A stretch of 64,000 nucleotides of DNA from Lactiplantibacillus songbeiensis (GTDB lineage: Bacteria > Bacillota > Bacilli > Lactobacillales > Lactobacillaceae). Numbering within the stretch: position 1 is the stretch's first letter; each line of letters starts with the position of its first letter. A model generated the notes under the pieces. That model searched no databases. It saw only the letters and a program-made list of their open reading frames with translations, and was not told the origin of the DNA. Of the stretch, positions 1 through 64,000 are shown in pieces. Both the position numbers and the translations under genes were made by a program. Where the stretch lies: assembly GCF_005405125.1 (NCBI RefSeq), contig NZ_BJDL01000019.1, positions 1-64,000 on the forward strand. Direction: 5' to 3'.

Positions 1-85
1 CAACTGAAACTGCGCTAAAGCATAACTCCATGGCTGGACTACTTTACTGAGTGTTGCACTTGATTTGACAATTTGGGGTCCATTT
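1..85 (+). pseudogene. possible degenerate 3' end of an IS30-family transposase gene
   Basis: Read in frame 1, the first bases give a stop-interrupted string containing TPW then DYFTE. One base-shift later comes a frame ending VLHLI and a TGA stop at about 52-69. IS30-family transposases of lactobacilli commonly end in a TP-x-E-x-F...VLHL-stop pattern, so this could be the decayed tail of such a gene, with the AT-rich sequence after it being the element's end. The in-frame stop and the shift mean it would not be functional. The rest would lie left of the window. This rests on a short remembered pattern, so confidence is low. Nothing else recognisable lies between here and the terminator at 194. 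Confidence 0.28.
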
Positions 86-193
86 TTTTCTATCGTATTG
101 ACGAAATTAACTTTAAAATTAAAATACTCAGAATTTACAATTACCAGCAAGATTTTCTCGCTAAAATGTTGCACGATATTACTGATTAATAAA

Positions 194-236
194 ACGGCTC
201 AAGCAGTTTACACCTAACACTGCTTGAGCCGTTCCC
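194..236 (-). terminator. terminator of murI
   Basis: A near-perfect hairpin pairs AACGGCTCAAGCAGT with ACTGCTTGAGCCGTT. It sits about 20 bases past the murI stop. The T-tract on the minus strand is short, so termination may be only partial. Confidence 0.7.
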
Positions 237-253
237 TTTAACTCATGTCGATT

Positions 254-1036
254 TCATTCAATCCCATGATCAAACAAGTCCTGATACAACGCCAGTTCTG
301 CCGGCGTGTTCCGACTACTCATAAATTCAATTGTCCGAGACGTCTCGCCAGCAGGTCGCAAAAGTTGACGCTGCGCTAATTGCACCGTCACTTGCCGCGC
401 AATACCTTCATACCCCGTATAAACACGCACTGGGCGTGGAATCTTGCTAGTAATCAATTCCTGAATAAATGGATAGTGGGTGCAGCCAAGCACGACCGCA
501 TCAATCGGATGCTCCAGCATCGGGGCCATTAAGTCCGCCAACAAGCTTTTAATCTGTGGTAACCCAGCTGATCCTAACTCAATGCGATCAGCTAGACCAG
601 GACAAGGCAAGGAGTAAATATTAGTCCGCGCGCCAAACTTGGCTAACTGAGCTTGATATTTAGGCAAGCTCAAGGTTAAGGGCGTCCCCATGACTAAAAT
701 ATGCTGCTCACCAGCATCAACCGCCTCTTTTAAAGCCGGTTCAATCCCCACAATCGGTAATTCTGGGAATTGAGCCATTAATTGTGGTTTAGCGGCACTG
801 GTCGCCGTATTGCAGGCAATGACCACTGCTTTGACGGCCCTAGCCTGTAGTTGTTCAATGACATGGCTGGACAAACGACACACTGTTGTCGCCGACTTCT
901 CCCCATAGGGTGCATTGGCAGAATCGCCATAAAAAATAAAGTTCTCGTTCGGCAAGACCCGTGCTAATGTGCGTAACGTACTAATGCCACCTACACCGGA
1001 ATCGAAAACCCCAATTGGTGCCTTTTGATCAACCAT
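254..1036 (-). CDS. murI: glutamate racemase MurI
   Basis: A cytoplasmic, cofactor-independent racemase that converts L-glutamate to D-glutamate for peptidoglycan precursors. The 260-residue length is normal for the family. The N-terminal FDSGVGG motif (about 11-17), the first catalytic cysteine in ACNTATS (C75) and the second in GCTHYP (C185) are all present. The ATG start is supported by GAAGG eight bases upstream. It stands alone, with a hairpin after its stop and the divergent gene at 1267 on the other side. Confidence 0.95.
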   Translation of the reverse strand: MVDQKAPIGVFDSGVGGISTLRTLARVLPNENFIFYGDSANAPYGEKSATTVCRLSSHVIEQLQARAVKAVVIACNTATSAAKPQLMAQFPELPIVGIEPALKEAVDAGEQHILVMGTPLTLSLPKYQAQLAKFGARTNIYSLPCPGLADRIELGSAGLPQIKSLLADLMAPMLEHPIDAVVLGCTHYPFIQELITSKIPRPVRVYTGYEGIARQVTVQLAQRQLLRPAGETSRTIEFMSSRNTPAELALYQDLFDHGIE

Positions 1037-1266
1037 TTTTTAAACCTTCTCAATTAAATTTAATTTTTGTAATTAATAATATTATATCATGTGATGCCTT
1101 CATTTTAGACTAACAAGACCATTGATTGTCTTTTTAACCCCAAAAAGTGTAAACTAAGTAATTGTTGATAGTTAAATAATAGCTCAAAAAATATAACTAT
1201 AATTTATCAATCTGGTTAGTGCCGACCGTTATCAGCACCAAAATAATGAAACTCAGGTGATTTATC

Positions 1267-1638
1267 ATGGATGCAAAATTTTTAGATGTGATGCAGCACG
1301 AAGGCCCAGTAACCATCGTGACGATTAACGCCCACCCAGCCAGCGTGGTCAATACTTGGATGTCATACGTTGACGTTCACGCCGATGACAACTACCTATT
1401 AATCCCGGCCGCCGGGATGCACAGTATCGAAGCCGATTTTAAGACCGATAATACCGTCACCTTGACCATGGGCAGTAAAGCCGTCGAAGGCACCGTTGGC
1501 CCTGGCGCCGGCTTCCACGTTCACGGAACTGGCGAATTTATCGCCAGTGGGGCAGCCTTTGACACGATGCAAGCCAAGTTTCCTTGGATTCGGGAAGTCT
1601 TGAAAGTCACCGTCCATGATATTGAACAAAAAATCTAA
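1267..1638 (+). CDS. pyridoxamine 5'-phosphate oxidase-like FMN-binding split-barrel protein
   Basis: A 123-residue protein resembling the small split beta-barrel flavin-binding proteins of the pyridoxamine phosphate oxidase superfamily. The N-terminal half alternates beta strands (VTIVTINAHPASVVNTW), and the middle has a strand pair around GSKAVEGTVGPGAGF followed by GTGEFI. Many lactobacilli carry such single-domain proteins, and their substrates are mostly unknown. The ATG is preceded by AGGTGA about seven bases upstream. It has its own intergenic region upstream and a strong terminator downstream, so it is probably monocistronic. The superfamily call is likely; the reaction is not determined. 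Confidence 0.65.
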   Translation: MDAKFLDVMQHEGPVTIVTINAHPASVVNTWMSYVDVHADDNYLLIPAAGMHSIEADFKTDNTVTLTMGSKAVEGTVGPGAGFHVHGTGEFIASGAAFDTMQAKFPWIREVLKVTVHDIEQKI

Positions 1639-1645
1639 TTAAGCG

Positions 1646-1691
1646 TAACGCTCAGTTAATTGGTTTTACACCCATTGACTGAGCGTTTTTT
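1646..1691 (+). terminator. terminator of the split-barrel flavoprotein gene
   Basis: AACGCTCAGT pairs with ACTGAGCGTT around an inner loop and is followed by a run of T on the plus strand. Confidence 0.85.
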
Positions 1692-1694
1692 ACT

Positions 1695-1733
1695 AGAAAA
1701 AAACGATTCACCACATTATCTGGCAAATCGTTT
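1695..1733 (-). terminator. terminator of lysA
   Basis: On the minus strand AACGATT...CCA pairs with TGG...AATCGTT, followed by seven T. It lies immediately past the lysA stop and back to back with the convergent terminator. Confidence 0.8.
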
Positions 1734-1739
1734 CCATCA

Positions 1740-3065
1740 CTATTTAACATCTTCAGGCGTGGCTAACGGAATATCCAAGCGGGTTAAATCCGCATAGGTT
1801 TCGCGTTGCACAACTAACTGACTATGGCCATTTTCACAAAAGACCACGGCTGGCCGCGGATTACGATTATAGTTGCTGGCCATCGAATACCCATAGGCCC
1901 CCGTATCTAGCACGGCTAAGACATCGCCCGGCTTTGTAGCGGGTAGCTTTTGATCCCAAATCAGCATATCACCGGATTCACAATACTTACCGGCAATCGA
2001 GGCGACTTGTTCACTTGGTAATGTAGGATCTTTGGCCAAGACCGCTTCATACTTAGCTTCATAGAGCGCTGGCCGAATATTATCACCCATCCCACCATCA
2101 ACCGCTAAATACTTCCGAATACCCGGAATCTCCTTGCTGGCACCGAGCGTGTACAGCGTCATGCCAGCCGTTGCGACAAGTGAGCGCCCCGGTTCAATCC
2201 AGATTTCAAGCATTGGCACATGCTTGGCCTTGGTCTGTGCAATGGTCTCTTTGATAATTGCATCGACAAATTCAGTCGGCAATAACGGCTGATCTTCGGA
2301 TGTATACTTCACACCAAAGCCACCACCAACATTAATAATGCGCGGATAAAAGTCTAATTCCGTCTGCCAACGAGCAAACAACGTCACCAACTTATCAACG
2401 ATCATCTTAAACCCATTTAATTCAAAGATTTGCGACCCAATATGACAATGAATCCCAATCAGCTCTAAATATGGCGCAGCTTGAGCCTGCTTGACCGCTT
2501 CATCAGCCTGACCACTATTCAGGTCAAAACCAAACTTGGAATCTTCTTGCCCGGTCGAGATATATTCATGCGTATGCGCTGAAATTCCCGGCGCCACGCG
2601 CAACATGATCTTGGTCAGTTGTTCTCGTTGCGTCGTCAATTGAGTTAATTGGGCTAATTCATAGAAATTATCCACAATAATACAGCCAACGCCGTAATCC
2701 AATGCTTCGGTTAATTCGGCTAATGACTTATTATTCCCATGAAAGGATAAGTTAGCCATTGGAAAACCAGCTTGCTTGGCCGTATACATCTCACCACCAG
2801 AAACGACATCACAATGAATCCCGGCTTGGGCCGCCACTTGATACATGGCAACCGCTGCGAAAGCTTTGCTGGCATAACTAATCTGATAAGCCACGTCATT
2901 AGCTTCAAAGACTTGCTTAAATGCTCGAATTTCTTGCCGAATCGCACCGGTATCATAGACATATAACGGCGTTTGATACTTTTGTACCAAATCAAGCGTA
3001 TCAACACCGCCGACAGTTAAATGATGGGCCACATTTAAATCGGCGTTTGTAATTTGTTCGTTCAC
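1740..3065 (-). CDS. lysA: diaminopimelate decarboxylase LysA
   Basis: A PLP enzyme that decarboxylates meso-diaminopimelate to L-lysine, the last lysine biosynthesis step. The 441 residues match the fold type III family. The PLP lysine is K67 in SYASKAFAAV. HCDVVSGGEM, the HIGSQI histidine region and the phosphate-binding GGGFG follow, and the second-subunit cysteine is in CESGDML near residue 363. The GTG start at 3065 is set by GTGAGG seven bases upstream. The other lysine pathway genes are not adjacent. A hairpin separates it from the tautomerase gene upstream. Confidence 0.95.
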   Translation of the reverse strand: MNEQITNADLNVAHHLTVGGVDTLDLVQKYQTPLYVYDTGAIRQEIRAFKQVFEANDVAYQISYASKAFAAVAMYQVAAQAGIHCDVVSGGEMYTAKQAGFPMANLSFHGNNKSLAELTEALDYGVGCIIVDNFYELAQLTQLTTQREQLTKIMLRVAPGISAHTHEYISTGQEDSKFGFDLNSGQADEAVKQAQAAPYLELIGIHCHIGSQIFELNGFKMIVDKLVTLFARWQTELDFYPRIINVGGGFGVKYTSEDQPLLPTEFVDAIIKETIAQTKAKHVPMLEIWIEPGRSLVATAGMTLYTLGASKEIPGIRKYLAVDGGMGDNIRPALYEAKYEAVLAKDPTLPSEQVASIAGKYCESGDMLIWDQKLPATKPGDVLAVLDTGAYGYSMASNYNRNPRPAVVFCENGHSQLVVQRETYADLTRLDIPLATPEDVK

Positions 3066-3103
3066 GATCTAACCTCACTTTTTTCAACAACATGCCAATT
3101 TTC

Positions 3104-3131
3104 AAAAAAACCGGCCGTTAAACTGGCCGGT
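3104..3131 (-). terminator. terminator of the tautomerase gene
   Basis: ACCGGCC pairs with GGCCGGT around an eight-base loop, followed by seven T on the minus strand. It lies between the tautomerase stop and lysA. Confidence 0.88.
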
Positions 3132-3144
3132 GGAGACAGACTGC

Positions 3145-3339
3145 TTATTTAGCAGCTTCGTCACTCTTTAAAACGCCACCAACACTGTAACGGTTTGGTT
3201 GCATTTCACTTAAAATCACGTGGATATGTTCAGCGGGCGCACCAGTATTCTTGCTAACAGCGGCCGTTACATCTTTGACCAAGCCTTTAAGTTGGTCTTG
3301 TGACCGACCAGCAATTAAATCAATGTGTACGATTGGCAT
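3145..3339 (-). CDS. 4-oxalocrotonate tautomerase family protein
   Basis: A small tautomerase-superfamily enzyme that uses an N-terminal proline, exposed after Met removal, as catalytic base. The frame could open at a GTG at 3348. The ATG at 3339 directly before PIVHIDLIAGRS is chosen because Pro1 chemistry needs the proline at position 2, and because AGGAG sits about ten bases upstream. The resulting 64 residues match the usual 60-70. Members in lactobacilli are uncharacterised, so the substrate is unknown. Confidence 0.85.
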   Translation of the reverse strand: MPIVHIDLIAGRSQDQLKGLVKDVTAAVSKNTGAPAEHIHVILSEMQPNRYSVGGVLKSDEAAK

Positions 3340-3417
3340 CGTTGTCACACTCCTCTATTATCTTTCTAGAATCTAATCATACCTTAATCTTTACATTTCA
3401 GCAACCAAATCAACGAA

Positions 3418-4311
3418 TCAGTTTTTTAACTGCTGGCGCTGCTCGGCTTGCTGGCGTTCGTTCATGAATTTTCCAGTCGTATCAACGGTGTTCAAAATGT
3501 TAATAAAGGCATGTGGATCAGCCGTATTAACCGCTGCCTGTAAATCATAGAGTTCATACCGATTTAACACGACCATTAACGTCGCATTGGGTTGCCCGGA
3601 ATAGGCTCCTTGTGAGGGAATGACTGTCACCCCACGTAAAATAGCCGCTTGAATCGCCGTAGCCACCGGTTTCGCATCATGCGTCACAATCAACGCCGTC
3701 AGTTTCTGGTGACGCGTATGAATCAAATCAACCAACCGGGTGGCTGCATAAATCGAAATAATCGTGAATAAGGCGTTTTCCCAACTGAAGACAACGCCAG
3801 ACATCAAGATAATGATGAAATTAATAATAAACATCAAGCTACCAACTGTCCGACCCGTGGCCCGTTCTAAGACTAAGATAATGATATCAAACCCACCTGT
3901 CGAAAAGCCGTAACGCATTGTAATCCCAATACCAATCCCAGTTAAGATACCGCCAAATAACGCCCCTAATAACGGATTATGAGCAATATTTACGACTGGC
4001 AGCAGCACTGCCGCCGCAGAGGTTAGAAAAGCGGTGACAAAGCTCATGATGGTGAATTTATGCCCGAGCTTAAACCACCCCAGTAAAGCAATCGGGATGT
4101 TGAATAGTAATATGTAATAACCTGTGTTAATCTGCAGTCCCAATGGTTTACCCGCCGAATAAAGAATCTGGGCAATCCCGTTAACCCCACCACTAAATGT
4201 ATTGGCGGGGATTAAAAATTCATTCAATGCAAACGCTGAAACGACCGCTGAGGCGACCATCACGACCAACTGCCATAAAAAGGCCCACCGCGGATTAGAA
4301 ATGTGTCCCAT
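3418..4311 (-). CDS. YitT family integral membrane protein
   Basis: A 297-residue membrane protein with a YitT/DUF161-type N-terminal region. There are about five or six hydrophobic segments up to residue 195, with the family-like stretches NEFLIPANTFSGGVNGIAQIL and RYGFSTGGFDII. A soluble C-terminal DUF2179-type domain follows (about 200-285: ALIVTHDAKPVATAI, GVTVIPSQGAYSG). The family is widespread in Firmicutes with no settled function; a transport or sensing role is inference. The ATG at 4311 has a weak ribosome site. No clear terminator was seen between its stop and the tautomerase gene. Confidence 0.85.
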   Translation of the reverse strand: MGHISNPRWAFLWQLVVMVASAVVSAFALNEFLIPANTFSGGVNGIAQILYSAGKPLGLQINTGYYILLFNIPIALLGWFKLGHKFTIMSFVTAFLTSAAAVLLPVVNIAHNPLLGALFGGILTGIGIGITMRYGFSTGGFDIIILVLERATGRTVGSLMFIINFIIILMSGVVFSWENALFTIISIYAATRLVDLIHTRHQKLTALIVTHDAKPVATAIQAAILRGVTVIPSQGAYSGQPNATLMVVLNRYELYDLQAAVNTADPHAFINILNTVDTTGKFMNERQQAEQRQQLKN

Positions 4312-4438
4312 CTGTCCAACCTACTTTCTATTATGATTAATTGCACTTATTATAAGCGAAAAATCCCTTTTTTACCGGTTAAATGATAAAATTATCTTAT
4401 AAAAGTTACCATGTTAGTTAACAGAAAGAAGGAACTTT

Positions 4439-5878
4439 ATGCTGACGCATCAGTTTAACCCTTACTCAGCTTGTACTAGTATTTTAATCGGTAAGAATGC
4501 TACGGCCGATGGTTCGACCATGATTGGCCGCAATGAAGATTCGCGGTCGGCATGGGCCAAAAAGTTTGTGGTCCATGCTCACAAAGAATTTGACCAGCCA
4601 CAAACTTTCACTTCACAAGATGTCGAGCATCCCTTTACCATGACGTTGCCAACAATTCGCGCCAAGTATACGGCAACCCCTGAGTGGACACCAACCTATG
4701 GCCTCTTTGAAGAAGATGGCATCAACGAATATGGTGTCGCCATGAGTGCCACGGAAAGTGCCTACTGTAATTCACGTGTGCTAGCCGCTGACCCCTATGT
4801 CAAAGACGGCATCGGCGAAGAAGCGATGGTTACCGTAACCTTACCGTACATTCACTCCGCCCGCGAAGGCGTCCAACGGTTAGGCCAAATTATCGAAGCC
4901 CACGGCACTTACGAAACCAACGGGATTTTATTCAGTGACGCTGAAGAAGTCTGGTACATGGAAACCGGTGCCGGCCACTATTGGGTCGCTGAACGGATTC
5001 CCGATGACGGCTATGCAGTGGTCGCTAATCAACTCGCGATTCAAGAAATCGACTTGTCCGATCACGAAAATTATTTATTCGCGAAAAACATTCGCGATTT
5101 CGTCGTCGATAACGATTTGGCAACCAGCGCTAATGGTTTTAACTTTCGGGAAGCCTTTGGAACCCGTGATTTGTCCGATCAACATTACAACACACCACGG
5201 GTTTGGGATGGTCAACGGTACTTCAATCCAGAGATCGATCAAGATCCAGAATCTTTTGACTTACCTTTCATTCGGCGCGCTAATCGTTTGATCCATATTG
5301 ACGAAGCCCAACATTATTTAGCTTCTCATTATGAGGGCACCCCGTTTGACCCCGTTGGCGGTGGCTCTGACGCCGATAAACATCGTTACCGACCAATTAG
5401 TCTCGCTAAGACCCAAGAGTCCCATGTGCTCCAAATTCGGCCAGATATGCCGGTTGCTTTAAGCGGGATTCATTGGCTAGCCATGGGAGTAACAGCTGAA
5501 AGTGTCTATGTGCCATTCTATGCCGGTGCCGACACGACGCCCACAGCCTATCAAGTCGCTACCAAAGCTTATGATCCTACCTCGGCTTATTGGATCTTCA
5601 AACATGCCGGTATCTTAGTCGATGCACACTATCATGACTTGCATCCGCAATTACAGACGGTACAAAAAGACTTAATGATTGCGTTAGGTCATCATGTGAT
5701 CACAACCGATGCGCAAGCTAAACAAACCGATGCCGTTGATTTAACGGCGTTACTGACCGCAGCCAATGACCAAGCGGCTACATTAACGCTCACTAAGATG
5801 ACGGCGTTGATTGCCGACTTAATTACGACCAGTACCGACTTTTCACCGCTGAATTATCAAACTGATTTGAATCTATAG
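4439..5878 (+). CDS. pepD: C69 family dipeptidase PepD
   Basis: A cytoplasmic dipeptidase of peptidase family C69, an N-terminal nucleophile hydrolase. Residues 1-11 precede CTSILIGKNATADGST, in which C12 is expected to become the N-terminal nucleophile after autoprocessing. GRNEDSR follows, as in Lactobacillus PepD enzymes. The length of 479 is usual. AAGAAGGAA lies just upstream of the ATG. It is transcribed alone on the plus strand and ends at a terminator. The likely role is peptide utilisation. Confidence 0.93.
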   Translation: MLTHQFNPYSACTSILIGKNATADGSTMIGRNEDSRSAWAKKFVVHAHKEFDQPQTFTSQDVEHPFTMTLPTIRAKYTATPEWTPTYGLFEEDGINEYGVAMSATESAYCNSRVLAADPYVKDGIGEEAMVTVTLPYIHSAREGVQRLGQIIEAHGTYETNGILFSDAEEVWYMETGAGHYWVAERIPDDGYAVVANQLAIQEIDLSDHENYLFAKNIRDFVVDNDLATSANGFNFREAFGTRDLSDQHYNTPRVWDGQRYFNPEIDQDPESFDLPFIRRANRLIHIDEAQHYLASHYEGTPFDPVGGGSDADKHRYRPISLAKTQESHVLQIRPDMPVALSGIHWLAMGVTAESVYVPFYAGADTTPTAYQVATKAYDPTSAYWIFKHAGILVDAHYHDLHPQLQTVQKDLMIALGHHVITTDAQAKQTDAVDLTALLTAANDQAATLTLTKMTALIADLITTSTDFSPLNYQTDLNL

Positions 5879-5886
5879 CTTAACTG

Positions 5887-5919
5887 AACGACTGCCAATT
5901 GATTGGTGGCCGTTTTTTT
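5887..5919 (+). terminator. terminator of pepD
   Basis: CGACTGCCAAT pairs with ATTGGTGGCCG, with two wobble pairs and one mismatch, followed by seven T. Confidence 0.75.
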
Positions 5920-5992
5920 CGGCTAGAACATGCGTCTTTACTTGTCACTCTAGTTGTCGACTAGAACATAGGCTAATGTTGTAGTAAAAAAC

Positions 5993-6036
5993 AAAAAAAG
6001 AACCATTCCACCACTAATTGTGGCGAGACAGTTCTT
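5993..6036 (-). terminator. terminator of the SPFH gene
   Basis: On the minus strand AAGAAC pairs with GTTCTT around an inner CCAC/GTGG stem, followed by seven T. Confidence 0.8.
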
Positions 6037-6049
6037 CAAAATAACGTTT

Positions 6050-6916
6050 TCACTTGATGTTCGACGTATTAATCATCGGTTGTGTCCCACGCTCCGATAT
6101 AATGGTGACCATGAGATTATTCATCAATTGGAGTTTCTTATCATCTGAAATCTTCATACCGGTATCTTTTTCCAACCGTTGAATGGTTTCTTCAGTAATT
6201 GAGACGGCCCCTTCAACAATCACTTTCCGGGCGGATAAAATCGCTGAAGACTGTTGCCGTTGTAACATGGCGCTGGCAATTTCAGTCGCATAGGCCAAGT
6301 GCGTCAACCGCGTTTCAACAATTTCAACACCGGCAACATTTAAGCGTTCTTGTAATTCTTGCGTTAACCGATCTGACACTTCAGTGGGATTACTCCGCAG
6401 CGTCAACTTTTCTTGATCATCAAAAGTATCGTATGGATATTCAGAAGCCACGTGCCGCACCGCGGATTCACTTTGAATCTCAACGAATTGTTCGTAATCA
6501 TCAACGGCAAACAACGCCATACTCGTATCAACCACTTTAAAAACAATGACCGCTGCAATCTCAACTGGATTTCCGCGTAAGTCATTCACTTTTAGAATCG
6601 CACTGTTAAAGTTACGAACCCGCAACGAAATTGAAAATTTATTCGTCAACGGTACCGTCATAAACAGCCCAGAATCCCGGATTGTCCCGATGTAACGGCC
6701 GAAAAACGTTAAGACTTTCGCTTGGTTGGGTCCAATAATGGTCAGTGAGCTCGCACCGAATGCCGCCACAATAATTAACAAGGCCCCTAACAAGATGCTA
6801 ATCATGTTATCCCCGGTACCACCTTGCCAAATCAACCAACCCCCGGCGATCACGAACAAGATTGCTAGAACTAAACCAATATACCCATTAATATGAAAAA
6901 CTTGTTTTTCTTTCAA
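6050..6916 (-). CDS. SPFH (band 7) domain membrane protein
   Basis: A 288-residue stomatin/prohibitin-like protein. Two hydrophobic segments (about 9-29 and 38-60) anchor it. The SPFH domain follows, starting at GPNQAKVLTFFGRYIGTIRDSG and running to about residue 215 through VVDTSMALFAVDDYEQFVEIQSESAVR. A short helical tail ends the protein. SPFH proteins form membrane-associated oligomers and organise membrane microdomains. The start is TTG, with AAAGGGGG eight bases upstream. The gene is monocistronic between a terminator and an empty 276-bp stretch. Its specific function is not known. Confidence 0.85.
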   Translation of the reverse strand: MKEKQVFHINGYIGLVLAILFVIAGGWLIWQGGTGDNMISILLGALLIIVAAFGASSLTIIGPNQAKVLTFFGRYIGTIRDSGLFMTVPLTNKFSISLRVRNFNSAILKVNDLRGNPVEIAAVIVFKVVDTSMALFAVDDYEQFVEIQSESAVRHVASEYPYDTFDDQEKLTLRSNPTEVSDRLTQELQERLNVAGVEIVETRLTHLAYATEIASAMLQRQQSSAILSARKVIVEGAVSITEETIQRLEKDTGMKISDDKKLQLMNNLMVTIISERGTQPMINTSNIK

Positions 6917-7102
6917 TTTAAAGTCCCCCTTTGATCACAGTATACACGTCTCATCGATTGGGACCTAATACGATTGTCCCACTCTGAGGCCTATTATAGT
7001 GGTACCCTACCGCAAATTCTTGCTTAAAACCTACCTTACTACGCATCCTTAACTAACCCATACAAGTGGTCTATCATCATTAATTGAAGACTAATTAGGC
7101 GT

Positions 7103-7139
7103 AAAAAAAAAGAGCCAACTGATAAACTCAGTCGACTCA
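7103..7139 (-). terminator. terminator of rplS
   Basis: GAGTCGACTGA pairs imperfectly with TCAGTTGGCTC, followed by a run of nine T on the minus strand. Confidence 0.85.
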
Positions 7140-7192
7140 ATTTCATCTTTATTGTTAACTTACGCTACCAATAAATGATTAATTTACTTGGA

Positions 7193-7549
7193 TTAGTTAC
7201 GACGACGTTCTGGAATCCGAGCAGCCTTACCATGTAAGTCACGCAAGTAGTACAACTTAGCACGACGGACACGACCTTGACGAATAACATCGATTGATGC
7301 AACCCGTGGTGTGTGTAATGGGAAAGTCCGTTCAACACCGACACCGTTACTGATCTTACGAACAGTATAGGTTTCGCTGATACCAGAACCGTGACGCTTG
7401 ATAACGACACCTTCGAATAATTGGATCCGTTCACGGGTCCCTTCAACAACGCGGGCATGTACCCGTACCGTATCCCCAGCTCGGAAATCAGGAATATCTG
7501 TCCGAAGTTGGTCGTTAGTGATCTTTTCGATCAATTGATTTTGACGCAT
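7193..7549 (-). CDS. rplS: 50S ribosomal protein L19
   Basis: A large-subunit protein at the 30S-50S interface. The 118 residues are standard, with the family pattern [39 protein letters not shown] and [12 protein letters not shown]. An AGGAAG ribosome site precedes the ATG. It is the last gene of the trmD region, 115 bases after trmD, with its own promoter and probable leader in that gap and a strong terminator after it. Confidence 0.98.
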
Positions 7550-7559
7550 AATTTATTTC

Positions 7560-7660
7560 TTCCTTTCGCCGATATTCGTGACAACTTGGTCAGCGGAATG
7601 TCGTTAATGGGCGTAATAGCCAATAAACAGAATAACATACCCACCAAACCAGTGCAAGGA
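7560..7660 (-). promoter_or_regulatory. promoter and probable L19 leader of rplS
   Basis: Just past the trmD stop, the minus strand carries a -35 TTGCAC (7652-7657), a 17-base spacer and a -10 TATTCT (7629-7634). The transcript would have an untranslated leader of about 70 bases that can pair CGACA with TTGTCG near 7575-7605. Firmicutes often have an autoregulatory L19 leader here. The promoter elements are seen directly; calling the leader an L19 leader is inference from position and this short pairing. Confidence 0.45.
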
Positions 7661-7664
7661 TTCT

Positions 7665-8405
7665 TTACAAATCTTCAGCATCGGCTTGAATATCAGCCAG
7701 CATTTGGCGCGCCTGACCACTAAGCTTTAAATCAACTAACATGTCAGGTCGACGTTCGTAAGTTCGCTTCAAAGCCTGTTGTAGTCGCCAATCATCAATC
7801 TTACCGTGGTCACCACTCAACAGGATATCTGGAACCTTTAAGCCCCGGAAGTCTGCCGGCCGGGTATATTGTGGATATTCAAGTAAGCCACTTGAAAATG
7901 AATCACCTGGCGCCGATTCCGCATTACCCAAGACCCCGGGAATCAACCGGACCGTGGCATCAATCATCACCATCGCCCCTAGTTCGCCCCCGGTCAAGAC
8001 ATAGTCGCCTAATGAGACTTCATCCGTCACTAATGAGCGAATCCGTTCATCATAGCCTTCATAGTGACCACAAATAAACGTTAAATGGTCTTCTTTGGCA
8101 AAGTCTTCCGCAACGCTTTGATTGAATTGGACACCAGCTGGGTCTAACAAGATAACGCGACCTTTCGCCGGATGCTTTTCCTGCACGTCCGCTAAGGCAT
8201 CAAAGATGGGTTGGGGTTGTAGTAGCATCCCTGCACCACCACCATAAGGATAATCATCGACATGGTTATGCTTATCCGTTGTATAGTCGCGAAAGTTAGT
8301 GACGCCAACGTCAATAACCTTATTTTCAATCGCATTACCGATCATTGATTCATGCAACGGCCCATCGAACATCCGTGGAAATAAGCTTAAAATATCGATC
8401 CGCAT
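7665..8405 (-). CDS. trmD: tRNA (guanine37-N1)-methyltransferase TrmD
   Basis: A SAM-dependent SPOUT enzyme that makes m1G37 in tRNAs reading CNN codons, preventing +1 frameshifts. The 246 residues include the N-terminal [30 protein letters not shown], the knot with [10 protein letters not shown] and the [12 protein letters not shown] stretch. Its ATG overlaps the rimM stop by one base (TAATG), so the two are translationally coupled. Confidence 0.97.
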
Positions 8406-8929
8406 TAGTCGATCAGTCCTTCCATCAATTCGACCGTGACCGTCCCCGCAGCCAAATCAACGGTTTTAATCACTTGAGGAATCTTTGGCAATAACACATC
8501 GCTCTGCCCATGGTCGCGTTGGACGACCCAGACATCATTCGCGCCCGGTGACAAGATTTCTTTAATTTTACCCAACGTTTCACCATCAGTTGTCACCGCG
8601 GTTAAGCCGATGATTTGGTGATAATAATATTCGCCAGCTGGTAAGTCGTGCAACGTTTCCGCAGCGACTTTAATCGTCCAACCTTTATATTTTTCAACGT
8701 CGTTTATATTGTCTAGCCCTTTAAATGTCAGAAAAAAGAGCCCTTTTTGCGTCCGTGACTTGTCAACCGTCACTTTGACACTGCCAGTCGTGGCATCGGC
8801 GTCCTTAAATAAAAGCAGTTGTTGTCCTTTGGCGAAGCGTTTTTCTGGGAAGTCCGTAATCACAACGACTTTGACTTCACCGCGAATGCCATGCGTATTC
8901 ACTAATGTTCCAACTCGATAATAATCCAT
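8405..8929 (-). CDS. rimM: ribosome maturation factor RimM
   Basis: A 30S assembly factor acting on the 16S rRNA head with S19. The frame is open upstream to 9112, but the start is placed at 8929 ([20 protein letters not shown]) because AGGAGG lies about 12 bases upstream and the 174-residue product matches the family. The extra 61 codons would run through a hairpin and overlap khpA. The N-terminal RimM barrel (1-85) is followed by a PRC-barrel (about 95-170: [23 protein letters not shown]). Confidence 0.95.
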
Positions 8930-8962
8930 ATCTGCTACTAAGCCTCCTAGTATGATTGTAAT

Positions 8963-9003
8963 AAAAAAGCTCTTAAACAAAACATTGCTGCTTCGCTCAA
9001 GAG
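8963..9003 (-). terminator. intra-operon hairpin and T-tract between khpA and rimM
   Basis: On the minus strand CTCTTGAGC pairs with GTTTAAGAG (nine pairs, two of them wobble), followed by CTTTTTTATT. The 5' arm contains the khpA stop codon TGA. The form is that of an intrinsic terminator or attenuator that would partly separate ffh-rpsP-khpA from rimM-trmD. Translation reaching the khpA stop would cover the 5' arm. Confidence 0.6.
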
Positions 9004-9254
9004 TTTTTTTTCTGTCCATCTTCGATCGTAAGACGAACTCGTTTGGGTCCTGAAACCCGAACACTATACACAATCGTCCGAATTGCTGATGCAACCCGTC
9101 CCTGACGACCAATAACCCGACCGATATCCTCGGGATTAACCGTTAAGTTATATTCCAAGTAACGATTGGTTTCTTTGAAACTAACCGTAATATCATTCGG
9201 ATACTGAACGAGGGGCGTGACAACCGTGGTGATTAAAGCTTTAATATCTGCCAT
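8997..9254 (-). CDS. khpA: KH-domain RNA-binding protein KhpA
   Basis: A small single-KH protein (85 residues) of the KhpA/YlqC family. It pairs with KhpB to bind RNA and influences cell elongation and division in Gram-positive cocci and lactobacilli. The KH core with the GxxG loop is visible as VIGRQGRVASAIRTIV (about 47-62). It lies between rpsP and rimM, as in many Firmicutes. The ribosome site is weak. The last codons fall in the hairpin described at 8963-9003. Confidence 0.9.
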   Translation of the reverse strand: MADIKALITTVVTPLVQYPNDITVSFKETNRYLEYNLTVNPEDIGRVIGRQGRVASAIRTIVYSVRVSGPKRVRLTIEDGQKKNS

Positions 9255-9271
9255 GATCTATTACCGCTTTA

Positions 9272-9544
9272 TTATTTAGTGAACTTAGCTTCATGATACT
9301 TCTTCATGATACCGGCTTTGGATAAAATATTCTTAACCGTATCTGAAGGTTGAGCACCATTGTTCAACCAACCGAGGATATCTTCCTCTTCAAGTTTGAC
9401 TTGGGCTGGTTCTGTAAGTGGGTTGTATGTGCCGACTTGGGCGATAAAACGACCATCACGTGGTGACCGTGAGTCTGCAACGACAATCCGGTAAAATGGA
9501 TTTTTCTTAGAACCCATCCGCTTTAGACGAATCTTGACTGACAT
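9272..9544 (-). CDS. rpsP: 30S ribosomal protein S16
   Basis: A 90-residue S16 with the invariant start [20 protein letters not shown] and [19 protein letters not shown] precedes the ATG. It lies 96 bases after ffh and 17 bases before khpA, in the usual Firmicutes order. Confidence 0.98.
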
Positions 9545-9640
9545 TTAAACACCTCCCGAATTCTTTAACAGATAATAATATACCAGTAAATCAATAGCTT
9601 GTAAAGGTTTTTTTCTTGACAGGCTAAAAATTGTTTCAGC

Positions 9641-11095
9641 TTAACGCTTGCGACGACGCATTGCCTTGGCTAAACGCTTCTTTTTTTGCTTTTTAGTTTG
9701 ACGCACCATCCGGTTCATCGCCATCTGCTGCATCTTGCCGCCAATACCTTTACCGCCACCAGCACCGCCCATCAAACCTTCCATGCCAGCAAAGTTACCT
9801 TTGGACATTTGATTCATCATCTTTTTAGTCTGGTTGAACTGCTTGATCATCCGGTTAACTTCATGAATTGGCCGACCAGACCCTGCTGAAATCCGTCGCC
9901 GACGTGAAGGATTCAAGACATCAGGATCAGTCCGTTCTTGCTCGGTCATCGAATAAATGATAGCACGGATATGAGCCATGTCTTTTGGATCCATGTTCAT
10001 ATTCTTCATTGCGGGATTATTCGCCACACCGGGGATCATCTTCATGATATCTTCCATGTTCCCCATCTTGTCAACTTGATCCAATTGGGCAATAAAGTCG
10101 TTAAAATCAAAGCTGTTTTCCTGAATCTTGAGATTCATTTTTTCAGCTTCTTTTTCATCGAACTGTTGTTGTGCCTTTTCAATCAAGGTGAGCATGTCAC
10201 CCATGCCCAGGATTCGGTTGGACATTCGATCTGGATGGAAGACATCCAAATCAGTCATCTTTTCACCTTGCCCGATGAACTTGATCGGTTTCCCGGTCAC
10301 TGCTCGAATTGAAAGTGCGGCCCCACCACGAGTATCGCCATCTAACTTCGTTAAAACGACCCCAGTGATATCTAGCTTGTCATCGAAGCCTTGTGCAGTG
10401 TTGACTGCGTTTTGCCCGGTCATCGCATCAATGACCAGCAAAATTTCATCAGGATGCGCTAAGGCCTTAATATTGGCCAATTCATCCATTAGCTGTTCGT
10501 CAATCTGTAATCGACCAGCGGTATCAATGAAGACATAGTCATTATGGTTGGCTTCGGCTTCAGCTAACCCTTGACGGACAATTTCAACTGGATCAACATC
10601 GGTCCCTAATTGAAAGACCGGCACGTCGATTTGATCACCGACTTGTTGCAATTGTTGAATCGCAGCGGGCCGGTAAACGTCGGCCGCAATCATTAACGGC
10701 CGCGCATTTTGTTCATTTTTAAGCTTCAGGGCTAACTTACCGACCGTCGTCGTTTTCCCGGCCCCTTGTAGCCCAGCCATCATGATAATCGTTGGAATCT
10801 TAGCGGATTTATTAAGAGGTACCGCCGTTTCCCCCATCGTCTTCGTTAATTCTTCATCGACAATTTTAACAATTTGTTGGGCCGGATTTAATCCATCAAG
10901 GACTTTCGCCCCAAGTGCCCGGTCACGGACCGTTTTAACAAAGTCTTTGACGACCGTAAAGTTAACATCGGCTTCCAGTAAAGCCAAGCGGATTTCCCGC
11001 ATGGTCTGCCGCAAGTCACTTTCCGAAACCTTACCTTTACGGCGGAGGTTGGTCATTGCTTTTTGTAAACGTTCTGTTAGGCCTTCAAATGCCAT
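9641..11095 (-). CDS. ffh: signal recognition particle protein Ffh
   Basis: The SRP GTPase that binds signal sequences and 4.5S RNA and delivers ribosomes to FtsY. It has an N domain (1-90), a G domain with GLQGAGKTTTVGKLA, DTAGRLQID and TKLDGDTRGGAA, and a C-terminal Met-rich M domain from about 330, ending in a very basic tail. The frame opens at a GTG at 11104, but the ATG at 11095 (MAFEGLTERLQ) is preferred, with AGGTG seven bases upstream. That gives 484 residues. It follows ylxM with 22 bases between. Confidence 0.97.
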   Translation of the reverse strand: MAFEGLTERLQKAMTNLRRKGKVSESDLRQTMREIRLALLEADVNFTVVKDFVKTVRDRALGAKVLDGLNPAQQIVKIVDEELTKTMGETAVPLNKSAKIPTIIMMAGLQGAGKTTTVGKLALKLKNEQNARPLMIAADVYRPAAIQQLQQVGDQIDVPVFQLGTDVDPVEIVRQGLAEAEANHNDYVFIDTAGRLQIDEQLMDELANIKALAHPDEILLVIDAMTGQNAVNTAQGFDDKLDITGVVLTKLDGDTRGGAALSIRAVTGKPIKFIGQGEKMTDLDVFHPDRMSNRILGMGDMLTLIEKAQQQFDEKEAEKMNLKIQENSFDFNDFIAQLDQVDKMGNMEDIMKMIPGVANNPAMKNMNMDPKDMAHIRAIIYSMTEQERTDPDVLNPSRRRRISAGSGRPIHEVNRMIKQFNQTKKMMNQMSKGNFAGMEGLMGGAGGGKGIGGKMQQMAMNRMVRQTKKQKKKRLAKAMRRRKR

Positions 11096-11117
11096 TAGTG
11101 TCACCTAACCTTTATTA

Positions 11118-11465
11118 TTATTCTGAGTCAGCTTCTAAGTTGACTAGTTGTTGAATCATCTTGGTTAACGTTGCATCACCGTGGTAATGCTGCTTGATGT
11201 AGTCGGAAATCGCATCGACTTCATGGTTACGTTCCACAAACGCATGGTATAAGTGTAACTTAGTCTCATACCCTTCTAAAATCTTCTCAGTGCGTTTGAT
11301 GTTATCATAGACCGCTTGCCGTGAGACTGAGAATTCCGCAGCAATTTCGCCTAAAGAATAGTCGTCACCATAATAGAGCTGGATATACGATTTTTGTTTG
11401 TTCGTTAATAAGGGCTCGTAAAATTCAAACAACGAATTAATACGATAATTTTTTTCAATTTCCAT
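11118..11465 (-). CDS. ylxM: YlxM family putative DNA-binding protein
   Basis: A 115-residue helix-turn-helix protein of the YlxM/p13 family, found almost always before ffh in Firmicutes and linked to SRP function in streptococci. The sigma-4-like HTH is visible at about 36-58 ([21 protein letters not shown]). GAGGAG precedes the ATG. It forms an ylxM-ffh unit here. Confidence 0.93.
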
Positions 11466-11561
11466 CAGCAGCTCCTCAAGTCCATTCCGTCTGACTACAT
11501 ACTAGTTAAGATTACCGATTTTTCAGTAATCCGTCAACTAACTGTTGCCATTTCTGATGAA

Positions 11562-11600
11562 AAAATAAAAACGGTCTTCCGTCACCCGAAAAAACCGTTT
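11562..11600 (-). terminator. terminator of ftsY
   Basis: AAACGGT...TTC pairs with GAA...ACCGTTT in the gap between ftsY and ylxM. On the minus strand it is followed by TTTTATTTTTTC. Confidence 0.7.
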
Positions 11601-11609
11601 CATCACCGT

Positions 11610-13112
11610 TTAACCGGTAATCACATCTTTAAATAAGCCATAGACAAAGTCATTGGCATTAAATGGCCGTAAATCAGTTACTTTTTCGCCTAAGCCGACA
11701 TACTTCACGGCTAAATGGAGCTCGTTACGAATGGCTAGGACAATCCCACCACGGGCGGTCCCGTCCAGTTTGGTCAACACGATCCCGGTAACCGCTGTCG
11801 ATTGTTTGAACAACTTCGCTTGATTCAAAGCGTTTTGACCAGTCGTCGCATCTAAGACTAATAAGACTTCTTGCGGTGCCGCTGGGATCTCACGCGTAAT
11901 CACCCGTTTGATCTTTTCCAACTCATTCATCAAGTTCACTTTATTCTGCAAACGACCCGCGGTATCCACGAAGAGAATGTCATAATCTTCAGCTTTCGCT
12001 TTCTTGACCGCATCAAAACAAACTGACGCTGGATCACTTCGTTCGGCACCGGCAACCACGTCGACGCCATCACGTTGACCCCAAACTTGGAGTTGTTGAA
12101 TGGCTCCGGCTCTAAACGTATCACAAGCTGCCAATAAGACCTTTTTGCCTTGTTGCTTATACATGTTGGCCATTTTACCAATAGTGGTCGTCTTACCAGC
12201 CCCATTGACCCCCACGAACAAGATCACCGTTGGCCCGGATTCAGCCAGGTGAATTGAATTATCTTCACCTTCACCAGCTTCACCATACATATCGACTAAC
12301 TTTTCAACAATGACACTCGAAATTTCTTTTTTGCTCTTAGCGTTCTGAAGTTTCACTTCGTCCCGCAAATCTTCACTGATCTGCATCGCCGTCTCGTAAC
12401 CAACATCTGATTCGATCAACGTATCTTCCAAATCATCGAAGAAGGCTTCATCAACGTGACGGAAGTTAGCCAAAAAGGCATTGATCCGATCGCCAAAGGT
12501 CTTCCGTGATTTCTTCAACCCTTCATCATAACGTTGGGCTTCAGTTGGTTCGGCCTTAGCTACGTCAACAACGGCTTCTGAAGTTGCGGCTGAGTCGACG
12601 TTGGCTGCAGCTGAAACGACTGATTCCGAACTAGCACTCGGGGCGTCACTAGTTACCGGCGTGGCCGCTGCACTGCTAACAACGGCTTCACTATCCGCAG
12701 TCGCTGCTAGACTAGCTGTCGCACTAGCGATACTGGCTTGTGCACTTTTAATTCGGGCTGCCATACTCTCCGTGGCCGTCAATTCATGGCTAGCGGGCTC
12801 AACTGCGGTACTCGTTGCGGCTGATTCACTGGCTTGACTCGTTACCGTCGCTGAACTAGTGTCACTCGCTACAGTTGCCGATACCGATGCAGCACTAGGC
12901 TGGGATACTGGCGCTACTGAGGAACTAGTCGGTGTTGCGCCAGCTTCACTAACGGCTGCCACACTGGTAGTCGCCGAAGCTGGCGCACTAGTCACGGCCG
13001 CTGCTTGGCTGGCAACGGTACTCGTCGCACTACTTTCAGCGGCCGCTGCTTGGGAAGGTTCGGTTGACTCTGGTTGACTAAAAGCCTGTTTAAGGCGACT
13101 AAATAATCCCAT
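11610..13112 (-). CDS. ftsY: signal recognition particle receptor FtsY with long Ser/Ala/Thr-rich N-terminal region
   Basis: The SRP receptor GTPase. The NG domain fills about 200-500, with GVNGAGKTTTIGKMA, DTFRAGA, DTAGRLQNK and TKLDGTARGG. Residues 1-14 form a short amphipathic start (MGLFSRLKQAFSQ). Residues about 15-190 are low-complexity Ser, Ala, Thr and Val with few charges, which is much longer than in Bacillus FtsY and unlike the acidic A domain of Escherichia coli. The coding strand there is repetitive, which also opens long antisense frames that are not genes. AAAGGAG precedes the ATG. It lies 15 bases after smc. Confidence 0.96.
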   Translation of the reverse strand: MGLFSRLKQAFSQPESTEPSQAAAAESSATSTVASQAAAVTSAPASATTSVAAVSEAGATPTSSSVAPVSQPSAASVSATVASDTSSATVTSQASESAATSTAVEPASHELTATESMAARIKSAQASIASATASLAATADSEAVVSSAAATPVTSDAPSASSESVVSAAANVDSAATSEAVVDVAKAEPTEAQRYDEGLKKSRKTFGDRINAFLANFRHVDEAFFDDLEDTLIESDVGYETAMQISEDLRDEVKLQNAKSKKEISSVIVEKLVDMYGEAGEGEDNSIHLAESGPTVILFVGVNGAGKTTTIGKMANMYKQQGKKVLLAACDTFRAGAIQQLQVWGQRDGVDVVAGAERSDPASVCFDAVKKAKAEDYDILFVDTAGRLQNKVNLMNELEKIKRVITREIPAAPQEVLLVLDATTGQNALNQAKLFKQSTAVTGIVLTKLDGTARGGIVLAIRNELHLAVKYVGLGEKVTDLRPFNANDFVYGLFKDVITG

Positions 13113-13127
13113 TTTTTAATTGCTCCT

Positions 13128-16100
13128 TTAATTAGTTTTCGTGGTCTGATCCTTTAAATCATCTAAAGAAACCGAGACCATCTTCGAGACGCCGGATTCT
13201 TCCATTGTGACCCCATACAAGACATTAGCATGTACCATGGTGCCTTTTCGATGGGTGATAATAACAAATTGCGTCCCCGTTTGGAAATCATTCAAATACT
13301 GGCTAAAACGATCCACGTTCGCATCGTCCAACGCGGCTTCAGCTTCATCTAAAATACTGAACGGAACTGGTCGCACGGCTAAAATTGCAAATAATAACGT
13401 AATGGCAGTCAGCGCCCGTTCACCACCGGATAAGAGGCTTAGTCGCTGGAACTTTTTGCCCGGCGGCTGTGCCATAATATCGACCCCACTGGTCAATAAA
13501 TTGTCCGGATCCGTCAAGATCAGTTCAGCTTTACCACCGCCAAACATTTGGACAAAGATCTGACTGAACTCTTGCGCAACTTGATCAAACGCGGTCTTAA
13601 AGCGAGTGGCAACTGTTTCATCCAAATCAGCCATCGTTTGTAGCAAGTGGGCTTTAGCCGCTTTTAAATCAACGGCTTGGCTATTTAAAAAGTCATAGCG
13701 TTGCGCGACCCGATCAAATTCGTCAATTGCGCCTAAGTTAACTGTCCCAATCTCATCTAACCCGCGTTTTAACAGCTTTAATTGTTCGGTAATTGCTGGC
13801 AAGTCTAGCTCACTCACATCAGCTTTAGCCGCAGTAACCGTTAATTGATACTTTTCATTCAAATCAGCAGTCGCATGTTCGACTTCACCCGTCAGCTTCG
13901 TTTGACTTAGCTCCAGGCGACGATAATCATCAGTCGCGGCCGCCGTTAATTGTTGCGTCCGAGTCTGCTCATCACTCAATTCAGCGACAGCATCATTCAG
14001 GTCCGTTAAGGTCGCTTGAACTGTCGCTTGTTGGGCCACGACCTTTTCTTGATCAGCCTGGGCATTCGCCAGGAGTTCAGTCCGTTCTTGTCCCGACAAT
14101 TGTTGGCTGCTCAACGCGTCTTTAACGGTTGCTAATTCTGATTGTGCTTGCGTGACGGCCGTTTGTTGGCTGGCTAATTGCTGGGTACACTGACGCACCT
14201 GTTGCTGGGTCTGCTTACAATGCTCAGTTACTGTGACTAAAGCTTCGCGTTGCGTTTGTAGCTTGCCAGCTTGAGCTTTTTGATATTGCTCATAATCGTT
14301 TTGTTGTTGCTCAACCGTATGCATCTGTTGTTCATAATCAGCTAACTTGGCCTGATTATCAGCTAAAGCTTGTTGGTTACGCGCCACTTGATCCGCATAG
14401 CTATCGTTGGCATCGGCCCGTTGCCGTTGTTCATAGCGCAAGGCTTTAACTTGACGGGCCAACTGTTGTTGTTCACTTTGAACGGCCTGCAATTGCCCTT
14501 GAGCTTGACTATAACGATCCTTCAAGTCACTCAGTCGTTGCTGGGTGGTCTCAACTTGCGCCGTCAAATCTTGGGCCGTTTGCTTAGCTTTAGCTAGAGC
14601 TTGCTCATGGGTAATCAAGGCCGCTTGCATCTTGTCAATATCGGCCGCTAATTGTTCACTGCGTTGTTGCTGCTGCAAGAGACCCTGATCATCATGCCGC
14701 GTGGCGCCACCAGTAATGGCTCCACTCGCGGCAATCGTTTCACCGCCGACCGTGACTAACTTGCAACGAAACCGCCGCGTCCGTGATAAGGCCAATGCAT
14801 GATCTAAAGTATCAACAATCACCGTGGTGCCAAGCAAGTAGCGTTTGATTGCGACGTGGCGATCACCACACTTGACAAGTTCACTCGCAATCCCTAAGAC
14901 ACCCGGTTGCTGCTGTAAATCGCGAACAGTGTTAATTGGCAACTGCCGGGCTTGAATCCGATCAATCGGTAAAAAAGTTGCCCGACCATAATGTTGCGTT
15001 TTTAAGAAGTTTACAACCGTTTTAGCGACTTGCTGCGTTTCACAGACGATATTTTGTAACTGGCCGCCTAACGCCACTTCAATGGCCTTAGTGTACTCAC
15101 TTGGTACCGTTAAAAGTTCCGACACTGCGCCATCAACGCCGGGAAACTGTTGTCGATGTTGTAAAACGGTTCGCACCCCGGCATAAAAGTTCGTGTAGCG
15201 TTCCTGAACGGATTGCAAGGTTTCCAATTGTGACTTAGCCTTTTCCATCATCCCAGCGGCCGCCAACCACCGTTGTTGTTGGTCATCGGTTTGAACGGCA
15301 TTCGTTTTCAGCTGCTCGCGTTGCTGTTGTAACAGCGTTTGCTGCGCCGTGACTTGGTTAGCGAGCGCACTTTGATCCCGATTTTGAATATTAACCGTCG
15401 TCTCCGCTTGCTTTAATTGCGTTTGTGCCGTGGCTAACCGCTGCGCCAACGCATCACTTTGATTGCCAGTTTGCTGATGTTGTTTAGTTAAGTTTTTAGC
15501 TTCATTGTTCAACGAGGCTTGGACTTGTTTTTCATCAATAAACGCATTGCGCAACGTCGTTAACTGGTCGGCTAATTGTTGCCGGCCTTGTTCACTAGTC
15601 GCCGTGGTCAATTCATCGACCGCCGCTTGCTTTGTTTTGACGTCTTGTTGTTGTTTGGTTAACTGCGCCGTCAAGTCATCACGTTGTTGCGTCAACTGAT
15701 TGACTTGCTCAGTCGCCGTCTGTAAAGCGGCAGTTACCCGAGCTTGCGTGGCTTGTTGATTTTGCCGCCGCTCCGCATCAACGCCTTGTTGACCTTGGGT
15801 GTTTTCAATGGTTTTAGTCAAGGCCAAATTACGGTCAGCCAATTGATCTTTTAGCTGTAATTGCTCAGCTTGTTGCGCCTTTAACTTGGCTAGCTTCGTT
15901 GCACCGACTTGCGCTTGCTGTTGATAGTCTTGCATCAAGGTCTTCGCTTTGGCTAATTGGCCATTGACCGTCACTAACTGGTCATGCGCGATGGTCACCT
16001 TTTTGACCAAGCGTGACCGGTCTAAATAATCATACTTCTGTTTTTGATCCTGATAATCGCGGGCTAGACTAGCTTGTTCTTCCAGTGGTCCTTTTTGTTG

Positions 16101-16697
16101 GGCCAATTCCGCAATAATATCGTTGACGCGATCTAAATAATCCGTCGTTTCGGCGAGTTTTGATTCAGTTGTTAATTTATCTTTTTTATATTTTAAGACC
16201 CCGGCAACATCTTCAATAATGCTACGGCGATCTTCTGGTTTCGCGTTAAAAACGGCTTCGACCCGGCCTTGTGAGATGACTGAAAACGAATCTTTTCCTA
16301 AGCCAGTGTCGGCCATTAGCGTAGTGATATCTTTTAAGCGGCAGCTCTGATTATTAATTAAATAATCACTATCGCCGTTCCGAAACAGCTTCCGCGTAAT
16401 GCTGACTTCGGCGTAATCCAGTGGTAAAAAGTGATCACTGTTATCAAACGTGATGGTGACCTTAGCGAGGTTCAATGGTTTACGGTGAGCGGAACCGGCA
16501 AAAATGACATCGGTCATCTTGGTGCCTCGTAAACTTTTAACGGCTTGCTCGCCTAAAACCCAGCGAATCGCTTCGATAATGTTACTTTTCCCACTGCCAT
16601 TCGGTCCGACAATACCGGTCATGCCCGCTTGAAAATCAATTTTGGTTTTATCGGCAAAAGATTTAAAGCCGCTGATTTCTAATGATTTAAGTTGCAT
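13128..16697 (-). CDS. smc: chromosome partition protein SMC
   Basis: The condensin ATPase that, with ScpA and ScpB, extrudes DNA loops and segregates origins. It has 1189 residues. The N-terminal head carries [13 protein letters not shown], long Gln-rich coiled coils occupy about 170-500 and 670-1010, and the hinge is at about 515-640. The C-terminal head has the signature [11 protein letters not shown] and Walker [15 protein letters not shown]. The start is the ATG at 16697 ([14 protein letters not shown]) rather than an upstream TTG, because AGGAAG is correctly spaced for it. It sits in the order rnc-smc-ftsY, as in Bacillus. Confidence 0.97.
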
Positions 16698-16721
16698 TCG
16701 ACCCAAACTTCCTGTTAATGA

Positions 16722-17423
16722 TTAATCGTGACGTTGTTGTAGTTGTGTATATGCCTGACGTGCAGCACTTTGTTCGGCTTCTTTCTTGGAATGCCCCCAG
16801 CCTTCACCAATCTTTTTACCATTGGCAGCGACCGCAATTTCATATGAGCGTTCGTTAGCGGGACCATCTTGTTCGACTAATTGGTAGTCAATCTCAACGT
16901 CACCAGATTGTTGTAAGTATTCTTGTAACGTGGTCTTATAGTCAAAGACCCCATCAAAACGACCTTCATCCAGTTTAGGAAAGATCACCGTTTCAACAAA
17001 CTTTTGTACGGGGGCACGGCCTTGGTCCAAATAAAGGGCACCAACAAAGGATTCAAAAATATCACAAAGTAATGAATCTCGTTTCCACGCCTGGGCTTTT
17101 TGTTCACCCTTACCGAGGCGAATGTACTGTGGAAAGTCACACTCACGGGCAAAGCTAGCGAAACTGTCTTCACAGACCATCGCTGCCCGTAAGCGAGTCA
17201 ACTTACCTTGGGGCATGTCTTTATACCGTTTGTATAAATATTCGGATACGATCAATTCCAAAACGGCATCCCCCAAAAATTCGACCCGTTCGTAAAACTT
17301 CAACGGTTGATCTTGATGTTCATTGACATATGACGCTTGTGTAAAAGCTTCCGCCAATAAATCAGGGTTCTTAAAGGTAATACCAAAGCGTTCTTGCAGC
17401 ATTGCTGCTAATTCTGTAATCAT
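16722..17423 (-). CDS. rnc: ribonuclease III
   Basis: A double-strand-specific endonuclease that matures rRNA and processes structured transcripts. The catalytic domain has the signature RVEFLGDAVLELIVSEYLY. The C-terminal dsRNA-binding domain runs from about 160 (DYKTTLQEYLQQ...GKKIGEGWGHSKKEAEQSAA). The ATG at 17423 is chosen, with AAAGGA eight bases upstream; an ATG three codons earlier overlaps the ribosome site. The product has 233 residues. It is the first gene of rnc-smc-ftsY. Confidence 0.97.
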   Translation of the reverse strand: MITELAAMLQERFGITFKNPDLLAEAFTQASYVNEHQDQPLKFYERVEFLGDAVLELIVSEYLYKRYKDMPQGKLTRLRAAMVCEDSFASFARECDFPQYIRLGKGEQKAQAWKRDSLLCDIFESFVGALYLDQGRAPVQKFVETVIFPKLDEGRFDGVFDYKTTLQEYLQQSGDVEIDYQLVEQDGPANERSYEIAVAANGKKIGEGWGHSKKEAEQSAARQAYTQLQQRHD

Positions 17424-17549
17424 GGGTAGCATCCTTTCATAATTAAAATACCGATACGTTAAACTATTATACTATGATTGTGGTTTCATTAACAATTTTA
17501 TCCGGGGAAAATTAGGATTTTGTGTCACGGATTGGTTAAATTTGTCGCT

Positions 17550-17702
17550 ACGGTTGGGCAGGACTGACACTGGAACGTGGTGGCCGCGTTTGGAAACCAT
17601 AGTGCGGTCTTCCAAGCCGGGCTTTGACTAAGAACGGGAAAACCCACCCGCTCTAAGTCAAACGACACCACTGAGCGTCATCCTGCCCGCCCTACGCTAA
17701 TG
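17550..17702 (+). repeat. structured repeat, copy A
   Basis: About 150 bases of GC-rich non-coding sequence related to copies at 17912-18068 (inverted) and 35862-36002. It folds as a branched element. The closing stem is GTGGTG (17577-17582) with CACCAC (17666-17671). Hairpin 1 is TTGGAA (17590-17595) with TTCCAA (17610-17615). Hairpin 2 is TTTGACT (17623-17629) with AGTCAAA (17656-17662), extended by CGGG/CCCG. No coding frame runs through it. Confidence 0.8.
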
Positions 17703-17911
17703 ACGATCATGTCTTTGGCTTAGACTTAATTAAAGACCATTTTACTTGTTTATTAATCACTAAGCATGTTAGGACAACATTTATAAATCACCACATCGAT
17801 GCTTTTCGATTAGGTGACCTCATAACAACAAAATCAGACAACTAAAAATCAGGTGTTCAGTTAGACGCTCACCATTTTTAATTTCAAGCCTAATTAACAA
17901 TAAATCCATTA

Positions 17912-18068
17912 ACTAGCGTAGGACGGGCTGGGTGATGCTCAGTGGTGAAATTTTACTTGGTTGGGGTGAATTTTCCCCGGCCTAGTAAAAGCCCGGCTTT
18001 CGAGACCGCCCTTCGGCTCGAAAACGCGGCCACCACGTTCCAGCATCATCCCAGTCCGTCCGGAGCGC
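17912..18068 (-). repeat. structured repeat, copy B (inverted relative to copy A)
   Basis: The reverse complement shares with copy A the blocks GGAACGTGGTGGCCGCGTT, AGCCGGGCTTT and CACCACTGAGC, and ends in CCTACGCTA. The same three stems form with different bases. The closing stem pairs 17942-17947 with 18031-18036. Hairpin 1 is TTTCGAG/CTCGAAA (17998-18004, 18017-18023). Hairpin 2 is TTTTACT/AGTAAAA (17951-17957, 17984-17990). Confidence 0.8.
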
Positions 18069-18101
18069 CACGTAAGCACCATTTCCCATCACATATAAAT
18101 C

Positions 18102-18148
18102 AGTGCAAATTAAAAGCAGCGCCTACGAAAGGGCTGCTTTTGCACTTA
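18102..18148 (-). terminator. terminator of acpP
   Basis: On the minus strand GTGCAAAAGCAGC pairs with GCTGCTTTT...TTGCAC around a short loop. It lies directly past the acpP stop. Confidence 0.8.
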
Positions 18149-18149
18149 C

Positions 18150-18395
18150 TTATTTAGCTTGATGAGCCGCCACGTAATCGACAACTTCACCAACCGTGTT
18201 CAACTTTTCAGCATCTTCATCAGAAATTTCACTACCGAAAGTATCTTCAAGTTCCAAAACAAATTCAACGAAATCAATCGAATCCGCGTCCAAGTCTTGT
18301 TGTAGGTTCATTTCGTTAGTGACCTTACTCTGGTCAACTTCAAAGCGGTCGGCGATGATGCCGGCAATTTTGTTAAAAATTTCTTCTTTTGTCAT
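18150..18395 (-). CDS. acpP: acyl carrier protein
   Basis: The carrier of growing fatty acyl chains on a phosphopantetheine arm. It is an 81-residue acidic protein. The attachment serine is S39 in DADSIDFVE. GCGAGGG precedes the ATG. It lies 38 bases after plsX. In Bacillus, fabD and fabG sit between the two genes; here they are absent, so this ACP may serve the PlsX phospholipid branch, with the main fab cluster and another ACP elsewhere. That last point is inference. Confidence 0.95.
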   Translation of the reverse strand: MTKEEIFNKIAGIIADRFEVDQSKVTNEMNLQQDLDADSIDFVEFVLELEDTFGSEISDEDAEKLNTVGEVVDYVAAHQAK

Positions 18396-18433
18396 TCGAA
18401 TATCCCTCGCTAACTTAAATTCACTAAAGTATT

Positions 18434-19489
18434 CTAATCGTTTTCGGCCGGCTTGTCTACACCTGCCGCCTGATTAGCTTGTTGGTTAGCATAGTAATCG
18501 GCCACACCTGGGACGATATCCGTGCTGACCATTTGGCGAATTTGCCGAATCGTATTCACGATGGTTGGCGCCTTGCTAGAGCCATGCGCTTTGACAACCG
18601 GCGCTTTCAAGCCCAACAAGACCGCCCCCCCATATTGGGAATAATCCATTTGTGAGCGAATTTGATTGAATCCATTTTTCAACAATAGGCCGCCCAATTT
18701 ACCGCCAATACCGGTATTATAAACCGCATCTTTGACCAAGCCGAGCATTGAACGAGCTGTCCCTTCGATACTCTTTAGGACGGCATTACCCGTAAACCCA
18801 TCCGTGACCACCACGTCAGCGACACCATTTAACAAGTCGCGGGATTCCACATTACCCACAAAGTTAATGTCGGCCGTTTGTTGTAAGAGATCAAACGCCG
18901 CTTTATGCACCTTGTTCCCTTTGTCATCTTCGGTCCCGTTATTTAATAAGGCCACGCGCGGATGTTTGGCATACATCATCCGTTCAGCATAGTAGGTCCC
19001 AAGAATCGCATATTGTTGCAAATTAGTCGGCTTGCTATCAGCATTGGCCCCAATATCCATCATGACAAAGTTCGATTGATTGGCATTGCGAACAACTGGC
19101 AAAGCTGTGACTAACCCTGGACGATCAATCCCTTTGATCCGACCAACAATAAATAAGCCAGCTGCTAACACGGCCCCCGAGTTACCGGCCGAGAAAAAGG
19201 CATCCGCTTGACCATCTTTAACGGCTTGCGCAGCCATCACGATCGATGAATTTTTCTTACGCCGAACCGCCCGGACTGGTTCATCTTCCATGGTAATCAC
19301 TTCATCGGCGTTGATGACTTGAATCCGGTCACGCTTCTTCAAATATTGATTGATCACATCTCGTTTGCCATACAATAAGAAAATCGTATCTTCAAATAAA
19401 TCGCGGGCTTGTTCGACCCCTTCAATGATTGCTTGGGGTGCGTGGTCGCCACCCATGGCATCAATTGCAATTTTTACCATTTTTGTCAC
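18434..19489 (-). CDS. plsX: phosphate acyltransferase PlsX
   Basis: A peripheral membrane enzyme that converts acyl-ACP to acyl-phosphate, the donor for PlsY in phosphatidic acid synthesis. The 351 residues carry IAIDAMGGDHAPQAIIEG near the N-terminus, SAGNSGAVLAAGL and VVTDGFTGNAVLKS. The start is uncertain between GTG 19489 (AGAGGA four bases upstream) and ATG 19480 (13 bases). It follows recG by 29 bases. Confidence 0.96.
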   Translation of the reverse strand: MTKMVKIAIDAMGGDHAPQAIIEGVEQARDLFEDTIFLLYGKRDVINQYLKKRDRIQVINADEVITMEDEPVRAVRRKKNSSIVMAAQAVKDGQADAFFSAGNSGAVLAAGLFIVGRIKGIDRPGLVTALPVVRNANQSNFVMMDIGANADSKPTNLQQYAILGTYYAERMMYAKHPRVALLNNGTEDDKGNKVHKAAFDLLQQTADINFVGNVESRDLLNGVADVVVTDGFTGNAVLKSIEGTARSMLGLVKDAVYNTGIGGKLGGLLLKNGFNQIRSQMDYSQYGGAVLLGLKAPVVKAHGSSKAPTIVNTIRQIRQMVSTDIVPGVADYYANQQANQAAGVDKPAEND

Positions 19490-19518
19490 CAGTTCCTCTC
19501 AATGTCAGTCATAGGCGC

Positions 19519-21561
19519 TTAATCTAAAGTTCCCACGGCTGCTAATTTCGTTTTTAAAACTTGGGCTAACGCTAAGTTGTCCGGTTGCTGTGCCCAATCT
19601 GGCGTCGCAATTAACGCATGGGCATCTTGTTGCGCCACTTGTAAGACGGTTAAATCAGCAATTGGATCGCCCACTTTGAACGTCGGCATTCCTGATTGCT
19701 TGACCCCAAGAACTTCCCCGGAACCACGGAGCTCTAAATCTTTTTGCGCTAAGACAAAGCCATTGGTGGTTTCCGTCATAATCTGCATCCGCTCGATACC
19801 TTGCTGATTTTTCGGATCAGCAACCAAGATGCAATACGACGCTTTGCTGCCACGACCGACCCGGCCACGTAACTGATGCAATTGGGCCAAACCAAAACGA
19901 TCCGCATCATAAATCATCATCACGGTCGCATTTTTGACGTCCACCCCAACTTCAATAACCGTCGTCGATACCAATAATTGAATTTTATTCGCTTTAAAGT
20001 CAGCCATGATAGCCTCTTTTTCATCCGGCTTCATCCGGCCATGTAATAAACCGACTTGATAATCTGGCGCAAAGTATTCTTGCAAATTAGCCGATAACGC
20101 TTCGGCATTTTTAACATCCAGCGTTTCCGATTCTTCGATCAACGGCGTGACCACATAGACTTGTGAGCCCGCCGCTAACTGCTTACGCACAAAGCTTAAT
20201 GCTGAATTCGCCTGATTACTCCGCACCCAAGTCGTCTGAATTGGCTGACGCCCAGCTGGCAGTTCGTCGATTTCTGAAACATCCATCTCCCCATAGGCCG
20301 TGATTGCTAAGGTTCGTGGAATCGGCGTGGCGGTCATCGCCAAGGCATCTGGTTGATGACCTTTTTGCCGAAATTCGGCGCGTTGATTAACCCCGAAACG
20401 GTGTTGTTCATCAGTAATGACTAAGCCTAAATTCGCATAATCCACGCCATCTTGGATGAGGGCATGGGTTCCAATCAATAGGTTTATTTCGCCATCCTTC
20501 AAAGCAGCCAGCAAGTTTTTTCGTGCGGCCGGCTTAGTTGACCCCGTCAGTAGTGCCACATTGACCGGTGTTTCCGCAAAGACTTGCGCTAGGTTATTGG
20601 CATGCTGTTCAGCCAAAATTTCCGTTGGCGCCATCAATGCGGCCTGATAGCCGGCGGTAATGGCCGCATACATAACAATCGCGGCCACAATCGTTTTCCC
20701 AGATCCTACATCACCTTGTAGCAAACGATTCATATGTTTAGGCGACTTCAAGTCCAGACAGATTTCGTTAACCACCCGTTTTTGTGCGCGCGTCAATTCA
20801 AACGGTAACGTCTTGATAAACGCCTTTAACGCGTCGTTATCATAATGAATCGCAATCCCATCGGTCTCACGGTCAGCTTGTTTCAAAGCTTGCATCTGCA
20901 TCTGGAATAACAAAAATTCTTCATACGTCGCCGAACGCCGGGCCGCTGCGGAAGCCGCTTGACTGGCCGGAAAATGCATATCATGAATCATCTGCCGTCG
21001 TGACATCAACCGGTACTTCTCAATTAACGGTGCCGGTACAATGTCGACAATTTGGTCACTATAAGTGTCATAAGCTTGTTTAATTAATTTTTGTAACGTC
21101 CCTTGCCGGATTGACTTACTAGCCGGATAAATCGAGCCAAACGCTTGATCCGCCTTGTTAGGATTGATGATCTTCATGCCAGTCATACTGTTACGGGTGG
21201 CATCCCACTTCCCGTAAACCGCCAAATTCTGCCCAGTCTCAATTTGTTTCATCAAGTATGGCTGATTAAAAAACGTAATCATGTAGACATCGTGTTCAAT
21301 CAGCAGACGAAAGTTCAATCGATTCTTTTTGCGTCCAAAACGAGCTAAGACCGGCTCGGACGCCACCGTTCCTTTGAGCGTCACTTTTTCTTGATCCGCA
21401 ATTTCATTAATATCTTTAACTTGTAAATCTTCATACCGAAAGGGGTAATAAGTCAGTAGATCAGCCACGGTATTAATCCCTAGTTCAGCCAAAGCTTTTT
21501 GTCGCGTTGGCCCAACCCCAGTCATAACTCCAACTGGATCTGATAATGCGATTGCCATCAT
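19519..21561 (-). CDS. recG: ATP-dependent DNA helicase RecG
   Basis: A monomeric helicase that reverses stalled replication forks and processes Holliday junctions. The 680 residues comprise an N-terminal wedge/OB domain (about 50-190) and superfamily 2 helicase motifs: LLQGDVGSGKTIVAA (I), APTEILAEQH (Ia), ITDEQHRFGV (II), TATPIPRTLA (III), the C-terminal LHGRMKPDEKEAIM and QLRGRVGRG (VI). AAAGGGGG precedes two adjacent ATG codons. Operon recG-plsX-acpP. Confidence 0.97.
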   Translation of the reverse strand: MMAIALSDPVGVMTGVGPTRQKALAELGINTVADLLTYYPFRYEDLQVKDINEIADQEKVTLKGTVASEPVLARFGRKKNRLNFRLLIEHDVYMITFFNQPYLMKQIETGQNLAVYGKWDATRNSMTGMKIINPNKADQAFGSIYPASKSIRQGTLQKLIKQAYDTYSDQIVDIVPAPLIEKYRLMSRRQMIHDMHFPASQAASAAARRSATYEEFLLFQMQMQALKQADRETDGIAIHYDNDALKAFIKTLPFELTRAQKRVVNEICLDLKSPKHMNRLLQGDVGSGKTIVAAIVMYAAITAGYQAALMAPTEILAEQHANNLAQVFAETPVNVALLTGSTKPAARKNLLAALKDGEINLLIGTHALIQDGVDYANLGLVITDEQHRFGVNQRAEFRQKGHQPDALAMTATPIPRTLAITAYGEMDVSEIDELPAGRQPIQTTWVRSNQANSALSFVRKQLAAGSQVYVVTPLIEESETLDVKNAEALSANLQEYFAPDYQVGLLHGRMKPDEKEAIMADFKANKIQLLVSTTVIEVGVDVKNATVMMIYDADRFGLAQLHQLRGRVGRGSKASYCILVADPKNQQGIERMQIMTETTNGFVLAQKDLELRGSGEVLGVKQSGMPTFKVGDPIADLTVLQVAQQDAHALIATPDWAQQPDNLALAQVLKTKLAAVGTLD

Positions 21562-21593
21562 GTGGCCCCCTTTCTGTAATTTTAGACTTATCT

Positions 21594-21672
21594 TGTGGTG
21601 CTAATTAAAATGCTGCCGGTTAGTTCCTAAAACGCTGGACCAACCAGAGTAGCAATTTAAACCAACTCGTAA
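21594..21672 (+). repeat. hairpin repeat, copy D1
   Basis: This intergenic sequence shares with 24516-24595 the string CCAACCAGAGTRGCAATTTAA and a GTGCTARTTAAAAT start. TTAAA...GCT can pair with AGC...TTTAA, capped by CTGG/CCAG. It lies between the start of recG and the fakA terminator. Both copies are non-coding. Confidence 0.55.
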
Positions 21673-21766
21673 TCAATGATTACTCTAATCCATAATACGT
21701 TTATTATACCAAAATCTCACGCGATTTGCGTTGCTAGCTCATCAGAAACTGGACTACAGGCAAGTT

Positions 21767-21816
21767 AAAATGGTCGGTAATAGCTTGGGCTGCCCCAAGT
21801 ATTACCGACCATTTTT
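21767..21816 (-). terminator. terminator of fakA
   Basis: A 16-base perfect stem pairs AAAATGGTCGGTAATA with TATTACCGACCATTTT around CTTGGGC.../GCCCCAAG, with T-runs on both strands. Confidence 0.92.
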
Positions 21817-21848
21817 GACTGTTTTATTGACTAAATCAGTTAAGCGCG

Positions 21849-23552
21849 TTATTCGACCGAAATCAAGAATGGATAGACAGGTTGGTCACCTTCATGAATT
21901 TCAATCTCTAATTCATCATCCAAGGCTTCCACGGCAGACGCTAACTTGTCAGCATCTGCTTTAGTCGCATCCGCACCATAAAAGATCGTGACTAATTCAC
22001 TATCTTCATCGAGCATCTGTTTGACCATCTCAATGGTTGTTGTTTGCCGATCAGCATCGGTCACCACAATCTTACCATCAACTAAGCCCATGAAATCGTC
22101 CTTATGAATTTCCAAGCCATCAATCGTCGTATCACGCACGGCATGCGTCACTTGACCACTAACCACTGTATCCAACGTATCTTCCATTTCAGCTTGGTTA
22201 TCAGCTAAGTCGGCTTCTGGATTAAATGCCAACATGGCAGTCATCCCTTGCGAAATCGTCTTGCTATGCACGATTTTAACTGGAATATCCGCAACTTCCG
22301 CGGCTTGTTCTGCAGCTAAGAAGATGTTTTTATTGTTTGGCAAAACTAACGCCTTGTCCGCGCCACTAGCATTTACCGCTTTAACGATATCCGCGGTACT
22401 AGGATTCATCGTTTGACCACCAGCAATAATATCCGTGACCCCAAGGCCTTGGAACAACTTACCAATCCCGTCGCCAGATGAAATCGACACAATCGCATAA
22501 CCGTGCATATCTGGTTTGGGTTCAGCTGGTGCCGTTACGGCTGCCGCTTGTTCCGTTTCATCATGTTCCATGATGGTTTCTTGTTGCAGCCGCATGTTAT
22601 CAACTTTGACTTTAATCAAAGCCCCAAAGCGTTGGCCCCAAGTCATCACATCACCAGGATGTTCCGTATGCACATGAACTTTAACGATTTCATCATCGTT
22701 AATCACGAGTAAGGAATCACCCAATTTAGCTAAGTAATCATAGAACGTATCATAGTCGAATTTTTGATCAACTAATTTACCATCACCGATTCGAACCATG
22801 ATTTCAGTACAGTAACCATACTTAATATCATTCGGATCTAGCTTACCTTGCACACTCTGATGATGAGCCGCATCAATCATTGAATCCATCTCAGCATCGT
22901 CTGGCTTGTAGTCCGTCGATTCATCGACTTTCCCACTTAAGGCGTCACTAAAGGCTTCTAAGACAAAGGTTAACCCTTGTCCACCAGAATCCACGACCCC
23001 AACTTGTTTCAAAACGGGTAACAAGTCTGGCGTTGACTTCAAAGCAGCTTCCGCAGCGGTAACCACTTCAGTCATGACTACGCAAATATCATCCGTCTGC
23101 TTAGCGGCATCTTTACCGGCACCAGCAGCTTTCCGAATCACAGTTAAGATAGTTCCTTCAGTTGGCTTCATAACGGCTTTGTAGGCCGTCTGAGCACCTG
23201 CAGCGAAGGCTTCCGCTAAATCGTTGGCATCTAAAGTCTCCTTACCAGCGACATTTTTAGAAAACCCCCGGAAAATCTGGGATAAAATAACGCCGGAATT
23301 ACCCCGCGCACCCATCAACAGTCCTTTAGCTAAGGCTGACGCTAAGTCGCCAACTTTGGTACTGGTTTCGTCGCGTTCATACTTCGCGCCACTCGCCATT
23401 GATAAACTCATATTGGTCCCAGTATCACCATCTGGCACTGGGAATACGTTTAGAGAATTAATAAATTCAGCGCGTTGGTTCAGCTTCTGTGAAGCCGCCT
23501 GCACCATCTTGCCGAATTCAAGATTCGTTATCTTGGTGATTTTCAATTTCAA
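21849..23552 (-). CDS. fakA: DAK2-domain fatty acid kinase catalytic subunit FakA (YloV)
   Basis: The ATP-binding subunit of the two-part fatty acid kinase. It phosphorylates exogenous fatty acids held by FakB proteins for entry into phospholipid synthesis. The N-terminal DhaL/DAK2 domain (1-200) shows NVFPVPDGDTGTNMS, GARGNSGVILSQIF and VDSGGQGL. A central domain and a C-terminal EDD-like region follow. The frame is open to a GTG at 23570, but AAGGAGG lies inside that stretch, so a TTG at 23552 (or 23546) is the likely start. It is coupled to the Asp23-type gene upstream. Confidence 0.93.
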   Translation of the reverse strand: MKLKITKITNLEFGKMVQAASQKLNQRAEFINSLNVFPVPDGDTGTNMSLSMASGAKYERDETSTKVGDLASALAKGLLMGARGNSGVILSQIFRGFSKNVAGKETLDANDLAEAFAAGAQTAYKAVMKPTEGTILTVIRKAAGAGKDAAKQTDDICVVMTEVVTAAEAALKSTPDLLPVLKQVGVVDSGGQGLTFVLEAFSDALSGKVDESTDYKPDDAEMDSMIDAAHHQSVQGKLDPNDIKYGYCTEIMVRIGDGKLVDQKFDYDTFYDYLAKLGDSLLVINDDEIVKVHVHTEHPGDVMTWGQRFGALIKVKVDNMRLQQETIMEHDETEQAAAVTAPAEPKPDMHGYAIVSISSGDGIGKLFQGLGVTDIIAGGQTMNPSTADIVKAVNASGADKALVLPNNKNIFLAAEQAAEVADIPVKIVHSKTISQGMTAMLAFNPEADLADNQAEMEDTLDTVVSGQVTHAVRDTTIDGLEIHKDDFMGLVDGKIVVTDADRQTTTIEMVKQMLDEDSELVTIFYGADATKADADKLASAVEALDDELEIEIHEGDQPVYPFLISVE

Positions 23553-23581
23553 AATTCCTCCTTGGCTCACACCAATTTCGA

Positions 23582-23944
23582 TTAGTCGTTCATTACCCGA
23601 ACACCTTGGACAATGACGTTGACCGAATTGGCCGCAACGCCAAGCATGTTTTGTAAGTTATATTTGACCTTGGCTTGCACGTTCCGGGAAACTTCTGAGA
23701 TTTTGGTCCCATAGCTCACGATAATGTTGACTTCAATCGCCACCCCATTATCTTCTTGCCGGACAACCACACCTCGTGCAAAGTTTTCGCGGCGTAAAAT
23801 TTCATTTAAGTTATCGCGAATTTGGTTACGACTAGCCATACCGACGACCCCGTAATTATCCGTTGCCGCCCCGCCAACTACCGTTGCAATCACATCGTTA
23901 TCAATATCGATTGTGCCAAATTGCGTTTTGATTTTGACAGCCAT
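23582..23944 (-). CDS. Asp23/Gls24 family envelope stress protein (YloU-like)
   Basis: A 120-residue Asp23-family protein with the typical pattern VVGGAATDNYGVVGMASRNQ, VAIEVNIIVSYGTKI and a final VNVIVQGVRV. Asp23 proteins associate with the membrane through partner proteins and respond to envelope stress. Its place upstream of fakA matches yloU-yloV of Bacillus. A second Asp23-type gene is at 48565. An AAGGAGG-type ribosome site precedes the ATG. Confidence 0.92.
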   Translation of the reverse strand: MAVKIKTQFGTIDIDNDVIATVVGGAATDNYGVVGMASRNQIRDNLNEILRRENFARGVVVRQEDNGVAIEVNIIVSYGTKISEVSRNVQAKVKYNLQNMLGVAANSVNVIVQGVRVMND

Positions 23945-24090
23945 GAAAATAGCCTCCTTGTTTTAACGCCTTCATTTACGATAGTTTATCATAGCACAAC
24001 AACCAACGAAAGAAAAATTAAGCGCCTGCCGTATGAAAGCCCGAAATGACCGAATTTAGCAGTAAAGTAAAATTACTTGATAGAAATGTA

Positions 24091-24119
24091 TTGCAACCTT
24101 TATTAATCTATGATAAATT
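24091..24119 (+). promoter_or_regulatory. promoter of rpmB
   Basis: TTGCAA (24091-24096), a 17-base spacer and TAAATT (24114-24119) form a sigma-A type promoter about 60 bases upstream of the rpmB start. Confidence 0.6.
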
Positions 24120-24180
24120 ATTCTAGTGAATGATAAAGCATCGACCTTTTATCAATGATTACCGAAGGAGGCAGATCAAC

Positions 24181-24366
24181 ATGGCAAAAGACTTCGTTAC
24201 AGGCAAACGGACGCACTTTGGTAACTCGCGTTCTCATGCTTTGAACCACAGCCGCCGCAGCTGGAAAGCTAACTTGCAAAAAGTTCGCATTTTAGTTGAT
24301 GGTAAACCAAAGAAGGTTTGGGTTTCAGCTCGGACTTTGAAATCAGGTAAAGTAACGCGCGTTTAG
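24181..24366 (+). CDS. rpmB: 50S ribosomal protein L28
   Basis: A 61-residue L28, starting [20 protein letters not shown]. The frame is open 17 codons further upstream, but the ATG at 24181 has GAAGGAGG at the right distance and gives the family start. It has no cysteine pairs, so it is the zinc-free form. It is divergent from the Asp23/fakA unit, as in Bacillus, and is followed by two terminators. Confidence 0.97.
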
Positions 24367-24372
24367 CGCAAC

Positions 24373-24411
24373 AAAGCGGCACCGCAAAAATTTTGCGCGT
24401 GGCGTTTTTTG
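24373..24411 (+). terminator. first terminator of rpmB
   Basis: GGCACCGCAAAA pairs with TTTTGCGCGTGGC-type sequence, followed by six T. It is a few bases past the stop. Confidence 0.7.
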
Positions 24412-24456
24412 TTACCCAAATTCCAGCATTCAGTCCCAACTTTTTATAAACTTTAG

Positions 24457-24497
24457 AAAACGACCCGTTGATTTTTTAAAATCAGCGGGTCGTTTTT
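24457..24497 (+). terminator. second, stronger terminator after rpmB
   Basis: AAACGACCCGTTGATTTT pairs almost perfectly with AAAATCAGCGGGTCGTTT, followed by more T. Confidence 0.88.
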
Positions 24498-24515
24498 GAT
24501 TTAATTCATGCTGAT

Positions 24516-24595
24516 TACACTTGGTGCTAGTTAAAATTTCTGCCTGCCGATTCTGGCCCAACCAGAGTGGCAATTTAAGCTAACTAGCACTAAGC
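24516..24595 (+). repeat. hairpin repeat, copy D2
   Basis: The outer arms GTGCTAGTTA and TAACTAGCAC are perfect, then AAAT...GCC pairs with GGC...ATTT, capped by CTGG/CCAG. It shares its core with copy D1 at 21594. The reverse complement of its CTGGCCCAACCAGAGTGG core is also found at about 35857-35874, next to structured repeat copy C. Confidence 0.6.
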
Positions 24596-24635
24596 GCACG
24601 CTGATTACCCAAATTAGGTCAACGCCTTCAAAATA

Positions 24636-24692
24636 AAAATGATCAGTAATGACTAGGAACTGAAAAAGTGCCCAACATTACCAATCATTTTT
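24636..24692 (-). terminator. terminator of the gmk-to-thiN gene run
   Basis: AAAATGATCAGTAATG pairs with CATTACCAATCATTTT with one bulge, and has T-runs on both strands. It lies just past the thiN stop. Confidence 0.8.
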
Positions 24693-24700
24693 AATTTTAA

Positions 24701-25351
24701 CTATTTTTTCGCATCACAACTCTGAATCACGGCAACGACGCCTTGATCAAAGCTAAAGTGACTCGTGGTGCCCACAAATTCATTGCTGGCCCACGAGATT
24801 GGATAGTCATTATAGGCTTCGTGTAGTTGATACTTAGCATCACGCAACGTTAAGTGCGTCGGTAACATCGGTACAAACGCCAAATACTTTTTATTGGCCT
24901 CTTTTTTCAGCGTATAGTCCCCTGGTAAAAAGAACTGCACCGTATTTTGCAAATCAACCAATTTTATTTTAGGCGCCCAATCCCGAAATTTTGGATCTAA
25001 CACTAACCATAGATTCGCTAACAAATGATCCAGTCGACCACCCGTGGCGCCATAAATCACGAGTTCATCGGGTTGTAACCGGTTAAAAATCGTCTTAACT
25101 GCTAATTGCGTATCAGTTTGATCTTGGTCTGGTTTAACCACGACCGTGCCCGTTAAGGCCTGCTTAACCGTGGCTAATTCGCCGGCATCGATCGAATCAA
25201 AGTCCCCGACCGCAATCGTCGGCTGAATACCTAATTTCACTAATCGCAACGCACCACGATCTGCCCCCACCCAAGGACCGGGTAACTGGGCTAGATTCGT
25301 TGGCCAACTCGTAGTTGGTCCCCCGACTAACAATCTAACCGTTGTCGTCAT
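24701..25351 (-). CDS. thiN: thiamine pyrophosphokinase
   Basis: Transfers pyrophosphate from ATP to thiamine to make TPP. The 216 residues show the family blocks GPWVGADRGALRLVKLGI, AVGDFDSID, PDQDQTDTQLAVK and GATGGRLDH. Its ATG overlaps the rpe stop (TAATG), so it is coupled to rpe. The order rsgA-rpe-thiN is that of Bacillus. No TPP riboswitch was seen. Confidence 0.95.
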   Translation of the reverse strand: MTTTVRLLVGGPTTSWPTNLAQLPGPWVGADRGALRLVKLGIQPTIAVGDFDSIDAGELATVKQALTGTVVVKPDQDQTDTQLAVKTIFNRLQPDELVIYGATGGRLDHLLANLWLVLDPKFRDWAPKIKLVDLQNTVQFFLPGDYTLKKEANKKYLAFVPMLPTHLTLRDAKYQLHEAYNDYPISWASNEFVGTTSHFSFDQGVVAVIQSCDAKK

Positions 25352-26004
25352 TAGTTCGTTGCCACCTTTAAATCTTGAATCCGTTGTTCTGGTTCTGGGC
25401 TGTCATAAATATAAGATCCGGCCACAGCCACGGTTGCACCCGCATCATAACATAATTTGGCCGTCTTTTCGTTAATGCCACCATCGACCTCGATGTCAAA
25501 GTCATAACCGCCTTGTTGCTTTAATTGTTCGAGGGCTTGAATCTTTTTCAACATTGGTGTTAAGAAGTGTTGACCACCAAAGCCAGGATTAACCGTCATC
25601 ACTAGTACTTGATCGACTAGTGGCAACAAATCCACAATCTGACTAATTGGCGTTCCCGGATTAACCACAACTTCGGCTTTAGCACCAGCCTGGCGGATTA
25701 ACTGTAACACGTGATAAATATGGTGCGTACTTTCAACATGTACCCCAATCAAGTCTGCGCCAGCTTGGGCAAACTGTTGGACAAACCGTTCCGGTTCAAC
25801 AATCATTAAATGACAATCTAATGGTAAGGAAGTCACTGGGCGTAACGCCGCCACCATGCTCATCCCAAAAGATAAATTAGGCACAAATTGACCATCCATG
25901 ATATCAATGTGCAAGGCATCGACGCCTGCTCGGTCAACCAGCTCAACATCACGTTGCAAGTTAGCAAAATCAGCACTTAGAATTGAAGGGGCAATTTTTA
26001 TCAT
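25351..26004 (-). CDS. rpe: ribulose-phosphate 3-epimerase
   Basis: Interconverts ribulose 5-phosphate and xylulose 5-phosphate in the pentose phosphate and phosphoketolase routes. The 217-residue TIM barrel has the metal-binding HIDIMDGQFVPNLSFG, HLMIVEPERF, MTVNPGFGGQ and DGGIN. It lies 22 bases after rsgA. This local copy sits in the conserved rsgA-rpe-thiN group. Confidence 0.96.
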   Translation of the reverse strand: MIKIAPSILSADFANLQRDVELVDRAGVDALHIDIMDGQFVPNLSFGMSMVAALRPVTSLPLDCHLMIVEPERFVQQFAQAGADLIGVHVESTHHIYHVLQLIRQAGAKAEVVVNPGTPISQIVDLLPLVDQVLVMTVNPGFGGQHFLTPMLKKIQALEQLKQQGGYDFDIEVDGGINEKTAKLCYDAGATVAVAGSYIYDSPEPEQRIQDLKVATN

Positions 26005-26026
26005 TAGTCTTCACTCACTTTTTAAA

Positions 26027-26923
26027 TTACTTTTTCTTGTTATAAATCACTTTTTTATTTTTAATCGTTTCATAGAATTGTAAATAATCATCGTAACGTG
26101 ACTGCAGGAGTTCACCAGCTGCCAAAGCGGCTTTAACCGCACACTTTGGTTCATTAATATGCACACAGCCCCGGTACTTACAATCAGCACTTAGGCGGAC
26201 GTATTCTGGGAAATAATGCGTCAGTTCGTTAGCGGCGATATCAAAGACTTCATAAGATGAAAATCCTGGTGTATCCGCCACTAACCCATCAGCAATCTCA
26301 ATCAAGCTAATCTTCCGGGTCGTATGTTTCCCACGGTTTAAAGCCTGTGAGATTTCACCAGTCGCTAAGTCCAGGCCGGGCCGTAAATGATTCAACAGGG
26401 TCGATTTACCAGCCCCGGTCTGACCCATAACCACGGCAACGTGACCCGCCAATGCCTGTTTAATGGCGGTCATCGCACTAGGTGCAAATGCGGCGCGGTC
26501 CATGACGACTTGATACCCAATGGCTGCATACGCGGCGGCCAAGGTTGCACGCTGGGCGTACACGGCATCGCTGAGTAAATCAGTCTTGGCCATGTAAATG
26601 ACTGGTTGAATCCCAGCCACTTCTAAGGCCACTAATTGCCGATCAAGCAAGTTAGTTGAAAATTCTTGTTCGGTCGTGGCCGTCACCACGATAGCCAAAT
26701 CAACATTAGCGACTGGCGGCCGTACCAGTTCGGTCTCACGCGCTAACACTTTTAAAATATAGCCCTCTTGAGGCGTTGTACTATCAAACTCAACTTGATC
26801 ACCCACTAATGGCGTAATCCGACGCTTCCGGAAATTTCCTCGCGCCCGGGTCCGATAGAGTTGGCCATCCGCATACACGTCGTAAAAGCCGCTCAGGGAT
26901 TGGCGAATTTGTCCAATTTTCAA
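26027..26923 (-). CDS. rsgA: ribosome small subunit-dependent GTPase RsgA
   Basis: A circularly permuted GTPase that checks the 30S decoding site late in assembly. The 298 residues have an N-terminal OB fold (1-70), then permuted motifs: MAKTDLL (G4), GQTGAGKSTLLNHL (G1) and DTPGFSS (G3). A C-terminal zinc site follows, CKYRGCVHINEPKC. The start is TTG, with AAGGTGG upstream. Confidence 0.95.
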   Translation of the reverse strand: MKIGQIRQSLSGFYDVYADGQLYRTRARGNFRKRRITPLVGDQVEFDSTTPQEGYILKVLARETELVRPPVANVDLAIVVTATTEQEFSTNLLDRQLVALEVAGIQPVIYMAKTDLLSDAVYAQRATLAAAYAAIGYQVVMDRAAFAPSAMTAIKQALAGHVAVVMGQTGAGKSTLLNHLRPGLDLATGEISQALNRGKHTTRKISLIEIADGLVADTPGFSSYEVFDIAANELTHYFPEYVRLSADCKYRGCVHINEPKCAVKAALAAGELLQSRYDDYLQFYETIKNKKVIYNKKK

Positions 26924-26996
26924 ACTAGCACCACCTTATTTTTTATTTGGTACGGTCCACTTTTAACTTTATAACCTATTGTACCAAAGTTAATCT

Positions 26997-27026
26997 AAAA
27001 AAGTCATGCCGAAGCATGACTTTTTT
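26997..27026 (-). terminator. terminator of prkC
   Basis: A perfect stem pairs AAAAAGTCATGC with GCATGACTTTTT around CGAA, followed by T. It suggests the kinase transcript ends before rsgA, at least in part. Confidence 0.92.
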
Positions 27027-27035
27027 AGTGATTCA

Positions 27036-29057
27036 TTAATTTGCAGCATCTTTATTAGTAACCTTTAGATTCTCATCAACCACCGTTCCGTTGCAAACAA
27101 TCCGGTATTGGCCGATTTGTTTACCAGATAACTGGAATGGAATACTTAGGCGCGTATCCCGCGTAATGGTAAGATCGCGATATAGTGACGAAATCAGATG
27201 ACTATCATCTTGAATATACACTTTGACATCGTTTGATTGTGACGTCGCCGTGGTCAAGGTCTGATAAGGGACCGTCGTTTTGACATAAAAGCTCTTCGTC
27301 GGCGTACTACTTGTCGGCCGATTACCCTTGGACATATTGACCGTAATCGTCGCGCCAGCTCGCACCTCAGTCCCACCTTCTGGCGATTGTGAGTACGAGT
27401 AGCCCGCTTTTTGTTCGTCCGAATAGCCCCGTTTAAAGTCAACGTTCAATCGATTACTATGCGCATAGTCCAAAATATCACTACGGCTTTCACCGGTTAA
27501 ATCTTTCAACGTCACTAAGCGACTACCGGAACTCACCGTAAAGGTCACGGTCGTTTTGCTAGGCAAGACTTGACTATTGGCGACGACGTCTTGGCTAATG
27601 ATTTGGCCGGTCGCAATCGACGACGTACTAAACCGTTCTTTGACCGTAAAGCCATCTGCTTCCAGATCACGTTTAACTTCGGCATAAGTCTCATTGACAT
27701 AGTTGCCAAAACTAATTTTTTTCGATCCATTACTGAGTGTCAGATTAATTCGCGACCGTTCTTGCACCGTTGACTGGGCCCCTGGCAAACTTTTAATTAC
27801 ATGGTTTTTGGCCACGCGATTACTTTTGACGCGTTTGACCGTGCCAACTGACAAATGATGCTTAGCTAATAACTTCGCCGCAGATGCCTGCGTCAGGCCT
27901 GAAACACGTGGCACCGTGGTTTCTTTGGGCCGACTGAGTTCTAAGCCAACACCCAAAGCGCCCAACAATAGCAATACAATTGCCCCGATAATCAATAGTT
28001 TACGCCGAAACGGATGGCGTTTGGACCATGAACGTTTGGGTAGTGGCGCCTCATCAGCCGACGTTGGTTCCGGCTCAGTCGGTGTCGTTGCTGCTTGTGA
28101 AGACAACTTAGGCATCGCCTGAGTCGCTTCAGCCTGCCGATGCGCATCAATTGCGGCTGCAATCTGGGCACTCGGCATGATCTTCGTCTCATCATTGCCA
28201 AAGTCTTTAGGTTCAAACCGTTTTTCACCGGTTCGCAGATTAGACAACGTGGTCAAAAGGTCATTAGCCATATCTTCCACCGTGGCATAACGATCCCGCG
28301 GGTCTTTCGCGGTGGCTTGTAACACCACGTTTTCTAACGCTTGCGGAATTTGACTGTCGTAGTCGCGGACCGATGGCATCTCACTTTGAAAGTGCTTTAA
28401 GGCAATTGAGACGGCCGTTTCCCCTTTAAAGGGCACTGACCCGGTCAACATTTCATATAAAATAATGCCCAGTGAATAAATATCAGATTGCTTGGTAGCC
28501 ATGCTACCACGGGCTTGTTCCGGCGATAAATAGTGCACGGACCCTAAGATCGTATTCGTTTGGGTCATCGTATGTTCAGATAAGGCAACAGCAATCCCAA
28601 AGTCCGTAATTTTAGCATTGCCATTTTCATCAATTAAAATGTTTTGCGGTTTTAAATCGCGATGAATAATGTTATGCGCATGCGCCGTGGCGACCGCACT
28701 TAATATTTGTTCCATGATGTCAATGACTTGCTGGAGCGGCAACGGGAAGCGTTCCTTGATGTAATTCTTCAAGTCCATCCCTTTGACGTACTCCATCACC
28801 AAGTACTGCATCCCATTTTCTTCGCCGACATCATATAAACTCACGATGTGCGGGTGGACGAGCTCCGTGGTGGCGAGGGCTTCACGCTGAAACCGCTTGA
28901 TGGTCTTCGGATCATCACGCAAGTCTAGTCGCAGTAGCTTCACCGCCACATCACGGTCCAATATTAAGTCATGCGCCAAGTAAACATTCGCCATACCACC
29001 TTCACCTAAAGACCGGATAATGCGATACCGTCCGCTAAGTGTGTAGTTGGGTGTCAT
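27036..29057 (-). CDS. prkC: PASTA-domain serine/threonine protein kinase PrkC
   Basis: A membrane kinase that senses muropeptides or lipid II and regulates cell wall growth. The cytoplasmic kinase domain (about 11-270) has GEGGMANVYLA, lysine K40, HRDLKPQN, DFGIA and APE-type SPEQARG. A Pro/Thr/Glu-rich linker leads to one membrane segment (about 350-370). Three PASTA-like repeats follow outside, beginning near TTVPRVSGLT, ISFGNYVNET and VTLKDLTGES, then a C-terminal extracellular region of about 90 residues. Its ATG overlaps the prpC stop by four bases. 673 residues. Confidence 0.96.
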   Translation of the reverse strand: MTPNYTLSGRYRIIRSLGEGGMANVYLAHDLILDRDVAVKLLRLDLRDDPKTIKRFQREALATTELVHPHIVSLYDVGEENGMQYLVMEYVKGMDLKNYIKERFPLPLQQVIDIMEQILSAVATAHAHNIIHRDLKPQNILIDENGNAKITDFGIAVALSEHTMTQTNTILGSVHYLSPEQARGSMATKQSDIYSLGIILYEMLTGSVPFKGETAVSIALKHFQSEMPSVRDYDSQIPQALENVVLQATAKDPRDRYATVEDMANDLLTTLSNLRTGEKRFEPKDFGNDETKIMPSAQIAAAIDAHRQAEATQAMPKLSSQAATTPTEPEPTSADEAPLPKRSWSKRHPFRRKLLIIGAIVLLLLGALGVGLELSRPKETTVPRVSGLTQASAAKLLAKHHLSVGTVKRVKSNRVAKNHVIKSLPGAQSTVQERSRINLTLSNGSKKISFGNYVNETYAEVKRDLEADGFTVKERFSTSSIATGQIISQDVVANSQVLPSKTTVTFTVSSGSRLVTLKDLTGESRSDILDYAHSNRLNVDFKRGYSDEQKAGYSYSQSPEGGTEVRAGATITVNMSKGNRPTSSTPTKSFYVKTTVPYQTLTTATSQSNDVKVYIQDDSHLISSLYRDLTITRDTRLSIPFQLSGKQIGQYRIVCNGTVVDENLKVTNKDAAN

Positions 29058-29800
29058 TTACTGGCCACCTCACCATCCACAGCCACAATCAAGGCCGTGA
29101 TATTGTCGTAACCGCCAGCTGAATTCGCCAGTTTAATCAAGGTGGCACACTTGTCAGCAGCTGGTTGATCCGATTGTAAGACTGTTGTTAACTGCTGATC
29201 AGTGACCATGTTTGTTAATCCATCTGAACATAAAAGTAACTGGTCACCCGGAGCCATTTTATACAGATTCGTATCAATATCGGCGTCCGGCGAAATTCCG
29301 AGCGTTCGCGTAATGATATTTTTTTGTGGATGTTGACGCGCTTGCTCAGCGGAGATTTCCCCTCGCTTCACCAGTTCGTTAACTAACGAGTGATCTTCCG
29401 TCAATTGTTGCAACTGACCATCGCGGAATAAATACCCCCGACTGTCGCCAATATTGGCCATCAAGAATTCATCATTAAACATCAAGGCTGCGACCATCGT
29501 CGTCCCCATGCCATTTAAATCTGAAAACTCACGCGCCTTTTCAATAATATGCTGATTTTCATCTTGAACTTCGGCGGCTAACCATTTAACGGCATCCGTT
29601 GGGTCGCTAAAGGTTGTATTTTCAAACCGATAGCCCATGTGTGAGACCGCCATTTCTGACGCCACATCACCACCTTGATGACCACCGATGCCATCCGCAA
29701 CAATGGCAAAATTAATCCCCGCGGTGTTTTTAAAAACCCCGACGTAATCTTCATTTTCTTTGCGTTGTTGGCCGATATCAGACCGGTATGCAAAATCCAC
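29054..29800 (-). CDS. prpC: PP2C-type serine/threonine phosphatase PrpC
   Basis: A metal-dependent phosphatase that opposes PrkC. The 248 residues carry the PP2C motifs KENEDY, VADGIGGHQGGDVAS, GMGTTMV, NIGDSRGYL, TEDHS, LLCSDGLTNMV and GGYDNITAL. The start is GTG, with GGAG upstream. The overlap with prkC (ATGA) keeps kinase and phosphatase output coupled. It lies 20 bases after rsmB. Confidence 0.96.
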   Translation of the reverse strand: MDFAYRSDIGQQRKENEDYVGVFKNTAGINFAIVADGIGGHQGGDVASEMAVSHMGYRFENTTFSDPTDAVKWLAAEVQDENQHIIEKAREFSDLNGMGTTMVAALMFNDEFLMANIGDSRGYLFRDGQLQQLTEDHSLVNELVKRGEISAEQARQHPQKNIITRTLGISPDADIDTNLYKMAPGDQLLLCSDGLTNMVTDQQLTTVLQSDQPAADKCATLIKLANSAGGYDNITALIVAVDGEVASK

Positions 29801-29820
29801 GGTTTATCCACGCTCCACTA

Positions 29821-31164
29821 TTATTTTTTTCGTAAACAAGCAATAAAGAAGCCATCTGACAAGTAGTCATCCGGATAGATCGATAACGTCTTGTCAGTCC
29901 GATCTGCTTTTAACTGATTAGCAGTCGGTGTTTTAACTAGTTCAAAGTCTGGGTGATCAGCTAAGAAAGCTTTAACCACCTGTTGGTTTTCTTGTTCGAG
30001 AATGGTACAAGTGCTATACGTCATGATACCACCTTTTTTCAAGGTTGGGGCCACAGCCGTTAAAATTGATAATTGGACTTTTTGTAAGTTCAAACTATCT
30101 TGTAACGACTTCTCGTACCGAATTTCTGGTTTCCGGCGAATTAGGCCTAAACCAGAACAAGGTGCATCGACCAAGATCTTGTCAAAGTGGGCTTCGCCAA
30201 ACTCAGCTTCGGCCTTGCGGGCATCCAATTCGGTGGCGGCAACCCGATCAGCGACGTTCATACGGGCCGCATTCTTACCGATCAGTCGAACCTTGGGCGC
30301 ATGAATATCTAAGGCAACCACTTGACCACCCTGATCAACATCTAAATTAGCCGCAATTTGGGTCGTCTTCCCACCAGGGGCAGCACAAGCATCCAAGACC
30401 AAGTCATTTGGTTGAACATTCAAGGCCGGCACCACCAATTGCGCACTTTCGTCTTGAATCGTAAACATTCCATACTTCATGGCACTGGTATTGATGGCTT
30501 GACCTTCATTAACAATAATCCCCACTGGTGAAACTTGACTAGCTTCAACGTCTAAGCCTTCGTCAGTCAATACGGTCGTCACGCCAGCAACATCGGTCAT
30601 GGCCGTATTGACCCGCAATGATTGTTTAGCCGGTTGATTCAAGGACGCAATCAATTGTTGCATCTTGTCGGCCCCTAATTGGCGCCGTAATTCTTCGATC
30701 AACCAGATTGGCATACTATAGGTGATGCTTAGCCGTTCATCAGGATTTTCGATGGCACTAAAGTCGGGCAAACCACGCCGATCCATTTCGTGTAAGACCC
30801 CGGTCACAAACCGACGAATCCCAGGATGGCCTTTCACCTTCGCGATTTCAATCGTTTCATTGAAGACAGCGCGCTTAGGAATCTTATCCAAATATTGCCA
30901 TTGGTAGAGTGCACTCAAAAGTAATTCATGCACCCAGGGATCGAGTTGATGTGGATGGCGTACAAACGGCTTTAACCAGTATTCCAAGGTCAAGCGATGT
31001 TGAATCACCCCGTAGACCATGTTCGTTAATAAGTTAATATCCCGTCGATCCATGGAATGTTGATTAATTAATTGATTTAATTGTAGATTTGAATACGCAC
31101 CGTCTTTGATCTTTGCTAACGCTGAAACCGCTAACCAACGGGCACTATTGCCGACTTCACTCAT
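29821..31164 (-). CDS. rsmB: 16S rRNA (cytosine967-C5)-methyltransferase RsmB
   Basis: A SAM-dependent m5C methyltransferase. The N-terminal NusB-like RNA-binding domain occupies about 1-130. The catalytic domain has the SAM motif DACAAPGGKTTQIA, the PC motif VDAPCSGLGLIRRKPEIR and the TC nucleophile in YSTCTILEQEN. 447 residues. Its ATG overlaps the fmt stop by four bases. Order fmt-rsmB-prpC-prkC, as in Bacillus. Confidence 0.96.
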   Translation of the reverse strand: MSEVGNSARWLAVSALAKIKDGAYSNLQLNQLINQHSMDRRDINLLTNMVYGVIQHRLTLEYWLKPFVRHPHQLDPWVHELLLSALYQWQYLDKIPKRAVFNETIEIAKVKGHPGIRRFVTGVLHEMDRRGLPDFSAIENPDERLSITYSMPIWLIEELRRQLGADKMQQLIASLNQPAKQSLRVNTAMTDVAGVTTVLTDEGLDVEASQVSPVGIIVNEGQAINTSAMKYGMFTIQDESAQLVVPALNVQPNDLVLDACAAPGGKTTQIAANLDVDQGGQVVALDIHAPKVRLIGKNAARMNVADRVAATELDARKAEAEFGEAHFDKILVDAPCSGLGLIRRKPEIRYEKSLQDSLNLQKVQLSILTAVAPTLKKGGIMTYSTCTILEQENQQVVKAFLADHPDFELVKTPTANQLKADRTDKTLSIYPDDYLSDGFFIACLRKK

Positions 31165-32111
31165 TTTGTAATTACCTGCTCTCCAGTATTAAATTTATCC
31201 ACGGCACCATTTAAAAAGGCCGTGATGGTCATCTTAGGTTTCCCAGCTGGCTGCAATTCCTGCACTGACAGCGCGGTCTGATGAGCCGCCGCAATCACTA
31301 ATTCATGCTTGGTCTTGCGGACAACTTGACCAGGCGCTTGCGTCACCGTTTCAGTTAACGGGGTGACTTGCCAGAACTTAGTCCGCTTACCATCTAGCAT
31401 CGCATAGGCAATTGGGGCTGGCCGTAACCCGCGAACTTGGTCATCAATCTGGGCAGCTGTCTGGTTAAAGAAGTCCAATTGTTCTTGTTCCGGCTTGATA
31501 GTTGGCGCAAACGTCACTTGGTCTTCCGCTTGTGGTGTAGCTTCAATCTCGCCAGCAATCAATTTAGGTAACGTTTCGAGCAATAAATCACGGCCGACGA
31601 GACTCAACTTGTCAAACATCGTACCTGTATCATCGTTAGCTTCGATTGGAATCGCTTGTTGCGCCAACATATCACCAGCATCCATCTTTTTGACCATATA
31701 AATGATCGTAATCCCGGTTTCGGCTTCGCCATTCATGATTGAGTACTGAACTGGCGCGCCACCCCGATATTTCGGTAATAATGAGCCATGTACGTTAACG
31801 GCCCCAATCTTAGCAGCTTTCAGTAACTTGGTTGGTAAGAATTGACCAAAGGCGGCCGTCACGATTAGATCCGGCTGCAAGTCGATGATTTGTTGCATTT
31901 CCGGACTGCCACCGATTTTTTCCGGCTGCAAGACCGTAATGTCATGCGCAACCGCCACTTGTTTGACTGGTGAAGCGGTTAAGATATGTTTTCGACCGAC
32001 TTTGCGGTCTGGTTGGGTTACAACGGCTTTTACGTCGTACCCGGTTTCAATTAAACTCGTTAAAATAGGCGCCGCAAATGCGGGCGTACCCATAAAGACA
32101 ATGGATGTCAA
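31161..32111 (-). CDS. fmt: methionyl-tRNA formyltransferase
   Basis: Formylates initiator Met-tRNA using 10-formyl-THF. N-terminal IVFMGTPAFAAPIL, the catalytic NVHGSLLPKYRGGAPVQY and DAGDMLAQ are visible, with the C-terminal tRNA-binding domain from about 205. The frame is open to 32126, but the ribosome site GGAGG lies inside that stretch, so the TTG at 32111 is the start (316 residues). It lies 15 bases after priA. Confidence 0.96.
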   Translation of the reverse strand: MTSIVFMGTPAFAAPILTSLIETGYDVKAVVTQPDRKVGRKHILTASPVKQVAVAHDITVLQPEKIGGSPEMQQIIDLQPDLIVTAAFGQFLPTKLLKAAKIGAVNVHGSLLPKYRGGAPVQYSIMNGEAETGITIIYMVKKMDAGDMLAQQAIPIEANDDTGTMFDKLSLVGRDLLLETLPKLIAGEIEATPQAEDQVTFAPTIKPEQEQLDFFNQTAAQIDDQVRGLRPAPIAYAMLDGKRTKFWQVTPLTETVTQAPGQVVRKTKHELVIAAAHQTALSVQELQPAGKPKMTITAFLNGAVDKFNTGEQVITK

Positions 32112-32126
32112 TTTGATTTCCTCCAA

Positions 32127-34550
32127 TTACATAAAATGCAAGGGTTCGACGTCAATCGCAATTTGCAACCCTTGTCGTTGTTGGACCTGGGTCTCGTGCA
32201 ATAGCGTGGTTAACGTCGCGGCCAGATTCGGCTCGCGCTTGTATTTAATGACGATTTGATAGTAGTAGCGGCGATTAACCCGCGCAATCGGCTTCGGTGT
32301 TGGACCCAAGATTTGCGTTGATGGGGTTAATTGCGGTTTAAGCCACTGTAATAACTGGTACATACGTTTAGCGGCGACGGCTTCATCTAAGTCGCTCGCA
32401 GTAATTTGAACCGTAAAATAGTATGGCGGATAGCCGCCTTGATGACGCATCCGCATCTCATACTTAAAGAAACCTTCATAATCATGGTGCTGGGCAAACC
32501 GAATCGCATAGTGGTCTGGGTTAAAGGTCTGAATATAGACATGGCCGCTCTTTTCAGCTCGGCCAGCCCGACCACTAACTTGTGTTAACAGTTGAAAGGT
32601 GCGCTCGCTAGCCCGAAAGTCAGGCAACCCCAAGGCCGTATCGGCGTTCAAGACCCCCACTAAGGTCACATTAGGAAAGTCCAACCCTTTAGCAATCATC
32701 TGCGTACCGATTAGAATATCAGCTTCACCACTGCCAAATTGTGACAATAAGCGGGCATGAGCGCCCTTCTTACGGGTTGTATCATTATCCATCCGAATAA
32801 TCCGAGCATCCGGTAACAAATCCCGCAACTCTTCTTCGACTTTTTCCGTCCCAGTACCATAGTAACGGATCTGGTGACTGTGACAGTTCGGACAAATCCG
32901 CGGAATTGCTTCTTCATGGCCACAATAATGGCACTTCATCGTATGTGTATCCATATGCAAGGTCAGCGAAATATCACAGTTGGGACATTTCAAGACAAAC
33001 CCGCAATCCCGACACAGTACAAAAGACGAATAACCACGCCGATTCAGCATTAAAACACTCTGTTCGTGGCGATCCAACCGATCTTGTAACGCCACTAATA
33101 GTGCTTGGGAAAAGTTACTCTCAGCGTGCTTTTGCAGCTCGGTCTTCATATCAATAATGGAGACTTTTGGTAATGGCCGTTGATTGACCCGATCAGCCAA
33201 CAGTAACCGCTGATACACGCCCTTTTCTGCTCGTGCCCGAGTCTCTAATGACGGCGTCGCTGAGCCTAAAACGACCGGGCAATCATGATACTGACTGCGC
33301 CACAAAGCTACTTGCCGGGCATGATACCGTGGCGCATCGTCTTGTTTATAACTACTTTCATGTTCTTCATCCATAATAATCAAGCCCAGATTAGTTAAGG
33401 GGGCAAAGACCGCTGACCGCGCGCCAACGACCACTTGGGCTTCCTGACGCTTGATACGGCGCCATTCGTCATACTTCTCACCACTAGACAAGCCACTGTG
33501 CAGGACTGCTACGGCTTTACCGAACCGGCCTTTGACCCGTTGGACCATCTGTGGTGTCAGCGAGATTTCTGGTACCAGCATCAGCGCCGTCTTACCTTGA
33601 GCCAATGCTGCCGCAATCGACTGTAAGTAAACCTCAGTCTTCCCGCTACCAGTGACCCCTTCAAGTAAAAAGGTGGTCTTGGCGGACTTTTGAACGGCAG
33701 CCACAATCTGATCCACAGCGACTTGTTGTTCATCATTAAGCTTCAGTGACTTGGTCGCCTTAATATCAGCGGTCGCATACGGATCACGATAAACTTCGAT
33801 TGGCGTCTTTTTCAGCCACCCTTTTTGTTCACCCGTCCGAATAACAGCTTCACTGACACCAAATTGATCACTGAACTTTTTTTGCGCCAACGTTTCACCG
33901 TTAAGCGTCTGCAACCCTTTTAATAAAGCCACTTGCTTCGCAGCACCAGCCCGGACCGTCTTTTCAGCTTCAACTAACTCGGCTTGATCCAAGACGGCCG
34001 TGATGCCAACCACCGTTTTATGCCGGGCTTGATTTTTAACTTGAAAATAAACTTCTACGGCCCCGGCAGCCTGCAAACGTAACAAGTCACTCACTTGTGC
34101 GGGTGTCGTGGCCACGTCATCAAACGGGACACTCGATTGACCATGAAAAATCGTCGTTTGAATGTCCGCGGGCGTGGTCGCCGTCGTTCTTAATAGTTTC
34201 ACATACTTGGCACGCATCACGGCTGGTAGCATCGTCTGCGCACAGGTAATTTGAAATGAAAAAGTACTATCAGCTAACCATTTGGACAGTGCTAACGCTT
34301 CAGGATTCAAGACTGGTGCTAGGTCGACCACGGTATCGATGGCCTTTAGCTCACCATCATAGGCCGTTTCATCGGCATCATTACAAGCCAAGACGAACCC
34401 TTGAACACGGCGTTTACCACGGCCAAATGGCACCACTACCCGCATTCCGGGCTGGACTTGTGAGCGCCAAGCCGCTGGAATACGATAACTATACGGTCGA
34501 TTGGTTTGCATCGTTGGCACATCGACCAAAACTTGTGCAATTTGTGCCAC
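32127..34550 (-). CDS. priA: primosomal protein PriA (replication restart helicase)
   Basis: A 3'-5' helicase that reloads the replisome at stalled forks. An N-terminal DNA-binding region (1-200) is followed by helicase motifs LLEGVTGSGKTEVYL, MDEEHESSYKQ and GSATPSLET. A zinc module of paired cysteines runs from CRDCGFVLKCPNC to CPNC, then GTGTEKVEEEL and QVSGRAGR. The GTG at 34550 has GAGGA eight bases upstream and is preferred over a TTG at 34556. 807 residues. coaBC lies upstream. Confidence 0.95.
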   Translation of the reverse strand: MAQIAQVLVDVPTMQTNRPYSYRIPAAWRSQVQPGMRVVVPFGRGKRRVQGFVLACNDADETAYDGELKAIDTVVDLAPVLNPEALALSKWLADSTFSFQITCAQTMLPAVMRAKYVKLLRTTATTPADIQTTIFHGQSSVPFDDVATTPAQVSDLLRLQAAGAVEVYFQVKNQARHKTVVGITAVLDQAELVEAEKTVRAGAAKQVALLKGLQTLNGETLAQKKFSDQFGVSEAVIRTGEQKGWLKKTPIEVYRDPYATADIKATKSLKLNDEQQVAVDQIVAAVQKSAKTTFLLEGVTGSGKTEVYLQSIAAALAQGKTALMLVPEISLTPQMVQRVKGRFGKAVAVLHSGLSSGEKYDEWRRIKRQEAQVVVGARSAVFAPLTNLGLIIMDEEHESSYKQDDAPRYHARQVALWRSQYHDCPVVLGSATPSLETRARAEKGVYQRLLLADRVNQRPLPKVSIIDMKTELQKHAESNFSQALLVALQDRLDRHEQSVLMLNRRGYSSFVLCRDCGFVLKCPNCDISLTLHMDTHTMKCHYCGHEEAIPRICPNCHSHQIRYYGTGTEKVEEELRDLLPDARIIRMDNDTTRKKGAHARLLSQFGSGEADILIGTQMIAKGLDFPNVTLVGVLNADTALGLPDFRASERTFQLLTQVSGRAGRAEKSGHVYIQTFNPDHYAIRFAQHHDYEGFFKYEMRMRHQGGYPPYYFTVQITASDLDEAVAAKRMYQLLQWLKPQLTPSTQILGPTPKPIARVNRRYYYQIVIKYKREPNLAATLTTLLHETQVQQRQGLQIAIDVEPLHFM

Positions 34551-34581
34551 CGTCAACTTCCTCTCTTAACCCCACATTGAT

Positions 34582-35796
34582 CTAGGCACCGCGATTAATC
34601 GCCGCGGTCAAGACACTGTGGGCAATCTCAGTTTTCGATAATAAATTGGTCGTCACCGGCGTACTGTTCGGCGTTAATAAGGTGACCTGATTGGTATCCC
34701 CATTAAAGCCCACGCCCGGTTGCGACACATCGTTAGCAACTAACATATCCAGTTTCTTTTCAGCCAATTTCTTTTCGGCATTCGCTAATAAATGTTGGGT
34801 TTCAGCCGCAAAGCCGACCACAAATTGATGCGTTTTTTGGGTCGCTAGCAATTTTAAAATATCCGATGTTTCCGTTAATTCTAACGTCAAACCAGTTTGA
34901 CCAGGTTGTTTCTTAATTTTTTGATCCACCGCTTGGACGGGTCGATAATCTGAAACCGCCGCGGCCATAACTAATAAGTCGGTAGCCGCAAATTTTGCCG
35001 TCACCTGGGTTAACAGTTCTTCCGCTGATAAGACTTCAATATATTTTACCCCGGATGGCCGCGTTAAAGCTGTTGGTGTACTGATCAAGGTCACGGTGGC
35101 CCCTAATTCACGAGCCGCCGTCGCAATCGCGTAGCCCATCTTACCGGAAGACCGGTTAGAAATATAGCGCACGGGATCGATCATCTCACGCGTCCCACCC
35201 GCAGTAACTAAAACTTTTTTGCCATGTAGCGGCAAATCCGTTTGCTGGTCGATTAAGATTTGGGTCATCCAATCAACGATCTCAGTCGGTTCTGGCATCC
35301 GCCCACGGCCAACATAACCTTCTGCTAACATTCCGGTAGCCGGTGTCAATACACGTAACCCATCGGCTTGTAACTGGGCTAAGTTGCGTTGGGTCGCTGG
35401 ATTGGCATACATATGTGAGTTCATCGCTGGCACCACGAATTTGGGTGCCGTAGTAGCCAGAATCGTTGTCGTGGCCGCATCGTCGGCAATCCCGTTAGCG
35501 ACTTTGGCGATCAAATTAGCCGTGGCCGGTACCATAATCATTAAGTCCGTCCAGTCGGCTAAAGCAACATGCCCGACATGCTTAGGATCTTGCATGGTAA
35601 ACTCATCGCTAAACACCGGTTGTTGCGTTAACGTTTGAAAGGTCAACGGCGTCACAAATTCAGTCGCATTTGCTGTCATCGCTACCCGCACTGTGGCACC
35701 TTGTTTCATCAATTGCCGAACTAAATAAATGGCTTTATAACTCGCAATCCCACCACTCACAACCACTGTCACATGTTGATCTTGCCAAATACTCAC
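34582..35796 (-). CDS. coaBC: bifunctional phosphopantothenoylcysteine decarboxylase/phosphopantothenate-cysteine ligase CoaBC
   Basis: Catalyses two coenzyme A steps. The N-terminal flavoprotein decarboxylase (CoaC, 1-190) has the VVVSGGIASYKAIYLVRQL start, catalytic histidine region DPKHVGHV and PAMNSHMY. The C-terminal CTP-dependent ligase (CoaB, from about 195) has VTAGGTREMIDPVRYISNRSSG. A GTG at 35805 touches the ribosome site, so the GTG at 35796 is taken (404 residues). Confidence 0.95.
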   Translation of the reverse strand: MSIWQDQHVTVVVSGGIASYKAIYLVRQLMKQGATVRVAMTANATEFVTPLTFQTLTQQPVFSDEFTMQDPKHVGHVALADWTDLMIMVPATANLIAKVANGIADDAATTTILATTAPKFVVPAMNSHMYANPATQRNLAQLQADGLRVLTPATGMLAEGYVGRGRMPEPTEIVDWMTQILIDQQTDLPLHGKKVLVTAGGTREMIDPVRYISNRSSGKMGYAIATAARELGATVTLISTPTALTRPSGVKYIEVLSAEELLTQVTAKFAATDLLVMAAAVSDYRPVQAVDQKIKKQPGQTGLTLELTETSDILKLLATQKTHQFVVGFAAETQHLLANAEKKLAEKKLDMLVANDVSQPGVGFNGDTNQVTLLTPNSTPVTTNLLSKTEIAHSVLTAAINRGA

Positions 35797-35805
35797 ACCA
35801 ATCAC

Positions 35806-36320
35806 ACCCTTTTTCAGTCATGTTTAGACGACTGATAATTTTTTTTTTTTGTTTTGCCACTCTGGTCGGCCCAGAATCAGCTGGAACACGGTGGCCACGT
35901 TTTCGAGCCATAGTGCAGTCTCGAAAGTCGGGCTTTATCTAAGTTGAAAACCACGACTAAGATAAACGCCACCACTAAGCCAATTTGGGACCTCCCGACG
36001 TTAATTAACAGGTATTAATAAACTTAATGATTAGCTATTTTTAACTCAGTAGTTTATCCGAGAGATTAGTTCCTAAAATGCTCAGCCGTAGCGTTCCAGT
36101 ATCTTAGAAAACAACTGGTAGACGACAAATTTAATTAATACCAATCGTACCTATATATAACTGTATGACAACCCATTCAAACATCATTAATTAACTACCA
36201 GTTAACTAGCTGAGCCGACTGGAGCGACAATAACAACACTTATGAATAATTTTTAAACACGCGTATGTTAATTGTATCAAGAATCAACAGTCACGTGAAG
36301 CGTCAAGACCGATGACAGAA
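35806..36320. other. gene-free region between coaBC and rpoZ
   Basis: About 515 bases without a credible gene. It contains structured repeat copy C at 35862-36002. A second weakly palindromic stretch, about 36061-36235, has inverted arms AACTGGTAG/CTACCAGTT and the TTAGTTCCTAAAAYGCT string also found in repeat D1. An 11-base T run precedes copy C. Confidence 0.6.
35862..36002 (+). repeat. structured repeat, copy C
   Basis: Third copy of the branched repeat. The closing stem is GGTGGC (35890-35895) with GCCACC (35968-35973). Hairpin 1 is TTTCGAG (35901-35907) with CTCGAAA (35920-35926). Hairpin 2 is TTTATCT (35934-35940) with AGATAAA (35960-35966). Its left flank carries the reverse complement of the D2 hairpin core, so the two repeat types share modules. 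Confidence 0.8.
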
Positions 36321-36353
36321 AAAAAGCGCCAAGGCACACGGCCTCGACGCTCT
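36319..36353 (-). terminator. terminator of gmk-rpoZ
   Basis: On the minus strand AGCGTCGAGGCC pairs with GCCTTGGCGCT around GTGT, followed by seven T. Confidence 0.85.
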
Positions 36354-36361
36354 TGGTCATC

Positions 36362-36574
36362 CTAGTCTTTATCGGTTTCGTCCGGGTCAATCATTAAGTC
36401 GCCCGCAGCGATTTCTTCCAAAGCCCGACCAATCGTCTTAACAGACTTGTATTCACTTAACATGGGAGCCGCGCCAGCGTCCAATTCATGGGCACGCTTG
36501 CTAGCTAACATGATCAATGAGTAACGAGAATTAACTTGCTTTAATAAATCATCAACTGATGGATATAAGATCAA
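36362..36574 (-). CDS. rpoZ: RNA polymerase omega subunit
   Basis: A 70-residue omega subunit that helps fold and assemble beta'. The family pattern [28 protein letters not shown] and [14 protein letters not shown] is clear. Its start overlaps the end of gmk by four bases, the usual gmk-rpoZ pair in Firmicutes. Confidence 0.96.
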
Positions 36575-37191
36575 GATTCTGCATCTCCTAACATTTCTTC
36601 ATACTCTGGCATCACTCGTTTGACACTGAAACGTTCACTGCGAATAATCGCTTTGATCCGTTCAGCAGCCAAAGGAACTTCATCATTTACCACCGCGTAA
36701 TCATAGTTACGCATCATCTTAATTTCACCAACCGCTTTGGCCATTCGCTTATTGATAACGGCCATATCATCAGTCCCACGACCAATAATGCGGTGCTTTA
36801 ATTCCATGAGGTCTGGAGGCGTTAAGAAGATAAAGACCCCGTCCGGCATCTTTTCACGCACTTGCATCGCACCGTTAACTTCGATTTCTAAGAAAACGTC
36901 TTTGCCAGCTGCTAAAGACTGCTTAATATATTTTAAGGGCGTTCCGTAGTAGTTGTCAACATACTTGGCGTATTCCAGCATACCGCCACTCTTGATTTCA
37001 TCCTCAAATTCATCTTTGGAGACAAAATAGTAGTCCTTTCCATCAACTTCACCCGGCCGCATGTGCCGCGTTGTCATCGAGACTGAATATTGAAAATCAT
37101 TATCATCTGAGTCAAAAATTTCCTTCCGGACGGTACCTTTACCGACACCAGAGGGACCTGATAAGACGATTAACATGCCTTGTTTCGCCAT
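36571..37191 (-). CDS. gmk: guanylate kinase
   Basis: Phosphorylates GMP to GDP with ATP, a step also tied to (p)ppGpp metabolism. The 206 residues have the P-loop [37 protein letters not shown] and [11 protein letters not shown]. It is the first gene of the minus-strand run leading to thiN. The repeat-bearing gap between rpoZ and coaBC, with a terminator, probably splits that run. Confidence 0.97.
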
Positions 37192-37329
37192 AATCGCAAA
37201 TTCCCCTTATTAAATATGTTTTAAAGATTATTTTGCACTTTTTACCGCGTAATTGCAAGTGTTATTAGGCCTGCCACCATTTTTCGCTATGCTGACGAAA
37301 AACTTTTAGTCGAAAACGGAAAATATTGC

Positions 37330-37379
37330 TTGCTTTTCAGAACGTTCGTTCGTATAATAAAAACACAAACAAATGTTCG
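37330..37379 (+). promoter_or_regulatory. promoter with two LexA-like (SOS) boxes
   Basis: A good sigma-A promoter, TTGCTT (37330-37335), 17 bases, TATAAT (37353-37358). Between the two hexamers sits GAACGTTCGTTCG (37340-37352), matching the Gram-positive SOS box GAAC-N4-GTTC exactly. A second box, CAAACAAATGTTCG (37366-37379), differs from CGAAC-N4-GTTCG at one base and lies 27 bp further on, over the likely transcription start. This placement suits direct repression by LexA. Confidence 0.65.
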
Positions 37380-37390
37380 AGGTGGCTAAT

Positions 37391-37726
37391 ATGCAAAATA
37401 AACAAACGCGTCTACAAACTATTTCTAAGAATTTCCAAACGTCGTATCGTCAAATTTTCGACGAGATTACGACCGCTGCTGCAGCCAATGCGCCCTTGCT
37501 TCCGCAAATGCCCGCCTTTCAACGGACATTGTTTTTGGAGCAAGCGCAGCAACGGCATTATCAAGTCATGTTGCAAATGCAGCCAGCCTTAACGCAAACG
37601 CACCCCTACAATATTCATGGGGTCTTAAAGACCCTATCGTCCGGACAACTCGTGTTAATCAACCGTGAAAAGCACCTGACCCATTTAATTAACTTAGATC
37701 AAATCCGTTATTTACAACGGGCTTAA
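37391..37726 (+). CDS. small protein of unknown function under SOS-type control, possibly YolD-like
   Basis: The ATG at 37391 follows GAGGTGG by five bases; an ATG six codons upstream would overlap the second LexA-like box. The 111-residue product is basic and Gln-rich, with no signal or membrane segment. The C-terminal part, roughly GVLKTLSSGQLVLINREKHLTHLINLDQI, has the spacing of a small beta domain like that of YolD proteins. Those are often LexA-regulated and found near Y-family polymerases. The family link is inference from shape and promoter, not a clear match. No polymerase gene is next to it; the convergent neighbour is opuCD. Confidence 0.6.
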   Translation: MQNKQTRLQTISKNFQTSYRQIFDEITTAAAANAPLLPQMPAFQRTLFLEQAQQRHYQVMLQMQPALTQTHPYNIHGVLKTLSSGQLVLINREKHLTHLINLDQIRYLQRA

Positions 37727-37739
37727 AACTTCATAATTC

Positions 37740-37806
37740 CTTGCATCAAAAGATGTGATCAGCTTCAATCAAACCTTGCCGATTGAACTGGTGTTTTTGA
37801 TGCAAA
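37740..37806. terminator. first long hairpin between the SOS-type gene and opuCD
   Basis: TTGCATCAAAA pairs with TTTTGATGCAA as outer arms, with an inner TTCAATC/GATTGAA stem. It follows the plus-strand stop by 14 bases and probably ends that transcript, though there is no long T run. Confidence 0.5.
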
Positions 37807-37807
37807 C

Positions 37808-37882
37808 AAAAAGATTGATGTTACAGTTCAACTAGCTTCCCTGAATGAGTTAGAATTGACGCCTGTAAATCAATCTTTTTTT
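37808..37882 (-). terminator. second long hairpin, terminator of the opuC operon
   Basis: AAAAAGATTGAT pairs with TCAATCTTTTT, with further inner pairing AACT/AGTT, over about 75 bases. T-runs occur on both strands, so it may serve both converging genes. Confidence 0.6.
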
Positions 37883-37889
37883 ATAACTT

Positions 37890-38543
37890 TTATTTCTGAG
37901 TTGGATCAGCTTTCTTTTCGATCCAACCTAAGATCAAGTCGGAGATGATCGCCATCAACGCCGTTGGTAAAGCCCCGGCTAAGATAATGGCGCCACCGTC
38001 CGTCGCATTGGTCCCACGAATAATGATATCACCTAATCCACCGGCACCCACGAAGGTTCCGATTGCGGTAATCCCAATCGCTAACACTAACGCGTTCCGC
38101 AACCCCGCCATGATAACGGATAAGGACAAAGGTAATTCCACGATCCGTAAAATCTGCCAACGGGTCATGCCCATCCCTTTACCAGAATCCAAGATTGTCG
38201 GACTGACATTTTGCATCCCAGTATAGGTATTCTTAATGATTGGCAGTAAGGCGTACAAGAAGACCGTCACAATAACGGTATTAACGCCTAATCCTAAGCC
38301 AATCATAATGATAGATAGCATCGCCAGCGATGGCACCGTCTGAATGACGTTTGCAATCGCAATCACTGTCGCACTCAACCGACTATGATGCGCAATAAAG
38401 ATCCCAATTGGAATCCCGATAATCGCCGCAAAAAGCACCCCGTAGATTGAAATCAAGAAGTGACGAGCAAATTGACTTAAGACGTACGCGCCGTTTTGTT
38501 GATAATAGTAAATCAATTGTTGCAGCATGTTCATATGAGCCAT
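37890..38543 (-). CDS. opuCD: osmoprotectant ABC transporter permease OpuCD
   Basis: Membrane subunit of a glycine betaine/carnitine/choline importer. The 217 residues have about five hydrophobic helices and the ABC-coupling loop DSGKGMGMTRWQILRIVELPLSL. Its ATG overlaps the opuCC stop by one base. It is the last gene of opuCA-opuCB-opuCC-opuCD. Uptake of compatible solutes under osmotic stress is the expected role; the substrate cannot be read from sequence. Confidence 0.92.
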   Translation of the reverse strand: MAHMNMLQQLIYYYQQNGAYVLSQFARHFLISIYGVLFAAIIGIPIGIFIAHHSRLSATVIAIANVIQTVPSLAMLSIIMIGLGLGVNTVIVTVFLYALLPIIKNTYTGMQNVSPTILDSGKGMGMTRWQILRIVELPLSLSVIMAGLRNALVLAIGITAIGTFVGAGGLGDIIIRGTNATDGGAIILAGALPTALMAIISDLILGWIEKKADPTQK

Positions 38544-39478
38544 TATTTGTCACTCCCTTCAAAATAGTTGTGTTGTTCAAGAAATTGCTTAGCAACGACT
38601 TCAGGTTCGACCAAGTCATTATCGACTTGATAATTCAAGTTTTGCATCGTCTTCAAGCTAATCTTACCGTTCAATCGTGATAAGATCGGCTTTAATTGCG
38701 GATGCTGCTTCAAGATGGCATTCGTCGCAACAGCACTAGCATTGTATGGTGGGAAGAAATTCTTATTATCTTTTAAGATTGTCAGATCATAACTCCCAAT
38801 CCGGCCATCCGTCGAATAACCCAGAATGGCATCCATCTTACCGGATTCCAAAGCATCATAGACTAACCCAATCTGCATCGGATAAGTCTTACCGAACTGG
38901 TAACCATACAGCGTTTGAAAGGCATCGTATCCGTCACCTTTTCGTTCCAACCAAGTTTGATCCAACCCGACCGTTAACTTAGACGCAACTTTCTTCATAT
39001 CACTAACCGTTTTCAAGTTGTACTTTTTGGCCGTTTGCTTCGTCACCATAAAGGCATACGTATCCGCAAATCCATATGATGGGAAGTAGTGCATTTGATA
39101 TTTGGTATTAAACTGATCTTTAACTTTTTGGTCAGTTTCCTTGATGTGGGCCCGGTCGACTTTTTCACCTAAAATCGTGGATAAGTCAGTCCCGGTATAC
39201 CGAATCGCAGAGATATCAGCTTGCTTACTCTTCAGTGCATTGAAACTAACCGTCCCAGAACCCAAGTTGTTAATAATAGTCGTATTCAGCTTAGAATAGT
39301 GCTGAATCATATCTTGGATCATATAGGCCATAATCTGTTGTTCCGTCGTGTTTTGTGAGGCAATCCGTACCGTATCTGATGACGTACCGGCTAAGCCTGG
39401 AAAGCCACATCCCGCTAAGACAAAGACACTGGCAACCGTGGCAACGGCACCTAAAATCCATTTTTTAATCTTTCGCAT
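38543..39478 (-). CDS. opuCC: osmoprotectant ABC transporter substrate-binding lipoprotein OpuCC
   Basis: The extracellular ligand-binding lipoprotein. The start is the ATG at 39478 (MRKIKKWILGAVATVAS), with AAGGAGGG upstream; 14 further codons upstream would overlap opuCB. The signal peptide ends in the lipobox LAGC at about residue 23. The mature protein (about 290 residues) is an OpuAC-type fold with VRIASQNTTEQQIMAYM, DISAIRYTGTDL and DAILGYSTDG. 311 residues. Confidence 0.94.
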   Translation of the reverse strand: MRKIKKWILGAVATVASVFVLAGCGFPGLAGTSSDTVRIASQNTTEQQIMAYMIQDMIQHYSKLNTTIINNLGSGTVSFNALKSKQADISAIRYTGTDLSTILGEKVDRAHIKETDQKVKDQFNTKYQMHYFPSYGFADTYAFMVTKQTAKKYNLKTVSDMKKVASKLTVGLDQTWLERKGDGYDAFQTLYGYQFGKTYPMQIGLVYDALESGKMDAILGYSTDGRIGSYDLTILKDNKNFFPPYNASAVATNAILKQHPQLKPILSRLNGKISLKTMQNLNYQVDNDLVEPEVVAKQFLEQHNYFEGSDK

Positions 39479-39491
39479 GTCGTTTCCCTCC

Positions 39492-40121
39492 TTACGCCTG
39501 TGACGTCCGTGGGGTAACAACGGCTTCTAATTTACCCAATAACCAATCAACAATTAACGCTAAAATAATCACGGGAATCGAACCGCCCAAAATCAAATCA
39601 GTCCGATACAAGTTTAAACCATTGAAAATAAAGTCCCCTAAACCACCAGCACCAATATAAGACGCCAGAGCGGCCCAAGCAATTACATAGGTCGCGGACA
39701 AACGAATCCCGGACATGATCACCGGAGCAGCCATTGGCACTTCCACTTTAATAATGGATTGCCACCCGGTCAGTCCCATCCCTTTGGCCGCATCAATCAG
39801 CGACGGTTCGACATCTTCCATCCCCAGATACGTATTCCGTAAAATGGGTAACAATGAATAGATGAACAACGCCACAATGGCTGGAATGGCGCCAATCCCG
39901 AAAAACGGAATCATTAGGGCTAATAAGGCCATTGCGGGAATCGTCTGTAGCATACTGGCAATTGCCATCACGACATTAGCAATCTTTTTAACGCGTGTTA
40001 ACAAAATGCCCAGCGGGACCGCCACAATAATCCCTAACGCCAACGCAATCGCTGAGATGTAGATATGTTGCCATGTCTTCATCAGCAGTTGTGTGCCGTA
40101 TGTTTGTAAGAACGTGATCAT
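39492..40121 (-). CDS. opuCB: osmoprotectant ABC transporter permease OpuCB
   Basis: The second permease, 209 residues, with about five membrane helices. The coupling loop is [22 protein letters not shown], closely parallel to opuCD, so the two arose by duplication. Its ATG overlaps the opuCA stop by four bases. Confidence 0.92.
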
Positions 40122-41347
40122 TGCTGATCACCGCCTTCAGCGCCAGTCTGATCATTGGCTTTAGCCTTGGTGGTATCCTCTCCGTGATGAATGTTATCGG
40201 ATTCTTCATCTTCTTCTTCGTCACCCCAAAGGGCATCATAAACAATATCGACCAAGGTCGCCCGGGTGACAATCCCAACTAAACGATGTTGATCATCTAC
40301 AACCGGAATATTCTTAAACCCGCGTTTCAAGATCCGTTCAACCGTATCCCGAATCAACGAGTTTGACTGAACATAGAAGATATCACGTTTCATAATATCA
40401 TCCACACTGGTGGCGGAATTAAAGCTGTAATCCACATCTTCAATCCCAATCATGCCCTTAAGAATACCAGCTTCATCGGTCACTAAGAGTGAATCGACCC
40501 GCTTGTCATGCATTAACCGTAAGGCCGCTGTTAAAGACTTACCAGGAGTGGTTGCGATTGGACTCTTTAACATGACTTGTCCAACCGTCGTGATACTTGG
40601 ACGGGCTTGAATCAAGCGGTCTTTCCCAATCAGATTCTCAACGAATTCGTTAGCGGGATGCCGTAAGATACCATCGGGTGTATCCACTTGCATAATCTTA
40701 CCGCCGTCCATGACGACAATCCGCGTGGATAATTTCAACGCTTCATCCATATCATGAGTGACAAAGACGAAGGTCTTGCCAAGTCGTTCTTGCAAATCTT
40801 TAACTAAGTCTTGCAAGGCTTCGCGGGTAATTGGGTCCAACGCCCCAAAAGGTTCATCCATTAAGACTAAGTCCTGATTAGCGGCTAAGGCCCGGACAAC
40901 CCCGATCCGTTGTTGTTGCCCACCAGATAGTTCGGATGGATAACGATCCAAGTAATCTTCTGGCAATTCAACTAACTTAATCATTTCTTTAGCCCGTTCA
41001 TTCATCTTATCTTGGGGCCACTTTAATAATTTCGGTACCATCGTAATATTGTCGCGAATCGTCATATGTGGCATCAAACCAATATTTTGAATGACGTAAC
41101 CAATCTTGCGCCGTAACTTAACGGGGTCCATCTGGCCAATATCTTGACCCTCGAGCTTAATTGTCCCCGAAGTCTGACTCAACATCCGATTAATCATTCG
41201 CATCGTAGTCGTTTTCCCTGAACCAGACGTTCCGATGAAGCAGACAAATTCACCTTTTTCGATTTCCAAATTAAAATCTTCGACAGCAACTTTGCCACCG
41301 GGATAAGTTTTGTTCAAATGTTCCATTGTCAGAAACAACCTCATCAC
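40118..41347 (-). CDS. opuCA: osmoprotectant ABC transporter ATP-binding protein OpuCA with CBS domains
   Basis: The ATPase subunit. Walker [11 protein letters not shown]-loop [13 protein letters not shown], signature [10 protein letters not shown], Walker [13 protein letters not shown] and the H-loop FVTHD fill about 1-245. Two CBS domains (about 255-375) are the ionic strength sensor in this family. A very acidic tail (DEEEDEESD) follows. The start is not certain: GTG 41347 and the ATG next to it have GGAG very close, and an ATG at residue 8 is possible. First gene of the operon. Confidence 0.93.
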
Positions 41348-41491
41348 TCCAATCTTTTTATTATTATAAATTACTAATTTAAAGCATTACACATTAAATG
41401 ATAACTTATACTGAAACCTAATTGCAAACAACTCGTCATACAATCATTATATTTATCATTATTTTTCAACGTCGAAAACCTAATTAGACGC

Positions 41492-41524
41492 CAAAAAGAG
41501 CCTGCATGAAAAATCTCAGGCTCT
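41492..41524 (-). terminator. terminator of recN
   Basis: AGAGCCTG pairs with CAGGCTCT around a 12-base loop, followed by TTTTTGG on the minus strand. Confidence 0.8.
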
Positions 41525-41541
41525 ATCACGTTAGACGGACA

Positions 41542-43236
41542 TTATTCAGCTTTTTCTTCGCCAGCCAGCCGTAACAGTTCTTCCGCATGTTCCAGCGATA
41601 ACTTGGTCACTTTGGTCCCAGCTAGCATCCGGGCTAATTCTTGAACCCGTGACTTTTGATCCATCTTCGTGACGCTGGTCTTGGTCCGCTGACCCGTAAT
41701 CTTCTTGGCGATAAAGTAATGATGATCGCTCATCGCCGCTACTTGTGGCAAATGAGTGATACATAATACTTGTGAGAATCGGGCAATCCCACTAATTTTT
41801 TCAGCAATTGCCTGGGCCACACGCCCACTGACCCCAGTGTCAACTTCATCAAAGATAATACTGGTAATCCCTTGTGATTCTGAGAAGATCGTCTTCAAAG
41901 CCAGCATCATCCGCGACAATTCCCCACCTGAAGCAATCTTCGCTAATGGTCGCATCCGTTCACCGGGGTTGGTCTGGATGTAGAATTCGACACTATCTAA
42001 ACCACTGCGAAAAATTTGCCCCTTCGTTGGCTTAAAACGAACTTCAAAGACGGCTTTATCCATATATAAATCTTTTAATTCTTGATGAATTTGGCGTTGT
42101 AATGTCTTGGCACAAGTTCGCCGCTTATCTGATAATTGCCGACCAGTCGCTAACAAGGCATCCTTTTTCTCGGCAACCCGTTGTGACAGGCCTTCACTAT
42201 TTTCTTCCGAATCCGTCATCTTTGCTAGTTCAGCTGAGATTTTCTTGTAGTAATCCAAGACCTGCTGCTCAGAATCACCATACTTACGTTTCAGTTGGCC
42301 TAAGACATCTAGCCGTTGTTCAATCTCATCTAAGCGCCCTTCGTCAAATTCTTGCAAGTCTAATTGATTCGAGATCTGACCCGCCGCATCTTGTAACGCA
42401 TAAAAGGCATTTTTAACATTCACTGTAATTTCGTTAAAGGCGGGGTCTAAGTTGGCAATTGTCTCAAGCGCATTCATCGCCGTCCCAACTGTATCGACTG
42501 CCCCCGGCGTTTCTTCCCCATCAGCTAATAAGGTATAGCTTTGCCGCAAGGCTTGGTTAATCGTTTGATAGTTGTCTAAGCGATCGCGTTCGGCCGTTAA
42601 TTCAGCTTCTTCACCAACCCGCACTTGAGCTGCTGAAATCTCTTCCACTTGGAAGTTCAGCATGTCTAAGCGCTGAGCCCATTCTTTTTCATTCGCGTTT
42701 TTTTGACGCAGTTCTTGATTTAACTGTTGATAATCTTCATATTGTTGCCGATATTTGGTTTTCAGTTTGCGAATCTTGCCAGCCGCAAATTCATCTAACA
42801 GCCCTAAGTGTTTATCTGGTTGCATCAGTTCTTGGTGCTCATTTTGACCATGAATATCGACGATGGTCTCGCCAATCCGTTTTAACGTGGTGGTGTTGAC
42901 TAGCATGCCGTTAATTCGACAAGTATTACGACCACTTTTGGCAATCTCGCGCTGCAAGATCACGGTATTGTCCGCGTGATCAATCCCCGCTTCATCGAGC
43001 AACTGCGCAGTCACGCCATCAGCTGGCAGAATAAACATCCCTTGTAAGACCGCTTTATCGGCGCCCGTCCGGATGAATTCTTGTGACCCGCGACCACCAG
43101 CTAATAACCCGACCGCATCAATAATAATTGACTTACCGGCCCCCGTCTCCCCAGTCAGAACGGTCATCCCATTTTCAAAGGCAATATCTAAATGTTCAAT
43201 AATAGCAAAATTAGTAATTGAAAGTTCTTGTAACAC
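41542..43236 (-). CDS. recN: DNA repair protein RecN
   Basis: An SMC-like ATPase recruited early to double-strand breaks. The 564 residues have Walker A TGETGAGKSIIIDA, a central coiled coil (about 150-370), the signature ASGGELSRMMLAL and Walker B IIFDEVDTGVSG. It lies after argR, as in Bacillus, but a terminator separates the two genes. Confidence 0.96.
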   Translation of the reverse strand: MLQELSITNFAIIEHLDIAFENGMTVLTGETGAGKSIIIDAVGLLAGGRGSQEFIRTGADKAVLQGMFILPADGVTAQLLDEAGIDHADNTVILQREIAKSGRNTCRINGMLVNTTTLKRIGETIVDIHGQNEHQELMQPDKHLGLLDEFAAGKIRKLKTKYRQQYEDYQQLNQELRQKNANEKEWAQRLDMLNFQVEEISAAQVRVGEEAELTAERDRLDNYQTINQALRQSYTLLADGEETPGAVDTVGTAMNALETIANLDPAFNEITVNVKNAFYALQDAAGQISNQLDLQEFDEGRLDEIEQRLDVLGQLKRKYGDSEQQVLDYYKKISAELAKMTDSEENSEGLSQRVAEKKDALLATGRQLSDKRRTCAKTLQRQIHQELKDLYMDKAVFEVRFKPTKGQIFRSGLDSVEFYIQTNPGERMRPLAKIASGGELSRMMLALKTIFSESQGITSIIFDEVDTGVSGRVAQAIAEKISGIARFSQVLCITHLPQVAAMSDHHYFIAKKITGQRTKTSVTKMDQKSRVQELARMLAGTKVTKLSLEHAEELLRLAGEEKAE

Positions 43237-43250
43237 CGCGATTCCTCCCT

Positions 43251-43288
43251 AAAAAAAACGACCCGCCACAGAAACTGTGCGCAGGTCT
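43251..43288 (-). terminator. terminator of argR
   Basis: GACCTGCGCACAG pairs with CTGTGGCGGGTC around TTT, followed by eight T on the minus strand. Confidence 0.88.
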
Positions 43289-43309
43289 GTGATAACCATC
43301 CAGTCAACC

Positions 43310-43768
43310 TTAGTTATCGCTTAATAGTCGCTGAAGCGTTTGTTGTAAATCCAAGGTGGCATCCAGCGACTTGCCGATGATTAATACAGTATCATCATCG
43401 CCTAACGTCCCAAAGACATTGTCATAGTGCATCGCTTCAATCAACGACGCTAACGCGGGTCCGTTTCCAGGTAAAACCTTGATCAACACGAATTTATCTT
43501 GCGTCGCATAAGACACGTAAGCATCCTTTAACGTCCGCCGCAACTTCTTTTCCGTATCCATCTTCTTTTGGACCGGCATACTATAATGGTAGCCGCCCGT
43601 CACCGAGGGCACTTTGACCAGTTGCATGTCTTTAATATCTCGCGAAATTGTGGCCTGCGTGACATCAATATTCTCGGCACGTAATAATCTGACAAAGTCT
43701 TCTTGTCGTTCAATTTCGTTTGAACTTAACAATCGTTTAATATAGCGTTGGCGTTCTTGCTTCTTCAA
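43310..43768 (-). CDS. argR: arginine repressor ArgR/AhrC family
   Basis: A hexameric arginine-responsive regulator of arginine synthesis and catabolism. The TTG at 43768 (LKKQERQRYIKRLL read as Met) is chosen, with GGGGGTG six bases upstream, giving 152 residues; the frame itself is open to 43828. The N-terminal winged helix has TQATISRDIKDMQLVKV. The C-terminal arginine-binding domain has GNGPALASLIEA and GTLGDDDT. A TGCATAAATATGAA-like palindrome near 43824-43838 could be an ARG box for autoregulation, but the match is weak. It is preceded by tlyA. Confidence 0.94.
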   Translation of the reverse strand: MKKQERQRYIKRLLSSNEIERQEDFVRLLRAENIDVTQATISRDIKDMQLVKVPSVTGGYHYSMPVQKKMDTEKKLRRTLKDAYVSYATQDKFVLIKVLPGNGPALASLIEAMHYDNVFGTLGDDDTVLIIGKSLDATLDLQQTLQRLLSDN

Positions 43769-43856
43769 ACCGATCACCCCCGGAGTCTTTCTGATAACTT
43801 TATAGTCATATGATAAGCTATTATGCATAAATATGAAAGGCTCGTTTTAAAATCGC

Positions 43857-44672
43857 TTACTTATTCAATTGATCGTAAGCATTTTGTTGGGTCTGTTCGA
43901 TCGAAACTGTCGGCGCAATCGTCGCAGTCTGGTCAGTCGCTTGCAAATGAATCAAGAATTCAATATTGCCTTCGCCACCCTTGATTGGTGAATAATCCAA
44001 CCCTAAGACGTTATAACCGGCCGTTTGGGCGAAGGTCACAATATCCGTTAAAACGCCAGTATGCACACTGTGGTCACGTACAATCCCATGTTTGCCGACA
44101 TTTTCACGACCAGCTTCGAATTGTGGCTTAATCAACGCGACCACTTCACCACCGTTTTCAATAATCGCATGTAATGGCGGTAAGATGAGATGCAGCGAAA
44201 TGAAAGACACGTCAATGGACGCAAAACTTGGTTGGCCACGCGTAAAGTCCGCTAACTTGCTGTAACGGAAGTTCGTATGTTCCATGACTTCAACGCGTGG
44301 GTCTTGCCGCAGCTTCCAAACAAGTTGATTGCTACCGACATCTAGCGCATAGCTCATTTGCGCCCCATTTTGTAACATCACATCGGTGAAACCGCCCGTG
44401 GAAGAGCCAATGTCCAACACAATACGATCACTAACGTCAATCTCAAAACTCTTTAACGCTTTCTCTAACTTCAAGCCGCCCCGTGAGACGTACGGCATCG
44501 GCTTGCCTTTTAAATGTAATTCAGTCGTGACTGGAATCTTCACACCCGGCTTATCCAGCCGTTCTTCATTGACCCCTAAGATTTCACCAGCCATTACTGC
44601 CCGCTTGGCTTTCTCGCGTGTGTCAAATAACCCCTGTTGTACTAATAAGACGTCGATCCGTTCTTTTTCCAT
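43857..44672 (-). CDS. TlyA family rRNA methyltransferase/hemolysin-like protein
   Basis: A 271-residue protein with an N-terminal S4 RNA-binding domain (about 4-65, RIDVLLVQQGLFDTREKAKRA) and an FtsJ-like methyltransferase domain with DIGSSTGGFTDVML. Mycobacterial homologues 2'-O-methylate 16S and 23S rRNA; the Firmicutes YqxC proteins are less studied. It lies between ispA and argR, as in Bacillus. Confidence 0.92.
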   Translation of the reverse strand: MEKERIDVLLVQQGLFDTREKAKRAVMAGEILGVNEERLDKPGVKIPVTTELHLKGKPMPYVSRGGLKLEKALKSFEIDVSDRIVLDIGSSTGGFTDVMLQNGAQMSYALDVGSNQLVWKLRQDPRVEVMEHTNFRYSKLADFTRGQPSFASIDVSFISLHLILPPLHAIIENGGEVVALIKPQFEAGRENVGKHGIVRDHSVHTGVLTDIVTFAQTAGYNVLGLDYSPIKGGEGNIEFLIHLQATDQTATIAPTVSIEQTQQNAYDQLNK

Positions 44673-44683
44673 CTAATAATCCT

Positions 44684-45574
44684 CTAATTCGTAAAATACG
44701 TTAAAAATGATGCTAATAACGCGGTATCTGTCTGACTTAACGCTTCCGTGCGGTCGAGGGCCGTTTGCGCACTCGCCACCGCCGTTTTCAACGCTTGTCG
44801 CGCACCGGCAAGCCCCAACAAACCGGGATACGTATTCTTATGTTCACCAGCATCCTTATGCGTCGCTTTTCCAAGTTGCGCCGGCGTACTGGTAACATCC
44901 AAAATATCATCATAAATCTGAAAAGCTAACCCAAAAGCATCGCCAAACGCGGTCAATGCGGCTTGAACTGGTTCACTAACACCAGCCTGAATGGCTCCCG
45001 CCAAGACGGCATAGTGAATCAAGGCCCCCGTCTTTTCGCGATGTAATTGTTGCAAGACGGGTAAGGTCAATTGCGTCCCCGTCGATTTAACATCAGCGAC
45101 TTGACCGGCAACCATCCCTTGTGGCCCTGCGGCTTGCGCCAAGCCTAACGTCAGCTTAGCCAGTTTGTCCGCTGGCAAGCCGCTATCAGCCAACCATTGA
45201 AAGGCTAATGGCTGCAGCGCATCGCCCGCTAGAATCGCCAAGTCTTCACCAAACTTGACATGACTGGTTGGCTGGCCACGGCGCAAGGCATCATTATCCA
45301 TGGCTGGTAAATCGTCATGGATTAACGAATAAGTATGCATTAACTCCAGCGCCACACTAGCCCGTAATTCCGCGGCCGTAATCGGCTGGTTAAACGTGGT
45401 CAATACCGCTAAACTCAATAGCGGCCGCAACCGTTTGCCACCAGCTAAGACCGAATAACGCATGGCAGCCGTTAACTCAACGCGATCACTGACCTCACGT
45501 AGATTCTCATCTAAGTAAGTATTCACACGTGGCACCCAAGTTGCTTCAAAATCGGCTAATAACTGCCTATTCAT
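44684..45574 (-). CDS. ispA: polyprenyl (farnesyl) diphosphate synthase
   Basis: Condenses IPP with allylic diphosphates. The first Asp-rich motif [10 protein letters not shown] and the second QIYDDILD are present, as are GGKRLRP and YSLIHDD. The frame is open 15 codons upstream, but [14 protein letters not shown] at 45574 overlaps the xseB stop by eight bases and gives 295 residues. The ribosome site is weak, which fits translational coupling to xseB. Product chain length is inferred, not read. Confidence 0.93.
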
Positions 45575-45806
45575 TGACGTCAGGGGCTTTCGGTTGTTCA
45601 AATGGCACTTCATTGCCATTTTCGTCCATCATCTTTGTTAACGTCTTTTCGGCTCCAGCAAGGGTGGCTTGTAATTGTTTACTCAAAGCGACGCCCTTTT
45701 GGAACTGGTCTAAAGCTTGTTCCAATGGGACATCGCCGCTTTCTAATTGGTTTACGATTGTTTCTAAACTGGTTAAGTTTGCTTCAAAAGTTGGTTTATC
45801 AGCCAT
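45567..45806 (-). CDS. xseB: exodeoxyribonuclease VII small subunit
   Basis: The 79-residue XseB, starting [18 protein letters not shown], with GGAGG eight bases upstream; upstream codons in the same frame lie inside xseA. It contains the typical [21 protein letters not shown]. It overlaps xseA by eight bases and ispA by eight bases. Confidence 0.95.
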
Positions 45807-47151
45807 TTGTTTTTCCTCCATCGACCTTACTAATTTTCGCCGTTGCTTGCCCATCTGCCAAGTGAATCTGGACAGTCTGGTCTGGCGCTAAGGCAGTTGC
45901 CGAACGCACAATCTGATCATCGTGTGTGACAAAGGCATAGCCCCGCCCCATAATCTTCAACGGACTCAATAGATCCAGCGATTGAATGGCACGTGCCAGC
46001 TGTTGCTGCTTGGCGTTCATCAATAGCGTGGTCCCGCGATTAAGTCGTTGTTGCAGATTGGTTAATTGGGTCTGTGCTTGACGAACCCGATGAATCGGGG
46101 TCTGCTGAGCCAGCCGTTGCGTCACTCGTTGCGCTTGTTGTTGCGCCTGTGCCACATTTTGTTGGCCAGCTTGCTTTAAACGTTCATTTAAAAAATCTAA
46201 TTTCTGTAAATAGCCTTCATACAGCCGATTCGGTTGGGTAAAGACGTAGGATGCTTGTAGCTTAGCGAGACGTTGCCGATCATGTTGGACCAGGTTCTGA
46301 AAAGCATTGAAGACTCGGGTCTGGTCCTGATTAAGTTGCAGCATAACTTCATTGAAGACTGGCACCGCAAGTTCTGCGGCCGCGGTCGGTGTCGCCGCTC
46401 GGACATCCGCTACAAGGTCGGCAATCGTCGTATCGGTTTCATGACCGACTGACGAGATCACGGGCAAGGCACTGTCCGCAATCGCTCGCGCCACCACTTC
46501 TTCATTAAACGGCCATAAATCTTCGATCGAACCACCCCCACGCCCAATAATCAGCGTGTCAAAGTTGCCCGCTTGATTAGCCCGGGCGATTTGTCGCGCA
46601 ATCTCTGGTGCAGCCGCATCACCTTGCACTTGGGCGGGATACAGCACAATCTGTGCAATTGGAAAGCGGCGACGCGTGGTCGTGATAATATCACGAATAA
46701 CCGCCCCGCTTGGACTAGTCACCACAGCGATTCGTTTAGGGAAACGCGGCAAGGGCTTTTTAGCCGCACTAAATAGCCCTTCCGTTGCTAACTTCTTTTT
46801 TAATTGTTCATAAGCTTGATACAAGGCCCCCACGCCATCGGGTTCCATGCGTTCAATATAAATCTGATAGCTACCGCTGGGTTCATATAACCCAATCCGG
46901 CCAACGACCATGACTTTCATCCCAACTTCTGGTTGAAATTTCACTTTGGCAAAAGCCGAGCGAAACATGATGGCTGAAATCTTGGCATGGTCATCTTTGA
47001 GACTAAAATATTGATGGGCATTCGCCCGCGGACGATAGTTAGAAATCTCCCCCGTTAAATAGACTTTGCCTAGATACGGATCAACTTCAAATTTACGTTT
47101 TAAATATTGGGTCAACGCGGAGACTGTCAAGTAATCTTGACTGTTACTCAC
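45799..47151 (-). CDS. xseA: exodeoxyribonuclease VII large subunit
   Basis: The catalytic subunit of the single-strand exonuclease. The N-terminal OB fold (about 5-100) has [22 protein letters not shown]. The catalytic core has [26 protein letters not shown] and [16 protein letters not shown], and a C-terminal Gln-rich coiled region (about 265-400) follows. 450 residues. Its start overlaps the folD stop by eight bases. Confidence 0.96.
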
Positions 47152-48004
47152 TCAAATCACTCCATTTTGCTAATTCAACGGTCGTCTGCATCAAAGTGGC
47201 AATCGTCATTGGACCGACACCACCAGGGACTGGGGTAATCAACCCAGCTACCCCTTGGGCCGAATCAAAGTCAACGTCACCGACCAACTTACCGTTTTCA
47301 TCACGATCCATCCCCACATCAATGACCGTCGCACCTGGCTTGATATCGGCACCCGTAATCAGATGGGCAATCCCCGTAGCCACGACTAAGATATCCGCAG
47401 TACGTGCTAAAGCTTTCAGATCTTTCGTCCGACTATGCGCAATTGTGACCGTCGCATTGGCATTCGTCAATAATGCAGCCATCGGTTTCCCGACAATCGT
47501 ACTACGCCCAATCACGACTGCGGTCTTACCAGCTGGATCGACATCATAGGCATGTAGTAAAGTCATAATGCCCCGTGGCGTATTGGCCACCGGATAGTTG
47601 CCAGGGAAGTTGGTAATCAGCTTGCCCATATTGGTGGGATGGAACCCATCAACGTCTTTTTGCGGATCAATGGCCAAGGTAATCAGTGGTTCATTGATCT
47701 GCTTAGGTAATGGCGACTGAACCAAAATGCCGTGAATCTGATCATCAGCATTATATTCAGCAATGATTGATAGTAATTCCGCTTGGGTCGTCGTTGCCGG
47801 TAATTCCCGAACAACAGAATGCATCCCGAGCTTAGTAGCCTTGCGATTCTTATTCCGTACATAAATTTGACTAGCCGGATCGGCCCCAACAATAATCACT
47901 GCGATGCCCGGTTGGACACCCTGCGCAGCTAATGTCGCAACCTCATTTTGAGTGGCTTCATTGACTTGTTTAGCGACTTGTTTACCATCAATAATTGTTG
48001 TCAC
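47144..48004 (-). CDS. folD: methylenetetrahydrofolate dehydrogenase/cyclohydrolase FolD
   Basis: Interconverts methylene-, methenyl- and 10-formyl-THF. The family blocks [35 protein letters not shown] and [11 protein letters not shown] are visible. The frame is open to 48037, but GGAG lies just before two GTG codons; the GTG at 48004 ([11 protein letters not shown]) has the better spacing, giving 286 residues. It supplies the formyl donor used by fmt. Confidence 0.95.
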
Positions 48005-48086
48005 ACCTGTCACGCTCCTTCGTTTGTCTTTTCCCATTTTATCATATTCTAAGCGGTGATAAATAGCGGGTTTACTTAGAAAGTGT

Positions 48087-48116
48087 TAAAAAAAGCCTGG
48101 CAATCTGCCAGGCTTT
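48087..48116 (-). terminator. terminator of nusB
   Basis: AAAGCCTGGC pairs with GCCAGGCTTT around AGATT, followed by T on the minus strand. It splits efp-yqhY-nusB from folD and the genes after it. Confidence 0.9.
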
Positions 48117-48148
48117 CAAGGTTGAACATCATATTGTTCGGTTTTAGA

Positions 48149-48568
48149 CTAAATCGTATCGTGGGTAACGGCCTTACCTAAGACCCCACTCACGAACTTC
48201 CGAGATTGATCATCACTGAAAGCTTTCGTTAATTCGATTGCTTCATTGACAGCCACTTTACCTGGAACGTCATCGACATAATTCAATTCATAAAAGGCAA
48301 TTCGCAAGATGATTAAATCCGTCTTGGCTAGCCGGTCAAGTGACCAGGTACTGCTTAAATAAGGTTGAATCAAGCCATCTAATTCCGTCTGATGGGTCAA
48401 CACTCCCGTCACCAACGTGCTGAGGTAACTGGGAATTTCTAATTCATCAGTTTCATCAGGATTTAGTAACTGTTGATAAAGCTGATTTTCATCAGCTTCC
48501 GGATTGGAGTTCAAAGCAAAGAGTGCTTGGAACGCCTTTTCACGGATTTCATGACGCGTTAAACTCAA
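48149..48568 (-). CDS. nusB: transcription antitermination factor NusB
   Basis: A 139-residue NusB that acts with NusE/S10 at boxA in rRNA operons. The all-helical pattern REKAFQALFALNSNPEAD and KTDLIILRIAFYELNYVDDVPGKVAVNEAIELTKAF is typical. Its ATG overlaps the stop of the Asp23-type gene by four bases. Confidence 0.96.
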   Translation of the reverse strand: MSLTRHEIREKAFQALFALNSNPEADENQLYQQLLNPDETDELEIPSYLSTLVTGVLTHQTELDGLIQPYLSSTWSLDRLAKTDLIILRIAFYELNYVDDVPGKVAVNEAIELTKAFSDDQSRKFVSGVLGKAVTHDTI

Positions 48569-49023
48569 GATTCTTCACCATCTTCATTTTCATCAGCTTC
48601 AGGGTCAGCATCGCCGAAAAGATTATTCGGATCAATGGCGCTTTCCGTCTTTTCGGTAACAATCCCAGTAATGTGAACGTTAACTTCACTCAATGCCAAA
48701 TCAGTCATGAATAAAATCTGTTGCTTAATCTTATCCTGAATCGCTAAAGCGACTTTTGGTACGGACACGCCGTAATCTAAGTAAGCATAGACATCCACAC
48801 TGATCTGATCATCGACAATCGTTAACTTAACACCTTTACCAAGACTCTTCTTGCGACCGAACAACTCATTTACACTGGAAGAAATCGAGCCGCGCATGCG
48901 GTTGACGCCATCAATTTGGCTTACCGCGATACCAACGATTATCTCAAGCACTTCAGGTGCAATTTGAATTTGTCCTAAGCTGGGTTCTTTACTTTGTAAC
49001 GTAATGTTGCTACTTTCAGCCAT
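48565..49023 (-). CDS. Asp23/Gls24 family protein (YqhY-like)
   Basis: A 152-residue Asp23-family protein. The core has VLEIIVGIAVSQIDGVNRMRG, VDVYAYLDYGVSVPKV and VNVHITGIVTE, followed by a very acidic tail (ADPEADENEDGEES). In Bacillus yqhY occupies the same place between efp and nusB and affects acetyl-CoA carboxylase control. Coupled to nusB. It is a paralogue of the gene at 23582. Confidence 0.92.
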   Translation of the reverse strand: MAESSNITLQSKEPSLGQIQIAPEVLEIIVGIAVSQIDGVNRMRGSISSSVNELFGRKKSLGKGVKLTIVDDQISVDVYAYLDYGVSVPKVALAIQDKIKQQILFMTDLALSEVNVHITGIVTEKTESAIDPNNLFGDADPEADENEDGEES

Positions 49024-49066
49024 TTTGACATTCCTCCAATTCCATGTTTGTCGGTACTAGATCACC

Positions 49067-49624
49067 TTAAGCCCGAGAAACGTAAGTGCTATCAACGGTG
49101 TTGACGATTAACTTGTCGCCCGCCTTAACGAAGAATGGCACTTGGATAATCGCACCAGTTTCCAACGTTGCTGGCTTGGAACCACCAGAAGCGGTGTCCC
49201 CTTTAATGCCAGGTTCCGTATCAGAAACTTCAAGCGTAACGGTATTAGGTAATTCGATGCCTAACACTTCGTTGTTATACAAGGTTACTTGAACTTCCAT
49301 GTTTTCCTTCAAGAACTTCAATTCAGTTTGAATATGGTCCCCAGGAATTTCAATTTGTTCGTAAGTATCCGTGTTCATGAAGACATAGTTGTCACCGTCT
49401 TCATAAAGGTATTGCATCGTGCTCTTTTCGATTGGTGCTTGTTCCATCTTAGCACCGGCACGGAAAGTCTTATCTTGAACGGCACCCGTCCGCAAGTTCT
49501 TAAGCTTTGACCGTACGAAGGCACCACCCTTACCAGGCTTAACGTGCTGGAATTCCACGATACGCCAAATGGCATGGTCTACTTCAATTGTTAAACCGTT
49601 TTTAAAATCTGCTGTTGAAATCAT
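49067..49624 (-). CDS. efp: elongation factor P
   Basis: Relieves ribosome stalling at polyproline. The 185 residues have [16 protein letters not shown], the tip loop [10 protein letters not shown] with K32 as the modification site in related species, and the C-terminal [17 protein letters not shown] precedes the ATG. The partner modification enzymes are not in this window. Confidence 0.97.
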
Positions 49625-49691
49625 TTAAAGTCCTCCTATGAAGATATCTTTATTACTATAACAAGTGAGCGCCGTTGTGGCAACTGTCTTG

Positions 49692-50756
49692 TTACAAAAT
49701 TAGTAAATTGCGGGTCGCTTGCGTTAACCGCTCGTGACCAGTCGCAGTAACTAAAATGTCATCTTCGATTCGCATGCCACCGAGATCTGGGAAATAAACG
49801 CCCGGTTCGACGGTCACAACACTATCGGCAACTAACATTTCAGGACTGCGTTTTGAAATTAACGGCGCTTCGTGAATCGCTAAACCAATCCCATGGCCCA
49901 TGCCATGGTTAAAGGCCTCGCCATACCCAGCTGCCGTAATTAAGTCGCGGCCAATCTGATCAAGATCCGCCCCAATCGCACCGGGACGCACTTGGTCAAT
50001 CACGGCCTGTTGCGCTGATTGCACGACTTGGTAAGCTTTTTTGAGCTTCACATCAGGTTCACCGAGGGCAAAAGTCCGCGTCATATCCGAGGTGTAGCCA
50101 TTTAAAAAGTAGCCAAAGTCCAAGGTCACTAGCTGACCAGCTGTCAGCCGGGCTTGCGAGGCCGTACCATGAGGTAACGCGGCCCGTGCGCCACCTAACA
50201 CGATTGTCGTGAAAGATGGCCCACTGGCGCCACGTGACCGCATAAAGGCATCTAGCAAGTTGCTGACATCAATCTCACGCATTCCTGGCCGCACGAGACT
50301 GGTGACATACTCAAAACCAGCATCGGCCAATTGGGCGGAAGCACGTAAGGCGTCAATTTCGGCGGCACTTTTAGTTTCACGTAATTGATCGACCACTGCC
50401 GGCAAAGCAACGAGGTCACTGGTGAGGTTCTCATCCAGATAACTATAGGCCTGATAAGGCAAGTCATCTTCAAACCCCATCACACCGGTCTGGGTCTGCG
50501 CAATCACCTCACAGACCGCGGCAAGGTAGTCACGGGTGATGATCAAGTGCTGATCGTCATACTGATCTGCAAACGCCGTCTGATACCGAGAATCGGTAAT
50601 CAAGTAAACGGTATCATGCAGGACCAATAAATAACCGGCACCTGCCAAATCCGGCATGGCGGTTAAATATTGTAAATTGCTATCACTGGCGACTAAAAAG
50701 GCGTCAATCTTAAGCTGGTCAAACTTGGCTTGTAAGCGTGCAATTCGACTTAACAT
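49692..50756 (-). CDS. M24 family Xaa-Pro aminopeptidase
   Basis: A metallopeptidase removing N-terminal residues before proline. The creatinase-like N domain (1-130) is followed by the pita-bread domain with TLDFGYFLNGYTSDMTRT, NHGMGHGIGLAIHE and VEPGVYFPDLGGMRIED, which carry the metal ligands. The start is ATG 50756 (MLSRIARLQAKFDQL), with GGGAG seven bases upstream, giving 354 residues. It lies before efp, as yqhT does in Bacillus. Confidence 0.94.
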   Translation of the reverse strand: MLSRIARLQAKFDQLKIDAFLVASDSNLQYLTAMPDLAGAGYLLVLHDTVYLITDSRYQTAFADQYDDQHLIITRDYLAAVCEVIAQTQTGVMGFEDDLPYQAYSYLDENLTSDLVALPAVVDQLRETKSAAEIDALRASAQLADAGFEYVTSLVRPGMREIDVSNLLDAFMRSRGASGPSFTTIVLGGARAALPHGTASQARLTAGQLVTLDFGYFLNGYTSDMTRTFALGEPDVKLKKAYQVVQSAQQAVIDQVRPGAIGADLDQIGRDLITAAGYGEAFNHGMGHGIGLAIHEAPLISKRSPEMLVADSVVTVEPGVYFPDLGGMRIEDDILVTATGHERLTQATRNLLIL

Positions 50757-50843
50757 GTTGTCACTCCCATCATTAACACCGTCCATTATACCAAACTTCG
50801 GCAATAACGCGCAGTTTCGTTAAATTTGGTTGTGCCAAGCGTT

Positions 50844-50872
50844 AAAAAAAGAGCCTCACGCAGAGGCTCTTT
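50844..50872 (-). terminator. terminator of rplU-prp-rpmA
   Basis: AAAGAGCCTC pairs with GAGGCTCTTT around TGCG, followed by T on the minus strand. Confidence 0.9.
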
Positions 50873-50879
50873 CAAAAAA

Positions 50880-51158
50880 TTATTTTGCTGGGTAAACTGA
50901 AACTTGGCGCTTGTCGCGACCTTTACGTTCGAAACGAACGACACCGTCAACCTTTGCAAATAATGTATCGTCGCCACCACGGCCAACGTTAACACCAGGG
51001 TAAATATGCGTCCCGCGTTGACGGTAAAGGATGTTGCCACCTTTAACAGTTTGGCCATCAGCCCGCTTGGCACCTAAACGCCGACCAGCTGAGTCACGAC
51101 CGTTGGCAGTAGAACCGCCACCTTTATGGTGAGAGAAGAATTGCAAATCCATTTTCAT
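50880..51158 (-). CDS. rpmA: 50S ribosomal protein L27 with cleavable N-terminal extension
   Basis: A 92-residue L27. The mature protein begins near [20 protein letters not shown]. It is preceded by the short leader MKMDLQFFS, which carries the FF-S/A-H cleavage motif that Prp removes in Firmicutes. The L27 N-terminus reaches the peptidyl transferase centre, so processing is needed for function. The protease gene prp is directly upstream. Confidence 0.97.
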
Positions 51159-51182
51159 AGTAAGTCCACCTCCGAAATGTGG

Positions 51183-51518
51183 TTATCGTATTTGCTCACG
51201 AACGCGAATATAATCCGCATAGTTCGTGGCCACATCGTTTAATCCGAGTGTGAAACTCGCCAGCAACGTTTGTAATTGCGAATTTGCTAAGTCGAGCTTA
51301 GTGAAATCTGCAATTAACAACCCGCCGTTAGTCTCATCACTTTGAATCGCTGGTTTGAGGTGCGCAACTTGTTCAATCCCATTGATTGTACTAATTGCCA
51401 ACACCGAAACCGCTGCGCAAACGATGTCTTGTCCATAAGCACCTGAGTCAGCATGACCCGTCAAACGAAAGCTGGTGACTTGACCAGCTGGGTTGCGAGT
51501 AATCATGGCCTGAATCAT
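51183..51518 (-). CDS. prp: ribosomal-processing cysteine protease Prp
   Basis: A 111-residue cysteine protease that cleaves the L27 leader. The catalytic pair H22 and C34 is visible in GHADSGAYGQDIVCAAVSVL. It sits between rplU and rpmA, the conserved rplU-prp-rpmA order. AGTAGG precedes the ATG. Confidence 0.96.
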   Translation of the reverse strand: MIQAMITRNPAGQVTSFRLTGHADSGAYGQDIVCAAVSVLAISTINGIEQVAHLKPAIQSDETNGGLLIADFTKLDLANSQLQTLLASFTLGLNDVATNYADYIRVREQIR

Positions 51519-51538
51519 AAGTATGCCTACTTTCTTAT

Positions 51539-51847
51539 TTATGCGTTAATTGAGTCGATCGTTACCTTGGTATATGGTTGACGATGACCTTTCTTAGTAT
51601 GTTGGCCCTTCTTAGCCTTGTACTTGAAAGTAATCACTTTACGTTCGCGGCCTTGTTTTTCAACAGTACCTTCGACCGTCGCACCATCAACAGTAGGGGT
51701 ACCGATCTTGGTTGAATCGCCACCGACAAAGACTACTTGATCAAAAGTAACCTTTTCGCCTGCAGCAGCATCAAGCTTTTCTACATAGATTGCTTGGCCT
51801 GCTTCAACTTTATATTGTTTACCACCAGTTACAATAATTGCGTACAC
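51539..51847 (-). CDS. rplU: 50S ribosomal protein L21
   Basis: A 102-residue L21, beginning [17 protein letters not shown] after a GTG start at 51847, with GGAGG upstream. The open frame extends ten codons further but passes through the ribosome site. It ends with the basic [13 protein letters not shown]. First gene of rplU-prp-rpmA. Confidence 0.97.
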
Positions 51848-51862
51848 GTTTGTGCACCTCCT

Positions 51863-51965
51863 TAAATTATGAATCACTTAGACTCGCCAAGTTAAGCGTC
51901 ATCGCTGAACTTAAGACTCAACTCGTGCGGTTGTAGCTGCAGAAGTCCACAAATACAACATGAAA
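51863..51965 (-). ncRNA. probable L21 leader of rplU
   Basis: The roughly 100 bases upstream of the rplU ribosome site can form paired arms, for example GTTGAGTCTTAAGTT...AACTTGGCGAGTC on the minus strand. Position and length fit the ribosomal protein leader known before rplU in Firmicutes. I recognise the setting and the pairing, not a full consensus. Confidence 0.45.
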
Positions 51966-52004
51966 ATATTATCAAATTACTGGCCAGTAGTCAAGCTATA
52001 AATG

Positions 52005-52634
52005 CTACTGCACAAAAAAATCAGTGAAGGTAATATTGCCCACGGTCATTAGATGATGTAATTTTTTGATACATTTGGTTAGATATCGTGGCGTATAGAT
52101 CATGTCATTTGCCAACCAGTCGGTAATTAATCCAACCGTTGAAGACACATAATACGCAATTTGAATGCTGACTGGAACTTCCAAATCAGCAAATTGATCC
52201 TCAAAATCACGGTAGAACCGTTGCATCCAATCCCCTAATTGCGCTGTAATTCGCCGATTAACGGCCAGTTGACTCTGATTAAGCAATAGCGTCTTAAACG
52301 CATCAGCATGCTGGTCAATGTACGTTAAGGCCTTTGATAAGGAAAGCACTTGGACACGTCGTAACGGATCAGCGGGGTTCGTAATCACTTCGCTAATCGC
52401 TACCGTCACAATCGCTTGTTCAAATAATTCCGTCACCAAGTCATTTAAGGCATGGTTCACAAAATCAGATTTATCTTTATAATGTAAATAAAAGGTTCCG
52501 CGGGTCACCTCAGCCGTTGACGTTAATTGTTGAACCGAAATATTTTCAACTTTATGGTCTTGCAGCAACGTGATTAGCGCCTGTCGCAACCGCCGCCGGG
52601 TTTTATCCACGCGCGGATCAATCTCATGACTCAT
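52005..52634 (-). CDS. TetR/AcrR family transcriptional regulator
   Basis: A 209-residue repressor-type regulator. The N-terminal helix-turn-helix is clear at about 25-58 (VENISVQQLTSTAEVTRGTFYLHYKDKSDF). The C-terminal ligand domain is helical and unassigned. AGGGAAG precedes the ATG. It is divergent from the 51-residue gene at 52843, and the 208-bp AT-rich gap between them is the most likely place for its operator. Target and ligand unknown. Confidence 0.9.
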   Translation of the reverse strand: MSHEIDPRVDKTRRRLRQALITLLQDHKVENISVQQLTSTAEVTRGTFYLHYKDKSDFVNHALNDLVTELFEQAIVTVAISEVITNPADPLRRVQVLSLSKALTYIDQHADAFKTLLLNQSQLAVNRRITAQLGDWMQRFYRDFEDQFADLEVPVSIQIAYYVSSTVGLITDWLANDMIYTPRYLTKCIKKLHHLMTVGNITFTDFFVQ

Positions 52635-52775
52635 TCGACTTCCCTACTTTCTAAAATAAATATAACATCAAAAGTAAAAGTCGTCTATTTATTGCAATAA
52701 CCAAGACGGAAAAGGATAAAGCGTCCATCATTTAGCAATTAATTTCAAAAAAAATCGATTTTTTGTTAATTTTAG

Positions 52776-52805
52776 TTGCAATATATGTCGTTTATGCTTT
52801 ACAAT
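52776..52805 (+). promoter_or_regulatory. promoter of the 51-residue gene
   Basis: TTGCAA (52776-52781), an 18-base spacer and TACAAT (52800-52805), in a very AT-rich setting, about 37 bases upstream of the ATG at 52843. Confidence 0.6.
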
Positions 52806-52842
52806 AATTATCATTGGACTAAAAGAAGGAGGAATTTCTCTC

Positions 52843-52998
52843 ATGACTGAAGTACGTAAACCATATAACACATGGGCAACACGTCGTCCAGTTGCTGACA
52901 AGCAAAAGCGGATTCGTCGCGAAAAGCAAACTGCTGCGATCCAACGTTTTGCTGCTGGTAAAACTGAAACGATCGAAGCAACCCCAAAAATCAAGTAA
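52843..52998 (+). CDS. small basic protein of unknown function (51 residues)
   Basis: ATG at 52843 with GAAGGAGGAA well placed upstream, TAA at 52996. The product begins MTEVRKPYNTWATRRPVADK and continues with a run of Arg and Lys (KQKRIRREKQ), then an Ala-rich end. It is strongly basic, has no membrane segment and is unlike any family I can name. A good promoter, strong ribosome site and strong terminator argue that it is a real, well-expressed gene. It faces away from the TetR gene. Confidence 0.75.
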   Translation: MTEVRKPYNTWATRRPVADKQKRIRREKQTAAIQRFAAGKTETIEATPKIK

Positions 52999-53004
52999 TC
53001 AATC

Positions 53005-53043
53005 AAAAAAAGAACTGGCCAGTTAATGGTCAGTTCTTTTTTT
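53005..53043 (+). terminator. terminator of the 51-residue gene
   Basis: AAAAAAAGAACTG pairs with CAGTTCTTTTTTT, with an inner GGCC-type loop. T-runs on both strands make it bidirectional. Confidence 0.92.
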
Positions 53044-53102
53044 GATTGTTTGATTGTAATTAACGTGCACGGTGTGCGGTTACTAAAGAAACTCCCGAAT
53101 GC

Positions 53103-53228
53103 CTAGCGGTTATTACGGGAGGCGGTAAAATGTTTACTGCTTGCATTCTCCTTAGCAACAAAGTTTGTATAATATTGCACGCCACCGGCAATGGCAATAA
53201 TGCCGACAATTGCTAATACTGGACCCAT
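53103..53228 (-). CDS. small single-span membrane protein (41 residues)
   Basis: ATG at 53228 with GAAGGAG eight bases upstream, TAG at 53103-53105. It starts with the hydrophobic stretch MGPVLAIVGIIAIAGG, then an aromatic edge (QYYTNF) and a polar basic end. Topology fits a short membrane peptide. No family recognised. Not coupled to any neighbour. Confidence 0.65.
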   Translation of the reverse strand: MGPVLAIVGIIAIAGGVQYYTNFVAKENASSKHFTASRNNR

Positions 53229-53370
53229 AAGCGTTTCTCCTTCCCTGTTACATTTATATTATCGTTATGTTACAGGAATATTTCAAGGGAAATGCACTAA
53301 TTTTTTGTTAGTTTTGGGGAATTTTGGGATTCTTTAGGCTTTCTTAAGTTATTAAATGAAAACGATCAAT

Positions 53371-53405
53371 AAAAAAAGAGACTGTTTATCGATTCCAGCC
53401 TCTTC
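53371..53405 (-). terminator. terminator of the secreted protein gene
   Basis: AGAGGCTG pairs with CAGTCTCT around an 11-base loop, followed by seven T on the minus strand. Confidence 0.82.
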
Positions 53406-53415
53406 ACCTGATCTT

Positions 53416-54135
53416 CTATTTTAAGTTCTCCATTAAACCTGCCATCACATCCGCAATGTTTGTCATTTTTGAATTAACTAAGTCAACAGTGTCATCATTA
53501 ATTGACGTATTACTCAAATCGTCTACCATTGCATTAAGATTTGCTTTTTGAGTAGTCGTGAAGTGAGATTTAAACAAATCATATACTTCTAACAGCACTT
53601 TTCTATTCTTAATAGTTTGGCCTACATCGAAACTGAGAGGACCAAAATCCCATTTGTAACTAATATCACTGCCTATGTCACCGTAACCAGCGTTTACAGA
53701 TAAAACGCCACTACTTTGAATATCATCCCCGGCACCCGTTAAATATTTATTGTATTTCAAGACTTCATTCTGACGAATCTTTGCAGTATTAACTGGCGCC
53801 TTCCCAGCAGTCAAATACTTACTATAAATCCAGCCATGTTTCTTCCCAGCTTTAATATAAGTTAAAGAAGCTTGCTTCTTACCAGTCTTCTTAATCGTTG
53901 CTTTCTTAGTACCGTACCAAGTAGTGTACTTATAATTTCTCATATTATGCTTTTTCTTAGTCAATTTGGCACTACTGTAGATATACCCTTTTTTACCATG
54001 ATAAGCCGTCTTCGCGATGCCAGTCGTCGAAACAACCTTAACCTTGCTAGCTGCGTTAGCCGGGGTAGTCATGCCTGGTGCAACTAATGTCAAACCTAGT
54101 ACCAGCATTAAGCCAGCTTTTACAAATTTCTTCAT
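53416..54135 (-). CDS. secreted protein of unknown function with SH3-like N-terminal repeats
   Basis: A 239-residue exported protein. The signal peptide is clear: KK, a hydrophobic core GLMLVLGLTLVAPGM and a cut after ANA (about residue 28). Residues 30-112 are Lys/Tyr/Gly-rich with two related units (GKKGYIYSSAKLTKKKHN and KHGWIYSKYLTAGK), like the SH3-type wall-binding modules common in lactobacilli. The rest (about 118-239) is less basic, with a polar beta-like part and helices, and matches nothing I know. Neighbouring sequence is AT-rich. It ends about 450 bp left of the CRISPR array and is transcribed away from it. Confidence 0.75.
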   Translation of the reverse strand: MKKFVKAGLMLVLGLTLVAPGMTTPANAASKVKVVSTTGIAKTAYHGKKGYIYSSAKLTKKKHNMRNYKYTTWYGTKKATIKKTGKKQASLTYIKAGKKHGWIYSKYLTAGKAPVNTAKIRQNEVLKYNKYLTGAGDDIQSSGVLSVNAGYGDIGSDISYKWDFGPLSFDVGQTIKNRKVLLEVYDLFKSHFTTTQKANLNAMVDDLSNTSINDDTVDLVNSKMTNIADVMAGLMENLK

Positions 54136-54584
54136 CTTAAAACTCCTCCTTTTTTATAAATCTTATTATAGCATCAATCATTTACCCGTCATCGGACTAT
54201 TGATGATCCTCACGTTGATGTAAACCCAATTTGCTGTCGTGCATTGGTATTTGCCATATTTATTTATATTAATCCACAATTATTTTACTAGCATAACGTC
54301 GTCATATGTCGCTCATACTTACCAGGATTAAACGACAAAAATAATTAATTTTTGGTAAAGAAAAATGTATCTCTATCGCTCTCAAAAATATTAGCAACTA
54401 TAAACAAATTTCAGTTGCCTTGCAGAGACAGCTCATTCTATTCAGTAAGAAAAGTTCTGAGAACTATTGTCAATAATTTATTGCTAAGGTATGCTTTAAA
54501 TGAAGGCTTGGTTTAGAGGTACAAACTAATTGAATTTGATAGTTATGCAAATTCAAAATGCTGTTATATCAAGGATCTTTTAGT
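54136..54584 (+). other. AT-rich region including the probable CRISPR leader
   Basis: About 450 bases with no gene. The right half, from about 54290, is very AT-rich and ends at the first exact repeat. Since the degenerate repeat is at the opposite end of the array, this is the leader side, where new spacers would be added and the promoter should lie. No convincing -35/-10 pair could be fixed. No cas gene or remnant is visible. Confidence 0.6.
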
Positions 54585-56867
54585 GTATTCCCCACGTATG
54601 TAGGGATGATCCCCTGTCTGTGACTCTGAACCGTCTGTGATTAAGGTATTCCCCACGTATGTAGGGATGATCCCGCGCATTCGCCGCTTGATAGATCAGT
54701 GTCTGCGTATTCCCCACGTATGTAGGGATGATCCCCAACATTTGGATGGAAAAACGTACACTGAAACGTATTCCCCACGTATGTAGGGATGATCCCACAT
54801 AATCTTCATTATCTAACGCCATTTAAAAGTATTCCCCACGTATGTAGGGATGATCCCAACTTGGTTGGTTTCTCGTAATTAACGTAGTTGTATTCCCCAC
54901 GTATGTAGGGATGATCCTGATAAATTCATCGCTAAAAAAGTTCACCGGCTGTATTCCCCACGTATGTAGGGATGATCCTGATGGAACTAGTTTTGATTCT
55001 GTTGATCAGTTGTATTCCCCACGTATGTAGGGATGATCCCCAGATGACGGGCAGAAGGTAGGCAATTGTCATGTATTCCCCACGTATGTAGGGATGATCC
55101 TAACAGATGGTTTCACAACCCTGAATGGCTTTCGTATTCCCCACGTATGTAGGGATGATCCTATCTGGCGGAAATGTTTTAACCTCACGGCCATGTATTC
55201 CCCACGTATGTAGGGATGATCCCCAGACGTGTAAACACGGTCATAATTAAGTTTCGTATTCCCCACGTATGTAGGGATGATCCCCTTCATAATAAAGGCT
55301 ATCTAAGATACTCCCAGTATTCCCCACGTATGTAGGGATGATCCTTTAAAACGGTACAAGAAGAGCCGGGAAGCGTCGTATTCCCCACGTATGTAGGGAT
55401 GATCCTAATTATAGATAGTGGTGATGAGGTTCAGAACCGTATTCCCCACGTATGTAGGGATGATCCCGTGAATAAGGATGTTACCAGCATCTTGGAATCG
55501 TATTCCCCACGTATGTAGGGATGATCCTTAGAGAATATGGAGATTTTCAAATGATTAAAAGTATTCCCCACGTATGTAGGGATGATCCCTAAAAACTTGT
55601 CTGGCGAGTTACTCACTTGGTGTATTCCCCACGTATGTAGGGATGATCCCAACCTTAGGAGGTACTATCATGAACTTAATTGGTATTCCCCACGTATGTA
55701 GGGATGATCCTAACTATGCAGCAACTAAGGCCACACGCGCCGAGTATTCCCCACGTATGTAGGGATGATCCCCTGTCGATGGGGATACGAGACTTCCATT
55801 TAAAGTATTCCCCACGTATGTAGGGATGATCCTCTGAGCATGAAAAAACCACCGACCGAGTAGGAGTATTCCCCACGTATGTAGGGATGATCCTGAAGCC
55901 GATTGGAACGTTTGCGTATTGGCGTCGTATTCCCCACGTATGTAGGGATGATCCTTTCTCTAACTAATTTCTGGTCCAATCCCATCGGTATTCCCCACGT
56001 ATGTAGGGATGATCCCGCCAGTGGCTACAACCAGTCCTAAGACTGATGGTATTCCCCACGTATGTAGGGATGATCCTTCACTAATCTATGCGATGGTACG
56101 AAGCGGTGGGTATTCCCCACGTATGTAGGGATGATCCTGACAATCGTTGACCGAGACTTGTTCACGACTAGTATTCCCCACGTATGTAGGGATGATCCTG
56201 ACATGGTTCGTTCACATCTTTCATAGATTGAGTATTCCCCACGTATGTAGGGATGATCCTAAATGATTAATCCACTCTTAAAAGAAGAACTCGTATTCCC
56301 CACGTATGTAGGGATGATCCTCTTAGTTTCAGCGCCAGTCGTGGCCTCAAACAGTATTCCCCACGTATGTAGGGATGATCCCTGTAATACAGCGGTGTGT
56401 AACCCGCTTGCTTAGTATTCCCCACGTATGTAGGGATGATCCTAGGAAAATCCCACGCTGACCGGAAATGGTTGGGTATTCCCCACGTATGTAGGGATGA
56501 TCCTCAGGCATTTGCGAGTGATAATCGAACTCTATCGTATTCCCCACGTATGTAGGGATGATCCTTATACGGACTATCTATATTATTGGAGTGGTTAGTA
56601 TTCCCCACGTATGTAGGGATGATCCTGCAGAAACCAATCCTAGAAAATGCGACAGCATGTATTCCCCACGTATGTAGGGATGATCCCATTATGCCCATGG
56701 GGAATAATTGCCGGTTGACGTATTCCCCACGTATGTAGGGATGATCCCACATGACGGAAACCAAACCAGAAGTCGATGCAGTATTCCCCACGTATGTAGG
56801 GATGATCCGGTATGACTGTGCATTATTTGATAACAGCGTGTATTCCCCACGTTTGTAGGGACGATTT
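54585..56867 (+). CRISPR. CRISPR array, 38 repeats and 37 spacers, type I-E-like repeat, no cas genes in window
   Basis: The 28-nt repeat starts GTATTC, has the palindromic core CCCCACGTATGTAGGG and ends ATGATCC. Repeats 1-37 appear identical and occur at a strict 61-nt period from 54585 to 56781 (33-nt spacers). The last spacer is 31 nt, and repeat 38 (56840-56867) has changed bases (GTTTGTAGGG, ACGATTT). The repeat class, hairpin and spacer length fit subtype I-E, known in lactobacilli. Orientation is set by the degenerate repeat at the right, placing the leader at the left. The base after ATGATCC is C 16 times, T 20 times and G once, so it may be a 29th repeat base taken from the PAM. No cas1, cas2, cas3 or Cascade gene is in the window. 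Confidence 0.97.
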
Positions 56868-56985
56868 TTCCGATGCAAGATCTAGTAGAAAACAAAATTA
56901 ATTATGTCTCAAATAATACTACTCACATGAGCTAAAAATTCGTCTTACAAAGCCTTACCACCGCAATTGTTTTTTTAAATAAAAA

Positions 56986-57014
56986 TTGACAGTCTGAACG
57001 TTCTTATCTATAAT
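56986..57014 (+). promoter_or_regulatory. promoter of tRNA-Arg
   Basis: Exact consensus hexamers TTGACA (56986-56991) and TATAAT (57009-57014) with a 17-base spacer, 13 bases before the tRNA. Confidence 0.9.
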
Positions 57015-57027
57015 TGTATCTGTTGTT

Positions 57028-57101
57028 GTCATGGTAGCTCAACTGGATAGAGCATCCGCCTTCTAAGCGGAGGGTTGTGAGTTCAAGTCTCACTCGTGAC
57101 A
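57028..57101 (+). tRNA. tRNA-Arg(TCT)
   Basis: A full cloverleaf. The acceptor arms are GTCATGG and TCGTGAC, the D stem GCTC/GAGC, the anticodon stem TCCGC/GCGGA with loop CTTCTAA (anticodon TCT, reading AGA and probably AGG), and the T stem GTGAG/CTCAC with TTCAAGT. The discriminator is A and CCA is not encoded. It is a lone tRNA with its own promoter and terminator, about 160 bases right of the CRISPR array. The right flank has no integrase gene. Confidence 0.97.
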
Positions 57102-57125
57102 TATTCGCATAAATTGAAACATTCT

Positions 57126-57165
57126 CAAAACCAGAAATCATCGTAAACGTTGATTTCTGGTTTTG
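57126..57165 (+). terminator. terminator of tRNA-Arg
   Basis: CAAAACCAGAAATCA pairs perfectly with TGATTTCTGGTTTTG around a ten-base loop. Confidence 0.9.
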
Positions 57166-57455
57166 TTTATATTAAAAAGAAACTGTAATGTAAAATAATT
57201 TTTTGCACAAAAAACAACCCTCCACGAACAGCAACAATCATTGACCCATACACACTTATTTAGTTTTAAGTAATCTTATAACTTGTTCAAGTCATTAGGT
57301 CAAACCCTAACCCCATAAAAAGACGACCGTCCAGCACGGAACGGCGTCAATATGAATTACTGCTATTTTTGTCGATTTTCCAATAACTCCTTATCAAAAA
57401 AGTCCAATAGTGAAATAATCACTACTAGCCCAATAATAATTTGGAATCCCAGTAT
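57166..57455. other. intergenic region with a hydrophobic in-frame tail
   Basis: About 290 bases with no clear gene. Directly after the TAA of the 57456 gene, the same minus-strand frame stays open for 30 codons (57455-57366) to a TAG and encodes a hydrophobic stretch (IIIGLVVIISLLDFF) followed by a charged end. It has no start codon with a ribosome site, so it is not called as a gene. The rest shows nothing. Confidence 0.5.
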
Positions 57456-57728
57456 TTAATCTTCATCTTCTTCAAGATTATAGGCTCTATCATAAAGATC
57501 CTGTAATTTTACACCCACTGGCGTCAAGTTTTCTTGCTCATCGTCCATACCTAAAGTTGCTTCCATATCGTTTAAATCTGCCATAAAAGAATCAAATGTC
57601 TCAAAGTCTTTAAAATGGATACAAACGGAATCGTCTTGTTTTTTTATCCAGTCGACACCATCCATTATTTCTGCGTCAAGCCCCTTCAATAGCCGATACT
57701 CACTTGATGTGATAATAAATGTAAACAT
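57456..57728 (-). CDS. small acidic protein of unknown function (90 residues)
   Basis: The ATG at 57728 (MFTFIITSSEYRLLKGLDAE) has AAGGAGG eight bases upstream and is chosen over an ATG 30 codons earlier that lacks one. The product has a mixed alpha-beta start, a helical middle and a very acidic end (NLEEDED). No signal or membrane segment, and no family recognised. It lies about 160 bases after the dUTPase-like gene, across a terminator, so it is probably expressed separately. Confidence 0.7.
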   Translation of the reverse strand: MFTFIITSSEYRLLKGLDAEIMDGVDWIKKQDDSVCIHFKDFETFDSFMADLNDMEATLGMDDEQENLTPVGVKLQDLYDRAYNLEEDED

Positions 57729-57852
57729 TAGTTTTTCCTCCTTGGATGCTGTGGGTTGCCTTAAACTGCATGAGGTCTGCTTCACTCTTACCATCTTGTT
57801 AACCAAGGTAATGGCCATTTAAAGTTGAATCGTCGGTCTTTTTCATCACTCT

Positions 57853-57885
57853 AAAAAAGTGCCACCAGCCCCAGCCAGTCGCACT
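57853..57885 (-). terminator. terminator of the dUTPase-like gene operon
   Basis: On the minus strand GTGC...CTGGC pairs with GCTGG...GCAC, followed by six T. It starts only a few bases past the stop at 57891. Confidence 0.8.
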
Positions 57886-57890
57886 CCCCT

Positions 57891-58430
57891 TTAATAATTA
57901 TTTTCTTGTCGTTCTTCATTCACTTGATTCTTAGCTTCAAAGGCCGCCTGAATCTCATCCTGCTTAAAGCCGAAATCAACCAATCCAATCTTCAAAAAGA
58001 CATGCCAAGCATGCTGATAACTCACTTGACGATGATCAAAATAAGCATCATACAACAAATGTTTAATCGCCAAATACTGCTTATTTAAATCAGTCGCCTT
58101 TTTCTCACCCAGCTCAGCCAAGGCATCGGCGGTCATCGGCATCAAATGCGTCCACTGCTGAATCGCCGCAACTAAGAAGAAGAAATCCATCGCATCGACG
58201 TATTCATTTAAAAGGGTCTCACGATGCGTCTTACCCGCATCGGCCTTGCCCTTATGAATCTTCCAAACTTTGAACCATTCGGACGTGTTGGCCATTTCAG
58301 CCAGCTCAACGTCTAACGACACCATCGCATTCTGTAACCGTTCGGCTGGCCGCCAGTGAATCGCTTGTTTGGCCGTAATGTCTTGGTCTAATCGAATCGA
58401 TTGTTGTTGTAATTTCGTTAAATCTAACAT
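57891..58430 (-). CDS. dimeric dUTPase-like (MazG-fold) nucleotide pyrophosphohydrolase
   Basis: A 179-residue all-helical protein resembling the dimeric dUTPase (dUTPase_2) family, which splits dUTP to dUMP and PPi. The metal-binding pattern is visible: ELAE (E42, E45), then EYVD (E76, D79) with the intervening WFKVW and K-rich loop. A late FGFKQDEI helix and an Asn/Gln-rich end also fit. The ATG at 58430 has AGAGGTG five bases upstream. It follows the unknown 58441 gene by ten bases, so they share a transcript. The family call is good; substrate (dUTP or a related nucleotide) is inferred. Confidence 0.75.
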   Translation of the reverse strand: MLDLTKLQQQSIRLDQDITAKQAIHWRPAERLQNAMVSLDVELAEMANTSEWFKVWKIHKGKADAGKTHRETLLNEYVDAMDFFFLVAAIQQWTHLMPMTADALAELGEKKATDLNKQYLAIKHLLYDAYFDHRQVSYQHAWHVFLKIGLVDFGFKQDEIQAAFEAKNQVNEERQENNY

Positions 58431-58440
58431 CAACACACCT

Positions 58441-59397
58441 CTACGCAAAAACTAATGGGTCGGCTTTAATCGCCAGCGACTCAATATTTTCTAAGTACCA
58501 ATCACGCATGAAATCAAAGTGCAATAAAACGTCAAACCACGACACCCGTTGCTCATCATCATGGACGGTGATGACCCACTTAGCAGTCCCAGCCGACCCA
58601 GCATCAAAGATATCAATCAACAAGTCTCCTGGTAATTGAATCTGCGCGCCATGACCATGGGGTGAATTCTGCAACATGTAGTCATTCTTAGCAGCCGTCA
58701 CAAACAACTTATCAACGACTTCTCCACTCAAATCAGCCTCATGTAATTCGTACTTCGCTGCATTAGCCACATCCAAGATATTGAAGTCGACGTTAAAGCC
58801 GAAGTCATCTTGTAAATAATGACCAAAGTTAATTAACGTGGCAAGCACGGTATTAATTTGGTCAACGCCAACACCTTTTAACAATAATTTATTAATAAAT
58901 AAATTTGTGAAAGCGGTACTATTAAATCGCAGCAACCGGCGTTCCAAGTGAATATAGAACAAGTTTTCACCAGTCGTTTGTTCATGATAGTAAGCCCCAC
59001 CATTATCATTATCGACGACTTGGTACAAGAATGTATAGTCATCAGATAACTCATTGAAGACATGGTACAACGATTCGCTGTGCGCTCGGGTATTTAAGAT
59101 CGCATGTTCATCATCATGCATTCCTAAGAGCCGACTCATAAAGATCAGATAATAGTCTGCATTCTGGTATTGATGTGGGAATGTCACATAAGCGGAGTCC
59201 AGCTTAAAGTCAGACAATTCCTTAGCCGCAGTTAATAAGGTCTCACCATCGTTTGTATCAATCAATTGATCCATTAACTTGGTGAACTTTTGACCGTTCG
59301 CTAAGCCGCTTTTAAGACCCTCGTTAAACATCGACAACTTTCCATGGGTACTGAGCGTTGCCGAGTCAATCTTTTTCGCATCATTCGTCATCAGCAT
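58441..59397 (-). CDS. conserved-looking protein of unknown function (318 residues)
   Basis: The ATG at 59397 (MLMTNDAKKIDSATL) has AAAGG nine bases upstream and overlaps the end of the 59381 gene by 17 bases, so the two are coupled. The product is acidic, soluble and mixed alpha-beta, with Tyr/Phe-rich segments (HQYQNADYYLIFMSRLLG, SWFDVLLHFDFMRDWYLENI) and no membrane helix or signal. I recognise no motif. Position between a coiled-coil protein and a dUTPase-like enzyme suggests a joint role, but nothing in the sequence shows which. Confidence 0.7.
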   Translation of the reverse strand: MLMTNDAKKIDSATLSTHGKLSMFNEGLKSGLANGQKFTKLMDQLIDTNDGETLLTAAKELSDFKLDSAYVTFPHQYQNADYYLIFMSRLLGMHDDEHAILNTRAHSESLYHVFNELSDDYTFLYQVVDNDNGGAYYHEQTTGENLFYIHLERRLLRFNSTAFTNLFINKLLLKGVGVDQINTVLATLINFGHYLQDDFGFNVDFNILDVANAAKYELHEADLSGEVVDKLFVTAAKNDYMLQNSPHGHGAQIQLPGDLLIDIFDAGSAGTAKWVITVHDDEQRVSWFDVLLHFDFMRDWYLENIESLAIKADPLVFA

Positions 59398-60274
59398 TGA
59401 CCTGTGCCTTTCCAATCAGCGTGGTCAAGTAGTCGACGTAGAGACTACGATTACGCTCATTAAAGTTTTCAAAACTCTTAAAGGATTTCTCAATGGCTTG
59501 CTTTTCATAAGCCAAAATCGTGTCCTCCTTAGAAAGGGTCAAAATCTTGGCTTCGTTATCCTTCATGGTGGCATGGGCATTGTTAGCTTGTTCATCTTGT
59601 TCAGCAAGCTTAGTTAACTGATCAATGATTTGTTGACGTTCATCTTTAATCCGGCCAGAATCAAACAATGAGTTCCGTTGGCCATTTTCTTTTAGTTGTT
59701 GCCGTAACTTATCTTTTTGTTGATCACGGTCGCCTTGAGCATCAATCAAGGCTTGTAATTGATCATTAGCTGCCGAAATCCGTTGAATGCCATCCGTATT
59801 GAACCGTTTATGGCTAGCCGCCAATTCAAATGTTTTTTGTAACTTATTGAATTCTTCTTGGCTGAACTCAAAGGCGACTTTTAAGGCATTGAGCTTACCA
59901 AACCGCCGACGATCCCACCAATTTCCAAAGTAAATCTGGAATTCGCCGAGCTGGGTCTCTTCATAATAAAAGAATGGGTATTCATGGGCCAAATAATCAA
60001 TGAGCTTAGTACTTAAATAATGGCTGATTGCTGGATGCACATCCGTAATTAAATTGACCTGCGTATTGCGGGCGGGATTTGGTTCTTCATTTAATAAGGC
60101 TTGGTGATAATGGTCACCATCGATCAATTCGTAGATCAATCGATCATCACCAGCCGAAATTGCTTGGCGCAGCGTTGATAAATAGTCCAGTTTTTGCTGT
60201 AAGCTATCCGTTAGCTCGCGCGTAGGTTGATCTTGTTCGTTTTGTTCAAGATCAGGCTGACTTTGTTTTTCCAT
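59381..60274 (-). CDS. coiled-coil protein of unknown function (297 residues)
   Basis: The ATG at 60274 has AAGGAG eight bases upstream. The N-terminal third is acidic and Gln-rich, then a globular part contains YEETQLGEFQIYFGNWWDRRRFGKL (aromatic, basic). From about 140 to 280 it is helical with long charged coiled-coil stretches (LRQQLKENGQRN, ERQQIIDQLTKLAEQDEQ). No Walker motifs, so it is not an SbcC-type ATPase even if similarity to coiled coils may suggest so. First clear gene of the unknown operon. Confidence 0.7.
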   Translation of the reverse strand: MEKQSQPDLEQNEQDQPTRELTDSLQQKLDYLSTLRQAISAGDDRLIYELIDGDHYHQALLNEEPNPARNTQVNLITDVHPAISHYLSTKLIDYLAHEYPFFYYEETQLGEFQIYFGNWWDRRRFGKLNALKVAFEFSQEEFNKLQKTFELAASHKRFNTDGIQRISAANDQLQALIDAQGDRDQQKDKLRQQLKENGQRNSLFDSGRIKDERQQIIDQLTKLAEQDEQANNAHATMKDNEAKILTLSKEDTILAYEKQAIEKSFKSFENFNERNRSLYVDYLTTLIGKAQVNADDE

Positions 60275-60420
60275 GATAATCTCCTTGCAATCAATTGATA
60301 ATTGGCAAATTGCTGAATTGCGTTTCTAATACTCATGTTACCGAAAAACCAGCCAATAATAAAGGTTTGTGCTGGTAATTTTTCAATTTTATAACAAGTT
60401 ACGTCGATTTCGATTGCCAT
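60211..60420 (-). CDS. doubtful small reading frame (69 residues)
   Basis: An ATG at 60420 opens a frame MAIEIDVTCYKIEKLPAQ... that runs into and past the start of the coiled-coil gene. The first 45 residues look protein-like and end in a plausible helix (SIRNAIQQFANYQLIARRL), but there is no ribosome site before the ATG, and the last 22 codons overlap the next gene out of frame. It may be a decayed gene or chance. Confidence 0.3.
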   Translation of the reverse strand: MAIEIDVTCYKIEKLPAQTFIIGWFFGNMSIRNAIQQFANYQLIARRLSWKNKVSLILNKTNKINLRAS

Positions 60421-60432
60421 TTAACCAATCCG

Positions 60433-60463
60433 AAAAAAAGAAGCCCCAACAGGACTTCTTTTT
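60433..60463 (-). terminator. terminator of glnRA
   Basis: AAAGAAG pairs with CTTCTTT, with a CCTG/GGGG-type inner loop, followed by seven T on the minus strand. Confidence 0.82.
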
Positions 60464-60477
60464 AATCAAGTATCAGT

Positions 60478-61824
60478 TTAATACAATTCCATGTATTGTT
60501 CGCGTTCCCATTCACTAACTTGTTGACGATATGACGCCCATTCTAAGCGTTTCGCTTCCAAGAAGCTTTGATAGATATGTGGTCCTAACGCCTTCTTCAT
60601 GGTTGGGTCAGTCTGGAATTCCTTCAACGCATTGTGCAACGTTGATGGTAAGTCTTCAATTCCAGCCGCTTGCCGTTCGTCTTCGTTCATGACGTAGATG
60701 TTACGGTCAATACTCTTCGGTGGTTCGATGTTGTTCTTAACCCCATCCAGACCAGCTTCCAAAACGGCTGCAAAGGCTAAGTAAGGGTTAGCTGAGGCAT
60801 CAACACTCCGTAATTCCAAACGGGTGGACAAGCCACGGGCACTTGGAATTCGAATCATTGGTGAGCGGTTAGACCCAGACCAAGCCACATAAACTGGGGC
60901 TTCGTAGCCAGGCACTAAACGTTTGTATGAGTTAACGGTTGGGTTGGTTACCGCCGTATAACTACGGGCATGCTTCATCAAGCCGCCTAAGAAATGATAG
61001 GCATCGGTTGATAATTGTAATTCATCTTGTTCGCTCTTGTCGTAGAACGCATTGCCTTGATCATGGAACAAGGACATATTCACGTGCATCCCAGAGCCAT
61101 TGACACCATTTAATGGTTTTGGCATGAAGGTTGCCCATAAATTGTACTTGCGCGCAATCGTCTTGACGACTAATTTGAACGTTTGGATATGGTCAGCGGC
61201 AGTTAAAGCGTCCGCATACTTAAAGTCAATTTCATGTTGGCCAGGAGCAACTTCATGGTGACTGGCTTCGACATTAAAGCCTAAGCGTTCGAGTTCCAAC
61301 GCGATATCACGCCGACAGTTTTCACCTAAGTCCATTGGGGCTAAATCAAAGTAGCTCCCTTTATCGTTAAGTTCGGTCGTTGGTTCGCCTTTATCATTCA
61401 TCTTGAATAAGAAGAATTCAGGTTCAGTCCCGATATTAAAGGCCGTGTAGCCGGCATCACGCATGTCGCTTAAGACCCGGATCAAGTTGTTACGAGGATC
61501 GCCTTCGAATGGTTGGCGGTCGGACGTGTAAACTTCACAGATGATCCGAGCAATCTTCCCATGTTCAGTATTCCAAGGCATGATTAACCAAGTCGATAAG
61601 TCTGGATATAAATACATGTCACTTTCTTCGATGCGAACGAAACCGTCGATTGAAGAGCCATCAAACATTAATTTATTATCTAATAACTTGTCCAGTTGAG
61701 AAACCGGTACTTCAACATTTTTGATGGTCCCAAATAAATCAGTGAACATTAAACGTAAAAAGTTAACGTTCTCTTCTTTAACAATCTTACGAATGTCGTC
61801 CTTTGTATATTGCTGTTTTGCCAT
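60478..61824 (-). CDS. glnA: glutamine synthetase type I
   Basis: Makes glutamine from glutamate, ammonia and ATP. The 448 residues are those of the feedback-inhibited Firmicutes GSI-alpha form. The N-terminal beta-grasp is followed by [18 protein letters not shown], the EPEFFLF and [19 protein letters not shown] active-site regions, NGSGMHVN and the glutamate-binding [17 protein letters not shown] precedes the ATG. Its C-terminal tail in Bacillus also relieves GlnR autoinhibition. It follows glnR by 44 bases. Confidence 0.98.
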
Positions 61825-61868
61825 GCAAATCGCTCCTTAAATTGATTGACTATATGGATGCAGACGAA

Positions 61869-62249
61869 TTAATGAGTCGGAAATTCTGGACCATGTTTGG
61901 ACTTAAAGCCCCCGATATTCAGAAACTCGTCATGTAGGATCTGGCGTACATCGTTGTCAGTCAGCGGCCGCGCTAAATCAGCGGCCTGTTGTTTGGCTTT
62001 TTGCTGTTGCTGAGCATAAATTTCTTTAATCCCAGCAATATTAATCCCAGCAGCTAAATAATCCTTGATCTCTAACAAGCGATCAACATCGTTTAATGAG
62101 AACATCCGCCGATTACCGGCGTTGCGTTCCGGATGACTCAACCCTTGTTCTTCATAATAGCGAATCTGCCGGGCGGTCAAATTAGCCAACTTCATAACTG
62201 TACCAATTGGTAGGACAGCTAACGAACGACGCAATTCCTTTTCCTTCAT
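61869..62249 (-). CDS. glnR: nitrogen regulator GlnR (MerR family)
   Basis: A 126-residue repressor of glnRA and other nitrogen genes. The MerR winged helix is at about 14-85 (GTVMKLANLTARQIRYYEEQGL, NRRMFSLNDVDRLLEIKDYL). The C-terminal autoinhibitory tail follows. The ATG at 62249 has AGAGGAGGG upstream; the frame is open a further 19 codons without a ribosome site. The operator is listed upstream. Confidence 0.97.
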   Translation of the reverse strand: MKEKELRRSLAVLPIGTVMKLANLTARQIRYYEEQGLSHPERNAGNRRMFSLNDVDRLLEIKDYLAAGINIAGIKEIYAQQQQKAKQQAADLARPLTDNDVRQILHDEFLNIGGFKSKHGPEFPTH

Positions 62250-62277
62250 GACGACCCTCCTCTTTAATACATGCTTA

Positions 62278-62330
62278 ATATTAGCAATGTCATACCAGAA
62301 TGTCAATCATACATGTAAGAAAATATCACA
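62278..62330 (-). promoter_or_regulatory. glnRA promoter and GlnR box
   Basis: On the minus strand a -35 TTGACA (62301-62306), 17 bases and a -10 TAATAT (62278-62283) form a near-consensus promoter. Seven bases upstream lies TGTGATATTTTCTTACA (62314-62330), an exact fit to the GlnR/TnrA site TGT-N-A-N7-T-N-ACA. The site therefore ends just before the -35, which fits autorepression by GlnR. Confidence 0.82.
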
Positions 62331-62359
62331 TCATTTATATCGGGTATACCAATTTATTT

Positions 62360-63283
62360 TTAGTTCAACCAACTAGCTAACTGGGCTTGGATATCTTGTT
62401 GCTGGTCGGGGTGTTCCAATAAGTTGAACCAGTCCACACTCATCTTATTGCGAAACCAGGTCAGCTGGCGCTTCGCATAGTGACGCGAATCTTGCTTGAT
62501 CAGTTCAACTGCGGCGGCCAAGTCCGTCTGACCTTCAAAATACGGAAATAGTTCATGGTAGCCGATGCCTTTGCCAGCTGGCAGTTCGCGCCCTCCTTGA
62601 TCATAGAGCCATTTCGCCTCGTCAACTAGCCCTGCCGTCATCATCTGATCAACCCGCTGATTAATGCGGTCATAGACGAGCTGGCGATTGGCCGTCAGAC
62701 AAAGCGTCAGCGCATCTAACGCGGTTGTTGGTGTATCGGCCTGAGCGGAGAATAGCTGGTCACTCGTGTGTTGATATTCTAACGCGCGCACAACGCGGAC
62801 GGTATTCTGCGGTTCAATCGCCGCTGCCGCCGCTGGATCAATCGTTTGTAGCTGCTGCCACACAGCGTCCGAACCCTGCGCAGCCGCTAAATCAAATAAT
62901 TGTTGCCGATACGCCATATCTGGCGCCGCCTTAGTTGGCCCAAATTGATAACCAGCTAACAATGACTGTAGGTAAAAGCCAGTTCCCCCAACAATAATCG
63001 GCAACTTGCCACGGGCTTGAATCTGATTAATCAGATCCGTGGCCCGTGTCACAAACTCTGCGACCGTAAAACGCTGATTAACGGCCTTAATATCAATTAA
63101 ATAATGCGGAATGCCCACCCGTTCTGCTGGTAAGACCTTGGCCGTGCCAATATCGAGATGGCGGTAAACTTGCATCGAATCCCCTGAGATGATCTCCCCA
63201 TTAAATTGCCGCGCTAACGTTAATGAAAGCGCCGTTTTGCCAACGGCGGTGGGGCCGGCGATTAATAACACTTTTTGATTCAT
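62360..63283 (-). CDS. miaA: tRNA dimethylallyltransferase MiaA
   Basis: Adds a dimethylallyl group to A37 of tRNAs reading UNN codons. The 307 residues show the P-loop AGPTAVGKTALSLTLA, SGDSMQVYRHLDIGTAKV, VGGTGFYLQSLL and the C-terminal QDSRHYAKRQLTWFRN. GGGAGG precedes the ATG. It follows the glycerophosphodiesterase gene with only two bases between. Confidence 0.96.
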   Translation of the reverse strand: MNQKVLLIAGPTAVGKTALSLTLARQFNGEIISGDSMQVYRHLDIGTAKVLPAERVGIPHYLIDIKAVNQRFTVAEFVTRATDLINQIQARGKLPIIVGGTGFYLQSLLAGYQFGPTKAAPDMAYRQQLFDLAAAQGSDAVWQQLQTIDPAAAAAIEPQNTVRVVRALEYQHTSDQLFSAQADTPTTALDALTLCLTANRQLVYDRINQRVDQMMTAGLVDEAKWLYDQGGRELPAGKGIGYHELFPYFEGQTDLAAAVELIKQDSRHYAKRQLTWFRNKMSVDWFNLLEHPDQQQDIQAQLASWLN

Positions 63284-63285
63284 GA

Positions 63286-64000
63286 TTAACCTCCCTGCAT
63301 CTTAAGCCGCAACCGATACGCCAAGCCGGGATAATCGGTAATTAAACCAGCAAAGTGATGCCGATAACAAAACTTCATATCACGCTCAGTATTTACCGTC
63401 CAAGGCCGTAACTGTACCTTGGGCAACAACAGCCAGTGACGCCGCACCCAGCGAATATCTGGGTGGTAGCCGATAATCACTTGTTCAGCATGCAACCGTT
63501 TGGCCGTTTTGAATTTCGTCTGAAATAAGCTATCAAATTCGGCTTCAGGTTGTAAGGCATGCAAGCGTTCAATTGATTTGCCATAAAAGCTCGAATAGAC
63601 CAATTTGAACGGGACATGATGATGATTAAAATAATCAGCGACCATGGCTTCAATCCCGTCATAATGAATCTTATTCGTCTTTAATTCTAAATTAAAAATA
63701 CCCGTGAACTTTTTATCAATCAGTAACTGCACGACCTCATCCAAAGTTGGCACCCGTGTTCCGGCATAACTGGCATCAAACTTTATCCCGGCATCAAGCT
63801 GTTTAAGTTGTGCCAACGTCAAATCAACAATCCGGCCTTCACCGTCAGTCGTTCGATCAACGCGTTCGTCATGCATGATGATCAGATGACCGTCTTTTGA
63901 TAAATGGACATCGGTTTCAATCCCATCGGCCCCATCCGCTAGCGCCGCCGCAAAGGATGGCAAGGTATTCTCTGGTCGAGTTCCTTTGCTGCCGCGATGG
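63286..64000 (-). CDS. glycerophosphodiester phosphodiesterase (5' end outside window)
   Basis: Hydrolyses glycerophosphodiesters to glycerol 3-phosphate and an alcohol. An ATG-free frame continues past residue LPSFAAALADGADGIETDV to the window edge, where HRGSKGTRPENTL, the catalytic HRG...PENT motif of the family, is read. The gene therefore continues beyond 64000, and internal starts are wrong. ETDVHLSKDG and the second histidine in IMHDERVDRTTDG are present. No signal or membrane segment in the visible part. About 238 residues are visible. Confidence 0.93.
   Translation of the reverse strand, partial: HRGSKGTRPENTLPSFAAALADGADGIETDVHLSKDGHLIIMHDERVDRTTDGEGRIVDLTLAQLKQLDAGIKFDASYAGTRVPTLDEVVQLLIDKKFTGIFNLELKTNKIHYDGIEAMVADYFNHHHVPFKLVYSSFYGKSIERLHALQPEAEFDSLFQTKFKTAKRLHAEQVIIGYHPDIRWVRRHWLLLPKVQLRPWTVNTERDMKFCYRHHFAGLITDYPGLAYRLRLKMQGG

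Follow-up and report, generated by a model that had tools for sequence, protein, structure and literature searches.

Paired inverted three-way-junction folds in an apparently undescribed MITE family of Lactobacillaceae with IS982-like ends

Palindromic units arranged as inverted pairs in intergenic DNA are known from the BIME/REPIN sequences of enterobacteria and pseudomonads, which are associated with a Y1 transposase. ERIC and NEMIS/Correia elements are MITE-like, possess an RNA fold and are able to alter transcript processing; to our knowledge, paired inverted domains are not known in them. In the Bacillus cereus group, the MITE-like element bcr1 occupies intergenic sites in a mean of 39 and up to 130 copies, bcr1-bcr3 often lie within UTRs or operon intergenic regions, and bcr10 and bcr18 are predicted functional RNAs (PMC3446304, PMC6542083). 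A TTTAT-linked, recombination-like mobility is described for the bcr elements (PMC6542083), and bcr3, MITE-like in B. cereus, is reported to correlate with mRNA half-life when it is transcript-borne (PMC3446304). REPs are given a length of 20-40 bp (PMC3733652).

The family described here resembles BIME/REPIN sequences in its intergenic location and in having palindromic units that form inverted pairs. However, its units (arms) are three-way junctions of ~155 nt, not single short hairpins, and fall outside the 20-40 bp range, and the matching transposase is of the DDE type, theirs being Y1. To ERIC and NEMIS/Correia it can be likened, by description alone, as a MITE-like element with an RNA-type fold. 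Like bcr1-bcr3, it is intergenic and MITE-like, and like bcr1 it is present in high copy number; in kind it is a structured MITE, as bcr1 is. It is set apart from bcr1-bcr3, again by description, by another host, two inverted folds in each element and an IS982 partner. The IS982 family itself has terminal repeats in common with it: those of a 960-bp element of L. nangangensis and that at a single end of a broken host-genome copy. The MITE, however, has no transposase gene, and the IS copies tested have no arms. No published description of the element was found by title or abstract in a search that mostly left subscription journals outside, and it apparently represents an undescribed IS982-mobilised MITE family with a conserved RNA-like fold. 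As far as searches of this literature go, novelty lies in the cargo of two inverted three-way junctions, the partner from the IS982 family, the occurrence in 13 genera and the evidence for selection in place.

Elements of the window and architecture of the family

The window (the whole 64,000-nucleotide stretch of DNA analysed) comes from a Lactiplantibacillus close to L. dongliensis; the rnc proteins of the two are 98% identical. Arms were scored with two covariance models: R1, made from 43 arms, and R2, a second model built on the opposite strand. The following features were found in the window:

17433..18149, no strand: acpP-rnc intergenic region, which houses element 1; element-less in 11 other Lactiplantibacillus genomes
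17546..17705, minus strand (the inferred functional RNA strand): arm A of element 1, class II; R1 156.8 bits on the plus strand, R2 130.9 bits on the minus strand
17706..17907, no strand: spacer of element 1; 29% divergence from L. dongliensis over 210 aligned positions
17908..18067, plus strand: arm B of element 1, class II, in inverse orientation to A; R1 158.5 bits, R2 143 bits
24516..24598, no strand: 83-bp remnant of the same mobile element after deletion; terminal repeats at both ends, with 2 and 3 mismatches
35858..36009, minus strand: arm C of element 2, class I; R1 133.1 bits, R2 123.1 bits
36050..36122, plus strand: second arm of element 2, class III; R2 21.3 bits, E 0.00029, and alignment with intact units
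36126..36149, minus strand: degenerate right terminal inverted repeat of element 2, read by eye against aligned intact units

Three copies of a structured repeat, A, B (inverted) and C, had been picked out by a sequence-only reading of the window; all three were recovered at their positions with the stem sequences it had quoted. They are non-coding, as it had said: stop-free runs in these arms do not exceed 44 codons in any frame, and protein coding was rejected. Its repeat unit had to be revised, since the real unit is not a single ~150-bp repeat but an inverted pair of arms with a spacer. A and B together form one element, and C has an overlooked partner arm at 36050-36122, in which both hairpins are deleted and the closing stem and the GUUCC core are retained. 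In the 83-bp remnant the arms are nearly absent, and GCTGAT flanks it on both sides; no match of the remnant type occurred in 100 shuffles of the window. The remnant adjoins terminator-like sequence. Chance was ruled out as the source of the repeat pattern, which is far beyond it, and an intrinsic terminator was ruled out by eye, no T run following the fold.

Elements of the family mostly measure 0.4-0.6 kb and consist of a spacer between two inverted arms of ~155 nt. On the inferred strand, 69 of the 74 neighbouring arms lying within 700 bp of each other point outward, five are in tandem and none point inward; this count covers 72 host-genome sources (71 stretches around copies and the window) and uses 178 of 182 matches, the four weakest having been dropped. 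Arm classes are set by the closing stem, which is GGCCAGAATCGGCT/AGCCAATTCTGGCC in class I, GGTCTGGATTGATGCT/AGCATCATCCAGCC in class II and GGGTTCTAAAACGCT/AGCATTTTAGAACCC in class III. The best-preserved ends belong to units composed of a class I and a class III arm ~50 bp apart. Gene-less units have TACGCTTGGTGCTAGTTG, the terminal sequence of the best-kept copies, or a near match to it at both ends, and span 394-408 bp in 12 of 17 cases and 139-353 bp in the rest. Units of classes I and II, with poorly preserved ends and longer spacers, look older than those of classes I and III. The A/B element combines class II with class II, and hence the common I+II or I+III make-up is a tendency and no rule.

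Among the shortened arms listed, 11 of 13 belong to class III (L026:13550, L027:2924, L037:2888, L220:3211, L222:2851, L226:3224, L227:2911, L235:2884, L246:2887, L257:2932, and position 36050 of the window). They are 69-96 nt long, having lost most of the hairpins and retained the closing stem, with varied deletion end points. Treating them as one subfamily was dropped because these end points differ; hairpin loss therefore looks recurrent, and its repetition suggests that the hairpins of the second arm are dispensable.

Arms with an extra hairpin, which form a four-way junction, make up a further class in Lactiplantibacillus and Levilactobacillus (L017:3335-3421, L042:3759-4135, L051:1257-2050). 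Clusters of three arms (e.g., II, III, I) occur at L030, L031, and L038 and suggest insertion into or beside older elements.

Mobility, the IS982-family partner and distribution

The earlier proposal of a non-autonomous mobile element is borne out by the comparisons: the elements have terminal inverted repeats, target duplication, empty sites, no notable ORF and an autonomous partner with the same ends, as MITEs do. With up to two mismatches allowed, TACGCTTGGTGCTAGTTG has 160 matches in the host genome and 160 in L. dongliensis, the backward-pattern controls giving 0 and 1. Target-site duplications and empty sites, for which the sequence-only reading had suggested looking, were both seen. Exact flanking duplications of 5-7 bp were found in 13 of 27 units taken from hand-picked loci with both ends found (three of the 27 being IS copies), shuffled pairings of left and right flanks yielding a mean of 0.7 and a maximum of 4; in the other 14 units the duplication is absent or shorter. 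The acpP-rnc spacing is 717 bp in the host genome and 765 bp in L. dongliensis, both with the element, and 137-241 bp at the empty site of 11 further Lactiplantibacillus genomes (including one MAG; L. fabifermentans excluded). Here the element sits between terminator and promoter. Another site, L009:1974-2804, contains an arm complex in the host genome and is empty in L. dongliensis.

At L017:3096-3415, compared with L111, the two genomes carry the whole element in opposite orientations at the same place; 398 bp align in reverse at 83% identity. At L026:10647-11087, compared with L115, ~200 bp on each side are by eye near-identical between the same genomes; the element differs, running from class I to class II in one and from II to I in the other, with arms 85-86% alike in reverse and a spacer that does not align.

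The genome of L. nangangensis (G010) contains three 960-bp elements with ends like those of the MITE (two intact at L150, a broken one at L151). Two of the three encode an intact 289-aa protein, which is an IS982 transposase by NCBIfam model NF033520 (219.1 bits against a cut-off of 130, E 6.7e-65) and also matches Pfam DDE_Tnp_1_3. In a broken IS relative in the host genome (L195), one end has one mismatch and the other is degenerate. Judged by its ends and its protein, the 960-bp IS982-family element is the likely source of a transposase acting in trans. No arm was found anywhere in the seven IS-bearing loci searched, which indicates that the IS itself moves without arms. A search for a partner IS using the G287 terminal repeat, TACGTTTAGTCAAGGG, yielded 20 sites, none of them paired ~960 bp apart.

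When arm A was searched by blastn, matches came from 43 places in the host genome and from 10 of the 21 genomes available for the genus; plasmids and phages gave none. The R1 model detects at least 141 arms in the host genome and matches 19 of the 21 genus genomes, host included, two being without a match. Further copies in this and related genomes, the absence of which would have spoken against the sequence-only reading, were thus found by covariance-model search, R1 matching 82 of 301 Lactobacillaceae genomes in 13 of 40 genera (nine candidates scored per genome, strict filters). Of 25 named genomes with 118 candidates scored in each, 20 match R1 and five do not; the matches number at least 118 in L. 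dongliensis, 112 in L. plantarum EGD-AQ4, 109 in L. mudanjiangensis, 110-115 in three Levilactobacillus species, 8 in Pediococcus argentinicus, and 10 in Loigolactobacillus bifermentans. The fold is not essential, as 2 of 21 and 5 of 25 genomes are without a match. At the level of the order, R2 matches 28 of 395 genomes, three of them from another family (seven candidates scored per genome).

A dispersed ~175-nt repeat in another family (L210-L219, in G353, G381, and G395) gives weak R2 matches (best E 8.8e-8), with a similar junction and a hairpin that closely resembles one of those in the element. The 3.2-kb loci yielded no inverted partner arm for it, and Rfam gave no match over the repeat in the five of ten loci searched; by its sequence, kinship with the element is possible.

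The distribution bears on whether the arms are host regulatory RNAs, i.e., leader or 3'-UTR elements of specific operons to which the transposon relationship would be secondary. Such a role would agree with the copies that species share at the same sites and with their slow change in place (see below). However, match numbers run from 0 to more than 100 inside one genus, and automatic ORF calls place the sites in every orientation (tandem in 35 pairs, divergent in 14 and convergent in 10, plus 28 singles; 13 clusters not bordered by a gene on each side give no context). Moreover, Rfam 15 has no family at gathering over the arms, where matches stay at chance level (best E 0.85), and a search of 8 loci likewise gave no match over arms. 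We consider it improbable that the arms are host regulatory RNAs of this kind.

Fold, strand and slow change in place

The consensus fold, derived from 38 arms of several genera on the outward strand, is a three-way junction in which two hairpins join a long closing stem that contains a conserved internal loop. In these diverse arms standard pairs account for 95.3% of 1816 pair cells, and 37 of the 48 pairs vary on both sides in at least one arm. The hairpin stems are highly variable, while hardly any variation occurs in the internal loop, where CA faces GUUCC on the outward strand. The sequence-only reading had described compensatory stem changes in its three copies and recommended a statistical test; pairing is kept in the added copies, and the covariation score of 0.596 exceeds every control. 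The shuffles score 0.175, none of 500 reaching the observed value, and, as kinship alone can beat shuffles without structure, the score was also compared with slid controls, which preserve relatedness and give at most 0.114. In minimum-energy folds of whole units, arm often pairs with arm.

On the outward strand, the non-Watson-Crick cells comprise 53 G-T and 17 A-C (p 2e-5), or 19 and 7 when counted by column (p 0.03), and this excess of G-T over A-C points to the outward-reading strand as the putative functional one. Folding stability is greater on the outward strand in 27 of 31 distant arms (hand-picked, near-orthologs among them) and, as a weak bias, in 87 of 147 arms of the host genome and L. 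dongliensis (p 0.02), class II being unbiased. Between orthologs, single changes of Watson-Crick pairs to or from G-T, A-C and other mismatches number 15, 23, and 15, respectively, on the strand of the earlier reading, which on the outward strand is a small G-T-type excess (23 vs. 15). Since such a strand preference is expected of RNA, unlike duplex DNA, the asymmetry favours RNA. Of the structured RNA proposed earlier, the RNA fits this strand-specific tolerance of G-T, but its strand is opposite to the one described. No clear promoter signal was found in the spacers (mean best match 8.26 outward vs. 8.06 inward), so that the arms would be made by read-through. The better-kept arm showed no significant tendency to follow the direction of host transcription (17 of the 26 tandem clusters with asymmetric arms, p 0.17; 26 of 46 overall).

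At orthologous sites of the host genome and L. dongliensis, 6.7% of 4427 arm positions have changed (a figure inflated by poorly aligned arms at L028 and L030), compared with 19.6% of 2098 spacer positions plus 488 gap columns, 14.5% of 850 positions in the 25 bp outside the arms and 8.3% of 7436 positions in the flanks, which are partly coding. This comparison covers 17 of 25 mapped clusters, from 18 locus pairs; eight with another arm pattern or swapped arms were excluded and six further clusters were unmappable. In element 1 the arms differ by 6.9% over 277 aligned positions. At another site, in three Levilactobacillus species, the differences amount to 5.9-7.5% in the arms, 11.8-20.7% between the arms and 5.4-6.6% in rnc. 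Within the arms of the host genome and L. dongliensis, changes affect 99 of 2733 paired positions (3.6%) and 36 of 195 and 35 of 250 terminal-loop positions (14-19%); the unpaired internal-loop core shows 0 of 196, a comparison that is partly circular because the core sites were picked for family-wide invariance. In 28 ortholog arm pairs scoring at least 75 bits, 19 of 21 double changes convert one Watson-Crick pair into another.

It could be argued that the fold is unselected and that both sides of a stem are changed by hairpin template switching (quasipalindrome correction) or by gene conversion between copies. More than 100 matches in several genomes, the element inverted in place at L017 and the one at L026 that was either replaced or inverted and has another spacer would suit such processes. 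Template switching, however, cannot preserve an unpaired core while terminal loops change, and conversion tracts should bring the loops along with the stems, which argues that the fold is selected in place. In addition, orthologous arms retain, by eye, their copy-specific stem sequences, and neither process predicts the strand asymmetry; we regard both as very improbable explanations. The slow change of stems and core thus appears, from these alignments, to fit selection on the fold where the element sits, in agreement with what the sequence-only reading had proposed.

A selected fold might instead work as DNA, in the form of a cruciform or single-strand hairpin recognised by a transposase, a repair enzyme or a nucleoid protein, the RNA being irrelevant. 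The position of the arms just inside the transposon ends, the inverted arrangement of nearly all neighbour pairs and the spacers without promoter signal are in line with this. Nevertheless, the 53:17 asymmetry would be unexpected if both strands were equal, and the arms change slowly although the bordering 25 bp do not, and also where the terminal repeats have decayed, as in element 2 with arm C. As the tested IS copies have no arms, the IS moves without them. We consider a role as DNA unlikely.

Proposed explanation and significance

The explanation that we favour, and hold to be fairly probable, is an IS982-mobilised MITE whose paired inverted folds are cargo that would work as RNA on the outward strand. 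A gene-less MITE, in all likelihood mobilised in trans by a transposase of the IS982 family, carries two inverted copies of a ~155-nt domain folding into a three-way junction. The sequences demonstrate its mobility, the matching IS ends, the fold, its covariation and its slow change at sites that two species have in common. The fold would act as RNA on the strand reading outward from the spacer, with read-through from host genes supplying the transcripts. As the arms form an inverted pair, one of them would be in working orientation whichever way the element is read: transcription from either side would yield one such arm at the exit end. Against this explanation stand the spacers without promoter signal, the lack of a significant tie to host transcription, the pairing of arm with arm in whole-unit folds, the recurrent hairpin loss in class III arms, the weak folding bias and small G-T-type excess in the two close genomes, and the genomes without a match.

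Since the putative RNA would extend outward across the terminal repeat and on into flanking DNA, the arms might also be imagined as guide-RNA scaffolds (omega-RNA-like), with flanking DNA as the guide. A stretch of about 30-40 nt of terminal repeat lies between fold and flank, however, the matching IS encodes a DDE transposase, and the 25 bp beside the arms are unconserved; we find guide scaffolds scarcely credible.

For the MITE-borne RNA, our best guess, itself a doubtful one, is a cis effect on the processing or insulation of host transcripts. The arms could serve as cis-acting processing or insulating elements, for instance through a site for a ribonuclease or a protein in the conserved internal loop, and such an effect would keep insertions harmless or useful. 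The reported correlation of bcr3 with mRNA half-life (PMC3446304) makes the guess of cis-processing testable, though not proven. That the fold appears to stay intact even once the element is settled hints at an unreported RNA-level role. Tentatively, the arms may represent a partly domesticated transposon-borne RNA, kept functional in place at more than 100 sites per genome, in which the fold and not the sequence would be selected after the death of the element.

Lactiplantibacillus plantarum and related bacteria are in wide use in food, and an element with 112 matches in L. plantarum EGD-AQ4 and without an Rfam match constitutes an annotation gap. With more than 100 natural replicates per genome, combining slow folds with free-running spacers, the effect of structured MITEs on or for host transcripts becomes directly testable.
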